A program made the translations under genes and the position numbers. The notes below the pieces were generated by a model that was not told where the DNA came from, did no database searches, and saw only the letters and a list, made by a program, of their open reading frames with translations. From Rhodospirillales bacterium (GTDB lineage Bacteria > Vulcanimicrobiota > Vulcanimicrobiia > Vulcanimicrobiales > Vulcanimicrobiaceae), in NCBI GenBank assembly GCA_025359485.1, contig JANYGA010000119.1, forward strand, positions 1-39,448: a DNA stretch of 39,448 nucleotides, in the 5' to 3' direction. Shown piece by piece: positions 1 through 39,448 of the stretch (position 1 is the first letter of the stretch; each line of letters opens with the position of its first letter).

Positions 1-236
1 CGCGCGACGGCGCGCCCGTCTCCATGCCGATGGCGTGGGCCGAGATAGAGGCCCTGGCGCGCAAACGCCCGCGTGGCAAGGCAGCGCTCGCGGGCACCGA
101 GGGCGAATTCGCTCGCTTCACGATTGCAAATGCCCCCGCGATGCTCGCCGAACGCGGCGATCTCTGGGGCGGCGCATCGTGGCGCGAACAGCAACTCGAA
201 CCCGCGCTCGCCGCCGCGCAAGCGACTTGGAGGTAG
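1..236 (+). CDS. ligD: LigD-type NHEJ polymerase/ligase, C-terminal end (partial)
   Basis: Only the last 77 codons are present; the gene runs in from the left edge and ends with TAG at 234-236. The visible residues begin RDGAPVSMPMAW and continue with a segment in which a W-x-E-I follows, then FTIANAP and a short C-terminal helix. This is the usual end of the LigD primase/polymerase domain, where a G-x-P-V-S-x-P motif precedes W-x-E-L. In that family the domain adds nucleotides at broken ends during non-homologous end joining. The Ku gene starts three bases after the stop, which strongly supports the call. Whether ligase and nuclease domains are also present upstream cannot be seen; it could equally be a stand-alone LigD polymerase. 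Confidence 0.8.
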   Translation, partial: RDGAPVSMPMAWAEIEALARKRPRGKAALAGTEGEFARFTIANAPAMLAERGDLWGGASWREQQLEPALAAAQATWR

Positions 237-239
237 GCC

Positions 240-1091
240 GTGGCCCACGCGATTTGGACCGGAGCGATCAACTTCGGGCTCGTGACGATTCCGGTAAAAT
301 TGCAAACCGCGATCCGCACGAACGATCTCAAATTCAATTTCTTGCACAAGACCGACGAGGGTCGCATCAATAACGTTCGCCGCTGTTCGATCGATGGCGA
401 AGAAGTCGGTTTCGGCGATCTCGTCAAGGGCTTCGAATACGAGAAGGGTCGTTACGTCATCATCAGCGATGAAGACTTCGATCGCGTCAACGTGGAGGCG
501 ACGCAATCGGTCGATATCGTTCAGTTCGTCGATCTCGCGGAGATCGACCCGATGTTTTTCGACAAGCCGTATTATCTCGAGCCCGAGAAGCGCGGCCGCC
601 ACGCCTACGCGCTTCTGCGCGAGGCGCTTCGCGAATCGGGCAAAGTCGGCATCGCGAAAGTCGTGATTCGCTCGCGCGAACATCTCGCGGCACTCAAGCC
701 GAGCGGCGATGCGCTCGTTCTCGAGCTCATGCACTTTGCCGATGAGATCGTCGAGACGTCGACGCTCGACCTGCCCGCGAGTGAAAAGCCGGTCGCAAAC
801 GAAATGAAAGTCGCGAAGATGCTCATCGACACGATGACGGAAGCGTTCCATCCCGAGACGTTCAAAGATTCCTATCGCGAGCAGATGATGGCGATGATCG
901 AGGCGCGTGCCGCGGGCAAAGATCTGCCCAAAGGCGAGACCAAAGCGCCCGTGCGCGACAACGTCGTCAATCTCATGGACGTGTTGCAGAAGAGTCTCGA
1001 AGCGTCGAAGAAACGTGGCGACGCGGCGTCGGCCTCACACGACGAAGCCGCACCGAAAAAGAAACCACGGCGTAAATCGTCGGCGGCTTGA
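240..1091 (+). CDS. ku: Ku, DNA end-binding protein of NHEJ
   Basis: Prokaryotic Ku, 283 residues, a usual length for the family. It forms a homodimeric ring that threads onto double-strand DNA ends and recruits LigD. The N-terminus (MAHAIWTGAINFGLVTIPVKL) is the Ku signature, and the core beta-barrel/bridge region follows to about residue 235 (SREHLAALKP and LMHFADEI are recognisable Ku segments). The last 30 residues are rich in Lys, Arg and Ala (KKRGDAAS, then APKKKPRRKS), the kind of basic tail known in some bacterial Ku proteins to help DNA binding. The GTG start at 240 is chosen because a GGAGG ribosome site lies at 229-233 with six bases between. Three bases separate it from ligD, so the two are an operon. 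Confidence 0.95.
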   Translation: MAHAIWTGAINFGLVTIPVKLQTAIRTNDLKFNFLHKTDEGRINNVRRCSIDGEEVGFGDLVKGFEYEKGRYVIISDEDFDRVNVEATQSVDIVQFVDLAEIDPMFFDKPYYLEPEKRGRHAYALLREALRESGKVGIAKVVIRSREHLAALKPSGDALVLELMHFADEIVETSTLDLPASEKPVANEMKVAKMLIDTMTEAFHPETFKDSYREQMMAMIEARAAGKDLPKGETKAPVRDNVVNLMDVLQKSLEASKKRGDAASASHDEAAPKKKPRRKSSAA

Positions 1092-1102
1092 CCGCGCGCG
1101 GT
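1091..1102. repeat. 12-base perfect palindrome at a convergent junction
   Basis: ACCGCGCGCGGT lies exactly between the Ku stop (TGA 1089-1091) and the stop of the flavoprotein on the other strand. It is self-complementary over all 12 bases. It could act as a GC hairpin slowing transcription from both sides, but it has no loop and no T-run, so a terminator role is only a guess. Confidence 0.3.
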
Positions 1103-2490
1103 TAGCGCGCGAGCGTCTCCGCGAAATCTTCGGCGACGCGCGCGTAGATTTCGCCCATCGTGGGATGGAGGTGCGGCATCTCGGCGACCTCGCGCGTGGT
1201 CGCGCCCCGATCGATGAGCGCGATCGCTTCCCCGATGAGATCGATCGCATCGTCGCCAACGATCGTCACGCCGAGAATGCGGCCGTCGTGCCGCGCGATC
1301 ATCTTCACGAAACCTTCCGCCATATCGGAAACGAGCGCCTTGCCGACGTCGGAAAACGGATGGCGCCGCACGTCGAACGCGATGTCGCGTTCGCGACACG
1401 CGTGCTCCGTGAGGCCTGCGACCGCGACTTGCGGTTGCGTGTACACGGCGTGCGCTTCGAAGCGATCGAAGTCGGCGGCGAGCGACGTGCCGTCGAGCGC
1501 GTTTCGTGCGGCGAGTCGTCCCGTATATTCGGCAACGTGCACGAGGCAACGTCGGCCGATGACATCGCCCGCGGCGAAGATCGCGGGATTGCTCGAGCGC
1601 AGCGCCGCATCGACGACCACGCCGCCGCGTGCGTCGCACGTAACGCCCGCGCGTTCGAGATCGAGCGAGGCGACGCTCGGCACACGATGACTCGCGAGCA
1701 TGATCGCATCGACGTCGATCCGGGCTTCGCCCGCGCGCTCGCGCACGTTCACGCAATGCTTCGCGCCCGAACCATCGTGCGGCTCGACGATCGAAACGAT
1801 GTCGCAGCCGACGCGCACGTCGACGCCGTCGCGCGCGAGAGCGCGGGCGATCGCTTCGCCGACATCGGGGTCTTCGTTGCGAAGCAGCGTCGCCTCGCGT
1901 TGAAGGAGCGTGACCCGCGCACCGAGCCGCGCGAAATACTGCGCGAACTCGCAGCCGACGGGACCGCCGCCGATCACGGCGAGGCGCTGCGGCGCTTCCG
2001 TCATCTCGAGCGCTTCATCGCTCGTGAAATACGTCGCACGCGCGAGGCCCGGAATCGCCGGTGCGACGATATGCGATCCCGTCGCGATCACGAAGGCATC
2101 GGCCATTACATGCCGATCGTCGATCGCGATCGTATCGTGCGAGACGAAACGCGCGAGGCCGCGCGAGAGCGGATAGGCTTCCAAATCGTGGATGCGATCG
2201 TTCGCGAAATATTCCACGAGTTCGCGTTTGCGCGCGACGACCGCTCGGAGATCGATGCGTTCCGCGGCAACGCGAACGCCGAGATGCGACGCGCTTTCCA
2301 CGTCGCCGAGACGCTCGGTCGAACTCAGTAACGTTTTTGCCGGCATGCAGCCTCGGCGGATACACGTTCCCCCGAGTTCGCCCGGCCCGCTCACGAGCAT
2401 CACGGAGCGACCGCGGGCGCGAGCGGCCTCCGCGGCCGCGAACCCCGCCGTCCCGGCACCGATAACGCAAAGATCGACACGCTCGCTCAT
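1102..2490 (-). CDS. Dihydrolipoyl dehydrogenase-like flavoprotein disulfide reductase (putative E3)
   Basis: A 462-residue class I pyridine nucleotide-disulfide oxidoreductase. FAD motif GAGTAG is at 11-16. The redox disulfide is C43/C48 in GGTCIRRGCMPAK. The NAD motif is GGGPVG at about 174-179, the second FAD motif is AAGDV at 306-310, and the C-terminal dimerisation domain carries the active-site HPT with H442 and E447. These are the marks of lipoamide dehydrogenase and its mercuric reductase/soluble transhydrogenase relatives; extra Hg-binding cysteines are not visible. The family reoxidises dihydrolipoamide with NAD+. It could serve the E2-E1 fusion at 7077, but it is not in that operon. 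Odd point: the segment before the second half of the NAD domain reads MLASHRVPS where the family normally has a GRxPN pattern. No strong ribosome site is seen before the ATG. Confidence 0.75.
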   Translation of the reverse strand: MSERVDLCVIGAGTAGFAAAEAARARGRSVMLVSGPGELGGTCIRRGCMPAKTLLSSTERLGDVESASHLGVRVAAERIDLRAVVARKRELVEYFANDRIHDLEAYPLSRGLARFVSHDTIAIDDRHVMADAFVIATGSHIVAPAIPGLARATYFTSDEALEMTEAPQRLAVIGGGPVGCEFAQYFARLGARVTLLQREATLLRNEDPDVGEAIARALARDGVDVRVGCDIVSIVEPHDGSGAKHCVNVRERAGEARIDVDAIMLASHRVPSVASLDLERAGVTCDARGGVVVDAALRSSNPAIFAAGDVIGRRCLVHVAEYTGRLAARNALDGTSLAADFDRFEAHAVYTQPQVAVAGLTEHACRERDIAFDVRRHPFSDVGKALVSDMAEGFVKMIARHDGRILGVTIVGDDAIDLIGEAIALIDRGATTREVAEMPHLHPTMGEIYARVAEDFAETLAR

Positions 2491-2531
2491 ACAGCGGTAG
2501 CTACCCGCTCTGCCACGATACTATTGCGCGA

Positions 2532-3692
2532 TTAAGCTATGGCGTTGCGACGCGTCGCGACGATTCCGAGGACGAGGGCGACGAAAGCGAAGAACGCCGA
2601 GATCGCACCCGTCCAGCCCGCACCATAGGTCGCGAGCACGGCGGCGCTGATCGTCGGCATGACGACCCCGGCCACGGATTCGAGCGACGAACCCGCGCCG
2701 AGCACGGTGCCGCGAAGATGCTCGGGCGCGGCGTTCGTCAGGAGCGTCGCGAGCGTGGCGTTGGTGACGGAGAGTGCGAATGCGAAGATGATTTGCGTGA
2801 GGAAGAGCGCGATCGCTCCGTGCATGAATGGTACGGTAACGAAATAAACGCACGCTGCCGCGAAGCCAACGTTCGAGGTGAGTCGCACGCCGAAGCGATC
2901 GACCATGCGGCCCACGACGCCGAGTTGGAAGACGATGCTCATCGCGCCGAAGCCCGCAAAAAAATAGCTCGTCTCGGTCGGCCCGAAACCCGCGACCGCT
3001 GCGAGCACGAGGGCGAAGACGGCGAACCACGCGTAGAGCGCGAGTGAATAGGCGAGCTTCTGGACGAGCACGGGTGAGACGTGGACGTCGCCGAGCGAGC
3101 GTACGATGTCGCGAAAGCCGCTGCTCTCGGCTTTTTCGCCGTGTTCGGCAACGTCTTCGGGCAAGAAGAAAATCGTGGCGATCAGCGTGAGCACTTGCAA
3201 TCCCGCAGCGAGCAAAAATGGCATCGCGTAGCCGAATCGCGCGAGCAACAGGCCGCCCGCAACGGGACCGAGCACGAGTCCCGCGGAGAACGCGGCACCG
3301 ACGAATGCGAACGCGCGCGAGCGTTCCTCGGGCTCGACGCGATCGGCAACGTAGGCTTGCGTGACGGAGATATTTCCGCCGGAAATGCCTTCGATGATCC
3401 GCGCGACGAAAACCCAAAACAGCGTCGGTGCGAAGGCGAGCCCCGCCCACCCGATCGTCGCGCCGATCTGCGAGATGATGAGCACGCGTTTGCGTCCGAT
3501 GCGATCGCTGATGTTTCCCCAAAGTGGTCCCGCGAGAAATTGACAGAGTGCGAAGACGGCGAAGAGGACGCCGACCAAAATCGTTGAGGCACCAAAGTGC
3601 TTCACGTAATACGGCAAGATCGGAATCAGAATACTGAACCCGAGGATGTCGATGAACGTGATGCCTAAAATCGGAAAGAGTTTGGCGAACAC
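2532..3692 (-). CDS. MFS transporter, TetA-like drug exporter group
   Basis: An inner-membrane protein of 386 residues, about 12 hydrophobic segments, the usual size for a DHA1-type major facilitator. The first helix (FPILGITFIDILGFSILIP) and following LPYYV match the tetracycline-efflux group. The loop between helices 2 and 3 carries motif A, GNISDRIGRKR (about 59-69). Helix 5 has the antiporter-type GPVAGG motif. The family exports small molecules against protons; the substrate cannot be told from sequence. It lies 41 bases downstream of no coding partner on its own side and is followed by the E3-like gene on the same strand, so the two may be co-transcribed. Resistance is not implied: many chromosomal members have unknown housekeeping substrates. 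Confidence 0.85.
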   Translation of the reverse strand: MFAKLFPILGITFIDILGFSILIPILPYYVKHFGASTILVGVLFAVFALCQFLAGPLWGNISDRIGRKRVLIISQIGATIGWAGLAFAPTLFWVFVARIIEGISGGNISVTQAYVADRVEPEERSRAFAFVGAAFSAGLVLGPVAGGLLLARFGYAMPFLLAAGLQVLTLIATIFFLPEDVAEHGEKAESSGFRDIVRSLGDVHVSPVLVQKLAYSLALYAWFAVFALVLAAVAGFGPTETSYFFAGFGAMSIVFQLGVVGRMVDRFGVRLTSNVGFAAACVYFVTVPFMHGAIALFLTQIIFAFALSVTNATLATLLTNAAPEHLRGTVLGAGSSLESVAGVVMPTISAAVLATYGAGWTGAISAFFAFVALVLGIVATRRNAIA

Positions 3693-3753
3693 GAACCTAC
3701 GACGCCGTTCGTGCAGGCGTTGTGTCGCGGTGGGAGCGAGGGAGCCCTAGGCG

Positions 3754-4647
3754 CTAGGCGCTTTGCGAGAGAACGTTTGCGTAGGCGTCGCCTTCGAGCG
3801 ATACGATGATCGAGGGCGCCTGCGGCGTCCAGGCGAGATCCGCCCGCGCACGCTCGGCCGTAATCGCTTGGTCGAGAGCCAGGCACTCGCCGAAATGGCC
3901 CATCATGCGCGCGGGAACGGTTGCGGTCTCGCCGCCCTTGCCCGCACCTCGGCTCGCAGCCGCCGCGATCTCGGCGACGGTAAAGCGATCGTCGTTTGCG
4001 GCATTGTAGGCCCGTCCCGGACGTCCGCGTTCGAGGGCGAGCGCAACGAGGTCGCCGAGATCGCCGACGTCGATCGTGGCCCAGCGGTTGCGGCCGTCGC
4101 CAACGATCGTTGCGGCGCCACGTTCGCGCGCGCTCGCAACGAACATGGTCGCGATCCCGCCTCCGCGACCGTACACGATTCCGGGCCGAATGATGAGCGC
4201 GCGAACGCCGAGTTTGGTCATTTCGATCGTCGCTCGCTCGAGCTCGACCCGGCGCGCGACGAATGCTGGGGGCATCAGCGGCGCGTCTTCCGTTGCCGGC
4301 GAATCGCCCGTCGCGCCGTAGACCCACGAGCCGCTGATGTAGACGAAGGTTTTTTCGGTGCCGGCGAGCCCTTTGCGAATCGCGCGGAGCGCACCGTTAT
4401 CGACGGCGAACGGATCGGCATCGGTCACGTTGACGCAATAGACGACGGCGTCGACGTTACGGACGGCATCGACGAGCGTTTGCGGCTTTGCGGCGTCGGC
4501 AGAAATCGATGGTGTGCCGCGAGCGGCGAGTTTTGCTTTGGCGGCGTCGCTTCGAGCCGTTCCCATGGTGTTGTGACCGCGCGCGCGCAGCGCTTCGTCG
4601 ACCGCGCTACCGATGTAACCGGTGGCGCCGATGAGGAGGACGTTCAT
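3754..4647 (-). CDS. NAD(P)-binding epimerase-like atypical SDR
   Basis: 297 residues starting MNVLLIGATGYIGSAV, an extended-SDR nucleotide-binding motif (G7, G10, G13). The ATG at 4647 is chosen because the Rossmann fold starts at once; the frame stays open for another 125 codons upstream but that part has no recognisable sequence and overlaps a gene on the other strand. The middle has VVYCVNVTDADP and FVYISGSWVYG, as in NAD-dependent epimerases, and IIRPGIVYGRGGG is a typical late motif. The canonical YxxxK pair is not obvious: where it is expected the sequence reads FVARRVELE. It is therefore likely an atypical SDR, either a sensor-like nucleotide-binding protein or an enzyme with altered chemistry. 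It is transcribed away from the transporter at 4741. Stops TAG occur at the end within a tandem TAGGCGC repeat. Confidence 0.75.
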   Translation of the reverse strand: MNVLLIGATGYIGSAVDEALRARGHNTMGTARSDAAKAKLAARGTPSISADAAKPQTLVDAVRNVDAVVYCVNVTDADPFAVDNGALRAIRKGLAGTEKTFVYISGSWVYGATGDSPATEDAPLMPPAFVARRVELERATIEMTKLGVRALIIRPGIVYGRGGGIATMFVASARERGAATIVGDGRNRWATIDVGDLGDLVALALERGRPGRAYNAANDDRFTVAEIAAAASRGAGKGGETATVPARMMGHFGECLALDQAITAERARADLAWTPQAPSIIVSLEGDAYANVLSQSA

Positions 4648-4740
4648 ATATACGGGGTGTCGGCTAGTCCGGCATGCGCTATGAGCGTTCGTATGCCGAC
4701 GCAACTGGAACGTGATGCGTTGGGTTGCGTCGCTCGTACT
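4648..4740. promoter_or_regulatory. Divergent intergenic region, epimerase-like gene / EamA transporter
   Basis: Ninety-three bases between two divergent starts must hold promoters for both. An eight-base word ATGAGCGT occurs at 4681 and again at 4741; both ATGs are in frame with the transporter, so 4681 is an alternative start adding 20 residues without membrane character. No convincing -10/-35 pair can be named. Confidence 0.35.
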
Positions 4741-5616
4741 ATGAGCGTGAGAGCCCAAGGGCCGGTCGGCGTAGCGATCGCGATCTTCTTCATTTTTCTC
4801 TGGGCGTCGGCGTACGTGCCGAGCAAGATCGCATCGACGCAATCGGACCCCCTGTGGTTCCTCGCCTTGCGGTTCGCAACGGCCGGTTCGATCCTCGCCG
4901 TGCTCGCACGCGTCTACGGGAACGTGTTCCCGCGCACGCTTCGCGGGTGGCTCGTCGCGGGCGGACTCGGTATTCTCGCAAACTCCCTGTATCTCGGTCT
5001 TACCTATACCGCGTTGCACCATCTCTCGTCCGGAATGGGCGCCATCATTGCGAGTACGAATCCGCTCGTGCTCGGGCTCGTCGCACCGAAACTCCTTGGC
5101 GAAAAATTAACGATGCGCAAAGCGCTCGGGCTCGCGCTCGGTTTCGGCGGCGTGATCGCGGTCGTTTTGGCACGTGGTGGCAGCGCTTCGGCCGCGCCGG
5201 GCGACGTGCTCCTCGCGTTTCTCGGCGTCTGCGCGAGCGTCGCATCGACGCTGCTGTACAAGCGCGCCGCGATGGGGACGAGTTTGCTCGCGATCAACGC
5301 GATCCAACTCATCGTCGCGGGTCTCGTCCTCGTGCCGGTCGCGTTCCTGACGGTCGGCACGCCGCACGCGCATATCACTCCCGAACTCATCGTATCGTTC
5401 GCGTATCTCGTCCTCGTGCTCAGCGTCGGCGCATCGCTGATCTGGTTCTGGTTGCTCTCGCACGGCGAAGCGAGTCGCGTGAGTGCGTTCTATTACCTCA
5501 CGCCCGTCTTCGGTCTCGCACTCGCCGCGCTGATCTTGCACGAGCCCGTGCACGCGAGCGATCTCGTCGGGCTCGCGGCGATCGCGGGCGGAATCACACT
5601 CGTCCAGCGCGCATGA
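4741..5616 (+). CDS. EamA/DMT-family transporter
   Basis: 291 residues with about ten hydrophobic helices in two EamA repeats, the standard drug/metabolite transporter plan. The first helix (VGVAIAIFFIFLWASAYVPSK) contains the FxWxS/A motif of the family, and ALHHLSSGMGAIIASTNPL is the typical end of helix 4. The second repeat starts around residue 155 (APGDVLLAFLGVCASVASTLLYKR). Families of this type export amino acids or other metabolites; the substrate is unknown. ATG 4741 is chosen as it begins just before helix 1; an in-frame ATG 60 bases earlier is possible. The stop overlaps the start of the next gene (ATGA at 5613-5616), so the two are translated together. Confidence 0.85.
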   Translation: MSVRAQGPVGVAIAIFFIFLWASAYVPSKIASTQSDPLWFLALRFATAGSILAVLARVYGNVFPRTLRGWLVAGGLGILANSLYLGLTYTALHHLSSGMGAIIASTNPLVLGLVAPKLLGEKLTMRKALGLALGFGGVIAVVLARGGSASAAPGDVLLAFLGVCASVASTLLYKRAAMGTSLLAINAIQLIVAGLVLVPVAFLTVGTPHAHITPELIVSFAYLVLVLSVGASLIWFWLLSHGEASRVSAFYYLTPVFGLALAALILHEPVHASDLVGLAAIAGGITLVQRA

Positions 5617-6389
5617 AGGCGCCGATGCATGACCGTGTTGCCCTCGTTACCGGTGGCTCGCGAGGGATCGGTGCGGACGTCGTCCGCGCGCTCGCTCGCG
5701 ACGGGACGCGCGTTTTTTTTACCTACGCAAATGCTGCGGGGGCCGCGCACGCGCTCGTTGCGGAACTCGGTGAGGCGACGGTCGCGTGCGCGCAGAGCGA
5801 CGTCGGCGATCCCGCCGCGCACGAACCGCTCGTCGCGCGGACGATCGCGCGGTTCGGTCGCATCGATACACTGGTAAACAATGCCGGAATTTTTGCCGAG
5901 AACCCATTCGACGGAGATGATTTCGCAGCGTGGCGTGCCGGTTGGAAGCGCACGTTCGACGTCAATCTCTTCGGTGCGGTCGATCTCGCGTACGTGGCGA
6001 TGCAGCAGATGCGCGCGCAAGATGTGGTCGCGCACGGCGTGCGCGGGCGCGTGATCAACGTCGCATCGCGCGCCGCGCATCGCGGTGAGATGACGTTTGC
6101 GGATTACGGTGCGAGCAAAGCGGCACTCGTGAACTTCACCAAATCGATCGCTCGCGGATGTGCCCGAGCCGGCATCGTCGCCTTCGCCGTCGCGCCCGGT
6201 TTCATCGAAACGGATATGGCGACGGAGACGCTCGCAGAATCGGGCCCGGCGATTCGCGGCGATATTCCGTCCGGACGCGTCGGTGGCCCGGATGAAGTCG
6301 CGAGCATCGTCGCGTTTCTCGCATCGGGCGGCGCGGATTACGCAACGGGCACCACGATCGACGTCAACGGCGCCTCGTACGTGCGATAA
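5613..6389 (+). CDS. Short-chain dehydrogenase/reductase (classical SDR)
   Basis: 258 residues, a classical SDR. The cofactor motif is TGGSRGIG (13-20), followed by NNAG (89-92) and a complete catalytic tetrad N118, S152, Y165, K169 (YGASK). The C-terminal part APGFIETDM and DVNGASY is as in FabG-like reductases. Such enzymes reduce ketones or oxidise alcohols with NAD(P)H; the sequence does not fix the substrate. The VFFTYANAA after the second strand lacks a clear Asp for NAD, and the Arg/Lys-free loop leaves the cofactor open. Its ATG lies inside the transporter's stop (ATGA), giving translational coupling, which suggests that the transporter and reductase act on related compounds. An internal ATG at 5625 is an alternative start. 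Confidence 0.88.
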
Positions 6390-6428
6390 CAGGGTCGCTC
6401 GCGACCTACGCGAACGATGTGCGACCGT

Positions 6429-6512
6429 GCCCTGGTGGCGGAATTGGTAGACGCGCTGGTTTCAGGTATCAGTAATCGCAAGGTTGTGGGGGTTCGAGTC
6501 CCTTCCTGGGCA
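6429..6512 (+). tRNA. tRNA-Leu (anticodon CAG)
   Basis: An 84-base class II tRNA. D arm GGCGGAATTGGTAGAC, anticodon loop TTCAGGT with CAG, a long variable arm (AATC-GCAA-GGTT), and T arm GGGGG-TTCGAGT-CCCTT are all recognisable and match bacterial tRNA-Leu(CAG). The 3' end is followed by CGA, so CCA is not encoded. The seven-base acceptor stem is GCCCTGG against CCTGGGC, which leaves a T-T mismatch at pair 5-68; the last two T-stem pairs are G-T. A small hairpin (ggtcg-ctcg-cgacc, 6393-6406) lies between the dehydrogenase stop and the tRNA. Confidence 0.93.
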
Positions 6513-6523
6513 CGACGATCGAA

Positions 6524-6554
6524 AAGCCCCGTGCACGACACGGGGCTTCGTTTT
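6524..6554. terminator. Bidirectional Rho-independent terminator
   Basis: A ten-base perfect stem (AAGCCCCGTG / CACGGGGCTT) with a five-base loop, 6524-6548, followed by CGTTTT and preceded by GAAAA. It ends the tRNA-Leu transcript on the plus strand and, read the other way, would end the copper-protein transcript, whose stop is at 6563. Confidence 0.85.
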
Positions 6555-6562
6555 GCGTCGCG

Positions 6563-6937
6563 CTATTTCACGATGATCTTGGCATGCATGTAGCGATGGT
6601 AGGTGCAGTAGTACGCGTACGTTCCGGGTTTGTCGAAGGTGTGTCGGAACGTCGCGCCCGTCGGCATGTCGCCCGAATCGAAGGCCCTATCGTCGGCTGC
6701 CACCGTGTGGCCGACGGTGTCAGAGTTTTTGAAGAGCACGGTATCGCCGACCTTGATCGTGACGGGATCGGGCGTAAAGGCGTAATCTTTCGTGTCGACG
6801 ATGGCGGCGGGCGACGCGGTGGGAGCCGGGGAAGCGGTCGCGGTCGTCACGGGTTCCGCGATACTACGATGCGGCGCGACTGCGAACATCGCGGTTAAAA
6901 CGAGACCGGCTGCGAGGGCGTACGAGGCGGGTTTCAT
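6563..6937 (-). CDS. Secreted cupredoxin (plastocyanin/amicyanin-like)
   Basis: 124 residues. A signal peptide occupies about the first 27 residues (MKPASYALAAGLVLTAMFAV, cut near SIA-EP), followed by an Ala/Pro/Thr/Ser linker and a single cupredoxin domain from about 47. All four type-1 copper ligands are visible: H77 in VGHTV, then C111, H114 and M117 in YYCTYHRYMH. The segment DYAFTPDPVTIKVGDTVLFKN is typical of amicyanin-like proteins. Such proteins carry single electrons outside the membrane or in the periplasm. It is a single-gene unit ending at the shared terminator; no partner oxidase or dehydrogenase is adjacent, so the redox partners are unknown. Confidence 0.9.
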   Translation of the reverse strand: MKPASYALAAGLVLTAMFAVAPHRSIAEPVTTATASPAPTASPAAIVDTKDYAFTPDPVTIKVGDTVLFKNSDTVGHTVAADDRAFDSGDMPTGATFRHTFDKPGTYAYYCTYHRYMHAKIIVK

Positions 6938-7076
6938 GGTTGTGTGGCCTCCAAGTGAGGGTTCGTTGCCGCGGCAACGCGGAGCGGCCGGTCTGCTTTG
7001 GACCGACCAAAAGCGGAGGCGGGTTCCGTCTCGCGCTTTAGAATTGGAACTGTTGTGCTAACAGAATCGTCACGTC
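6938..7076. promoter_or_regulatory. Divergent control region, cupredoxin / 2-oxoglutarate dehydrogenase
   Basis: 139 bases with no gene. It carries two inverted repeats: CGGTC-N7-GACCG near 6988-7005 and CTGTT-GTGCT-AACAG at 7050-7064, the latter ending 12 bases before the GTG start at 7077. The second could be an operator or a hairpin at the leader of the big gene. No clear -10/-35 elements were recognised, and no strong Shine-Dalgarno precedes the GTG. Confidence 0.35.
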
Positions 7077-10000
7077 GTGCCTGAAACTCTCGTAAAAGTC
7101 GTCTTGCCCGAAATGGGCGAATCCGTGACCGAAGGTTCGATCGTCGAGTGGCGGGTCAAAGTCGGCACGTGGATCGACGCCGGCGCGACGCTCGTAGACG
7201 TAACGACGGATAAGGTCGACGTCGAGGTGCCCGCGCCTGCCGCGGGCCTCGTGACGAAGCTCGCAGCCGAAGAGGGCGCCACGGTCAACGTCGGGGCGTT
7301 GCTCGCGGAGATCGACACGTCGGCCGTTCGGCCCGATAGCGCGGCAACGCCGTCGCCGGTGAGCACGACGAGCCCGCCCGTGCCGGTGATCGCGGCGTCT
7401 CCAGAAGCGAGGCCCGCGTCGAACGGCTCGCACGCGAGTGGCACCGCGTCGCATCGCGCGCAACGACTCGCCGAGCGTCGCCACCTCGATCTCAAGACCG
7501 TCGTCGGCTCGGGACCGGGCGGCATGATTCTGTACGCCGACGCGATCAAGGCACGGGTCGCCTCGAACGGCCATGCCGCACCCGCCGCGGCACCGCAACT
7601 TCCGCCAGTGGCCATCGGTGCGACGGCGACGCCGATCAAAGGGCCGGCAAACGCCCTCGTCGGTGCGATGGAACAGTCCTTAACCATTCCGACGGCGACG
7701 AGCTTTCGCACGTTGCAGGTGGGCACGCTCGAAGCACGCCGCGCCGAATTGAACGCCGCGCTCAAAACCGCTGGTCGGCCCGAGAAGATCTCATTCACAC
7801 ACCTCATCGCGTTCGCGCTCGTCCGGGCGGCGCACGAATTCCCGGCGATCGTCACGAGTTTTCGCCGCGAAAACGGCGTCGCGACGCGCGTCGATAACGG
7901 CATCCACATCGGCATCGCGGTCGACACATCGCGCAAAGATGGTTCGCGCTTTCTCGTGGTGCCCGTCATCAAAAACGCCGACACGCTCGATTTCATCGGA
8001 TTCCGTAGCGCCTACGAAGCGCTCATCGCGAAGGCGCGTGATGGCAAGCTCGGTGCCGACGATCTTTCCGGTGCATCGTTCACGCTCACCAATCCCGGCG
8101 GCATCGGCACGGTCGCGTCGGTCCCACGTCTTACCGCGGGTCAAGGCGCGATTCTCGCTGCGGGTGCGATCGCGTTTCCGCCGGGGTTCACAAGCGCCGA
8201 TCCCGCGGCGCTCGCATCGATCGGCGTCGAGAAGATCATGACGCTGACGAGCACGTATGACCACCGCGTCATTCAAGGCGCGCAATCGGGCGAATATCTC
8301 AAGCGCGTCGATGAGTTCCTCGCGGGCAAAGACGGGTTCTACGACAGCGTTTTCGCGAGTGCCGGGCTCGCGGCGCCTCGCTCCGGCGCGAACGCACGCG
8401 CGGTCGCAACGAGCGCCGCGCCCACGCGCGCGAATCTCGCGCAGCCGCCGGTCGTCGCGACCGCCGTGACCGATCAACACGCGACCTTACCGCGCGAGAT
8501 CGAGCCCTATTCCGAAGAACTCTTGCGTGCGGTTGCCGCGGGGATGGCGATCCTCTCATCGTACCGCCGTCACGGACATCTCGCCGCGACGCTCGATCCG
8601 CTGGGCACGCAGCCGCAAGGCGATCCCGCACTCGATTGGCATAACTACGCGCTGACGCCGAGCGTGATGTCGGCGATTCCCGCGTCGATCTTGCGCACGA
8701 AAGTCGCGGGCAGTACGCTCGCCGACGTCGTCGCCGAATTGCGCAAGACGTACAGCTCCACGATCGCCTACGAAGTCGAACATATCGCCAATATCGAGCA
8801 ACGCGAATGGCTGCGCGATTACATCGAGATGGGAACGCACTTCGTCCAGCTCGCGCCCGATCGCGCGCGCAACGTGCTCGAACGGCTCACCAAAGTCGAA
8901 TCGTTCGAGCGCTTTCTGCGCAAGACGTATATCGGTGCGAAGACGTTTTCGATCGAGGGCCTCGACGTCATGGTGCCGATGCTCGAAGAGCTCGTTACGT
9001 TGCTCGCGGCCGACGGCGTGGAGACCGCCGTGCTCGGCATGGCGCACCGCGGCCGCCTCGCGACGATCGCGCACGTGGTCAATCGGCCCTACGAAGAATT
9101 GCTCGCGGAATTCGAAGCGGCGACGCAACGCGGCGAAGGCATCACCGACGACATCACGGGCGATGTCAAGTACCATCACGGCGCCGTCGGCACGTACGCA
9201 TCGGCGCACGGGCCGATCGCCGTCGCCCTTGCGAATAATCCGAGCCATCTCGAAGCCGTCGACGGCGTCGTGGAAGGCCGCACGCGTGCGTTGCAAACCG
9301 ACCGTGCGTCTTCACCCGCCAAGCTCGATACGGGTCGCGCGGCGCCGATCCTCATCCACGGCGATGCGGCATTTTCGGCTCAAGGCGTCGTTGCTGAAGT
9401 CCTGAACCTTCAGGCACTCGCGGGCTATGCGACGGGCGGCACCGTCCATATCATCAGCAACAATCAGGTCGGCTTCACGACCGATCCCCGCGACGCGCGC
9501 TCGACCTTCTACGCATCCGATCTCGCCAAAGGCTTCGACGTGCCGATCGTGCACGTCAACGCAGACGACGTCGATGCGTGTATAGCGGCGGTCCATCTCG
9601 CGATCGATTTCCGGCGCAAATTCGGTCACGACGTCATCATCGATCTCATCGGGTATCGTCGCTTCGGGCATAACGAAACGGACGAACCCGCCTACACGCA
9701 GCCCGATATGTACGAGCGGATCAAATCGCATCCGACCGTACGCGAACTCTACGCGCAAAAACTCATCGCGCAGGGCATCGTCACCGCCGACGACGTCAAC
9801 GCACTGCTCGCGCGTGCGACCACGCGCCTTACGGCCGCACATCAAACCGTCAAGAGCGGAGCGTGGACGGGCGATATCGGGCCGCACGTCGGCAGTTCGG
9901 GCGATGCGAACGCACACGTCGAGCCGACGGTCGACCGCGCGCAACTCCTGGCATGGAGCGAGGCGCTCGTCGCGGTGCCCAGCACGTTTACGATTCACCC

Positions 10001-11093
10001 CAAACTCATCCGGCAACTCGAACGCCGCAAGGCGACCTTTGCGACCGAGGGTGAAGTCGATTGGGGCTTGGGCGAAGCGCTCGCGTTCGCATCGTTGCTC
10101 GCCGAGGGCACGCCGATTCGCCTCACGGGACAAGACGCACAGCGCGGCACGTTCTCTCATCGCCACCTCGTCTATCACGACGCGAAGACCAACGCCACGT
10201 ACGCGCCGATCCAACATCTCGCCGACGCGAACGCGAGTATCGAACTCTACAACAGCCCGCTCTCGGAATATGCGTGCCTCGGATTCGAATACGGATACGC
10301 GGTCGAAGCGCCGAACGCGCTCGTGTTGTGGGAAGCGCAATTCGGCGACTTCAACAACGGCGCGCAAATCATCATCGATCAATTCATCGCTGCGGGCCAA
10401 GCGAAGTGGGGCGAAACCTCGCGGCTCGTCATGCTCTTGCCGCACGGTTACGAAGGCGCGGGCCCCGAGCATTCGAGTGCGCGCATCGAACGCTTCCTGC
10501 AGCTCTCGGCCGAAGGCAGCATGCAGATTGCGAACTGCTCGAATGCCGCGCAGTACTTCCATCTCTTGCGTCAGCAAGCGCGTCAACCGCGAGCGCTCCC
10601 GCTCGTGATCTTCACGCCGAAAAGCCTCTTACGCATGAAGGCCGCGGCGGGCCATATCGACGCACTCACGTTGGGTGAGTTCCAACCCGTCATCGACGAC
10701 GCGCGCTATACGGAAAACGCCGCGACGGTGGAACGCGTGATCCTGTGCTCGGGGAAGATCTACTACGATCTCATCGGCAACGATGCGTATGCGAATGCGA
10801 CGAAGACCGCGATCGTGCGTGTCGAGCTGCTCTCACCGCTGCCCGTCGCCGATATCGTCGCGACGCTCGAACGCTATTCGAACGTCAAACGCGTCATCTG
10901 GGTTCAAGAAGAACCCAAGAACATGGGCGCGCGCGCACACGTCCGACGCCGCATCTTCGATCGCTTGCCCAACGGCATCGGCGAAGTCGATTACATCGGT
11001 CGCCCGTATCGGGCGAGCCCCTCGGAAGGCTACGGCGGCGCACATGCCGTCGAGCAAGAACGCATCGTGCGAGAGGCGCTTACCGAGAGATAG
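7077..11093 (+). CDS. 2-oxoglutarate dehydrogenase E2-E1 fusion with lipoyl and subunit-binding domains
   Basis: 1338 residues in one frame. A lipoyl domain (about 1-78) has the lipoylation Lys46 in TDKVDVE. An Ala/Pro-rich linker follows, then a peripheral subunit-binding domain (about 121-157), another linker, and a CoA-acyltransferase domain (about 185-425) ending in DHRVIQGA with H396. From about 475 to the end is a complete E1o: YRRHGHL, AHRGRL, ThDP motif GDAAFSAQG from 762 with NNQ about 30 residues on, and RRFGHNE. The acyltransferase-E1 half matches actinobacterial Kgd/OdhA, including Gln where most E2 enzymes have the DG of DHRxxDG. Kgd (about 1230 residues) lacks the lipoyl and binding domains that are present here. 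The protein should convert 2-oxoglutarate to succinyl-CoA, needing only an E3. GTG 7077 is required to keep the lipoyl domain intact. Confidence 0.93.
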   Translation: MPETLVKVVLPEMGESVTEGSIVEWRVKVGTWIDAGATLVDVTTDKVDVEVPAPAAGLVTKLAAEEGATVNVGALLAEIDTSAVRPDSAATPSPVSTTSPPVPVIAASPEARPASNGSHASGTASHRAQRLAERRHLDLKTVVGSGPGGMILYADAIKARVASNGHAAPAAAPQLPPVAIGATATPIKGPANALVGAMEQSLTIPTATSFRTLQVGTLEARRAELNAALKTAGRPEKISFTHLIAFALVRAAHEFPAIVTSFRRENGVATRVDNGIHIGIAVDTSRKDGSRFLVVPVIKNADTLDFIGFRSAYEALIAKARDGKLGADDLSGASFTLTNPGGIGTVASVPRLTAGQGAILAAGAIAFPPGFTSADPAALASIGVEKIMTLTSTYDHRVIQGAQSGEYLKRVDEFLAGKDGFYDSVFASAGLAAPRSGANARAVATSAAPTRANLAQPPVVATAVTDQHATLPREIEPYSEELLRAVAAGMAILSSYRRHGHLAATLDPLGTQPQGDPALDWHNYALTPSVMSAIPASILRTKVAGSTLADVVAELRKTYSSTIAYEVEHIANIEQREWLRDYIEMGTHFVQLAPDRARNVLERLTKVESFERFLRKTYIGAKTFSIEGLDVMVPMLEELVTLLAADGVETAVLGMAHRGRLATIAHVVNRPYEELLAEFEAATQRGEGITDDITGDVKYHHGAVGTYASAHGPIAVALANNPSHLEAVDGVVEGRTRALQTDRASSPAKLDTGRAAPILIHGDAAFSAQGVVAEVLNLQALAGYATGGTVHIISNNQVGFTTDPRDARSTFYASDLAKGFDVPIVHVNADDVDACIAAVHLAIDFRRKFGHDVIIDLIGYRRFGHNETDEPAYTQPDMYERIKSHPTVRELYAQKLIAQGIVTADDVNALLARATTRLTAAHQTVKSGAWTGDIGPHVGSSGDANAHVEPTVDRAQLLAWSEALVAVPSTFTIHPKLIRQLERRKATFATEGEVDWGLGEALAFASLLAEGTPIRLTGQDAQRGTFSHRHLVYHDAKTNATYAPIQHLADANASIELYNSPLSEYACLGFEYGYAVEAPNALVLWEAQFGDFNNGAQIIIDQFIAAGQAKWGETSRLVMLLPHGYEGAGPEHSSARIERFLQLSAEGSMQIANCSNAAQYFHLLRQQARQPRALPLVIFTPKSLLRMKAAAGHIDALTLGEFQPVIDDARYTENAATVERVILCSGKIYYDLIGNDAYANATKTAIVRVELLSPLPVADIVATLERYSNVKRVIWVQEEPKNMGARAHVRRRIFDRLPNGIGEVDYIGRPYRASPSEGYGGAHAVEQERIVREALTER

Positions 11094-11170
11094 GGCTCGA
11101 TTACCGACGGGAATTCGCCACGATCTGCCGCAACGCTTTGCAGACCGATAACGCCGCGAAAGGTCGCGTC

Positions 11171-11587
11171 ATGCATCTCGAACCGTATCTCTATTTCGAC
11201 GGGACGTGCGAGGAGGCGCTCGCGTTCTACGCTTCGGTCTTCGGCGGAAGAATCGAAGGCTTGATGCGCTTCGAGGGCACGCCGATGGCCGAAGCGATGC
11301 CTCCCGAGGCGCGCCAGAAAATCATGCACGCGAGCTTCAAGTCGCCGACGCTCGCATTCATGGCCGCCGATAGCAACCGCGCGAATGAGTGCGATGGTAG
11401 CCGCGTATCGCTCTCGCTTTCCTCGCGCGACGTCGCCGAGGGCCAACGCGTATTCGATGCGCTCTCGTCCGGCGGTGCGGTCGGAATGCCGTATGGCAAG
11501 ACATTTTGGGGCGCGATGTTCGGGACGTTGACCGACAAGTACGGAATCGACTGGTTGATCAACTGCGAGCTTCCCGCCACGCCGTAG
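11171..11587 (+). CDS. VOC-superfamily protein (PhnB/YjdN-like)
   Basis: 138 residues. The start MHLEPYLYFDGTCEEALAFYASVFGG and the middle SFKSPTLAFMAADS are typical of PhnB-like vicinal-oxygen-chelate proteins, and the end WGAMFGTLTDKYGIDWLINCE is characteristic of that group. Proteins of this family are small, dimeric and mostly of unknown function; they are related to glyoxalases but usually have degenerate metal sites. The ATG at 11171 is supported by AAAGG at 11159-11163. The frame stays open upstream but without related sequence. It follows the E2-E1 fusion after 77 bases on the same strand, so co-transcription is possible, with no evident functional link. Confidence 0.85.
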   Translation: MHLEPYLYFDGTCEEALAFYASVFGGRIEGLMRFEGTPMAEAMPPEARQKIMHASFKSPTLAFMAADSNRANECDGSRVSLSLSSRDVAEGQRVFDALSSGGAVGMPYGKTFWGAMFGTLTDKYGIDWLINCELPATP

Positions 11588-11616
11588 CGACGGTAACGCC
11601 AGCGCGTCGCGCTACG
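11583..11616. other. Inverted repeat at convergent gene ends
   Basis: CGTAGCG (11583-11589) and CGCTACG (11610-11616) could form a seven-base stem with a 20-base loop, overlapping the stops of the VOC gene and the hydrolase on the opposite strand. It may be a weak bidirectional termination hairpin; there is no T-tract, so this is tentative. Confidence 0.25.
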
Positions 11617-12670
11617 AATGCAACTCGAAGTACGTGCCGCCGTTGCCGCGCCGAACGGGTTTGAGTTTGCGCGCGGGCGCGGTGGGCGGAATTCCGGCGA
11701 ATGCGGCCCGAAGATCCGAGACGATGCGCGCATCGACGAAATAGCCATGGCCCGCTTTGTCGGAACTTTTGAAGCGGCTGACGTCGATCGTATCGACGCC
11801 CGAGCATACGATGAGTTCGCTCCCGGCCTGACCCGCGCGCTGATGACCGTGAACGCTCTGCGACTGCCGGAGCGCGAGATCGCTATTGGAGACGTAGAGC
11901 GTGACGAGGGCGGCTTTGGCTCGCGTCTGCGGCGGGCGGCCCGAACACGTCCTCGCTTCGCTCAATTCTTCGTGCAGCGTGCCCGAGTCGATGTCGGGCG
12001 CGAAAAAGACGGATCGGTCGAGGCACTGCATGCAACGGCTCTCGCGGAGTGCAGCAATCCCCATCGCTGCGAAGCGCGAACCGAGGCTATGCGATGCGAA
12101 GGAAAAGGTCGCCGTCGGGTATGTTTTGCGCAGCGTCGCGACGAGTGCGCGGAAATGCGGCAAGGCCCATGTGGCATTCGTTTCGTCTTTGAGGTACGCG
12201 AGAAGACTCGTCGCCTTGGCCGGCCATGAAAAGAGTACGACGGGTCCTGAAAATTTCAGCAGTCGCTGTAGGGTCAGCGCGTCGGTTGCGGCGCGTTTGA
12301 ACGGCGTATAGTAGCCGTGGACGAATACGAGGATGCGTCGTGTGCCGCCCGCCGCGAATCGACCGCCGATCGCCTTTGCTAGCGCGGCGCTCGAGGCGCA
12401 AGAGACGAGCGTAGCTCGCTCGGCGGACTCGCGGACGAAACCATAAGAAATCAGCGCTCGTCGCTGGCCGTCGATGCCACGTTCGCCAGTAAAGAGCTGC
12501 GCATCGGTCGCGGGCTCGCGATCGGTCGCGAACGAAAGCGCATTTCCCGCGGGATACGCGCAAGCGGCATTTGCATCGCGCGCGGCAGCGAAAGCGATGA
12601 TGGCGACCGCACACACCGTGAACGCGAGCCGAGCGGCGCCGCATGCGAAGTCCGCCAACCGCACGTTCAC
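11612..12670 (-). CDS. Exported alpha/beta hydrolase, DUF900-like
   Basis: 352 residues from a GTG at 12670 that overlaps the oligopeptidase stop (GTGA). An N-terminal signal or anchor (about 4-36, LAFTVCAVAIIAFAAARDANA) is followed by an alpha/beta hydrolase domain: LVFVHGY (oxyanion region, H118), nucleophile elbow SHSLG with S195, FFAPDID with D226, and a C-terminal AGHGYF with H308 as probable catalytic His. The Ser-His-Ser-Leu-Gly elbow and LVFVHGY match the DUF900 group, lipase-like proteins of unknown substrate. Several cysteines (C37, C91, C213, C216, C242, C289) fit an exported, disulfide-bearing protein. It closes the four-gene peptidase run, which suggests action on peptides, esters or lipids outside the membrane. 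An in-frame GTG two codons on is an alternative start. Confidence 0.8.
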   Translation of the reverse strand: MNVRLADFACGAARLAFTVCAVAIIAFAAARDANAACAYPAGNALSFATDREPATDAQLFTGERGIDGQRRALISYGFVRESAERATLVSCASSAALAKAIGGRFAAGGTRRILVFVHGYYTPFKRAATDALTLQRLLKFSGPVVLFSWPAKATSLLAYLKDETNATWALPHFRALVATLRKTYPTATFSFASHSLGSRFAAMGIAALRESRCMQCLDRSVFFAPDIDSGTLHEELSEARTCSGRPPQTRAKAALVTLYVSNSDLALRQSQSVHGHQRAGQAGSELIVCSGVDTIDVSRFKSSDKAGHGYFVDARIVSDLRAAFAGIPPTAPARKLKPVRRGNGGTYFELHS

Positions 12671-14820
12671 GATCTCGAAGCGATCTCCGCGAGGATGAAT
12701 GCGTAGTTGAACGCGCTCTCTTTGATCGCGTCGTAGCGGCCCGACGCACCGCCGTGTCCCGCGCCGAAGTTGACCATCAAAAGCATCGCGTGCGCGTCGG
12801 TGCGCGCGTCGCGGATCTTCGCAACGAGCTTCGCGCCTTCCCAATACGGAACTTGACTGTCGTTGACCGAGACCTTGACGAGCGTTGCGGGATACGGTTT
12901 TACGCCGACGTTGTCGTAGGGCGAGTAGCGCATCATGTAATCGTAATCCACTTTGACGTTGGGATCGCCCCACTCCAAATATTCACTCGTCGTCAGCGGC
13001 AGTGTCGCATCGAGCATGGTGTTCATCACGTCGACGAAGGGGACTTGCGAGACGACGGCTTTGAAGAGGTCGGGCCGCATGTTCGAGACGGCGCCCATGA
13101 GCAAGCCGCCCGCGCTGCCACCCTGGATCGCGAGGCGATCGGATGCGGTGTACTTCGCCTTCACGAGATAATCGGCGCAATCGATAAAATCGGTAAAGGT
13201 GTTGAGTTTCTCGCGGAGATGGCCCGACGTACGCCATTTTTCGCCGAGTTCGCCACCGCCGCGGATGTGGGCGATCGCATACACGACGCCGCGATCGAGC
13301 AGGGCGAGCCGTGCCGCGGAGAACGTGGGATCCATCGAGATGCCGTAGGAGCCGTACGCGTACAGGAGCATCGGCGCGGTCCCGTCGCGTTTGACATCCT
13401 TGCGATAGACGAGCGAGATCGGGATCTGCGTGCCGTCTTTGGCGGTCGCGTGCGCGAGTTCGGTCGTGTAGAGCGTCGGATCGTAACCGGGGACTTCCGT
13501 CGCTTTGAGGAGCGTGCGTTTCCCCGTCGCGAGGTCGATATCGTACACGCTACTGGGCGTAACGAGCGACGTGTACGTGAAGCGAAACGTCGACGTCACG
13601 AATTCGGGATTTGCCTGCGGGACGGCGGTGTGGACGACTTCCTCGAAAGGCACGGCCGCGAGCTTGCCCGTCGCGAGATCGAGGATCTCGAGGTTGCTAA
13701 AGCCGCCGCTACGACCGCTGAGCACCGCGTATTTCTCGAACATCGAGATGTCGTCGAGATGGACGCCCGCACGCTGCGGTACGACTTCTTTCCAATTCGC
13801 TTCCTGCGGCGCGGTTTCGGGCGCGGTAACGAGCCGGAAATCGTCGGCGTCACGATTGGTGAGGATGAAGAAACGGTCGCCATGATGTTCGAGGCTGAAG
13901 CGATGACCTTCGCGCCGCGGTGCGAGCATCGTGAGTTCGCCACCGGGCCGATCGACGCGGACGGCACGCGCTTCGTTCGTCGATTTGCTATAGCTCAGCA
14001 GAAAAACGTAGGCGCCGTCGCTCGAGCGATGGGAGCCGATATCGTACAGCTCGTCTTTCTCTTCGTACAAGAGTGCCGAGGACGTCGCGCCGAGGGAGTG
14101 GCGATAGAATTTATCGTGGCGTTTGCTGACCGCATCTTCGGTCGTGTAGTAGAGCGTGGCGTTGTCGCTCGCCCAATCGACGCTATCGACGCGCTCGATC
14201 GCCTCCGATAGATCTTTGCCCGTGCGGAGATCTTTCACGTGGAGCGCGTATTGGCGGTAGCCCGTCGTATCGAGAGAATACGCCAGAAGATTGCCGTCGT
14301 CGCTAATCTTGTACGTGCCCAGACCCAGATACGAATGGCCGACGGCGAGTGCGTTGAGATCGAGCGTGATCTCTTCGGGCGCTTCGAGACTCCCGCGTTT
14401 ACGCGCGTAGATCGGATACTGCTTGCCCTCTTCGGTACGCGCGTAATAATAGTACGCACCCTTACGATAGGGAACGCTGAGATCGGTCTGCTTCACATGG
14501 GAGAGAATTTCATCGTAGAGCTTCGCCTGCAACGCCGCGGTTGGTTTCATGACGGCTTCGGTGTAGGCGGTCTCGGCTTTGAGATGCGCCATCACGTCCG
14601 GGTCGGTCTTGTCGCGCAGCCAAAAGTAATCGTCGTGCCGCGTATAGCCGTGGATTTGCGTGACGAGCGGGACTTTTTTCGTCACGGGCACGGGTGCCAC
14701 GGTCGGATCGAGCGCGATGGGTGCGGCGGATGCGGGGTCGGACACGGACGACATAACGAGACTTCCTACGAGGGCGACGAGCAACGAGCGCAAGACGAAC
14801 GGCCTTTCGAAGCGAGGCAA
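12667..14820 (-). CDS. Oligopeptidase B-like S9A prolyl oligopeptidase, exported
   Basis: 717 residues. An N-terminal signal segment (LRSLLVALVGSLVMSSVSDPASA, about 10-33) precedes the seven-bladed propeller (TRHDDYFWLRDKTDPDV is the family's first motif) and a C-terminal alpha/beta hydrolase. The nucleophile is S569 in GGSAGGLLMG, followed by VSQVPFVDVMNTMLD and PLTTSEYLEWGDPN, which specifically resemble oligopeptidase B (cuts small peptides after Lys or Arg). The final GAGHGG supplies the catalytic His. OpdB is usually cytosolic, so the signal peptide is notable. It follows the ABM gene by eight bases and overlaps the next gene by four, so it sits inside an operon. With the tricorn-like protease upstream it would trim released peptides; this role is inferred. 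Confidence 0.9.
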   Translation of the reverse strand: MPRFERPFVLRSLLVALVGSLVMSSVSDPASAAPIALDPTVAPVPVTKKVPLVTQIHGYTRHDDYFWLRDKTDPDVMAHLKAETAYTEAVMKPTAALQAKLYDEILSHVKQTDLSVPYRKGAYYYYARTEEGKQYPIYARKRGSLEAPEEITLDLNALAVGHSYLGLGTYKISDDGNLLAYSLDTTGYRQYALHVKDLRTGKDLSEAIERVDSVDWASDNATLYYTTEDAVSKRHDKFYRHSLGATSSALLYEEKDELYDIGSHRSSDGAYVFLLSYSKSTNEARAVRVDRPGGELTMLAPRREGHRFSLEHHGDRFFILTNRDADDFRLVTAPETAPQEANWKEVVPQRAGVHLDDISMFEKYAVLSGRSGGFSNLEILDLATGKLAAVPFEEVVHTAVPQANPEFVTSTFRFTYTSLVTPSSVYDIDLATGKRTLLKATEVPGYDPTLYTTELAHATAKDGTQIPISLVYRKDVKRDGTAPMLLYAYGSYGISMDPTFSAARLALLDRGVVYAIAHIRGGGELGEKWRTSGHLREKLNTFTDFIDCADYLVKAKYTASDRLAIQGGSAGGLLMGAVSNMRPDLFKAVVSQVPFVDVMNTMLDATLPLTTSEYLEWGDPNVKVDYDYMMRYSPYDNVGVKPYPATLVKVSVNDSQVPYWEGAKLVAKIRDARTDAHAMLLMVNFGAGHGGASGRYDAIKESAFNYAFILAEIASRS

Positions 14821-14828
14821 AACGCGTA

Positions 14829-15116
14829 CTACGAGAACGGGAGATAGAGGCCGGCGACACGGCTTTTCGCGATGGCCGCGATGCCGTTTTTTCCGTATTG
14901 TTGGAAATGAGACGTCGCGCGATGCGCGTCGATCGCCGCTTCATCGTCGTATTGTTCGAAGATGAGGAACGTGTGCGGATCGTCTTTCGACCGCGAGATC
15001 TCGTACGTGCGACAGCCGGGTTCCGCGCGCGACGGCGCGATGAGCGCCCGGAGGTGGCTTTCCGCCTCGGCCAGCTTCTCGGGCGCGAAAACGTAGGTGA
15101 CGCAAAGGTTGATCAT
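14829..15116 (-). CDS. YgiN-like antibiotic biosynthesis monooxygenase (ABM) family protein
   Basis: 95 residues, the usual single-domain length. The family pattern is present: VTYVFAPEKLAEAESHLRALIAPSRAEPGCRTYEISR, then FLIFEQYDDEAAIDAHRATSHF. In E. coli YgiN such a fold acts as a quinol monooxygenase; other members degrade haem or are of unknown function. Cofactor-binding Asn/Trp/His of haem-degrading IsdG types are not evident. The gene lies 40 bases after the tricorn-like protease and eight before the oligopeptidase, all on the minus strand. The neighbours give no hint of a quinone role. Confidence 0.85.
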   Translation of the reverse strand: MINLCVTYVFAPEKLAEAESHLRALIAPSRAEPGCRTYEISRSKDDPHTFLIFEQYDDEAAIDAHRATSHFQQYGKNGIAAIAKSRVAGLYLPFS

Positions 15117-15156
15117 CGTCCGAGGCTACGTCGAACCTCGATGCGTCCCTCCGTCG

Positions 15157-18100
15157 TCACGGTGACGTACGATGCGGAAGACCGCGCAGCAGCGTCGATA
15201 CCGCGACGCTCAGTTGCGAGTCGATGTCGCGCTCGTCTTCGCCGAGCGTTCGCGCGGCGGGGACGTCGACGGGGCGTGGATGGTTTTCCATATTTTGGCC
15301 GTCGAGCGTCAACGTTTTAACGCGTGGGATGCGCACGCGCGACCCGTCGACCATCGTGAGGGAATAGGTGAAGATGATCCATCCGGCCGTCGGCTCGCCA
15401 ACCACCTTGCCGAGATGTGCGCGGCGGTAATCTTCGGTGAAATTTTCCGCATCGGAAAGCGAGTGTGCGTTCGTGAGGAGGACCGTCGGCCGATCGAGCG
15501 TGCGCTGCCCGAGCGACGGTCGTTCGGGCGCGAGCGGATAGCCGCGTTCGATGAAGTTGACGTAATTGCGGCGCGAGAAAATATCGGTCACGTACGGATC
15601 GACGAATCCGCCGTTGTTATTGCGGATATCGACGACGACGCCGTCTTTGGCTTGATTGTCGGTATCGAGGTCGAGCGTGAGTTGCGCAAGCGATCCCTCG
15701 CCCATATCTTCCAGATGCACGTAACCAAGGCGCCCGCCCGAAAGTCGATTCACGAGCGCGCGGCGCGACGCGACCCACGCGCGATACGCAAGGCCGCTCG
15801 CGGTCGCGGCGTCGATCGGCGATACGACGATATCGTGTCCGCCGATGCGAAGCACGATGCGTTTGCCGACCGCATTTTCCAGCAGCGATTCGAGGTTGGT
15901 ACCCGGGCCCAGTTTCGTGCCGTCGACCGTTTCAAGTTCGTCGCCGACGCGTACCGTCCGCGCGAGTGCGAGTGGCCCGAGCGGTACGATTTCGGCGATC
16001 TTTAATCGATGCGTGCGTTCGTAATATGCGCCGTCGAATTCGGCGCCGAGATAGCCCGAGCGCGAGGCGCCCGGATCGCGCGGTGCGCCGACGCCCGAGT
16101 GCGAGGAATTGAGTTCGCCGACCATGAGGTTGAGCAGACGGCGCAATTCGATGGCGTTGTGCGCGCCGCGCACGAGCGGTTCGTAGGTCGCATAGACCGC
16201 GTGCCAATCGACGCCGTTGAATTTGGGATCGGCGTAGAAATTCTGCAACCCGCGCCACGCTTCGTTGAAGAGTTCGATCTTCTCGGTCGCAAAATCGACA
16301 TCGATCTCCGCCGCGAGCGGCACCGGCCGCACGCGCGTATCGGGCGCCACGGCGAAGGCGCGACCGTTTTCGAGATAGTACGCCGAGCCGTCGGCTGCGA
16401 TATTGAGATTCGTCTTCGCTCCGGGCGAACTCGTGAGTTGCTTCGCAACGGCGGGTTCCGTATCGAGCGGATCGACAGAGAGACGATAGACGTTGGATTG
16501 TCCCGCGGCATTCCCGATGAAGACGAGCGATTTTCCATCGCGTGCGAGCGCGATCTCTCCGACGTCGATGCCCGTGGGCAAGAGCGATGCGCGTTCGCCG
16601 ATGCCGTCGAACTCGATGCGCGAGCGCGGACTTTGCGACGCACGCGCGATCGCCGATGGCGATGGTGACGCCGCGGGTTCGAGACTCGGTCCCGGGCTCG
16701 GCACGACGCTCGGTTCGGGTGGTGCTTGGCGGCGTGTCTGCGCGGGCGTGCCGGGTTCGGCCGGCGTCGATTCGGTAAAGAGTCGTCGGAAATCGTCTTC
16801 TTTAAAAAGCGGCGTTCGCGCCACGAGGTCGACTTGGGCGATCTGCCCCGGTTCCGTGCGTTGGCCGGTGAGGAAATAGATGCGCTTGCCGTCGGGCGCC
16901 CACGTCACGGCGCTCGTGCCGGCATTGGCGAGCCGATCGATCGCACGCGGCGTACCGCCTGCGACGGGTACGGCTTTGACGACGACGTACCCGCGCGTCA
17001 CCGTCGATGCAAAGGCGAGATACGCGCCGTCGGGTGAGAACGCGAGCGCGCGGCGATCGCCGAACGGGATGACTTCGTCGAATGCGCCGGATGCGAGCGT
17101 CCGTGTCGTCTTTTGCGCGAGATCGATCACGCGCACGCTGCGATGTTGTTGGATGAACGCGAGCGATTTGCCATCGGGTGAGAACGCGGGCGCGTAGTCG
17201 CGTTCGGCGGCGGTCACGCGCGTCTCGGTTTCGGTCCCGAAATCGTAGAGGAAGATCGCTTCGTCGCCATCGCGATCGGAGACGTATGCGATGCGGCGAC
17301 TATCGGGCGCCCAAGCGATGTTCGCTTCGTTTGCGGTCGTGTGCGTCACGCGCAAACCCGCGCCGCCGTCTTTCGCGGAAGCGGCGAAGATTTGGCCGCG
17401 CGCGGTGAAGGCGACCTTCTTGCCGTCGGGTGAGAGCACGAGTTCGCCAAAGCGCGAGGTGATCGCGAGATGTTGCGGATCGGCTTGCGTCGGTGCGGCG
17501 CCCAGCGCGACACGAACTTCGCGCGCATCACCGCCGACGTCGTAACGCCAGATGCCGAAATCGCGTTCGAAGACGATCGTCTTGCCGTCGCTCGCAATCG
17601 TCGGAAAGACGAGTCGTCCGGTCGTGAAATGCGTGAGCGCTCGCGCGCGCGCACCGGGCGCACGTTCGAAGAGATTGGGCGTACCGTCGCGATCGGAGAC
17701 GTAATAGAGCGTGCGGCCATCGGCCGACCACATGGGCCAGTGCTCGACGGCACCGCCTTCACTCAACCGCGCGAAACGCGCGGAGCCCGTCGCGCCGGGG
17801 TGATAGAGCGCGATGGCGCTCTCGTCGATGTGCGAATGTCCGTGCCGCCACCACTGCGGAAACCCACCGTCGACGAAGGCGATCTCGTCGCTCCCCGGAC
17901 GCGCGGCCGCCTGCGACGACGCAATGTACCGTTCGCGAAAGACGATCGTCGGCGTCCCGCCATTCGCCGGAACGCGCATGATGCAGGGCGTGCTGCCGAC
18001 TTGGTGCGAGATCGACTCGAAGTACAGGACCGAACCATCGCGCGACCAGCCGTCGAGGCCGGTAAAGCCGTCGTCGTGGGTGATGCGGCGGATCGTCGCG

Positions 18101-18420
18101 TCGCCGAAATCGAGGATGCTGAGATCGCCGTGACCGGCACGTGTCGAGACGAAGGCGAGATGCTTGCCGTCGGGGGCGTACATGGGGCGCGACGAGGTGG
18201 CACCGTTCGACACCAAAAGTCGCGCGGTGCCGCCGTTCGCAGGCACGGCCCAAATATCGCCGCCTGCGACGAACGCGATCTCCGCTCGGTCGGGCGAGAT
18301 CGAGGGTTCGGCGAGTGCGATGCGCGCGGGGCGCTCCGCGGCGCGAAGTTGCATGGTGGACCCCAGCGACGCGATGACGACGAAAGCGAGCCCGGTCGAA
18401 ACGATGCGACGAAACATCAT
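15157..18420 (-). CDS. Tricorn-like S41 protease, exported
   Basis: 1087 residues from the first of two adjacent ATGs (18420/18417); the frame is open further upstream (an in-frame ATG at 18475) but that part lacks family sequence. A signal peptide (about 4-28, IVSTGLAFVVIASLGST) is followed by two long beta-propeller regions of WD40-like PD40 repeats (SPDG, YAPDG, WSRDG, WAPDG, FSPDG recur from about 45 to 560). A linker rich in Pro/Ser at about 605-645 comes next, then a helical C1 region, a PDZ domain (about 800-880) and an S41 catalytic domain. H774 in SSHSG, as in tricorn's Ser-His pair, and S989 in SLSDAEN are the likely catalytic residues. Tricorn is a cytosolic peptide shredder in archaea; this copy appears exported, so it probably digests peptides at the envelope. 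It heads the four-gene minus-strand run. Confidence 0.9.
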   Translation of the reverse strand: MMFRRIVSTGLAFVVIASLGSTMQLRAAERPARIALAEPSISPDRAEIAFVAGGDIWAVPANGGTARLLVSNGATSSRPMYAPDGKHLAFVSTRAGHGDLSILDFGDATIRRITHDDGFTGLDGWSRDGSVLYFESISHQVGSTPCIMRVPANGGTPTIVFRERYIASSQAAARPGSDEIAFVDGGFPQWWRHGHSHIDESAIALYHPGATGSARFARLSEGGAVEHWPMWSADGRTLYYVSDRDGTPNLFERAPGARARALTHFTTGRLVFPTIASDGKTIVFERDFGIWRYDVGGDAREVRVALGAAPTQADPQHLAITSRFGELVLSPDGKKVAFTARGQIFAASAKDGGAGLRVTHTTANEANIAWAPDSRRIAYVSDRDGDEAIFLYDFGTETETRVTAAERDYAPAFSPDGKSLAFIQQHRSVRVIDLAQKTTRTLASGAFDEVIPFGDRRALAFSPDGAYLAFASTVTRGYVVVKAVPVAGGTPRAIDRLANAGTSAVTWAPDGKRIYFLTGQRTEPGQIAQVDLVARTPLFKEDDFRRLFTESTPAEPGTPAQTRRQAPPEPSVVPSPGPSLEPAASPSPSAIARASQSPRSRIEFDGIGERASLLPTGIDVGEIALARDGKSLVFIGNAAGQSNVYRLSVDPLDTEPAVAKQLTSSPGAKTNLNIAADGSAYYLENGRAFAVAPDTRVRPVPLAAEIDVDFATEKIELFNEAWRGLQNFYADPKFNGVDWHAVYATYEPLVRGAHNAIELRRLLNLMVGELNSSHSGVGAPRDPGASRSGYLGAEFDGAYYERTHRLKIAEIVPLGPLALARTVRVGDELETVDGTKLGPGTNLESLLENAVGKRIVLRIGGHDIVVSPIDAATASGLAYRAWVASRRALVNRLSGGRLGYVHLEDMGEGSLAQLTLDLDTDNQAKDGVVVDIRNNNGGFVDPYVTDIFSRRNYVNFIERGYPLAPERPSLGQRTLDRPTVLLTNAHSLSDAENFTEDYRRAHLGKVVGEPTAGWIIFTYSLTMVDGSRVRIPRVKTLTLDGQNMENHPRPVDVPAARTLGEDERDIDSQLSVAVSTLLRGLPHRTSP

Positions 18421-18472
18421 CTCAGCTTCGCTCGCGCGGGCTTGCTCCTCCCCCGAACCGAACGGAGATTTC

Positions 18473-19495
18473 ATGCGTTTTCCAACGACGATTGCCGGGA
18501 GCTTACCCAAACCCGATTGGCTCGCCGATCCTGAAAAACTTTGGCCGAGTTGGCATCTTGCGGGCGATGCCTTACGCGTCGCGCAGGCCGACGCCACGCG
18601 CGTCGCGCTCTTCGAACAATTGCGCTCCGGAATCGATGTCGTGACCGACGGCGAGCAGTCGCGGCGTCACTTCGTACACGGGTTTGCGGGTGCGCTCGAT
18701 GGGGTCGATACGAGCAAGCTCGAGCGCCGCGGCATTCGCGGCGATCGCTATGAAGCCGATTGCCCGACGATCGTCGGTCCCGTGCGCCGGGCCGCTGCCA
18801 TTCATGCACGCGAGACGCACTTCGCGCGCGAGTCGACGACGCAGCGCCTCAAGGTGACGCTCCCGGGACCGATGACGATCGTCGACACGCTCGTCGACCA
18901 TCACTACGGCAGCCGCGCGAAGGCGGCGTTCGCGTTCGCTCACGCTTTGCGCGCCGAGATCGACGAACTCGTCGCGATCGGCGTCGATGTCGTGCAGATC
19001 GACGAGCCCGCATTCAACGTCTATTTCGACGAGGTCGAGGCGTGGGGCATCGACGCGCTCGATGCCGTCGTTTCCGGCGTGGGCTGCGAGACGGTCGTGC
19101 ACGTGTGCTACGGCTACGGCGTACCGGCGAACGTCTCGTGGAAATCGGCGCTCGGTTCGCAGTGGGATCAGTACGCGCATCTCTTCCCGATGCTCGCGCG
19201 CAGCAGCGTGCACACCGTCTCGATGGAACTCGCGGGCTCGCACGTCCCCACGCACGTCCTCGGGTTGCTCGGTGAGAAAAACGTCGCGGTCGGGGTGATC
19301 GACGTCGCGACGAACGAGATCGAATCGGCCGAAGACGTTGCAGCGACGATCGACCTCGCGCGCCGTTACCTGCCCGACGAGCGCATTCAGTGCTCGACGA
19401 ATTGCGGTATGGCACCGATGCCGCGCGACGTCGCATATGCGAAGTTGCGCGCGCTCGGTGCGGGTGCGGCGCTCGCGCGCGAGCGCGCGGGCTAA
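18473..19495 (+). CDS. Core MetE-like cobalamin-independent methionine synthase (C-terminal type)
   Basis: 340 residues, equal to the catalytic C-terminal half of MetE only. It starts MRFPTTIAGSLPKPDWL (the TT-x-G-S-x-P-x-P start of the family) and keeps the VTDGEQSR, LPGPMT and QIDEPAF motifs. Zinc ligands fit H210 and C212 (VHVCYG), probably E252 (SMELAG) and C311 (STNCGM). Stand-alone core MetE proteins are known to transfer methyl groups to homocysteine from corrinoid or other donors instead of methyl-tetrahydrofolate polyglutamate; which applies here is unknown. The ATG at 18473 has GGAG eight bases before it. It diverges from the tricorn-like gene across 52 bases and is followed four bases later by the cyclase gene. 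Confidence 0.85.
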   Translation: MRFPTTIAGSLPKPDWLADPEKLWPSWHLAGDALRVAQADATRVALFEQLRSGIDVVTDGEQSRRHFVHGFAGALDGVDTSKLERRGIRGDRYEADCPTIVGPVRRAAAIHARETHFARESTTQRLKVTLPGPMTIVDTLVDHHYGSRAKAAFAFAHALRAEIDELVAIGVDVVQIDEPAFNVYFDEVEAWGIDALDAVVSGVGCETVVHVCYGYGVPANVSWKSALGSQWDQYAHLFPMLARSSVHTVSMELAGSHVPTHVLGLLGEKNVAVGVIDVATNEIESAEDVAATIDLARRYLPDERIQCSTNCGMAPMPRDVAYAKLRALGAGAALARERAG

Positions 19496-19499
19496 AAAT

Positions 19500-22325
19500 A
19501 TGACCGGGTCTTCCGATGCGTCGGCCATCGTCGCGTTTCTCTTCACCGATATCGTGGAGAGTACGCGGCGGTGGGAGACCGATCCCCAAGGGATGGGTGC
19601 GGCGCTTCGTCGCCACGACGCGATCATGCGTGCGACGGTCGCACCGTATCGTGCCCACGTCTTCAAGACGATCGGCGATGCGTTCTGCATCGCATTCGGC
19701 GAAGCGTCGGATGCAGCACATGCCGCGCTCGACGTCCAGCTCGCTCTCGCGCGCGAAGATTTCACCGCAATCGGTGGCATCGCCGTCCGCATGGCGGTTC
19801 ACGCGGGCGTCGTCGAACGACGCGACGACGACTATTTCGGTCAACCGCTCAACCGCGTCGCGCGTCTGCTCGGAATCGCACACGGCGAACAGATCCTCAT
19901 CACGCCCGCTGCCGTCGCCCTCGCACGAGATCGGCTGCGTCCGGGCGCCGTGCTCGACGATCTCGGCGCACACCGCTTGCGCGATATCGCGACACCCGAT
20001 CGCGTTTTTCAACTGCGCGTTCCATCGATGCGTGCGCGCCATCCCGAATTGCGATCGCTCGGTCGCGGGATCACGAACCTTCCGCTCCAGCTCACGAGCT
20101 TCGTCGGCCGCGATGCCGACGTTGCAATGGTGCTCGCACGCGTCGAAGCATCGCGCACGGTGACGCTCGTTGGTCCCGGCGGCGTCGGAAAGACGCGGCT
20201 CGCCATTGCGGTCGGTCGCGAATTGCTCGAGCGTTATCCCGACGGTGTCTGGTTCGTCGATCTCGCTCCGCTTTCGGATCCGGAGTTCGTCGCGGCGGCG
20301 GTCGCAGCCACGCTCGACGTTCGCGTCGCTTCCACGTCGACGGCGACGGACGAGCTCGTCAATGCGCTCGCCGGCAAGCGCGTGGTCATCATATTGGATA
20401 ATTGCGAGCACGTCATCGATTCGGGCGTCGTACTCGCACGCGAACTCTTACGTCGATGCGAGGGATTGCGCATCATCGCGACGTCGCGCGAGCCGCTCTC
20501 CGTACCCGGCGAGTTCGTCTATCGCTTGGAAACGCTCGCAACTCCCGGACCGCACGTCACGTCGGTTGCGGATGCCATGAGCTTTGGTGCCGTCGAGCTT
20601 TTCGTCGATCGCGCGCATGCGATCGATGCGAACTTCGCGCTTACCGATGCCAATGTCGGAAGCGTCGCGGAGATCGTGCGCCGTCTCGACGGCATCGCGC
20701 TCGCAATCGAACTCGCCGCACCTCGCATCGCGACGCTCTCGCCCGGGCAACTCGCCACGCGTCTCAACGAGCGCTTTCGTTTGCTCACGAGCGGCGTACG
20801 TGGAGCGTTGCCGCGTCAGCAAACGTTGTACGCGCTCATCGCGTGGAGTTATGAATTACTTACCGAGCGCGAGCGCACGATCTTTCGTCGCATCGCGATC
20901 TTCGCGGGCGGATTCACGCTCGATGGCGCGACGGTCGTCGCATCCGACGAGGCCTACGATGTGTGGGAGTTGCTCGACGCCCTTTCGGCGCTCCAATCGA
21001 AATCACTCATCGTTGCCGATCGAACGGGCGAAGATGCGCGGTATCATTTCCTCGAATCGACGCGGGCCTTCGCGCTTGAGAAACTCGCCGAAAGCGACGA
21101 GCGGGAAGCGATCGCGCGCAAACACGCGACGTATGTGGCGGCGCTGCTCGTCGAGCTTACGGTGCTGTGGGAGGCGATGGACGAACGCGGTTGGCAAGAT
21201 GCCGCCGCGACCGAACTCGATAACGTGCGGGCGGCGCTCGCATGGACGATCGGCGAATCGCGCGATGCCGAACTCGGCATGCGCGTTCTCACCGCGATCC
21301 ATCAGCCGTTGCGCATCGTCGTGCACGACGAAGCGATGCGCTGGTACGAGCCCGCACGCAACCTCGCGCGCACGCATCCCGATCGTGCACTCGGCGCGGC
21401 AATTCTTTTCAAATACGCGATTCTCAGTGCGCACGGCGCGACCCCGATGTCCGAACGGCTCGAACTCGCGCATGAAGCGCTTGCGGCTGCGGAAGAATCC
21501 GGCGAGCAATTTACGACCATGCGTACCCGCCAGCACATCGCGATCTTGCTGCGCGATACGGGCCGTCTCGAGGAAGCGCGAGCGATGCTCGATCGGGCGC
21601 GAGAGCTCGCGACCGTGAGTGCGGATCGCGCGCGTCTCGCGTCGATCGCCGGCGACCGCGCCGTCGTCGAGTTCGAATGCGGCGCCAACGCACGCGCGCT
21701 CGAACTTATCGAGGAATGCGTTGGCTCAGCTCCCGTCGGAAGTGTTGTCTGGGCAGCGGCTCTCGCGCTTCGGGCCGATATCGATTTCATCGAGGGCCGC
21801 GTCGCCGATGCGCGCTCGGCCGCGCGTGACGCCCGCGTGGCCTTCGCGGAACAAGGGGCGCCGTTCCGACAAGCCGTCGTGCGGTGTAATGAAGCCGCAT
21901 ACGCCCTCGCCGTCGACGACGTGGTGGAGGCGCGCACCCTGCTCGAAGCCGCCCTCGAGACCCTCGAACGCTACGGAAACGTTATGTGGTTAACGATCGC
22001 GCTCGAACACGTCGCACTCTACGCGGCGTTGCGCGAAAATCTCGCAGATGCGGGCAGGCTCTTGGCTCATACCGACGCTCGACTTTCCGCGCTCGGAAAG
22101 AACCGCGAACCGGTCGAAGCGTCCGGCTATGAGCGTGCCCGGCGGTTGATTGCGCCCGCCACGTTCGACGCCGATTCGCGATCGGTGTCGTCGCGACGTG
22201 TCACGCTGACCGATGACCAGGCGGTGCGACTCGGGCGTTCAATTCTCTCTCGAAGCGAGCAAGCGGATGCAATCGCTCCGTCACATCTCGTTTATGCCGA
22301 TCATGAGGTTTCCCAATATGACTGA
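19500..22325 (+). CDS. Class III adenylate cyclase fused to STAND (NB-ARC-type) ATPase and TPR region
   Basis: 941 residues starting MTGSSDASAIVAFLFTDIVE. The cyclase domain (1-175) keeps metal ligands D17 and D60, K56 (adenine-specifying), and the transition-state pair N118/R122 in NRVARL, so it looks active. An AAA/STAND ATPase follows, with Walker A GPGGVGKT (225-232), Walker B VVIILD (295-300) and the SREPL sensor motif, then a winged-helix-like stretch and helical TPR-like repeats from about 570 to 900. The layout resembles mycobacterial cyclase-ATPase-TPR regulators, but the C-terminal LuxR-type DNA-binding helix-turn-helix seen there is absent. It is likely a cytosolic signalling protein that makes cAMP in response to ligand- or partner-triggered assembly. 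It lies four bases after the metE-like gene. Confidence 0.88.
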   Translation: MTGSSDASAIVAFLFTDIVESTRRWETDPQGMGAALRRHDAIMRATVAPYRAHVFKTIGDAFCIAFGEASDAAHAALDVQLALAREDFTAIGGIAVRMAVHAGVVERRDDDYFGQPLNRVARLLGIAHGEQILITPAAVALARDRLRPGAVLDDLGAHRLRDIATPDRVFQLRVPSMRARHPELRSLGRGITNLPLQLTSFVGRDADVAMVLARVEASRTVTLVGPGGVGKTRLAIAVGRELLERYPDGVWFVDLAPLSDPEFVAAAVAATLDVRVASTSTATDELVNALAGKRVVIILDNCEHVIDSGVVLARELLRRCEGLRIIATSREPLSVPGEFVYRLETLATPGPHVTSVADAMSFGAVELFVDRAHAIDANFALTDANVGSVAEIVRRLDGIALAIELAAPRIATLSPGQLATRLNERFRLLTSGVRGALPRQQTLYALIAWSYELLTERERTIFRRIAIFAGGFTLDGATVVASDEAYDVWELLDALSALQSKSLIVADRTGEDARYHFLESTRAFALEKLAESDEREAIARKHATYVAALLVELTVLWEAMDERGWQDAAATELDNVRAALAWTIGESRDAELGMRVLTAIHQPLRIVVHDEAMRWYEPARNLARTHPDRALGAAILFKYAILSAHGATPMSERLELAHEALAAAEESGEQFTTMRTRQHIAILLRDTGRLEEARAMLDRARELATVSADRARLASIAGDRAVVEFECGANARALELIEECVGSAPVGSVVWAAALALRADIDFIEGRVADARSAARDARVAFAEQGAPFRQAVVRCNEAAYALAVDDVVEARTLLEAALETLERYGNVMWLTIALEHVALYAALRENLADAGRLLAHTDARLSALGKNREPVEASGYERARRLIAPATFDADSRSVSSRRVTLTDDQAVRLGRSILSRSEQADAIAPSHLVYADHEVSQYD

Positions 22326-22518
22326 CGCACAAAAATCCCGGGGAAAACTGCTCGACGACCACGATGCGTCGATCGATGCGCTTCACGAGAAATTGAAAAA
22401 AAACACCGACACGGCGCACCACGCGGGACTTCATCACGCGATCGAAGGCGTGAAGAAATCGATGAAGGCTCTGCGCGACGACGACGCGTTCGGTTCGCCG
22501 GGAAATGAGACGGTCTAA
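22318..22518 (+). CDS. Small charged protein of unknown function
   Basis: 66 residues starting MTDAQKSRGKLLDDHD, highly charged and probably helical, with a His-rich middle (TAHHAGLHHAIEG) and repeated Lys and Asp. I do not recognise a family. Its ATG lies inside the last codons of the cyclase gene (eight-base overlap), which suggests translational coupling and a link to the signalling protein. An alternative ATG nine codons earlier (MPIMRF) is possible. The stop TAA at 22516-22518 overlaps the TAG of the sedolisin gene on the other strand, so both transcripts end on the same bases. Confidence 0.6.
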   Translation: MTDAQKSRGKLLDDHDASIDALHEKLKKNTDTAHHAGLHHAIEGVKKSMKALRDDDAFGSPGNETV

Positions 22519-24002
22519 CCACTCAGCCGTTCGTACAGGACTTCACCATCTGGAACGCCGAGCCCCGAGGCGGGCGACCATCCGGGGCCGGCGTCGTACC
22601 GATCGTTGCCACCCGTCGTAATCGCGCGTAATGGCGTTTGCGCCGCGTTCGAAACGTAAAGGAGCGGCGCGAAGAATCCGGCTCGAGCGCCGAGGCGTTC
22701 GTTGAGTCGCGCGACGAGTGCGGCCCAGAGCGGGGCGACAGCGCTCGTCCCCGTCGTAAAGGTCGCCGCGCCGTGGTACACCATCCGATACCCCGGGTCG
22801 ACTTGCGCGGAAACGTCGGGCAATCCACGCGACGTGTGGTTCGAATCGGTTCGCGTCGCGGCGTAAGCAGCGATGGCTTCGCGTTGCCATGGTGGCGCTT
22901 CACCACGTGCCGCGAATCCGCCGCCGGATTGCGGCCACGAACGCTCGTGACCGTCCGTCCCGATCGTCGTGCCTCCACATGCCAAGATGTAGTGATTCGA
23001 CGCTGGTGCGTTGACGTGGGCGTCACCGCATTCGTCGATCGCCGCGCCGGAATCGCCCGATGCGGCGAGCAGCGTCACGCCGAGCAAGGCCGCAACGGCG
23101 GCGAGTTCGTCGAGTCGTGCGAATGCCGCGTGCGTCCATCGGTATTCGAGATGGCCGAAGCTGATCGATAGCGTTGCGGGTCGCCGCTCGTCGAAGAGCG
23201 CACGTTCGATCGCATCGAGAAAGCCTCGTTCGCCGTGCGATGTCGTATAGAGGACGATGCGCGCATCGGGCGCGTGCGCTGCGATGACCTGCACGTCGAT
23301 TGCGAGTTCGCCTTCGAACGTTTCGATATGATGACCGCTAGGCGACGCGCCGTCGCACGCTACGATCTCCGGTTCGGCCGCACGCACGCCATGTGCGGTA
23401 AGTGCCGCGACGAAATCGTCTTCGTCGAACGTACCGCCGAAGCGCAGGATGCCGATCGTCTCTCCGCGGCCCGTCCATTCGCTCCCGAAGTTATATCGGA
23501 TGAGTGTTTGTGCGGCGAGTTCGGCGCGTGCGTCGCGCGCGCTCGACGCGGCTGCCGGTGCATTCGTCGCGCCCGTTGCCGGCGCGACGAATCGCGGCCA
23601 GGCATCGAGTCCGAAGATTCCGCGAACGAGCGGTGCGATCGAGTCCGGTGCCGCGAGCGCCGTCGTTCGCCGGTGGAATGGCTCGGATCGACCGTATCGG
23701 AAATCGGCGATCTTCGTCGCAAATGCCCGTTCGTAATCTCCGATCCGTCCCGATGTAACGACGCTTCGAAAGCCCGAAGCGACGATCTCGATATCGTGAT
23801 CCGCGCAAAACGTTGTAATCCGCGCCCGTGCGTCGGCGCTCGTGTCGAGATCTCGAAAAAGCTCGCGCCGATCTACGTACGAACGCAATCGAGGCGAAAG
23901 CGCGCCGAGCGCGGCGATCGTCTCCATTGCGATTCGATCGTCGCGCTCGCCACGCAACCAAAGCGTCGCGCGGATGCGTTCGTCGCCTGCCGCCCGTCCC
24001 AC
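22515..24002 (-). CDS. Sedolisin (S53, kumamolisin-type) serine-carboxyl peptidase
   Basis: 495 residues from a GTG at 24002. A propeptide domain (about 1-135: AMETIAALGAL, VVTSGRIGDYERAF, VRGIFGLDAWPRF) is followed by the subtilisin-fold catalytic domain. Catalytic residues are E232 and D236 (GELAIDV), oxyanion D317 (SGDSG) and S420 in TGTSAVAPLWAAL, the S53 signature. The C-terminal calcium loop is present (YDAGPGWSPASGLG). The family is acid-active and usually secreted, but no signal peptide is seen. Family-like N-terminal sequence (LDDGSAHPWRGATFV) continues before the GTG with no standard start codon; a CTG at 24053 overlapping the DUF5069 stop would include it. It ends the Lrp-KDD-KamA-DUF5069 run. 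Confidence 0.88.
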   Translation of the reverse strand: MGRAAGDERIRATLWLRGERDDRIAMETIAALGALSPRLRSYVDRRELFRDLDTSADARARITTFCADHDIEIVASGFRSVVTSGRIGDYERAFATKIADFRYGRSEPFHRRTTALAAPDSIAPLVRGIFGLDAWPRFVAPATGATNAPAAASSARDARAELAAQTLIRYNFGSEWTGRGETIGILRFGGTFDEDDFVAALTAHGVRAAEPEIVACDGASPSGHHIETFEGELAIDVQVIAAHAPDARIVLYTTSHGERGFLDAIERALFDERRPATLSISFGHLEYRWTHAAFARLDELAAVAALLGVTLLAASGDSGAAIDECGDAHVNAPASNHYILACGGTTIGTDGHERSWPQSGGGFAARGEAPPWQREAIAAYAATRTDSNHTSRGLPDVSAQVDPGYRMVYHGAATFTTGTSAVAPLWAALVARLNERLGARAGFFAPLLYVSNAAQTPLRAITTGGNDRYDAGPGWSPASGLGVPDGEVLYERLSG

Positions 24003-24049
24003 GAACGTCGCGCCGCGCCACGGATGCGCGCTGCCGTCGTCGAGTTCCC

Positions 24050-24481
24050 TCAGCCCGCGTTGCCTCGCGCGAAGAGGAGCCGATCGTCTTCGGCGATGAC
24101 GTCGAGTGAGAGACCGAAGTCGCTGCGACCCGCGAGAAACGGATAGGCTTCGACGGCTTTAACGGGATCGCCACCCTGGGGCTTGCGGGCGTCGACGAAG
24201 CGATGCCAAGCGTCGATGCCGCCTGGCTTCGCGTGCGCGGTCACGAACGTCGCGATACCGTCATCGCTCGTCGCCGTGCGTACCGCATCGGTGAATGCGA
24301 CGAGCGTTATGCCGAGCGCATCGAGCATCATCGTCGTGAGGCCCTCGATGAGATACTCACCGAGATGGCCACCGGGAAGCGTCGCGCGAATCTTATCGAT
24401 CGATCGCGGCAGAAAACGAATCCCGGCGAGTTCTTCGCGCGGCGCACGCGGCGGCGCCTTGGTGAGATCGAGGGCTTCCAC
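24050..24481 (-). CDS. DUF5069 family protein
   Basis: 143 residues beginning MEALDLTKAPPRAPREELAGIRFLPRSIDKIRATLPGG, close to the DUF5069 pattern (DLTKxPPRSPRxxLxGxxxLPRxIDKARAxLxG), followed by a short helical DDGIATFV segment. Its function is unknown. It has no signal peptide or membrane segment. It starts one base after the KamA stop on the same strand and ends at the sedolisin start region, so it is inside the lysine-degradation operon. That position makes a link to lysine or peptide metabolism plausible, but no catalytic residues can be named. Confidence 0.75.
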   Translation of the reverse strand: MEALDLTKAPPRAPREELAGIRFLPRSIDKIRATLPGGHLGEYLIEGLTTMMLDALGITLVAFTDAVRTATSDDGIATFVTAHAKPGGIDAWHRFVDARKPQGGDPVKAVEAYPFLAGRSDFGLSLDVIAEDDRLLFARGNAG

Positions 24482-24482
24482 G

Positions 24483-25862
24483 TTACGCGCTCACATACGT
24501 CGGCATGCCGCCCGCTTTCGCGACGGCTTCGGCGATCATCTCCTCGGCGATCGATGGATTCTGCCAGCGTGCTTGCGCGGCGGGAACGAGCAGATCGATC
24601 GGATCGAAGTAGACGAAATGTGCGCCCGGTTTGACGCTCGGCGCGGAGTAGATGACGATACCGTTCTCGCGATCGTAGTGATCGAAGCTGTGCACGTCGC
24701 GCTTGCCGCCGCCGCCGGGTGCGTCGCAGATGAACATCGGCGTATTGAAGCCGGCGGTCGAGCCGCGGACGGCTTTCTCGATGTCGACCGATGTCTGGAC
24801 GGTCGTGCGCAGGTCTTCGACGCCCTTGACGAGGTCGTGCATGTAGACGTAATACGGGTGCACGTTGATATAACTCAAGCGCTTGACCAATAAACGCATC
24901 GTGTCGGCATCGTCGTTGACGCCACGGATGAGGACGCTTTGATTGCGCACGGTCACGCCACGTTCGAAGAGCAGCGCCATCGCGCGCTGGGTGATCGCGG
25001 TGATTTCGCTCGGTGAATTGAAGTGCGTGTGTACGACGACTTCTTTGCCGAGTTTTCGGCCGGCGTCCACGACGCCCACGAGCGCATCGGTCCACGCGTG
25101 ATCGGTGAGAATTTTCATCGGCATCACGGCCGGGCCTTTGGTCGCGAAACGCAAGCGGCGAACGTGCGGAATCGCGAGCAACGCATCGCCGATGAGCGTG
25201 ATATTTTTCGGCGCGAGTTGGTACGTGTCGCCGCCGGAGATCACGATATCTTCGAGCTCGGGGCGGGAGGCGATATAGGCGAACGCGTCCTGCCACTGCT
25301 TGGGCGTTTTGGCGAGCGAGACTTTTTCGACGACGTCGGTATCGCCGCCGATCGCGTACGAGCGCGTGCAGAACCGACAGTAGACGGGGCACACGTTGAG
25401 CGGCAGAAAGAGCGCCTTATCGACGTAGCGATGCGTGAGCCCGGGTACCGGAGAATCTTCGAGTTCGTGCAGCGAATCGAGCGTGAGCCGCGGATGATCG
25501 GCGCGTAACTTCGATGCGACGGGAATGAACTGCGTGCGGATCGGGTCGCGGTACGGTTGCGACCAATCGATCGATGCGATCATGTACGGCGAAACGCGCA
25601 CCGCCATCGGCGCGCGACGAAACCCTTCGCGCACGTCTTCGAAGAACGACGGATCGACGAGTTCTTTGACGGTATCGAGCAGATCTTCGGGCGACTTGAT
25701 CGAGTTCTGACCCTGCCAGATATGATCGAGAAACGTCGCTTCGTCGACGTCGCGATATTTCGGAATCGCACGCCAGAATTCGCCGTCGCGTAGTTCGCGG
25801 TGGACGAAGGCGTCGGGCCCCGCGGGCGGCTTGATGGTGTGTTCGCGCGCGATCGTTTCCAT
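24483..25862 (-). CDS. kamA: Lysine 2,3-aminomutase (radical SAM)
   Basis: 459 residues, near the 416-470 usual in the family. The radical SAM cluster motif is C158-x3-C162-x2-C165 in CPVYCRFC. PLP Lys387 lies in the PGGGGKRDV motif, and the family motifs ISGGD, PMKILTD and RNQSVLIRGVND are present. It would convert L-lysine to beta-lysine using a [4Fe-4S] cluster, SAM and PLP. The ATG at 25862 is preferred over one at 25892, because AAGGGA precedes it at the right distance and the longer start overlaps the KDD gene. It is ten bases after KDD, in an operon whose first gene is Lrp-like. The next enzyme in the pathway, the B12-dependent 5,6-aminomutase, is not nearby. Confidence 0.95.
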   Translation of the reverse strand: METIAREHTIKPPAGPDAFVHRELRDGEFWRAIPKYRDVDEATFLDHIWQGQNSIKSPEDLLDTVKELVDPSFFEDVREGFRRAPMAVRVSPYMIASIDWSQPYRDPIRTQFIPVASKLRADHPRLTLDSLHELEDSPVPGLTHRYVDKALFLPLNVCPVYCRFCTRSYAIGGDTDVVEKVSLAKTPKQWQDAFAYIASRPELEDIVISGGDTYQLAPKNITLIGDALLAIPHVRRLRFATKGPAVMPMKILTDHAWTDALVGVVDAGRKLGKEVVVHTHFNSPSEITAITQRAMALLFERGVTVRNQSVLIRGVNDDADTMRLLVKRLSYINVHPYYVYMHDLVKGVEDLRTTVQTSVDIEKAVRGSTAGFNTPMFICDAPGGGGKRDVHSFDHYDRENGIVIYSAPSVKPGAHFVYFDPIDLLVPAAQARWQNPSIAEEMIAEAVAKAGGMPTYVSA

Positions 25863-25872
25863 TGGCGTTCCC

Positions 25873-26955
25873 TTAACTCCGAACGGTGGCATGAGGTGGC
25901 ACGGCCGAGCCGTATCGGGCGATAAAATAATCGCGTAGCGCCGGGCGATCGCGTAGCGTCGCGAGCGCGATTGCGGCGTGGCCCTTCGCGTAGCCGTTGC
26001 CGACGATCATCGTCACGTCCTTACCGACACCTTCGGCACCGAGTGCGGCTGCCGTAAACGACGTGCTCATCGAGAAAAAGTAGACGGTGCCTTCGTCGCG
26101 CGTGATGAGAATCGAAGCGAGTTCCGTGCCCGCAACGTTGACGCAGTTGATCGTGAGATCGGCGAGCATCGGCAGCACTTCGGGCACGGCTGCGAGCATC
26201 GCGAGCGTATCGCGCGCGTCGGCTGCGACGAACGTATCGACGTAGCCCTGGTCGACGAGGAAGCGCGCGCCGACCGTCGTGGCATCGGGCCCGAAGCCGA
26301 CGACACGCCCGGTCGGGCCGACGCGTTCGCGCGCCTGGACGCAGGCGAGCATGCCCGACTTTCCATCGGCACCGAGCACGGCGACGGTCATGCCGGGTGC
26401 GGCGAGGCGGCGGACTTGCGCGGGTGCGCCCGCAACGTCGAGGACGGCGAGCGTGACGTCGGCGGGAAGATCTTCGGGTAATTTCGCATAGGCGCCGGTC
26501 GCGAAGAGCGTCGCCGTGCCGCGAATCCAAATGCGCCCCGTCGCCAGATCGATGCGCTCGATCGCCTCGATGCGCAGCGGCGTGAGCGTGAGCGAAACCA
26601 GCGACGCGATCCGATCGCCCGGCGAGAGATCGTGCGTGCTGCGCAGCGCCGCGCCGATCTCGCGTACGCGGCCGAGAAACATGCCGCCGCTACCGGTAAC
26701 GGGATTGTGGTGTTTGCCACGTTGCGCGACGAGGGCGAGCACGTGCTCGGCGATGCGGGTCTCGTCGAAGTCGCACGCCTCGGCGATCTGACGGAACGAG
26801 GCCGAGTCGATGTTGAGCGCATCGACATCGCAGAGGATCTCGTTCTCGTGCGCGACCGGCGTCGCATCGAGCTTCCACGCAGCCTGCGGCAGGCTCATCG
26901 TGGGCTCGAGCACGCGGTGCGTGCCGAGGGGACACGGCCGCAGTACGGCGTTCAC
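25873..26955 (-). CDS. kdd: L-erythro-3,5-diaminohexanoate dehydrogenase
   Basis: 360 residues with the recognisable KDD start GTHRVLEP, then LPQAAWKLD and a SGGMFLGRV stretch; a Rossmann part (VAVLGADGKSGMLA, about residues 190-203) binds NAD. KDD oxidatively deaminates 3,5-diaminohexanoate to 5-amino-3-oxohexanoate, the third step of anaerobic lysine breakdown to butyrate and acetate. The GTG start at 26955 overlaps the Lrp-type stop (GTGA), so translation is coupled to the regulator, and kamA follows after ten bases. The pairing kdd-kamA is typical of lysine fermentation clusters. The neighbours kamD, kamE, kce and kal are not in this window. Confidence 0.93.
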   Translation of the reverse strand: MNAVLRPCPLGTHRVLEPTMSLPQAAWKLDATPVAHENEILCDVDALNIDSASFRQIAEACDFDETRIAEHVLALVAQRGKHHNPVTGSGGMFLGRVREIGAALRSTHDLSPGDRIASLVSLTLTPLRIEAIERIDLATGRIWIRGTATLFATGAYAKLPEDLPADVTLAVLDVAGAPAQVRRLAAPGMTVAVLGADGKSGMLACVQARERVGPTGRVVGFGPDATTVGARFLVDQGYVDTFVAADARDTLAMLAAVPEVLPMLADLTINCVNVAGTELASILITRDEGTVYFFSMSTSFTAAALGAEGVGKDVTMIVGNGYAKGHAAIALATLRDRPALRDYFIARYGSAVPPHATVRS

Positions 26956-27470
26956 GCCGAACCGCCGACGGCGCGCAGCCGCTTTGCCGAAGCCAGGTCG
27001 GCCGTCGCATCCTCGAGGGCGAGGCCATCGCGTTCGAAGGGGGTCGAGAGGACGATCGTCGTTTTCGTGCGCCCGATGCCGGCGATCGTTTTGAGACGTG
27101 AGAGAAACGCATCGAGATGGCCGGTCGAACGCGTGACGACCTTGAGCACGAACGACTCTTCGCCCGCAACGCTGTGGATTTCGGCAACTTCGGGGAGCGC
27201 TGCGACCGCGGCGCTGAAACGATCGTAGTCGACGTCGGCCGTCGTGAAGGCGCTGACGAACGCCACGAGGCCGTACCCGAGGCGCGGCGCGTCGAGGCGG
27301 GCCGCATATCCGCGGATATACCCGCGTGCTTCGAGACGCTTGACGCGATCGTGAACGGCTGGCGCTTTGAGGCCGACGAGCACGCCGAGCTCGGCAAACG
27401 TCGACCGCGCGTTACCCTGAAGGGCGCGTAGGAGGCGGAGGTCGAGATCGTCGAGGTCGCTTACGAACAC
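26952..27470 (-). CDS. Lrp/AsnC-family transcriptional regulator
   Basis: 172 residues. An N-terminal winged helix-turn-helix (about 6-60: LDDLDLRLLRALQGNARSTFAELG, then KAPAVHDRVKRLEARGYIRGY) is followed by the RAM ligand-binding domain (about 68-150: LVAFVSAFTTADV, IHSVAGEESFVLKVV) and a short extra tail. Family members bind amino acids and control their transport and breakdown, usually including their own gene. As the first gene of the kdd-kamA operon it is the likely lysine-responsive regulator; this is inferred from position. It starts at GTG 27470 and diverges from the peptide-binding lipoprotein over 151 bases, so it may control both directions. Confidence 0.9.
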   Translation of the reverse strand: MFVSDLDDLDLRLLRALQGNARSTFAELGVLVGLKAPAVHDRVKRLEARGYIRGYAARLDAPRLGYGLVAFVSAFTTADVDYDRFSAAVAALPEVAEIHSVAGEESFVLKVVTRSTGHLDAFLSRLKTIAGIGRTKTTIVLSTPFERDGLALEDATADLASAKRLRAVGGSA

Positions 27471-27621
27471 AAGGAGGGTCTCCGGGTCGTCGAACAGCTT
27501 TATCGTTCGGTATGTGGAGCGTACACCAGACGCTTTCTTCGGTGCAAGCTATGAACGGCCGAATAGTTCACACGGTCTGCGGTCGACTTCGAAACCCGAT
27601 CGCGGACCGGGAGAGCGTGAG
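27471..27621. promoter_or_regulatory. Divergent control region, Lrp operon / peptide-binding operon
   Basis: 151 bases with no gene. An inverted repeat TGAAC-N9-GTTCA lies at 27552-27570 and could be an operator, perhaps for the adjacent Lrp-type regulator, though it does not resemble the E. coli Lrp consensus. GGGAG at 27609-27613 is the ribosome site for the ATG at 27622. No clear -10/-35 pair was found. Confidence 0.35.
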
Positions 27622-29277
27622 ATGACGGCAAACGGCCGGACCGTGCCCATTCACATCGCCGCATCCAACGCGCTCCGTGCCGCAAGTTGGGCCGTCGCGC
27701 TCGTCGCAGCGGGGTGTTCGCAGCCGGCGAGCGGCGACGCGCGCGCCTCCACGTTGCGCTTCGACGTTGCGGCCGATCCCGCCAACCTCAATCCGCTTTT
27801 CGCCCATACCGATGCGGGCAACGTGGAAGGGCAACTCGCGCATCTCGCCTTCGAACCGTTCTTCGACCTCGATGCGCGCGGGAAACCCGTTCCCGAGTTG
27901 CTCGCCGAACTTCCCACGGTCGCCAACGGCGGACTCTCGCGCGACGGCCGCACGATCACGTATCGCTTGCGCGCGGGGGTGCGATGGAGCGACGGCGTGC
28001 CGCTTACTTCGCGCGATGTGCTCTTCACGCTGCACGCGATTCTCGATCCGCGAAATCCCGTCGGCTCGCACGAGGGCTACGACCTCATCGATCGCGCGCA
28101 AGCGCCCAACGCGCACACCGTGCGCTTCCATCTGCGACGTGCGTGGGCGCCCGCGGTCGCGACGTTCTTCACCTACGGCACGAGCCCGCAATACGTCTTG
28201 CCCGAACACGTGCTCGCAAAAGCGGGACCGCTCGCTACGGCCGCCTTTAACGCTAAGCCGAGTGTCGGCGACGGGCCCTTCACGTTCGTTGCGTGGACGC
28301 GTGGCGATCGCGTGCGCTATGCCGCGAATCCGACGTATTGGCGAGGCGCTCCCAAGATCGCGCGCATCGACGTTCGCATCGTTCCCGACCCCGGCACGAA
28401 TCTCACGCTGTTGCAAGCCGGCGACCTCGATTTCAATCTCGTCGCGCCGTCGCAGCAAAACGCGCTCGTTCGTTCGAACGCGAAACTCGGCTACGCCTAC
28501 GCGCCGACGGCGCTCATCGCGGGAATCGCGCTCAACGTCACGCACCCACCGCTCGACGACGCGCGCGTGCGTCGCGCGATCGCACGAGCGATCGATCGCC
28601 GCGGCATTTCGACCAAGATCACGCTCGGCAAATATCCCGTGGCCGAAAGCGATCGGCCGCGCTTTTCGTTTGCCTACGATGCGCGGATCGCACAACCGCG
28701 ATACGATCCCGCGGCTGCCGATCGCACGCTCGATGCCGCGGGCTACCGGCGCGGTCCCGGTGGCATGCGCCGTAAAGACGGCAAGCCGCTCGCATTCACC
28801 TACGTGCAATTTCCGGAAACGACGACGGGTGTGCGTGCGGCGGCACTCGTGCAACGCGAGCTCTTCGATCGCGGCATCGACGTCACGATCAAATCGATCT
28901 CGAACGCGCAACTCTTTCTCCCCGCGCGCGACGGTGGCACGCTCGCTCGGGGTGGCTTCGACATGGCCTACGTGCCCTGGACGATGGGCGCCGATCCCGA
29001 CGACCGTTTCTTGCTCGCATGTACGGGCGGCGTCAAGAACTATATGCGCTACTGCGATCGCGACGTCGACCGTCTCGAATCCGCTGCTGCAGCGGAGCCC
29101 GACCGCGCGAAGCGAAAGCTCGCATACGCCCAGATCGACGCGCGGATCGCGCGGGACGTTCCGATCGTGTATCTCTTCAACCCAAACTATATCTACGCGT
29201 ACGCGCCGCGACTGCAGGGCTTCGCACCCAACGCCTTCGTGCCGACGTGGAACGCCTACGCTTGGAGCTTACGATGA
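27622..29277 (+). CDS. Peptide/nickel-type ABC substrate-binding lipoprotein (SBP_bac_5)
   Basis: 551 residues. A lipoprotein signal (lipobox VAAGC, Cys32) is followed by the family 5 binding-protein fold: ASTLRFDVAADPANLNPLF, ITYRLRAGVRWSDGVPLTSRDVLFTL, VGDGPFTFVAWTRGDRVRY and NPTYWRGAPKIARIDVRI are all characteristic motifs of DppA/OppA-type proteins. It would be anchored outside the membrane and bind oligopeptides or similar ligands. No permease or ATPase genes are beside it; instead it is translationally coupled (ATGA at 29274-29277) to an aldehyde dehydrogenase. The ATG at 27622 has a GGGAG site; the frame stays open upstream without related sequence. Confidence 0.9.
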   Translation: MTANGRTVPIHIAASNALRAASWAVALVAAGCSQPASGDARASTLRFDVAADPANLNPLFAHTDAGNVEGQLAHLAFEPFFDLDARGKPVPELLAELPTVANGGLSRDGRTITYRLRAGVRWSDGVPLTSRDVLFTLHAILDPRNPVGSHEGYDLIDRAQAPNAHTVRFHLRRAWAPAVATFFTYGTSPQYVLPEHVLAKAGPLATAAFNAKPSVGDGPFTFVAWTRGDRVRYAANPTYWRGAPKIARIDVRIVPDPGTNLTLLQAGDLDFNLVAPSQQNALVRSNAKLGYAYAPTALIAGIALNVTHPPLDDARVRRAIARAIDRRGISTKITLGKYPVAESDRPRFSFAYDARIAQPRYDPAAADRTLDAAGYRRGPGGMRRKDGKPLAFTYVQFPETTTGVRAAALVQRELFDRGIDVTIKSISNAQLFLPARDGGTLARGGFDMAYVPWTMGADPDDRFLLACTGGVKNYMRYCDRDVDRLESAAAAEPDRAKRKLAYAQIDARIARDVPIVYLFNPNYIYAYAPRLQGFAPNAFVPTWNAYAWSLR

Positions 29278-30704
29278 TTGCCGACCGACCTGCGACGAGC
29301 GACCTCGACATCAACGCCGTCTTCGAGGAACAGCGCAAACGCTATCGCGCGGCTCCCAATCCGCCCGTCGAAGAACGTCGCGCGAAGCTCGAAAAACTCG
29401 AACGTGCGATTCGAAATCATCGCGACGAACTCAAAGCGGCGCTCGAAGCCGATTTTCGCAAATCCGCCGACGAGTCGGAGTTCACCGAACTCATCGTCAC
29501 GCTCGGCGAACTCAAATTCGCGCGTGCGAAACTGGCATCGTGGGCGAAGCCGCAACGCGTCGATACGCCGCTCGTCGTCTTCGGATCGCATTCGGAAATT
29601 CGCTACGAGCCCAAGGGCGTCGTGCTCGTCCTCTCACCGTGGAATTACCCCGTGTATCTCACGATGGCGCCGCTCATCGCGGCGATCGCGGCGGGGAATC
29701 GCGTGATCGTGCGGCCATCGGAGAAGGCGCCCGCGACGCGCGACGTGATGGCGTCGATCATCGCCGAGGCTTTCGTGCCGCACGACGTCGCGTGCATCGG
29801 CGGCGAAGTCGAAACGGCGACGGCACTTTTAGCATTGCCGTTCGACCACATCTTCTTTACGGGAAGCACGCGTATCGGTAAAGTCGTGATGCGCGCGGCG
29901 GCGGAACATCTCTCGAGCGTGACGCTGGAACTCGGTGGCAAATCGCCGTGCATCATCGACGCCCACGCCGACGTCGATCGCGCCGCGAGTCGCGTCGCGT
30001 GGGGCAAGTTCATGAACGGCGGGCAAACGTGCGTGGCGCCGGATTACGTGCTCGTTCACGAATCGATCGAGCGCGCGTTTCTCGACAAGACGAAGCGGAG
30101 CGTTGCGAAGATGTACGGCGCGAGCGACGACGCGCGTAAGACGACGCCCGATTTCTGCCGCATGATCGACGACCGCCATTTCTCTCGCATCGCCGGGATG
30201 CTCGACGAGACGGTCGCGGCGGGCGCGCGCGTCGAAGTCGGCGGCCAGACCGATGCCGCGGAGCGCTACATCGCGCCGACCGTGCTCTCGAACGTGAGCT
30301 TCGATTCTGCGATTATGCGCGAGGAAATTTTCGGGCCCGTACTTCCCGTCATTTCGTACGCCTCCCTCGACGACGCGCTCGCGAAGATCAACTCAATGCC
30401 CAAACCCCTCGCGCTCTACGCGTTCTCGCAAAAGGATGCCGTCGTCGAGCAGATCCTCGACGGCACGAGTGCGGGCGGCACGCTCGTGAACGATACGATC
30501 CTCCATCTCGCCAACCACAATCTGCCCTTCGGCGGTATCGGTGAGAGTGGCGCGGGGAGCTATCACGGATACTTCGGCTTTAAAGCATTTTCCCACGAAC
30601 GCGCCGTGATGCATCAAACCAAGGCCTCGCTCGCACCGATGCTCGCGCCGCCCTACAACGCGAAGACGCGCGCGATGATGGCGGTTCTCGAAAAGCTGCC
30701 GTAG
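29274..30704 (+). CDS. Class 3-like aldehyde dehydrogenase
   Basis: 476 residues, an NAD(P)+-dependent aldehyde dehydrogenase of the shorter class 3 / coniferyl or fatty aldehyde type. Catalytic Cys253 (GGQTCVAPDY) and Glu219 (LELGGKSP) are 34 residues apart as in that class. Also seen are the VLSPWNYPVY and PSEKAP motifs of the cofactor site, and EEIFGPVLPV and NLPFGGIGESG near the end. Substrate is not fixed by sequence. Its ATG overlaps the stop of the binding protein (ATGA) and an aldo/keto reductase follows after seven bases, so the three genes form an operon. Together they suggest uptake of an aldehyde-forming or amine compound and its oxidation or reduction; this is inference. Confidence 0.92.
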   Translation: MIADRPATSDLDINAVFEEQRKRYRAAPNPPVEERRAKLEKLERAIRNHRDELKAALEADFRKSADESEFTELIVTLGELKFARAKLASWAKPQRVDTPLVVFGSHSEIRYEPKGVVLVLSPWNYPVYLTMAPLIAAIAAGNRVIVRPSEKAPATRDVMASIIAEAFVPHDVACIGGEVETATALLALPFDHIFFTGSTRIGKVVMRAAAEHLSSVTLELGGKSPCIIDAHADVDRAASRVAWGKFMNGGQTCVAPDYVLVHESIERAFLDKTKRSVAKMYGASDDARKTTPDFCRMIDDRHFSRIAGMLDETVAAGARVEVGGQTDAAERYIAPTVLSNVSFDSAIMREEIFGPVLPVISYASLDDALAKINSMPKPLALYAFSQKDAVVEQILDGTSAGGTLVNDTILHLANHNLPFGGIGESGAGSYHGYFGFKAFSHERAVMHQTKASLAPMLAPPYNAKTRAMMAVLEKLP

Positions 30705-30711
30705 CGCTCGC

Positions 30712-31533
30712 GTGCGAACCAAACGTTTCGGGTCGACGGGAATCGATGTCGCCGTGATCGGTCAGGGGACGTGGCCCCTGCCCGACGTCGCGGCGCTCCG
30801 GCGCGGGATCGATCTCGGCATGACGCATATCGACACCGCCGAGATGTACGGCGACGGTCGTTCCGAAGACCTCGTCGGCGAAGCGATCGCGCCGTACGCT
30901 CGCGAGTCGCTCTTCATCGTGACGAAAGTCTTGCCGTACGATGCGACGCGTGCGGGCGTCGTGCGCGCCTGCGAACGTTCGTTGCAACGCCTGCGCACGG
31001 AGTATGTCGACTGCTTCTTGCTCCATTGGCGCGGTGAGATCGCGATCGACGAGACGATGGCAGGTCTCGGCGATTGTGTCGCAGCGGGCAAAGCGCGTTC
31101 GATTGGTGTGAGCAATCTCGATCCGTGGGATTTGCGCGAAGCTTCGGCCGCGCTCCCGGCCGGCGTCGAGATCGCGTGTAATCAAGTGCTATATAATCTC
31201 GACGAGCGCACCCCTGAAGCGCACGAGCTGCCGTGGGCACGCGAGCATCGCAGCGCCTTCGTGGCATACACGCCGCTCGCTCGCGCGAAAACGGATGCGA
31301 GCGAAGCGATCTTGCGCGAGATCGCACGGACGCACGACGTTACGGTCGAAGCGATCGTTCTCGCATTTCTCGCACGCGATCCACTCGCGTTCGTGATCCC
31401 GAAGGCGAATGCGATCGCGCATGTCGAGGCGAACGCCGCTGCGGGCGAGGTCGTCCTGAGTCGCACCGAGATCGCGGCGATCGAGCGCGCGTTTCCCGCT
31501 CGATCGCGGATCGGCGCGCTACCGACGAATTAA
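30712..31533 (+). CDS. Aldo/keto reductase
   Basis: 273 residues with the usual TIM-barrel AKR pattern. The catalytic tetrad is complete: D41, Y46, K72 and H105 (DTAEMYGDG, VTKVLP, LLHWRG). GVSNLDPWDL and a C-terminal VIPKAN are the substrate- and NADPH-binding motifs. It would reduce aldehydes or ketones with NADPH. It starts with GTG seven bases after the aldehyde dehydrogenase stop, so the two may act on the same aldehyde in opposite directions. Its TAA stop overlaps the TAA of the S9 peptidase on the other strand (31530-31533). Confidence 0.9.
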   Translation: MRTKRFGSTGIDVAVIGQGTWPLPDVAALRRGIDLGMTHIDTAEMYGDGRSEDLVGEAIAPYARESLFIVTKVLPYDATRAGVVRACERSLQRLRTEYVDCFLLHWRGEIAIDETMAGLGDCVAAGKARSIGVSNLDPWDLREASAALPAGVEIACNQVLYNLDERTPEAHELPWAREHRSAFVAYTPLARAKTDASEAILREIARTHDVTVEAIVLAFLARDPLAFVIPKANAIAHVEANAAAGEVVLSRTEIAAIERAFPARSRIGALPTN

Positions 31534-33518
31534 TTCAAATGATCGGCTAACCACGAGCTCCAGAGCACGAGAAGATCGCGCTGACGGATCGGGTCGCTCG
31601 GGTAGTGGCCGTCGACGGGAATGCCGACGAAGCGCACGGGGATATGATTATCCGCGAGTGCGTGATACATCTCGAACGATTGTGAGATCGGCACGCGCAC
31701 GTCGCCGACGTCGGAGATGACGAGGACGGGACACGTCGTTTGCGCGGCATACGTAATCGGGCTTTGCGCGCGGTAGTCGGCCATGTTGTTGCCGACGTAG
31801 GGCGAGCCTTTGAATTCGAATCCAACTTGGAAATTGCTGTCGCCGAGGTTATACATGTCGACCCAATTATTGACGGCTGCTCCCGAGATCGCCGTCCGCC
31901 ACACGTGATAGTGCGACATCAACCACGACGTCATGTAGCCGCCGTAACTCCATCCACTCACGGCCATTCGTGATGTATCGACGATGCCGAGTTTCTCGAC
32001 GGCGGCAACGCCTGCCATCGCATCGCGACCGGGTCCCGCGCCAGCATCCATATAGACGGCGCGCTGATACGCGTTGCCCGCGTTATCGCTGCCGCGATAG
32101 TTCGGTTCGAAGACGAGCCAACCGTGTGCGGCGAGGGCCTGTGCGAAGAAGCCGAAGCTGGTATTCGACGACAGGGCCGGACCGCCGTGAACGTAGAGCA
32201 CGAGGGGATATTTCTTGCCCGCAACCTCGTGCGGTGGATGCGTGAGGATGCCGCTCTGCTTGAACCCGTCGTTCTCCCACGTCACCACGGTCGCGGCACC
32301 GAGCTCGCGGCTCGCGATCGCGCCGTTGAGATCGCTGATCCTTTGCGGCGTCCCGCCATCTTTGCCGACGAGGTAGAGTTCGTTCGGATGCGTCGATTCC
32401 GATGCGACGAAGGCGATGCGACCGTCACGCGCGATCGCGTTATTCATCCAAAAGAAATTCGCCGGATTCACGTCGCCCGTTGGAATCTGTGCGAACGTGC
32501 CGTCGAGGGCGAGACGCCAGAGCAGCGTGCGCGCGCCGTCGTGTGCGCCGACGAGGAGCGACTTGCCGTCGGGCATCCACTGCGCGCGAAAGATCGATCG
32601 ATCGAGCGTCTTCGAAACGTCGACGGCGTTCTTGCCATCCGCGTCCATCAGGAAGACGTCGTTTTCGTTGTTGGGATCGCCGTCACGCGAATAGAGATAC
32701 GCGATCTTCTTGCCATCGGGTGAATACTGCGCGTAGCCTTCGAACCCGTCGTGTCCGGTGACCGGTGTGACGGCCTTCGTCGCGACGTCTACACGCATGA
32801 TCTGCGACCGATACGCGTCGCCGTCGCGCGTATCGGGCACGCGCGTGAAGAGCAACGATGCACCATCGGGCGACCACGAGAGTGGCGATGCGGGCGGCGA
32901 TGGCGGATACGATGTCGCGAGACTCCACGTCCCCGAGGTGAGCCGATGGTCGTTCGTCCCCGCGCGCGACACGAGCCAAATGTGCGACGGCGGCGAATAT
33001 TCGCGCCCGAGATAATCGTCGTTGGCGAGATCGAAAAAGTCGTGATGTTTTTCGATCGCGACTTTCTTGGGATTGGGATCCTGCGTCACGTACGCGATCG
33101 CGTCGCCATCGGGCCGCCATGCATATTGCTGAACGCCGTCTTTGGTTTTCGTGAGCGCACGCGCGTCGCCGCCGTCGAGCGGCATGAGAAAGACTTGCCC
33201 GTGTTTCTGCGCGTCTTGCGCGATGAAGGCAATCGCGTCCCCACCGGGCGCGAACTGCGGTTCGGCGAGCCCGAGCCGGTCGACGGTAAGATTGCGCGAT
33301 GTCTTCGTCGCGAGATCGGTGATGACGAGCGTGCTACGTCGCTTGTCGCCCGTGACATCGACGCGCCCCTGGATCGAAACGAGCTTCGTGCCGTCGGGAG
33401 AGAAGACGGGTTCGCCGACGGAGACGAGTTTGTAGGCATCTTCGGGAACGATCGTCGCGGCTTGCGATGCTGCGGCGCATGCGAAAAAGACGGCAAGTAT
33501 GAAAAGGGGGGATTTCAT
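31530..33518 (-). CDS. S9C-like dipeptidyl/acylaminoacyl peptidase, exported
   Basis: 662 residues. A signal peptide (about 1-20, PLFILAVFFACAAASQA) is followed by a beta-propeller with PD40-like blades (FSPDGTKLV, WRPDGDAIAYV, WSPDGASLLF, YSPDGKKIAYL) and a C-terminal alpha/beta hydrolase. The nucleophile is S524 in GWSYGG; D in SDVGDVRVP and H in VDGHYP complete the triad. The family releases dipeptides or acylated residues from peptide N-termini. It is a single minus-strand gene between a convergent aldo/keto reductase and the transhydrogenase operon, 45 bases after pntB. It differs from the oligopeptidase at 12667 in both blade pattern and active-site motif, so they are not recent duplicates. 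Confidence 0.9.
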   Translation of the reverse strand: MKSPLFILAVFFACAAASQAATIVPEDAYKLVSVGEPVFSPDGTKLVSIQGRVDVTGDKRRSTLVITDLATKTSRNLTVDRLGLAEPQFAPGGDAIAFIAQDAQKHGQVFLMPLDGGDARALTKTKDGVQQYAWRPDGDAIAYVTQDPNPKKVAIEKHHDFFDLANDDYLGREYSPPSHIWLVSRAGTNDHRLTSGTWSLATSYPPSPPASPLSWSPDGASLLFTRVPDTRDGDAYRSQIMRVDVATKAVTPVTGHDGFEGYAQYSPDGKKIAYLYSRDGDPNNENDVFLMDADGKNAVDVSKTLDRSIFRAQWMPDGKSLLVGAHDGARTLLWRLALDGTFAQIPTGDVNPANFFWMNNAIARDGRIAFVASESTHPNELYLVGKDGGTPQRISDLNGAIASRELGAATVVTWENDGFKQSGILTHPPHEVAGKKYPLVLYVHGGPALSSNTSFGFFAQALAAHGWLVFEPNYRGSDNAGNAYQRAVYMDAGAGPGRDAMAGVAAVEKLGIVDTSRMAVSGWSYGGYMTSWLMSHYHVWRTAISGAAVNNWVDMYNLGDSNFQVGFEFKGSPYVGNNMADYRAQSPITYAAQTTCPVLVISDVGDVRVPISQSFEMYHALADNHIPVRFVGIPVDGHYPSDPIRQRDLLVLWSSWLADHLN

Positions 33519-33563
33519 CGGACGATCGTTTGCCGATGACGCGAGAGCCGCCTTCGCTCGCGG

Positions 33564-34991
33564 TTACTCCTGGATCGCTTTGACCGCCGTGACGAGCTTA
33601 TCGACTGAGGCCTTCGCATCGCCGAAGAGCATCGACGTATTTTCGAGCGCATAGAGCGGATTGTCGATGCCAGCGAAGCCGGGCTTCATCGATCGCTTCA
33701 TCACGACGACCTTCGTCGCCGCATCGACGTCGAGAATCGGCATGCCGTAGATCGGACTCGACGTGTTCGTGCGTGCGTCGGGATTGGTGACGTCGTTCGC
33801 GCCGATGACGAGCGCAACGTCGGTCTTTGGAAACTCGGGGTTGATCTCTTCCATGTCGATGAGCGCGGGATACGGCACGTTCGCTTCGGCGAGCAACACG
33901 TTCATGTGTCCGGGCATGCGACCCGCGACGGGATGGATCGCATACTTCACCTCGACGCCTTTGGCTTCGAGTTGATCGGCGAGTTCGCGCACCGCGTGTT
34001 GCGCTTGCGCGACGGCCATGCCGTACCCCGGTACGATGACGACCTGTCGTGCCTCGGCGAGCATGTGCGCGACGTCGTCGATCGAGGATTCACGAATCGT
34101 CGCATCCGCTGAAACCGACGACCCTCCCGAACCCGCAGCCGGCGCCGAGCCGAACGCACCGAAGAGCACGTTTGCGACGGAGCGATTCATCGCCTTACCC
34201 ATCATGAGCGTGAGCAACGTTCCCGACGCACCGACGAGCGCGCCCGCGATGATGAGCACGTCGTTGCTCAGCGCGAAGCCTGTGAGCGCCGCGGCCAAAC
34301 CAGTAAAGGAGTTGAGTAACGAGATGATGACCGGCATATCCGCGCCGCCGATCGGCAGGACGAAGAGCACGCCGAGGATCGCCGCCGCGACGAGCGATGC
34401 GAAGAATGCGGGCACGGGTTGATAGCCGATCGAGACGGCAACGATACCCGCAACGGCGATCAGCGCGAGGATCGCGTTGACGATCTGCTGCCCGGGATAC
34501 ACGATCGGCCGACCGGTCATCAACTCCTGAAGTTTGAGAAACGCGATGATCGAGCCCGTGAAACTGATCGCGCCGATGACGGCCGTGAGCACGCTTGCGA
34601 TCGCGAGATCGATCGGCACGTTGCCGTGCGTCGCGTCGAGTTGGCGCAGATACTCCGCACTCGCCACCATCGCTGCGGCACCACCGCCGCAACCGTTGAA
34701 GATCGCGACCATCTGCGGCATCGCCGTCATCTTGACCGCCCGAGCGAAGTAGATGCCGACCGCCGCTCCCGCGCCGAGACCGATGAGACCGATCCACCAC
34801 GCGGCTGCGAAGTTGAGTTGGAAGCCCGTCGCGACGAGCGCGATCGTCATGCCCGCGATTGAAACGGTATTGCCCTGACGCGCGGTCGCGGGCGAATTCA
34901 TGAGTCGTAAACCCACGATGAAGCAGATGCCGGTGAGCAGATACGCCGTCGTGATCAGGAGTTGCGTCGGGCCGCCGATTGCGGTTTCCAT
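33564..34991 (-). CDS. pntB: NAD(P) transhydrogenase subunit beta
   Basis: 475 residues. About nine hydrophobic helices (domain II) occupy roughly the first 265 residues, followed by the soluble NADP-binding domain III (VVIVPGYGMAVAQAQ, GRMPGHMNVLLAEANVPY, VALVIGANDVTNPDA, and PVYGMPILDV-like SPIYGMPILDV). This subunit carries the proton channel with PntA2 and moves hydride between NADH and NADP+ at domain III. Start ATG 34991 directly abuts the PntA2 stop at 34992. The operon order pntA1-pntA2-pntB is the three-subunit form found in many bacteria. It would supply NADPH from the proton gradient. Confidence 0.96.
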   Translation of the reverse strand: METAIGGPTQLLITTAYLLTGICFIVGLRLMNSPATARQGNTVSIAGMTIALVATGFQLNFAAAWWIGLIGLGAGAAVGIYFARAVKMTAMPQMVAIFNGCGGGAAAMVASAEYLRQLDATHGNVPIDLAIASVLTAVIGAISFTGSIIAFLKLQELMTGRPIVYPGQQIVNAILALIAVAGIVAVSIGYQPVPAFFASLVAAAILGVLFVLPIGGADMPVIISLLNSFTGLAAALTGFALSNDVLIIAGALVGASGTLLTLMMGKAMNRSVANVLFGAFGSAPAAGSGGSSVSADATIRESSIDDVAHMLAEARQVVIVPGYGMAVAQAQHAVRELADQLEAKGVEVKYAIHPVAGRMPGHMNVLLAEANVPYPALIDMEEINPEFPKTDVALVIGANDVTNPDARTNTSSPIYGMPILDVDAATKVVVMKRSMKPGFAGIDNPLYALENTSMLFGDAKASVDKLVTAVKAIQE

Positions 34992-35348
34992 TTACTGCAC
35001 GCCCTCTTCGGTGAGCACGATCGTGAGCGGGTCTTTTTTCTTGACGGCGACCGCGGCGCTCGCGGGTCGCGGTTTGAACATCGCGAGCATGCGCTGCGTT
35101 ACGACGTAACCGCCGAAGACGTTGAGCGACGCGAGGAAGACGGCGATGATCGACAGCACGGGCCCCAAGCGCGGTTCGAGCACGACGGCGACCAGGAGTG
35201 CGCCGACGAGCACGATTCCGTGGATGGCATTGGTTGCCGACATGAGCGGCGTGTGGAGCGTCGGCGGCACTTTCGAGATGAGCTCGACACCGACGAAGAC
35301 CGCCAAAACGAAGACGGTCAGTTCGGACAGCAGATGGGCGACGTTCAC
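34992..35348 (-). CDS. pntAB: NAD(P) transhydrogenase subunit alpha 2 (membrane part)
   Basis: 118 residues with three to four hydrophobic helices (LTVFVLAVFVGVELI, IVLVGALLVAVVL, VLSIIAVFLASLNVFGGYVV) and a basic tail, the membrane part of the alpha subunit that is a separate protein in this type. The conserved PPTLHTPLMSATNAIHGI stretch is the family signature. It starts with GTG 35348 in a GTGA overlap with the pntA1 stop, and pntB begins at the next base after its own stop, so all three are translated as one coupled unit. Confidence 0.95.
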   Translation of the reverse strand: MNVAHLLSELTVFVLAVFVGVELISKVPPTLHTPLMSATNAIHGIVLVGALLVAVVLEPRLGPVLSIIAVFLASLNVFGGYVVTQRMLAMFKPRPASAAVAVKKKDPLTIVLTEEGVQ

Positions 35349-36484
35349 TTCGAGCTCCCGGCGAGTGCGGCTTTGGTGGGTTCGTGGACGATGACGCCGT
35401 CGCGCACGAGCATCGTGCCCGCGACGATTTCATCGGACGCATCGAGCGTAAGCGTGCCGCCCTTACCGATGAGTTCGAGCAACGCGTTGATGTTGCGCGA
35501 GTACAGGACGCTCGCATCGAACGGCATCGTCGATGGCAGATTGGTCGTGCCGATGATCGTCACGCCGTCGACGTCGATCGTCTGCCCGGCCACCGTGAGC
35601 GCGCAATTGCCGCCAGTTTCGGCGGCCAGATCGACGATCACCGATCCCGGACGCATGCCGCGCACGGCATTTTCATCCACGAGTATCGGCGCGCGCCTCC
35701 CGGGCACGGCGGCCGTCGTGATCACGATATCGACGGTATGAATGTAGCGTGAGAGAATGCGCTGCTGCTTGGCCGATTCTTCCGGCGTTAGCGCGCGTGC
35801 GTAGCCGCCCGTGCCTTCGCCCGAAATGCCGAGATCGATCTCGACGAAGGCGGCATCGAGCGACTGCACCTGTTCTTTGACGGCGGCACGCGTATCGTAG
35901 CCCGAGACGATGCCGCCAAGTCGTTTGGCGGTCGCAATCGCGCGCAAGCCCGCGACGCCCGCACCGATCACGAAGATCTTTTGGGACTTGACCGTTCCCG
36001 CAGCCGTCGTCTGCATGGGGATGAAGCGCGGCGACGCGGCGGCGGCGAGAATGACGGCCTTGTAGCCACCGATGTTCGCCTGCGACGACAGCGCGTCCAT
36101 ACTCTGCGCGCGCGTCGTTCGCGGGATCGCGTCCATCGAGAGCGCGGTGATGCCCGCCGCGGCATACGCTTCGACCGATGCCGGATCGCCGAGCGGAGAG
36201 AGAAACGCCAGGAGGCTTTGGCCCGCGCGCATGTGTGCGAGCTCGTCGCTCGTCGGCCGCGCGACCTTCGCGATAAACTCAGCTTTCGCGAAGACGACGG
36301 CCGCGCCGCTCGCGAGCGTCGCACCGGCCTCGACGTACGAGGCATCGGGAAACGAGGCCGCGATTCCGGCGCCGCTTTGCACGATGACGGTGTGACCCGC
36401 TTTCACCAACTTCGCGACCGTTTCGGGAACGAGCGCGACGCGCCGTTCGCCGGGAACGATTTCGGTCGGAACGCCGATCAGCAT
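35345..36484 (-). CDS. pntAA: NAD(P) transhydrogenase subunit alpha 1
   Basis: 379 residues forming the soluble NAD(H)-binding domain I. MLIGVPTEIVPGERRVALVPETV is the start typical of PntA and alanine dehydrogenase; QANIGGYKAVI and VIGAGVAGLRAI (Rossmann GxGxxG near 174-179), then IVDLAAETGGNC, are PntA-specific features. It is the first gene of the operon. A clear AAGGAG ribosome site precedes the ATG at 36484, and a ten-base-stem hairpin lies in its leader. It passes hydride between NADH and the beta subunit. Nothing unusual in the coding sequence. Confidence 0.96.
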   Translation of the reverse strand: MLIGVPTEIVPGERRVALVPETVAKLVKAGHTVIVQSGAGIAASFPDASYVEAGATLASGAAVVFAKAEFIAKVARPTSDELAHMRAGQSLLAFLSPLGDPASVEAYAAAGITALSMDAIPRTTRAQSMDALSSQANIGGYKAVILAAAASPRFIPMQTTAAGTVKSQKIFVIGAGVAGLRAIATAKRLGGIVSGYDTRAAVKEQVQSLDAAFVEIDLGISGEGTGGYARALTPEESAKQQRILSRYIHTVDIVITTAAVPGRRAPILVDENAVRGMRPGSVIVDLAAETGGNCALTVAGQTIDVDGVTIIGTTNLPSTMPFDASVLYSRNINALLELIGKGGTLTLDASDEIVAGTMLVRDGVIVHEPTKAALAGSSK

Positions 36485-36505
36485 GTAAACTCCTTATGCA
36501 ACGAG

Positions 36506-36529
36506 GCGCCGCGTACGAACGCGGCGCCG
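36506..36529. other. Perfect hairpin in the pntA1 leader
   Basis: GGCGCCGCGT-ACGA-ACGCGGCGCC: a ten-base perfect, all-strong stem with a four-base loop, about ten bases before the pntA1 ribosome site on the minus strand and 56 bases after the DUF4267 stop. There is no T-run on either side, so it is not a standard terminator. It could separate the two minus-strand genes or act in the 5' leader of the transhydrogenase mRNA. Confidence 0.55.
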
Positions 36530-36584
36530 GAAACGGGACGGCGCATTACCCTACCCGGTCGACTTGGGGTGCTCCTAGCCTGGC

Positions 36585-36953
36585 CTAGATCTTCAGGCGA
36601 ATGAGAGCCCAAATGAAGAGCAGGCCGACGGTCCCAACACCGTGGATCGCGAGGCTCGATTTCGCCGCCTTCCCGCGCGCGGCATAGACGATTGCGAAAT
36701 CGCTCGCACCAACAAGCGCCGAGAGGGCAACGGTTGCGCCGAGCGCTCCGCGATCTTTCGAAATGAGAAATGTGAGGATGATGAGGCCGAGCACGGCATC
36801 GCGCGCACCGAGAGCGCGCACGTAGCCGTGGGCAGTCGGATCCTCGGAGGGGAGGCCATAATTCTCGCTGAGTTTTGCCGGAGCCGCGTACGCACCGGCG
36901 CCGAGGGCGAAAAACGAAAGCGCGACGAGCGCGGAAAAAATGGATCCGATCAC
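36585..36953 (-). CDS. DUF4267-like integral membrane protein
   Basis: 122 residues with four predicted hydrophobic helices (VIGSIFSALVALSFFALGAG, RDAVLGLIILTFLIS, LGATVALSALVGASDFAIVY, VGTVGLLFIWALI). The GARDAVLGL motif and overall plan match small DUF4267 proteins of unknown function. The GTG at 36953 is chosen because AAAGGA sits just before it; the frame stays open for 115 more codons upstream but this overlaps the DUF2256 gene on the other strand and has no related sequence. It precedes the transhydrogenase operon by 100 bases on the same strand, so read-through is possible, but no functional link is evident. Confidence 0.75.
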   Translation of the reverse strand: MIGSIFSALVALSFFALGAGAYAAPAKLSENYGLPSEDPTAHGYVRALGARDAVLGLIILTFLISKDRGALGATVALSALVGASDFAIVYAARGKAAKSSLAIHGVGTVGLLFIWALIRLKI

Positions 36954-36998
36954 GGTTTCCTTTGACGCCGTCGCGATGCACGAGGCGTCAAAGAGGCG

Positions 36999-37133
36999 AT
37001 GCGCGGCGTAAAGAAGGCGAACCTGCCCGAAAAAATCTGCCTCCGTTGCGGCCTGTCGTTCACGTGGCGCAAGAAGTGGGCGCGATCGTGGGATGAAGTT
37101 CGGTACTGTAGCGACCGCTGCCGGCGCGGCTAG
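36999..37133 (+). CDS. DUF2256 small zinc-binding protein
   Basis: A 44-residue protein: it begins [18 protein letters not shown] and continues [18 protein letters not shown] before ending SDRCRRG. This is the DUF2256 pattern (LPxKxCxxCxxxFxWRKKWxxxWxxVxYCSxxC). C14, C17, C37 and C41 form a probable zinc site. The function of the family is unknown; its members are tiny, basic and probably bind nucleic acid or act as a metal-dependent accessory protein, but this is not established. The ATG at 36999 has a GAGG nearby (36993-36996). The channel gene downstream starts at 37174 or, overlapping this gene, at 37093. It is short enough to be missed by automatic gene calling. Confidence 0.85.
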
Positions 37134-37173
37134 CGCGAGGAAGCGCGCACGTGCGGCAGAACGCACGCCGGGC

Positions 37174-38856
37174 GTGAATGGCGATCCACGAACCGACCCC
37201 GCTTTCGAAATCGGCGTTCGCACGATCGTGATCGGTGGCGATCTTCTCGCGCTACGCGTCTGCGAAGAACTCGGGCGCATCGCCGGCCACCACGTCACGG
37301 TCCTGTGGGACGCGCATTCCGATCTCGAGGCGCGCTTCGAACGCGTCGGAGCGACGTTCGTACGAATCGGAACGGACGAACGCGATGCGCTGTTGCGCGC
37401 GGGGATCTTCGACGCGTCGGTCGTCGTCGCGTTGACCGACGACGATCACCTCAACTTGCGTTACGTGCTGACCGCGCGCGATCTCGCCTCGGACGTGCGC
37501 ATCGTCCTACGTCAATTCAATCGGACGCTCGGGCGCAAGATCGAACTCGAACTCGCCGACTGTTCGGTGGTATCGTTGAGCTCGCTTTCCGCCGCGACGT
37601 ATGCGAGTGCCGCCGTCGATCCGACGTGTTTTGCGGGCGTGCAGTTTCCCGATATCGACGGACCGCTCCACGGATTTTGCATCGAGCGCGCGGAGACGCT
37701 CGGCATCGCGAACCGGTTGCCGATCGACGCGGAACGCACGATCGACGCGCGCATCGTCGCGCGCGGCGGCGAGACGCAATTCGACCGCGCGCAACCGCTG
37801 ACGGCCGAGGACGAACTCGTGCTCTTCCGGCGAATCGTGCCCAAGGCGGCGACGCGCTCGCGCGAACGAACGCGCGGCGTCGAAACGGTTGCGGCGCGTG
37901 CGCGGCGGGGCTTCCGTACGCTCGACCCCGTCATTCGGGCGACGCTCGCCGTAGCGGCGGCAGTCGTGGCGCTCGGGACCGTCTACTTCGCAGCGACGCT
38001 GCACCTCGATCCGTTGCGCGCCGTTTATTTCGTCTTTGCGACGATGACGACGACGGGCTATGGCGATATCGCGCCGACGACGGCCTTTGGCGAACTCGCG
38101 GCGATGGCCCTGATGATCGCGGGTGTCGCATTTTCAGGAATCTTCATCGCGCTCTTAACGACGCGATTTACGAAGGCGCAGTATATCGCGGTCCAAGGCT
38201 TGCGACAGGTTTCGCGGCGCGGCCACGTCGTCGTTTGTGGATCGGGCAACGTCGGCTCGCGCGTGATCGATTACTTGCAAAAGTTGGACTGCGCGGTCGT
38301 CGTCGTCGAAGTCTCGCCTTCGCACGAAATCGTCGAACGCTCGCGCGAACGTCACTTCGATCTCCTCACGGGCGACGCGAGCAAAGATGCGACGCTCGAT
38401 CTCTGTAATCTCGGAGAGGCGGCGGCCGTCATCGCTCTCACGAATAGCGATACCATGAATTTGGAGATCGCTCTCGGCGCGCGAGCGCGCAATGCGACGA
38501 TGCCGATCGTGATGCGCGTGCAAGACGACGTGTTCGAGCGCGCCGTGCGGCGCAATTTCGATTTCTCGCGCACGTTCGGCACGGCGGCGCTCGCCGCGCC
38601 CGTCTTTGCCGGCCTCACGCGCGCACCGGGATTGCGCGGTCGGATCGTCATCGGCGATCGGCCCTATTCGATCGTCGAATACACGGGAACGAGCGCACCC
38701 GATCCCACGTGCGTGCCACTTGGGGTCGAGCGCGATGGTCGCTTCGTCCGCCTCTCGTCCTTCGACGGCGTTCGCCCGGACGAACGCGTGCTGATGCTCT
38801 ATCCCGTGTGGCGTTACCGCCGCGAGGCCGCGTTCGCGCGACCGGTGCACGCATGA
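37174..38856 (+). CDS. RCK-pore-RCK potassium channel / TrkA-like protein
   Basis: 560 residues from GTG 37174 (an ATG at 37093 would add 27 low-complexity residues and overlap the DUF2256 gene). An N-terminal TrkA-N/RCK-like domain (IVIGGDLLALRVCEEL, then VVALTDDDHLNLRYVLTARDL) comes first, without a clean GxGxxG. Next are two hydrophobic helices around a K+ selectivity filter, TTTGYGD at 292-298, then a second RCK domain with intact GSGNVG (356-361), DLLTGDASKDATL and AVIALTNSDTMNLEIAL, and a TrkA-C-like end. The family controls K+ flow in response to nucleotides. Having an RCK domain before and after one two-helix pore is less common than the pore-RCK plan. The stop overlaps the next start (ATGA). 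Confidence 0.88.
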   Translation: MNGDPRTDPAFEIGVRTIVIGGDLLALRVCEELGRIAGHHVTVLWDAHSDLEARFERVGATFVRIGTDERDALLRAGIFDASVVVALTDDDHLNLRYVLTARDLASDVRIVLRQFNRTLGRKIELELADCSVVSLSSLSAATYASAAVDPTCFAGVQFPDIDGPLHGFCIERAETLGIANRLPIDAERTIDARIVARGGETQFDRAQPLTAEDELVLFRRIVPKAATRSRERTRGVETVAARARRGFRTLDPVIRATLAVAAAVVALGTVYFAATLHLDPLRAVYFVFATMTTTGYGDIAPTTAFGELAAMALMIAGVAFSGIFIALLTTRFTKAQYIAVQGLRQVSRRGHVVVCGSGNVGSRVIDYLQKLDCAVVVVEVSPSHEIVERSRERHFDLLTGDASKDATLDLCNLGEAAAVIALTNSDTMNLEIALGARARNATMPIVMRVQDDVFERAVRRNFDFSRTFGTAALAAPVFAGLTRAPGLRGRIVIGDRPYSIVEYTGTSAPDPTCVPLGVERDGRFVRLSSFDGVRPDERVLMLYPVWRYRREAAFARPVHA

Positions 38857-39448
38857 TGCTCTTGGAAGCGCTACCGATCTTCGATACGATCAATGCAGTC
38901 GCGCAGGTCGGGACGTTGATCGTGCTTCTCGGGACGGCGATCGCCGCACTCGTTCAGATCCGCCATCTCCGCGCGGGCAACGAACTCGAAGCGATCTTGC
39001 AGTTGGCCGAAGAACTCGAAACCGAGCGGATGCAGACGGCGCTGCGCTTCGTGCGCTTCGGGCTCGACGAGGCGCTCGAACGGCCAACGTACCGTCGCGA
39101 TCTCGCCGAACTCGGTTTCGTCGATTCGAGCGTTCATCTCGAGATGATCGCGTGCAATTGGTTCGATCGCGTTGGTTCGCTCGTGAAGCTTCGCCTCATC
39201 GACGAACGCACGTTTCTCGATCTCTTCGCACGGCTCATCATCTACTACTGGGATCATCTCGCGCCCGCGATCGCGCTCTTGCGCCGCAATCGCGGCGTGG
39301 GTCAATACGAGAATTTCGAATATCTCGCGGCGCTCGCACGCACGTGGAAAGCGGATCATCCCGACGGGACGTATCCCAAGGGTACCGCACGGCTCGCCAT
39401 CGTCGATCGCTTCGCCGATCGCGATCGCGGCATCGCGCGCGAAGCGGA
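38853..39448 (+). CDS. DUF4760-like membrane-anchored protein (partial)
   Basis: At least 198 codons, running off the right edge with no stop. It starts with ATG 38853 inside the channel gene's stop (ATGA). A single N-terminal membrane helix (about 16-33, AQVGTLIVLLGTAIAALVQI) is followed by a soluble, mostly helical part with many charged residues (RHLRAGNELEAILQLAEELE) and WFDRVGSLVKLRLIDERTF. It resembles DUF4760 proteins of unknown function. The coupling to the channel suggests an accessory subunit or a shared membrane role, which is inference. The 3' end is not in the window. Confidence 0.65.
   Translation, partial: MMLLEALPIFDTINAVAQVGTLIVLLGTAIAALVQIRHLRAGNELEAILQLAEELETERMQTALRFVRFGLDEALERPTYRRDLAELGFVDSSVHLEMIACNWFDRVGSLVKLRLIDERTFLDLFARLIIYYWDHLAPAIALLRRNRGVGQYENFEYLAALARTWKADHPDGTYPKGTARLAIVDRFADRDRGIAREA

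Follow-up and report, generated by a model that had tools for sequence, protein, structure and literature searches.

The window, the whole stretch of DNA analysed here (39,448 nucleotides), corresponds to an entire contig (G000:C181) of a draft genome of 2.95 Mb in 296 contigs. By our reading of its open reading frames and genes, four consecutive genes lie on the minus strand in the 5' to 3' order lrp-kdd-kamA-DUF5069, with a protease gene on one side and a divergently oriented transporter gene on the other:

22515-24002, minus strand: sedolisin-like protease gene, downstream of the DUF5069 gene
24050-24481, minus strand: DUF5069 gene (PF16798)
24483-25892, minus strand: kamA, predicted divergent lysine 2,3-aminomutase-like radical SAM enzyme (TIGR00238; PDB 2a5h by sequence and fold; catalytic residues), starting at 25892 or 25862
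25873-26955, minus strand: kdd, L-erythro-3,5-diaminohexanoate dehydrogenase (NF052381; PDB 7dl3)
26952-27470, minus strand: lrp, opening the module and encoding an Lrp/AsnC-type regulator (over cut-off with both PF01037 and PF13404)
27622-29277, plus strand: family 5 solute-binding protein (peptide/oligopeptide type), divergent from lrp (PF00496, 250.7 bits)

The initial annotation of this DNA had described an Lrp-kdd-kamA module, and we found the four genes in place, with their families over the profile cut-offs. The KDD protein scored 243.8 bits with the NCBIfam model NF052381 (cut-off 200), which places it in the KDD family, and its closest PDB chain is 7dl3 (E 8e-86). The Lrp-type first gene and kdd, proposed to be coupled, overlap by 4 bases, as do their counterparts at 17 of the 24 loci with lrp, kdd and kamA all called. 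The DUF5069 gene starts 1 base past the kamA stop, just outside the interval (24483-27470) that the initial annotation had covered. Profiles for KamD, KamE, Kce and Kal had no match anywhere on the contig, in agreement with the earlier statement that the other lysine fermentation genes are absent from the window.

Those genes are found on other contigs of the same genome, as the initial annotation had allowed for in suggesting that the pathway might be split. KamD is represented by two pieces, each cut off at a contig end (C277:7437-8312, covering profile positions 1-293, and C11:4600-4680, covering positions 481-507); the gene is interrupted by an assembly gap, and what is visible are these pieces, not the whole gene. 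KamE adjoins the second piece on C11 and scored 342 bits (cut-off 280), KamC scored 319 bits (cut-off 300), and Kal 184 bits (cut-off 160). The Kce candidate scored 321 bits with the BKACE family model PF05853, over its cut-off, and 366.6 bits with the Kce equivalog model, below the cut-off of 382; a KamB-like protein reached 174 bits, below its cut-off of 210. KamD, KamE, Kce and Kal thus accompany KamA and Kdd in one genome, with KamD broken and Kce under its equivalog cut-off, and we reject a missing 5,6-aminomutase on the strength of the KamD pieces and KamE. The KamA family model has a single match in this genome. The initial annotation had held that kamD/E and kce beside another copy of kamA would refute its proposal; the genes are present, but no second kamA lies beside them.

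We compared 41 genomes, the window's own and 40 relatives, and refer below to the window's family as f1, to its sister family as f2 and to a neighbouring family of the same class as f3. Counts across the 41 genomes were 26 for KDD, 24 for KamD, 24 for KamE over cut-off, 27 for BKACE and 26 for Kal over cut-off, and a KamA family match was found in 40, over cut-off in 38 of them. Cross-reading the per-genome rows, we found KamA, KDD, KamD, KamE, Kce and Kal all together in 21 of the 41. Eight f1/f2 genomes have incomplete sets: G001 (70% complete) is without BKACE; G009 is without KDD; G014 is without KamA, its kdd running into a contig end; G018 and G021 are without KDD, KamD, KamE and Kal; G022 and G028 are without KamD and KamE; and G027 is without KamD, its KamE and Kal not over cut-off. 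Across the phylum, 129 of the 149 genomes searched have a KamA-like protein and 100 have KDD. The closest named KDD loci are mostly from Candidatus Eremiobacterota MAGs; according to the lineage record, the phylum Eremiobacterota is now named Vulcanimicrobiota. Among the named KDD loci, the stretches fetched for the 71 from outside the Eremiobacterota MAGs, several of which are short, show a KamD match in 54 cases, weakly in two; those of the 9 Eremiobacterota loci show none.

The arrangement of the module is conserved and far from accidental. At all 26 KDD loci in the 41 genomes, the order lrp-kdd-kamA is the same as far as the contigs reach; two loci are cut by contig ends (L088 before lrp and L086 before kamA), and the 24 with both ends visible all have kdd flanked by lrp and kamA. 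An SBP_bac_5 gene lies near lrp at 21 of the 26, the window included, and is usually divergent in f1. The remaining genes of f1 occupy other places, with kamD-kamE in a second and kamB-kamC-kce-oppB-oppC as a third group. Among the 20 Kce loci fetched, a KamB match lies beside kce in 18 and a KamC match in 15; of the two lacking KamB, one (L154) is truncated at that point. Two f2 genomes (G025 and G026) have a single cluster of lrp-kdd-kamA, a response regulator, kamB, kamC, kce, oppB and oppC; G027 has the same cluster minus kamBC, and the contig of G028 ends inside kamC. In G007, a complete relative assembled as one contig of 3,508,363 bases, distances between the groups range from tens of kilobases to megabases:

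3,264,762-3,267,172: kdd-kamA
2,865,044-2,867,301: kamDE, about 0.4 Mb from kdd-kamA
2,933,663: kal
886,967: kce

Neither KamB nor KamC has a match in the 19 kb around the G007 kce. The pathway is dispersed rather than re-routed, and for annotation a kdd-kamA module without kamDE nearby need not signal a truncated pathway.

We conclude that this Vulcanimicrobiota ('Eremiobacterota') bacterium very probably has the known pathway of lysine degradation (fermentation) dispersed over several gene groups, of which the module is one. The gene content is as observed above, and family membership suggests the reactions, regulation and transport. KamA would convert L-lysine to beta-lysine, and KamDE, encoded elsewhere and kept active by the reactivase KamBC, would convert beta-lysine to 3,5-diaminohexanoate, which Kdd would oxidize to 3-keto-5-aminohexanoate. 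Kce would then combine this product with acetyl-CoA to give 3-aminobutyryl-CoA and acetoacetate, and Kal would release ammonia to give crotonyl-CoA, these enzyme steps following the published account of lysine fermentation (PMC3149608). Further oxidation of crotonyl-CoA would fit the genes for acyl-CoA dehydrogenase, 3-hydroxybutyryl-CoA dehydrogenase and thiolase that lie close to kamDE in several f1 genomes. Lrp probably regulates lrp-kdd-kamA, and uptake is probably the task of a peptide transporter. The same set of genes (KamA, KamDE, Kdd, Kce, Kal and the KamBC reactivase genes) underlies lysine fermentation in Clostridium and Fusobacterium and its kat variant (PMC3149608), whereas here the genes are dispersed over several loci, KamA is of a different subfamily and the cultivated member is an aerobe. 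Clusters of the order kamA-kdd-kamB-kamDE-kal-kce in betaproteobacteria (Rhodoferax, Dechloromonas, Paucibacter and Aromatoleum) encode the same pathway, with an Lrp-type gene adjoining and a KamA that falls outside the canonical clade, but are compact and single, with lrp divergent and outside the operon; their KamA forms a further clade with 27-29% identity to the KamA of the window.

The KamA of the window belongs to the TIGR00238 family (235.7 bits, cut-off 199.2) and aligns with PDB 2a5h by sequence (E 4e-65). With TIGR03820, the lysine 2,3-aminomutase equivalog model, it scored 252.3 bits, less than half of the cut-off of 525.4; KamA of f3 scored 246 and that of Dechloromonas 317, and the model is passed by the KDD-linked KamA of Porphyromonas uenonis (637.3) and of G043, from another class of the phylum (589.4). 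The aligned catalytic residues are present, namely C168, C172 and C175 (CxxxCxxC), D353, D390 and K397, of which we take the last three to be those otherwise numbered D293, D330 and K337, the two aspartates presumably holding the lysine side chain and the lysine being the PLP lysine. These residues are kept in 46/46 sequences of the class, comprising 33/33 f1/f2 rows and 13/13 rows labelled f3, although the rows so labelled include L270 and L274, which are from f1 genomes, here and in the tail-cysteine count that follows. The C-terminal cysteines, which we take to be a structural zinc site in the SB4 enzyme, are not conserved: 0-1 cysteines follow the PLP lysine in 50/50 class sequences, an absence that is neither unique nor decisive, as 12 of 52 canonical-clade sequences also have 0-1. 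An AlphaFold2 model of KamA (mean pLDDT 82.7) matched 2a5h with a Z of 39.7 and an rmsd of 2.5 A over 336 residues, and the next entry in the fold search reached a Z of only 16.8.

We also built a quick tree of KamA from 91 of 120 sequences. These comprise every f2, phylum and other row, 8 rows from f1 and 9 with the label f3, although L270 among the latter belongs to G018, an f1 genome. Sequences of the class group together in a single clade (21 rows, support 99), separate both from the canonical KDD-linked sequences (51 rows, support 87) and from those of betaproteobacteria (12 rows, support 100); branches are long, and the joins between clades are thus unsure. The window's KamA has in common with KamA/AblA (PDB 2a5h; TIGR03820) the fold, the radical SAM cysteines, the PLP lysine and the two aspartates, and differs from it in its equivalog score, in being without the tail cysteine cluster and in its separate clade. 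Judged by sequence, KamA is a divergent, class-specific subfamily of lysine 2,3-aminomutase-like enzymes; because its score is under half of the equivalog cut-off, we infer, rather than assign, L-lysine as its substrate.

A KamA family match is present in all 12 f3 genomes, in which profile searches found no KDD, KamD or BKACE and no KamE or Kal over cut-off. In 11 of the 12, lrp lies directly upstream of kamA (the twelfth is cut by a contig end), as it does in 2/2 further f3 genomes, and these lrp-kamA stretches contain no kdd match. A search for a beta-lysine acetyltransferase, as the initial annotation had advised, found AblB over cut-off in none of the 41 genomes, with five weak partial matches. 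EpmA/GenX was likewise over cut-off in 0/41, the strong matches being lysS-like and all under cut-off. On present evidence we thus reject both an N-acetyl-beta-lysine osmolyte route and beta-lysylation of EF-P. Because neither AblB nor EpmA/GenX passed its cut-off, any beta-lysine made in f3 would be without a known user among those sought, and the f3 kamA, going by gene content, is an orphan aminomutase, paired with lrp and without the rest of the pathway. Since lrp stands alone with kamA in f3, either the f1/f2 lineage gained kdd between the two by insertion or f3 lost it. In a KDD tree of 92 of 115 sequences, f1 and f2 form one group (support 95); the KamA tree instead joins f2 with f3 (support 99). 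We tentatively propose a scenario that is plausible though short of probable, in which a KamA subfamily peculiar to the class Vulcanimicrobiia, and paired with lrp, originally served a purpose other than lysine fermentation. In f3 the enzyme would make a beta-amino acid of undescribed fate, and in f1/f2 kdd would have been inserted between lrp and kamA, so that this KamA was recruited instead of a canonical lysine 2,3-aminomutase.

The orphan pair also bears on how the module in the window should be read. Under lrp control, KamA might mainly supply a beta-amino acid, be it beta-lysine or another, for non-degradative use, with kdd a later addition and degradation secondary or rarely active. We consider this unlikely. 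That f3 retains lrp-kamA while KDD, KamD and BKACE have no match there and neither KamE nor Kal exceeds its cut-off is consistent with it, as are the separate clade of KamA and the physiology of Vulcanimicrobium alpinum WC8-2, a cultivated member. Its description reports an aerobe without anaerobic or fermentative growth for which L-lysine did not serve as the sole source of carbon in a medium containing vitamin B12 (PMC9758169), which counts against a simple growth role of the pathway. Against a mainly non-degradative KamA, however, kdd sits between lrp and kamA wherever both ends of an f1/f2 locus are visible, the other enzymes co-occur, with all six present in about half of the genomes compared, and the users of beta-lysine that we sought gave no match over cut-off.

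Two further readings came from the initial annotation. One, re-routing, which we take to mean that kdd and kamA act with other enzymes on another substrate, without KamDE, fits the isolation of the module in the window but is largely refuted by the presence of KamDE, Kce and Kal in the same genome and by their co-occurrence with KDD; such re-routing is very improbable and is not needed. The other held that the DUF5069 protein might be a new member of the pathway. The protein belongs to its family (PF16798, 59.8 bits, cut-off 27) and its gene does adjoin kamA here, 1 base behind it, but the suggested survey of neighbourhoods revealed no recurrent link, the outcome that the initial annotation itself had named as refuting: by a profile that we built, DUF5069 adjoins kamA or kdd at 1 of 142 kdd/kamA loci, that of the window. 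PF16798 is moreover found in 41/41 genomes, including 12 without the pathway. Together these counts rule out membership as far as we can judge, leaving it the faintest of prospects, and the gene is probably a passenger behind kamA. The window's copy has at most 33% identity to the 30 other copies fetched, a PHROGs scan gave no match, the single-sequence structure prediction was poor (mean pLDDT 50.3), and no paper on DUF5069 was found in the library searched.

Dispersed lysine degradation thus remains our preferred reading. Within the one library searched, we found no earlier report of this pathway in Vulcanimicrobiota/Eremiobacterota. A pathway known from anaerobes, in which one step uses a radical SAM enzyme and another a B12 radical enzyme, is retained by a family with an aerobic cultivated member, and its interest lies in this dispersal within an aerobic lineage and in a class-specific KamA that is also found without the pathway. 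The orphan lrp-kamA pair points to a use of beta-amino acids without an assigned role. As WC8-2 is in culture, the purpose of the pathway, be it nitrogen supply, salvage or life in a microoxic niche, is directly testable.

The kamD gene of the window's own draft genome, encoding a subunit of the 5,6-aminomutase KamDE, lies in two pieces, each of which terminates at a contig end (G000:C277:7437-8312 and G000:C11:4600-4680). Approximately 187 KamD residues are unseen between them, and the split is an assembly gap.

The grouping of the pathway genes varies among relatives. At two loci (L165, G007:C1:878000-897000, and L070, in genome G027), kamB and kamC do not adjoin kce, in contrast to most family members. 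In two genomes from family f16 of the phylum, G145 (locus L299) and G147 (L312), kdd, kce, kamC, kamD, and kamE are clustered without kamA; the KamA of G145 is encoded on a different contig from this cluster and belongs to a further KamA clade. Two genomes of family f1 retain kamA while kdd, kamD, kamE, and kal are absent (G018, L270; G021, L274), and no lrp match was found beside kamA at either locus.

We also examined the region upstream of lrp, pooling window positions 27471-27720 with the equivalent region of 24 other loci. Ten of these 25 loci carry the inverted repeat CCGA-N7-TCGG, compared to no more than 5 in any of 20 single-base shuffles. The signal is weak, given the relatedness of the loci and the large number of repeats screened.

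The window has two further features of note:

22515-24002, downstream of the DUF5069 gene: sedolisin-like protease with a pro-kumamolisin activation domain (PF09286)
33564-36484: three putative NAD(P) transhydrogenase subunit genes, recognised by eye

The putative transhydrogenase genes recur near lrp-kdd-kamA, with clusters m20, m32, and m33 having 14, 10, and 10 members, respectively, over 26 loci. The protease was unmatched in the remaining kdd loci.

The window's genome encodes another DUF5069 paralogue, distinct from the window copy and higher-scoring. In six of the eight loci inspected, a lysyl-tRNA-synthetase-like gene, so named from a TIGR00462 match and inspection by eye, lies 80 bases to ~1.7 kb from this higher-scoring paralogue:

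L320 (G000:C176:3308-3742, the paralogue of the window's genome): DUF5069 paralogue and lysyl-tRNA-synthetase-like gene
L318, L319, L321, L322, and L324: the same pair

Further such pairs are apparent from the match coordinates of the PF16798 and EpmA/GenX searches across the 41 genomes.
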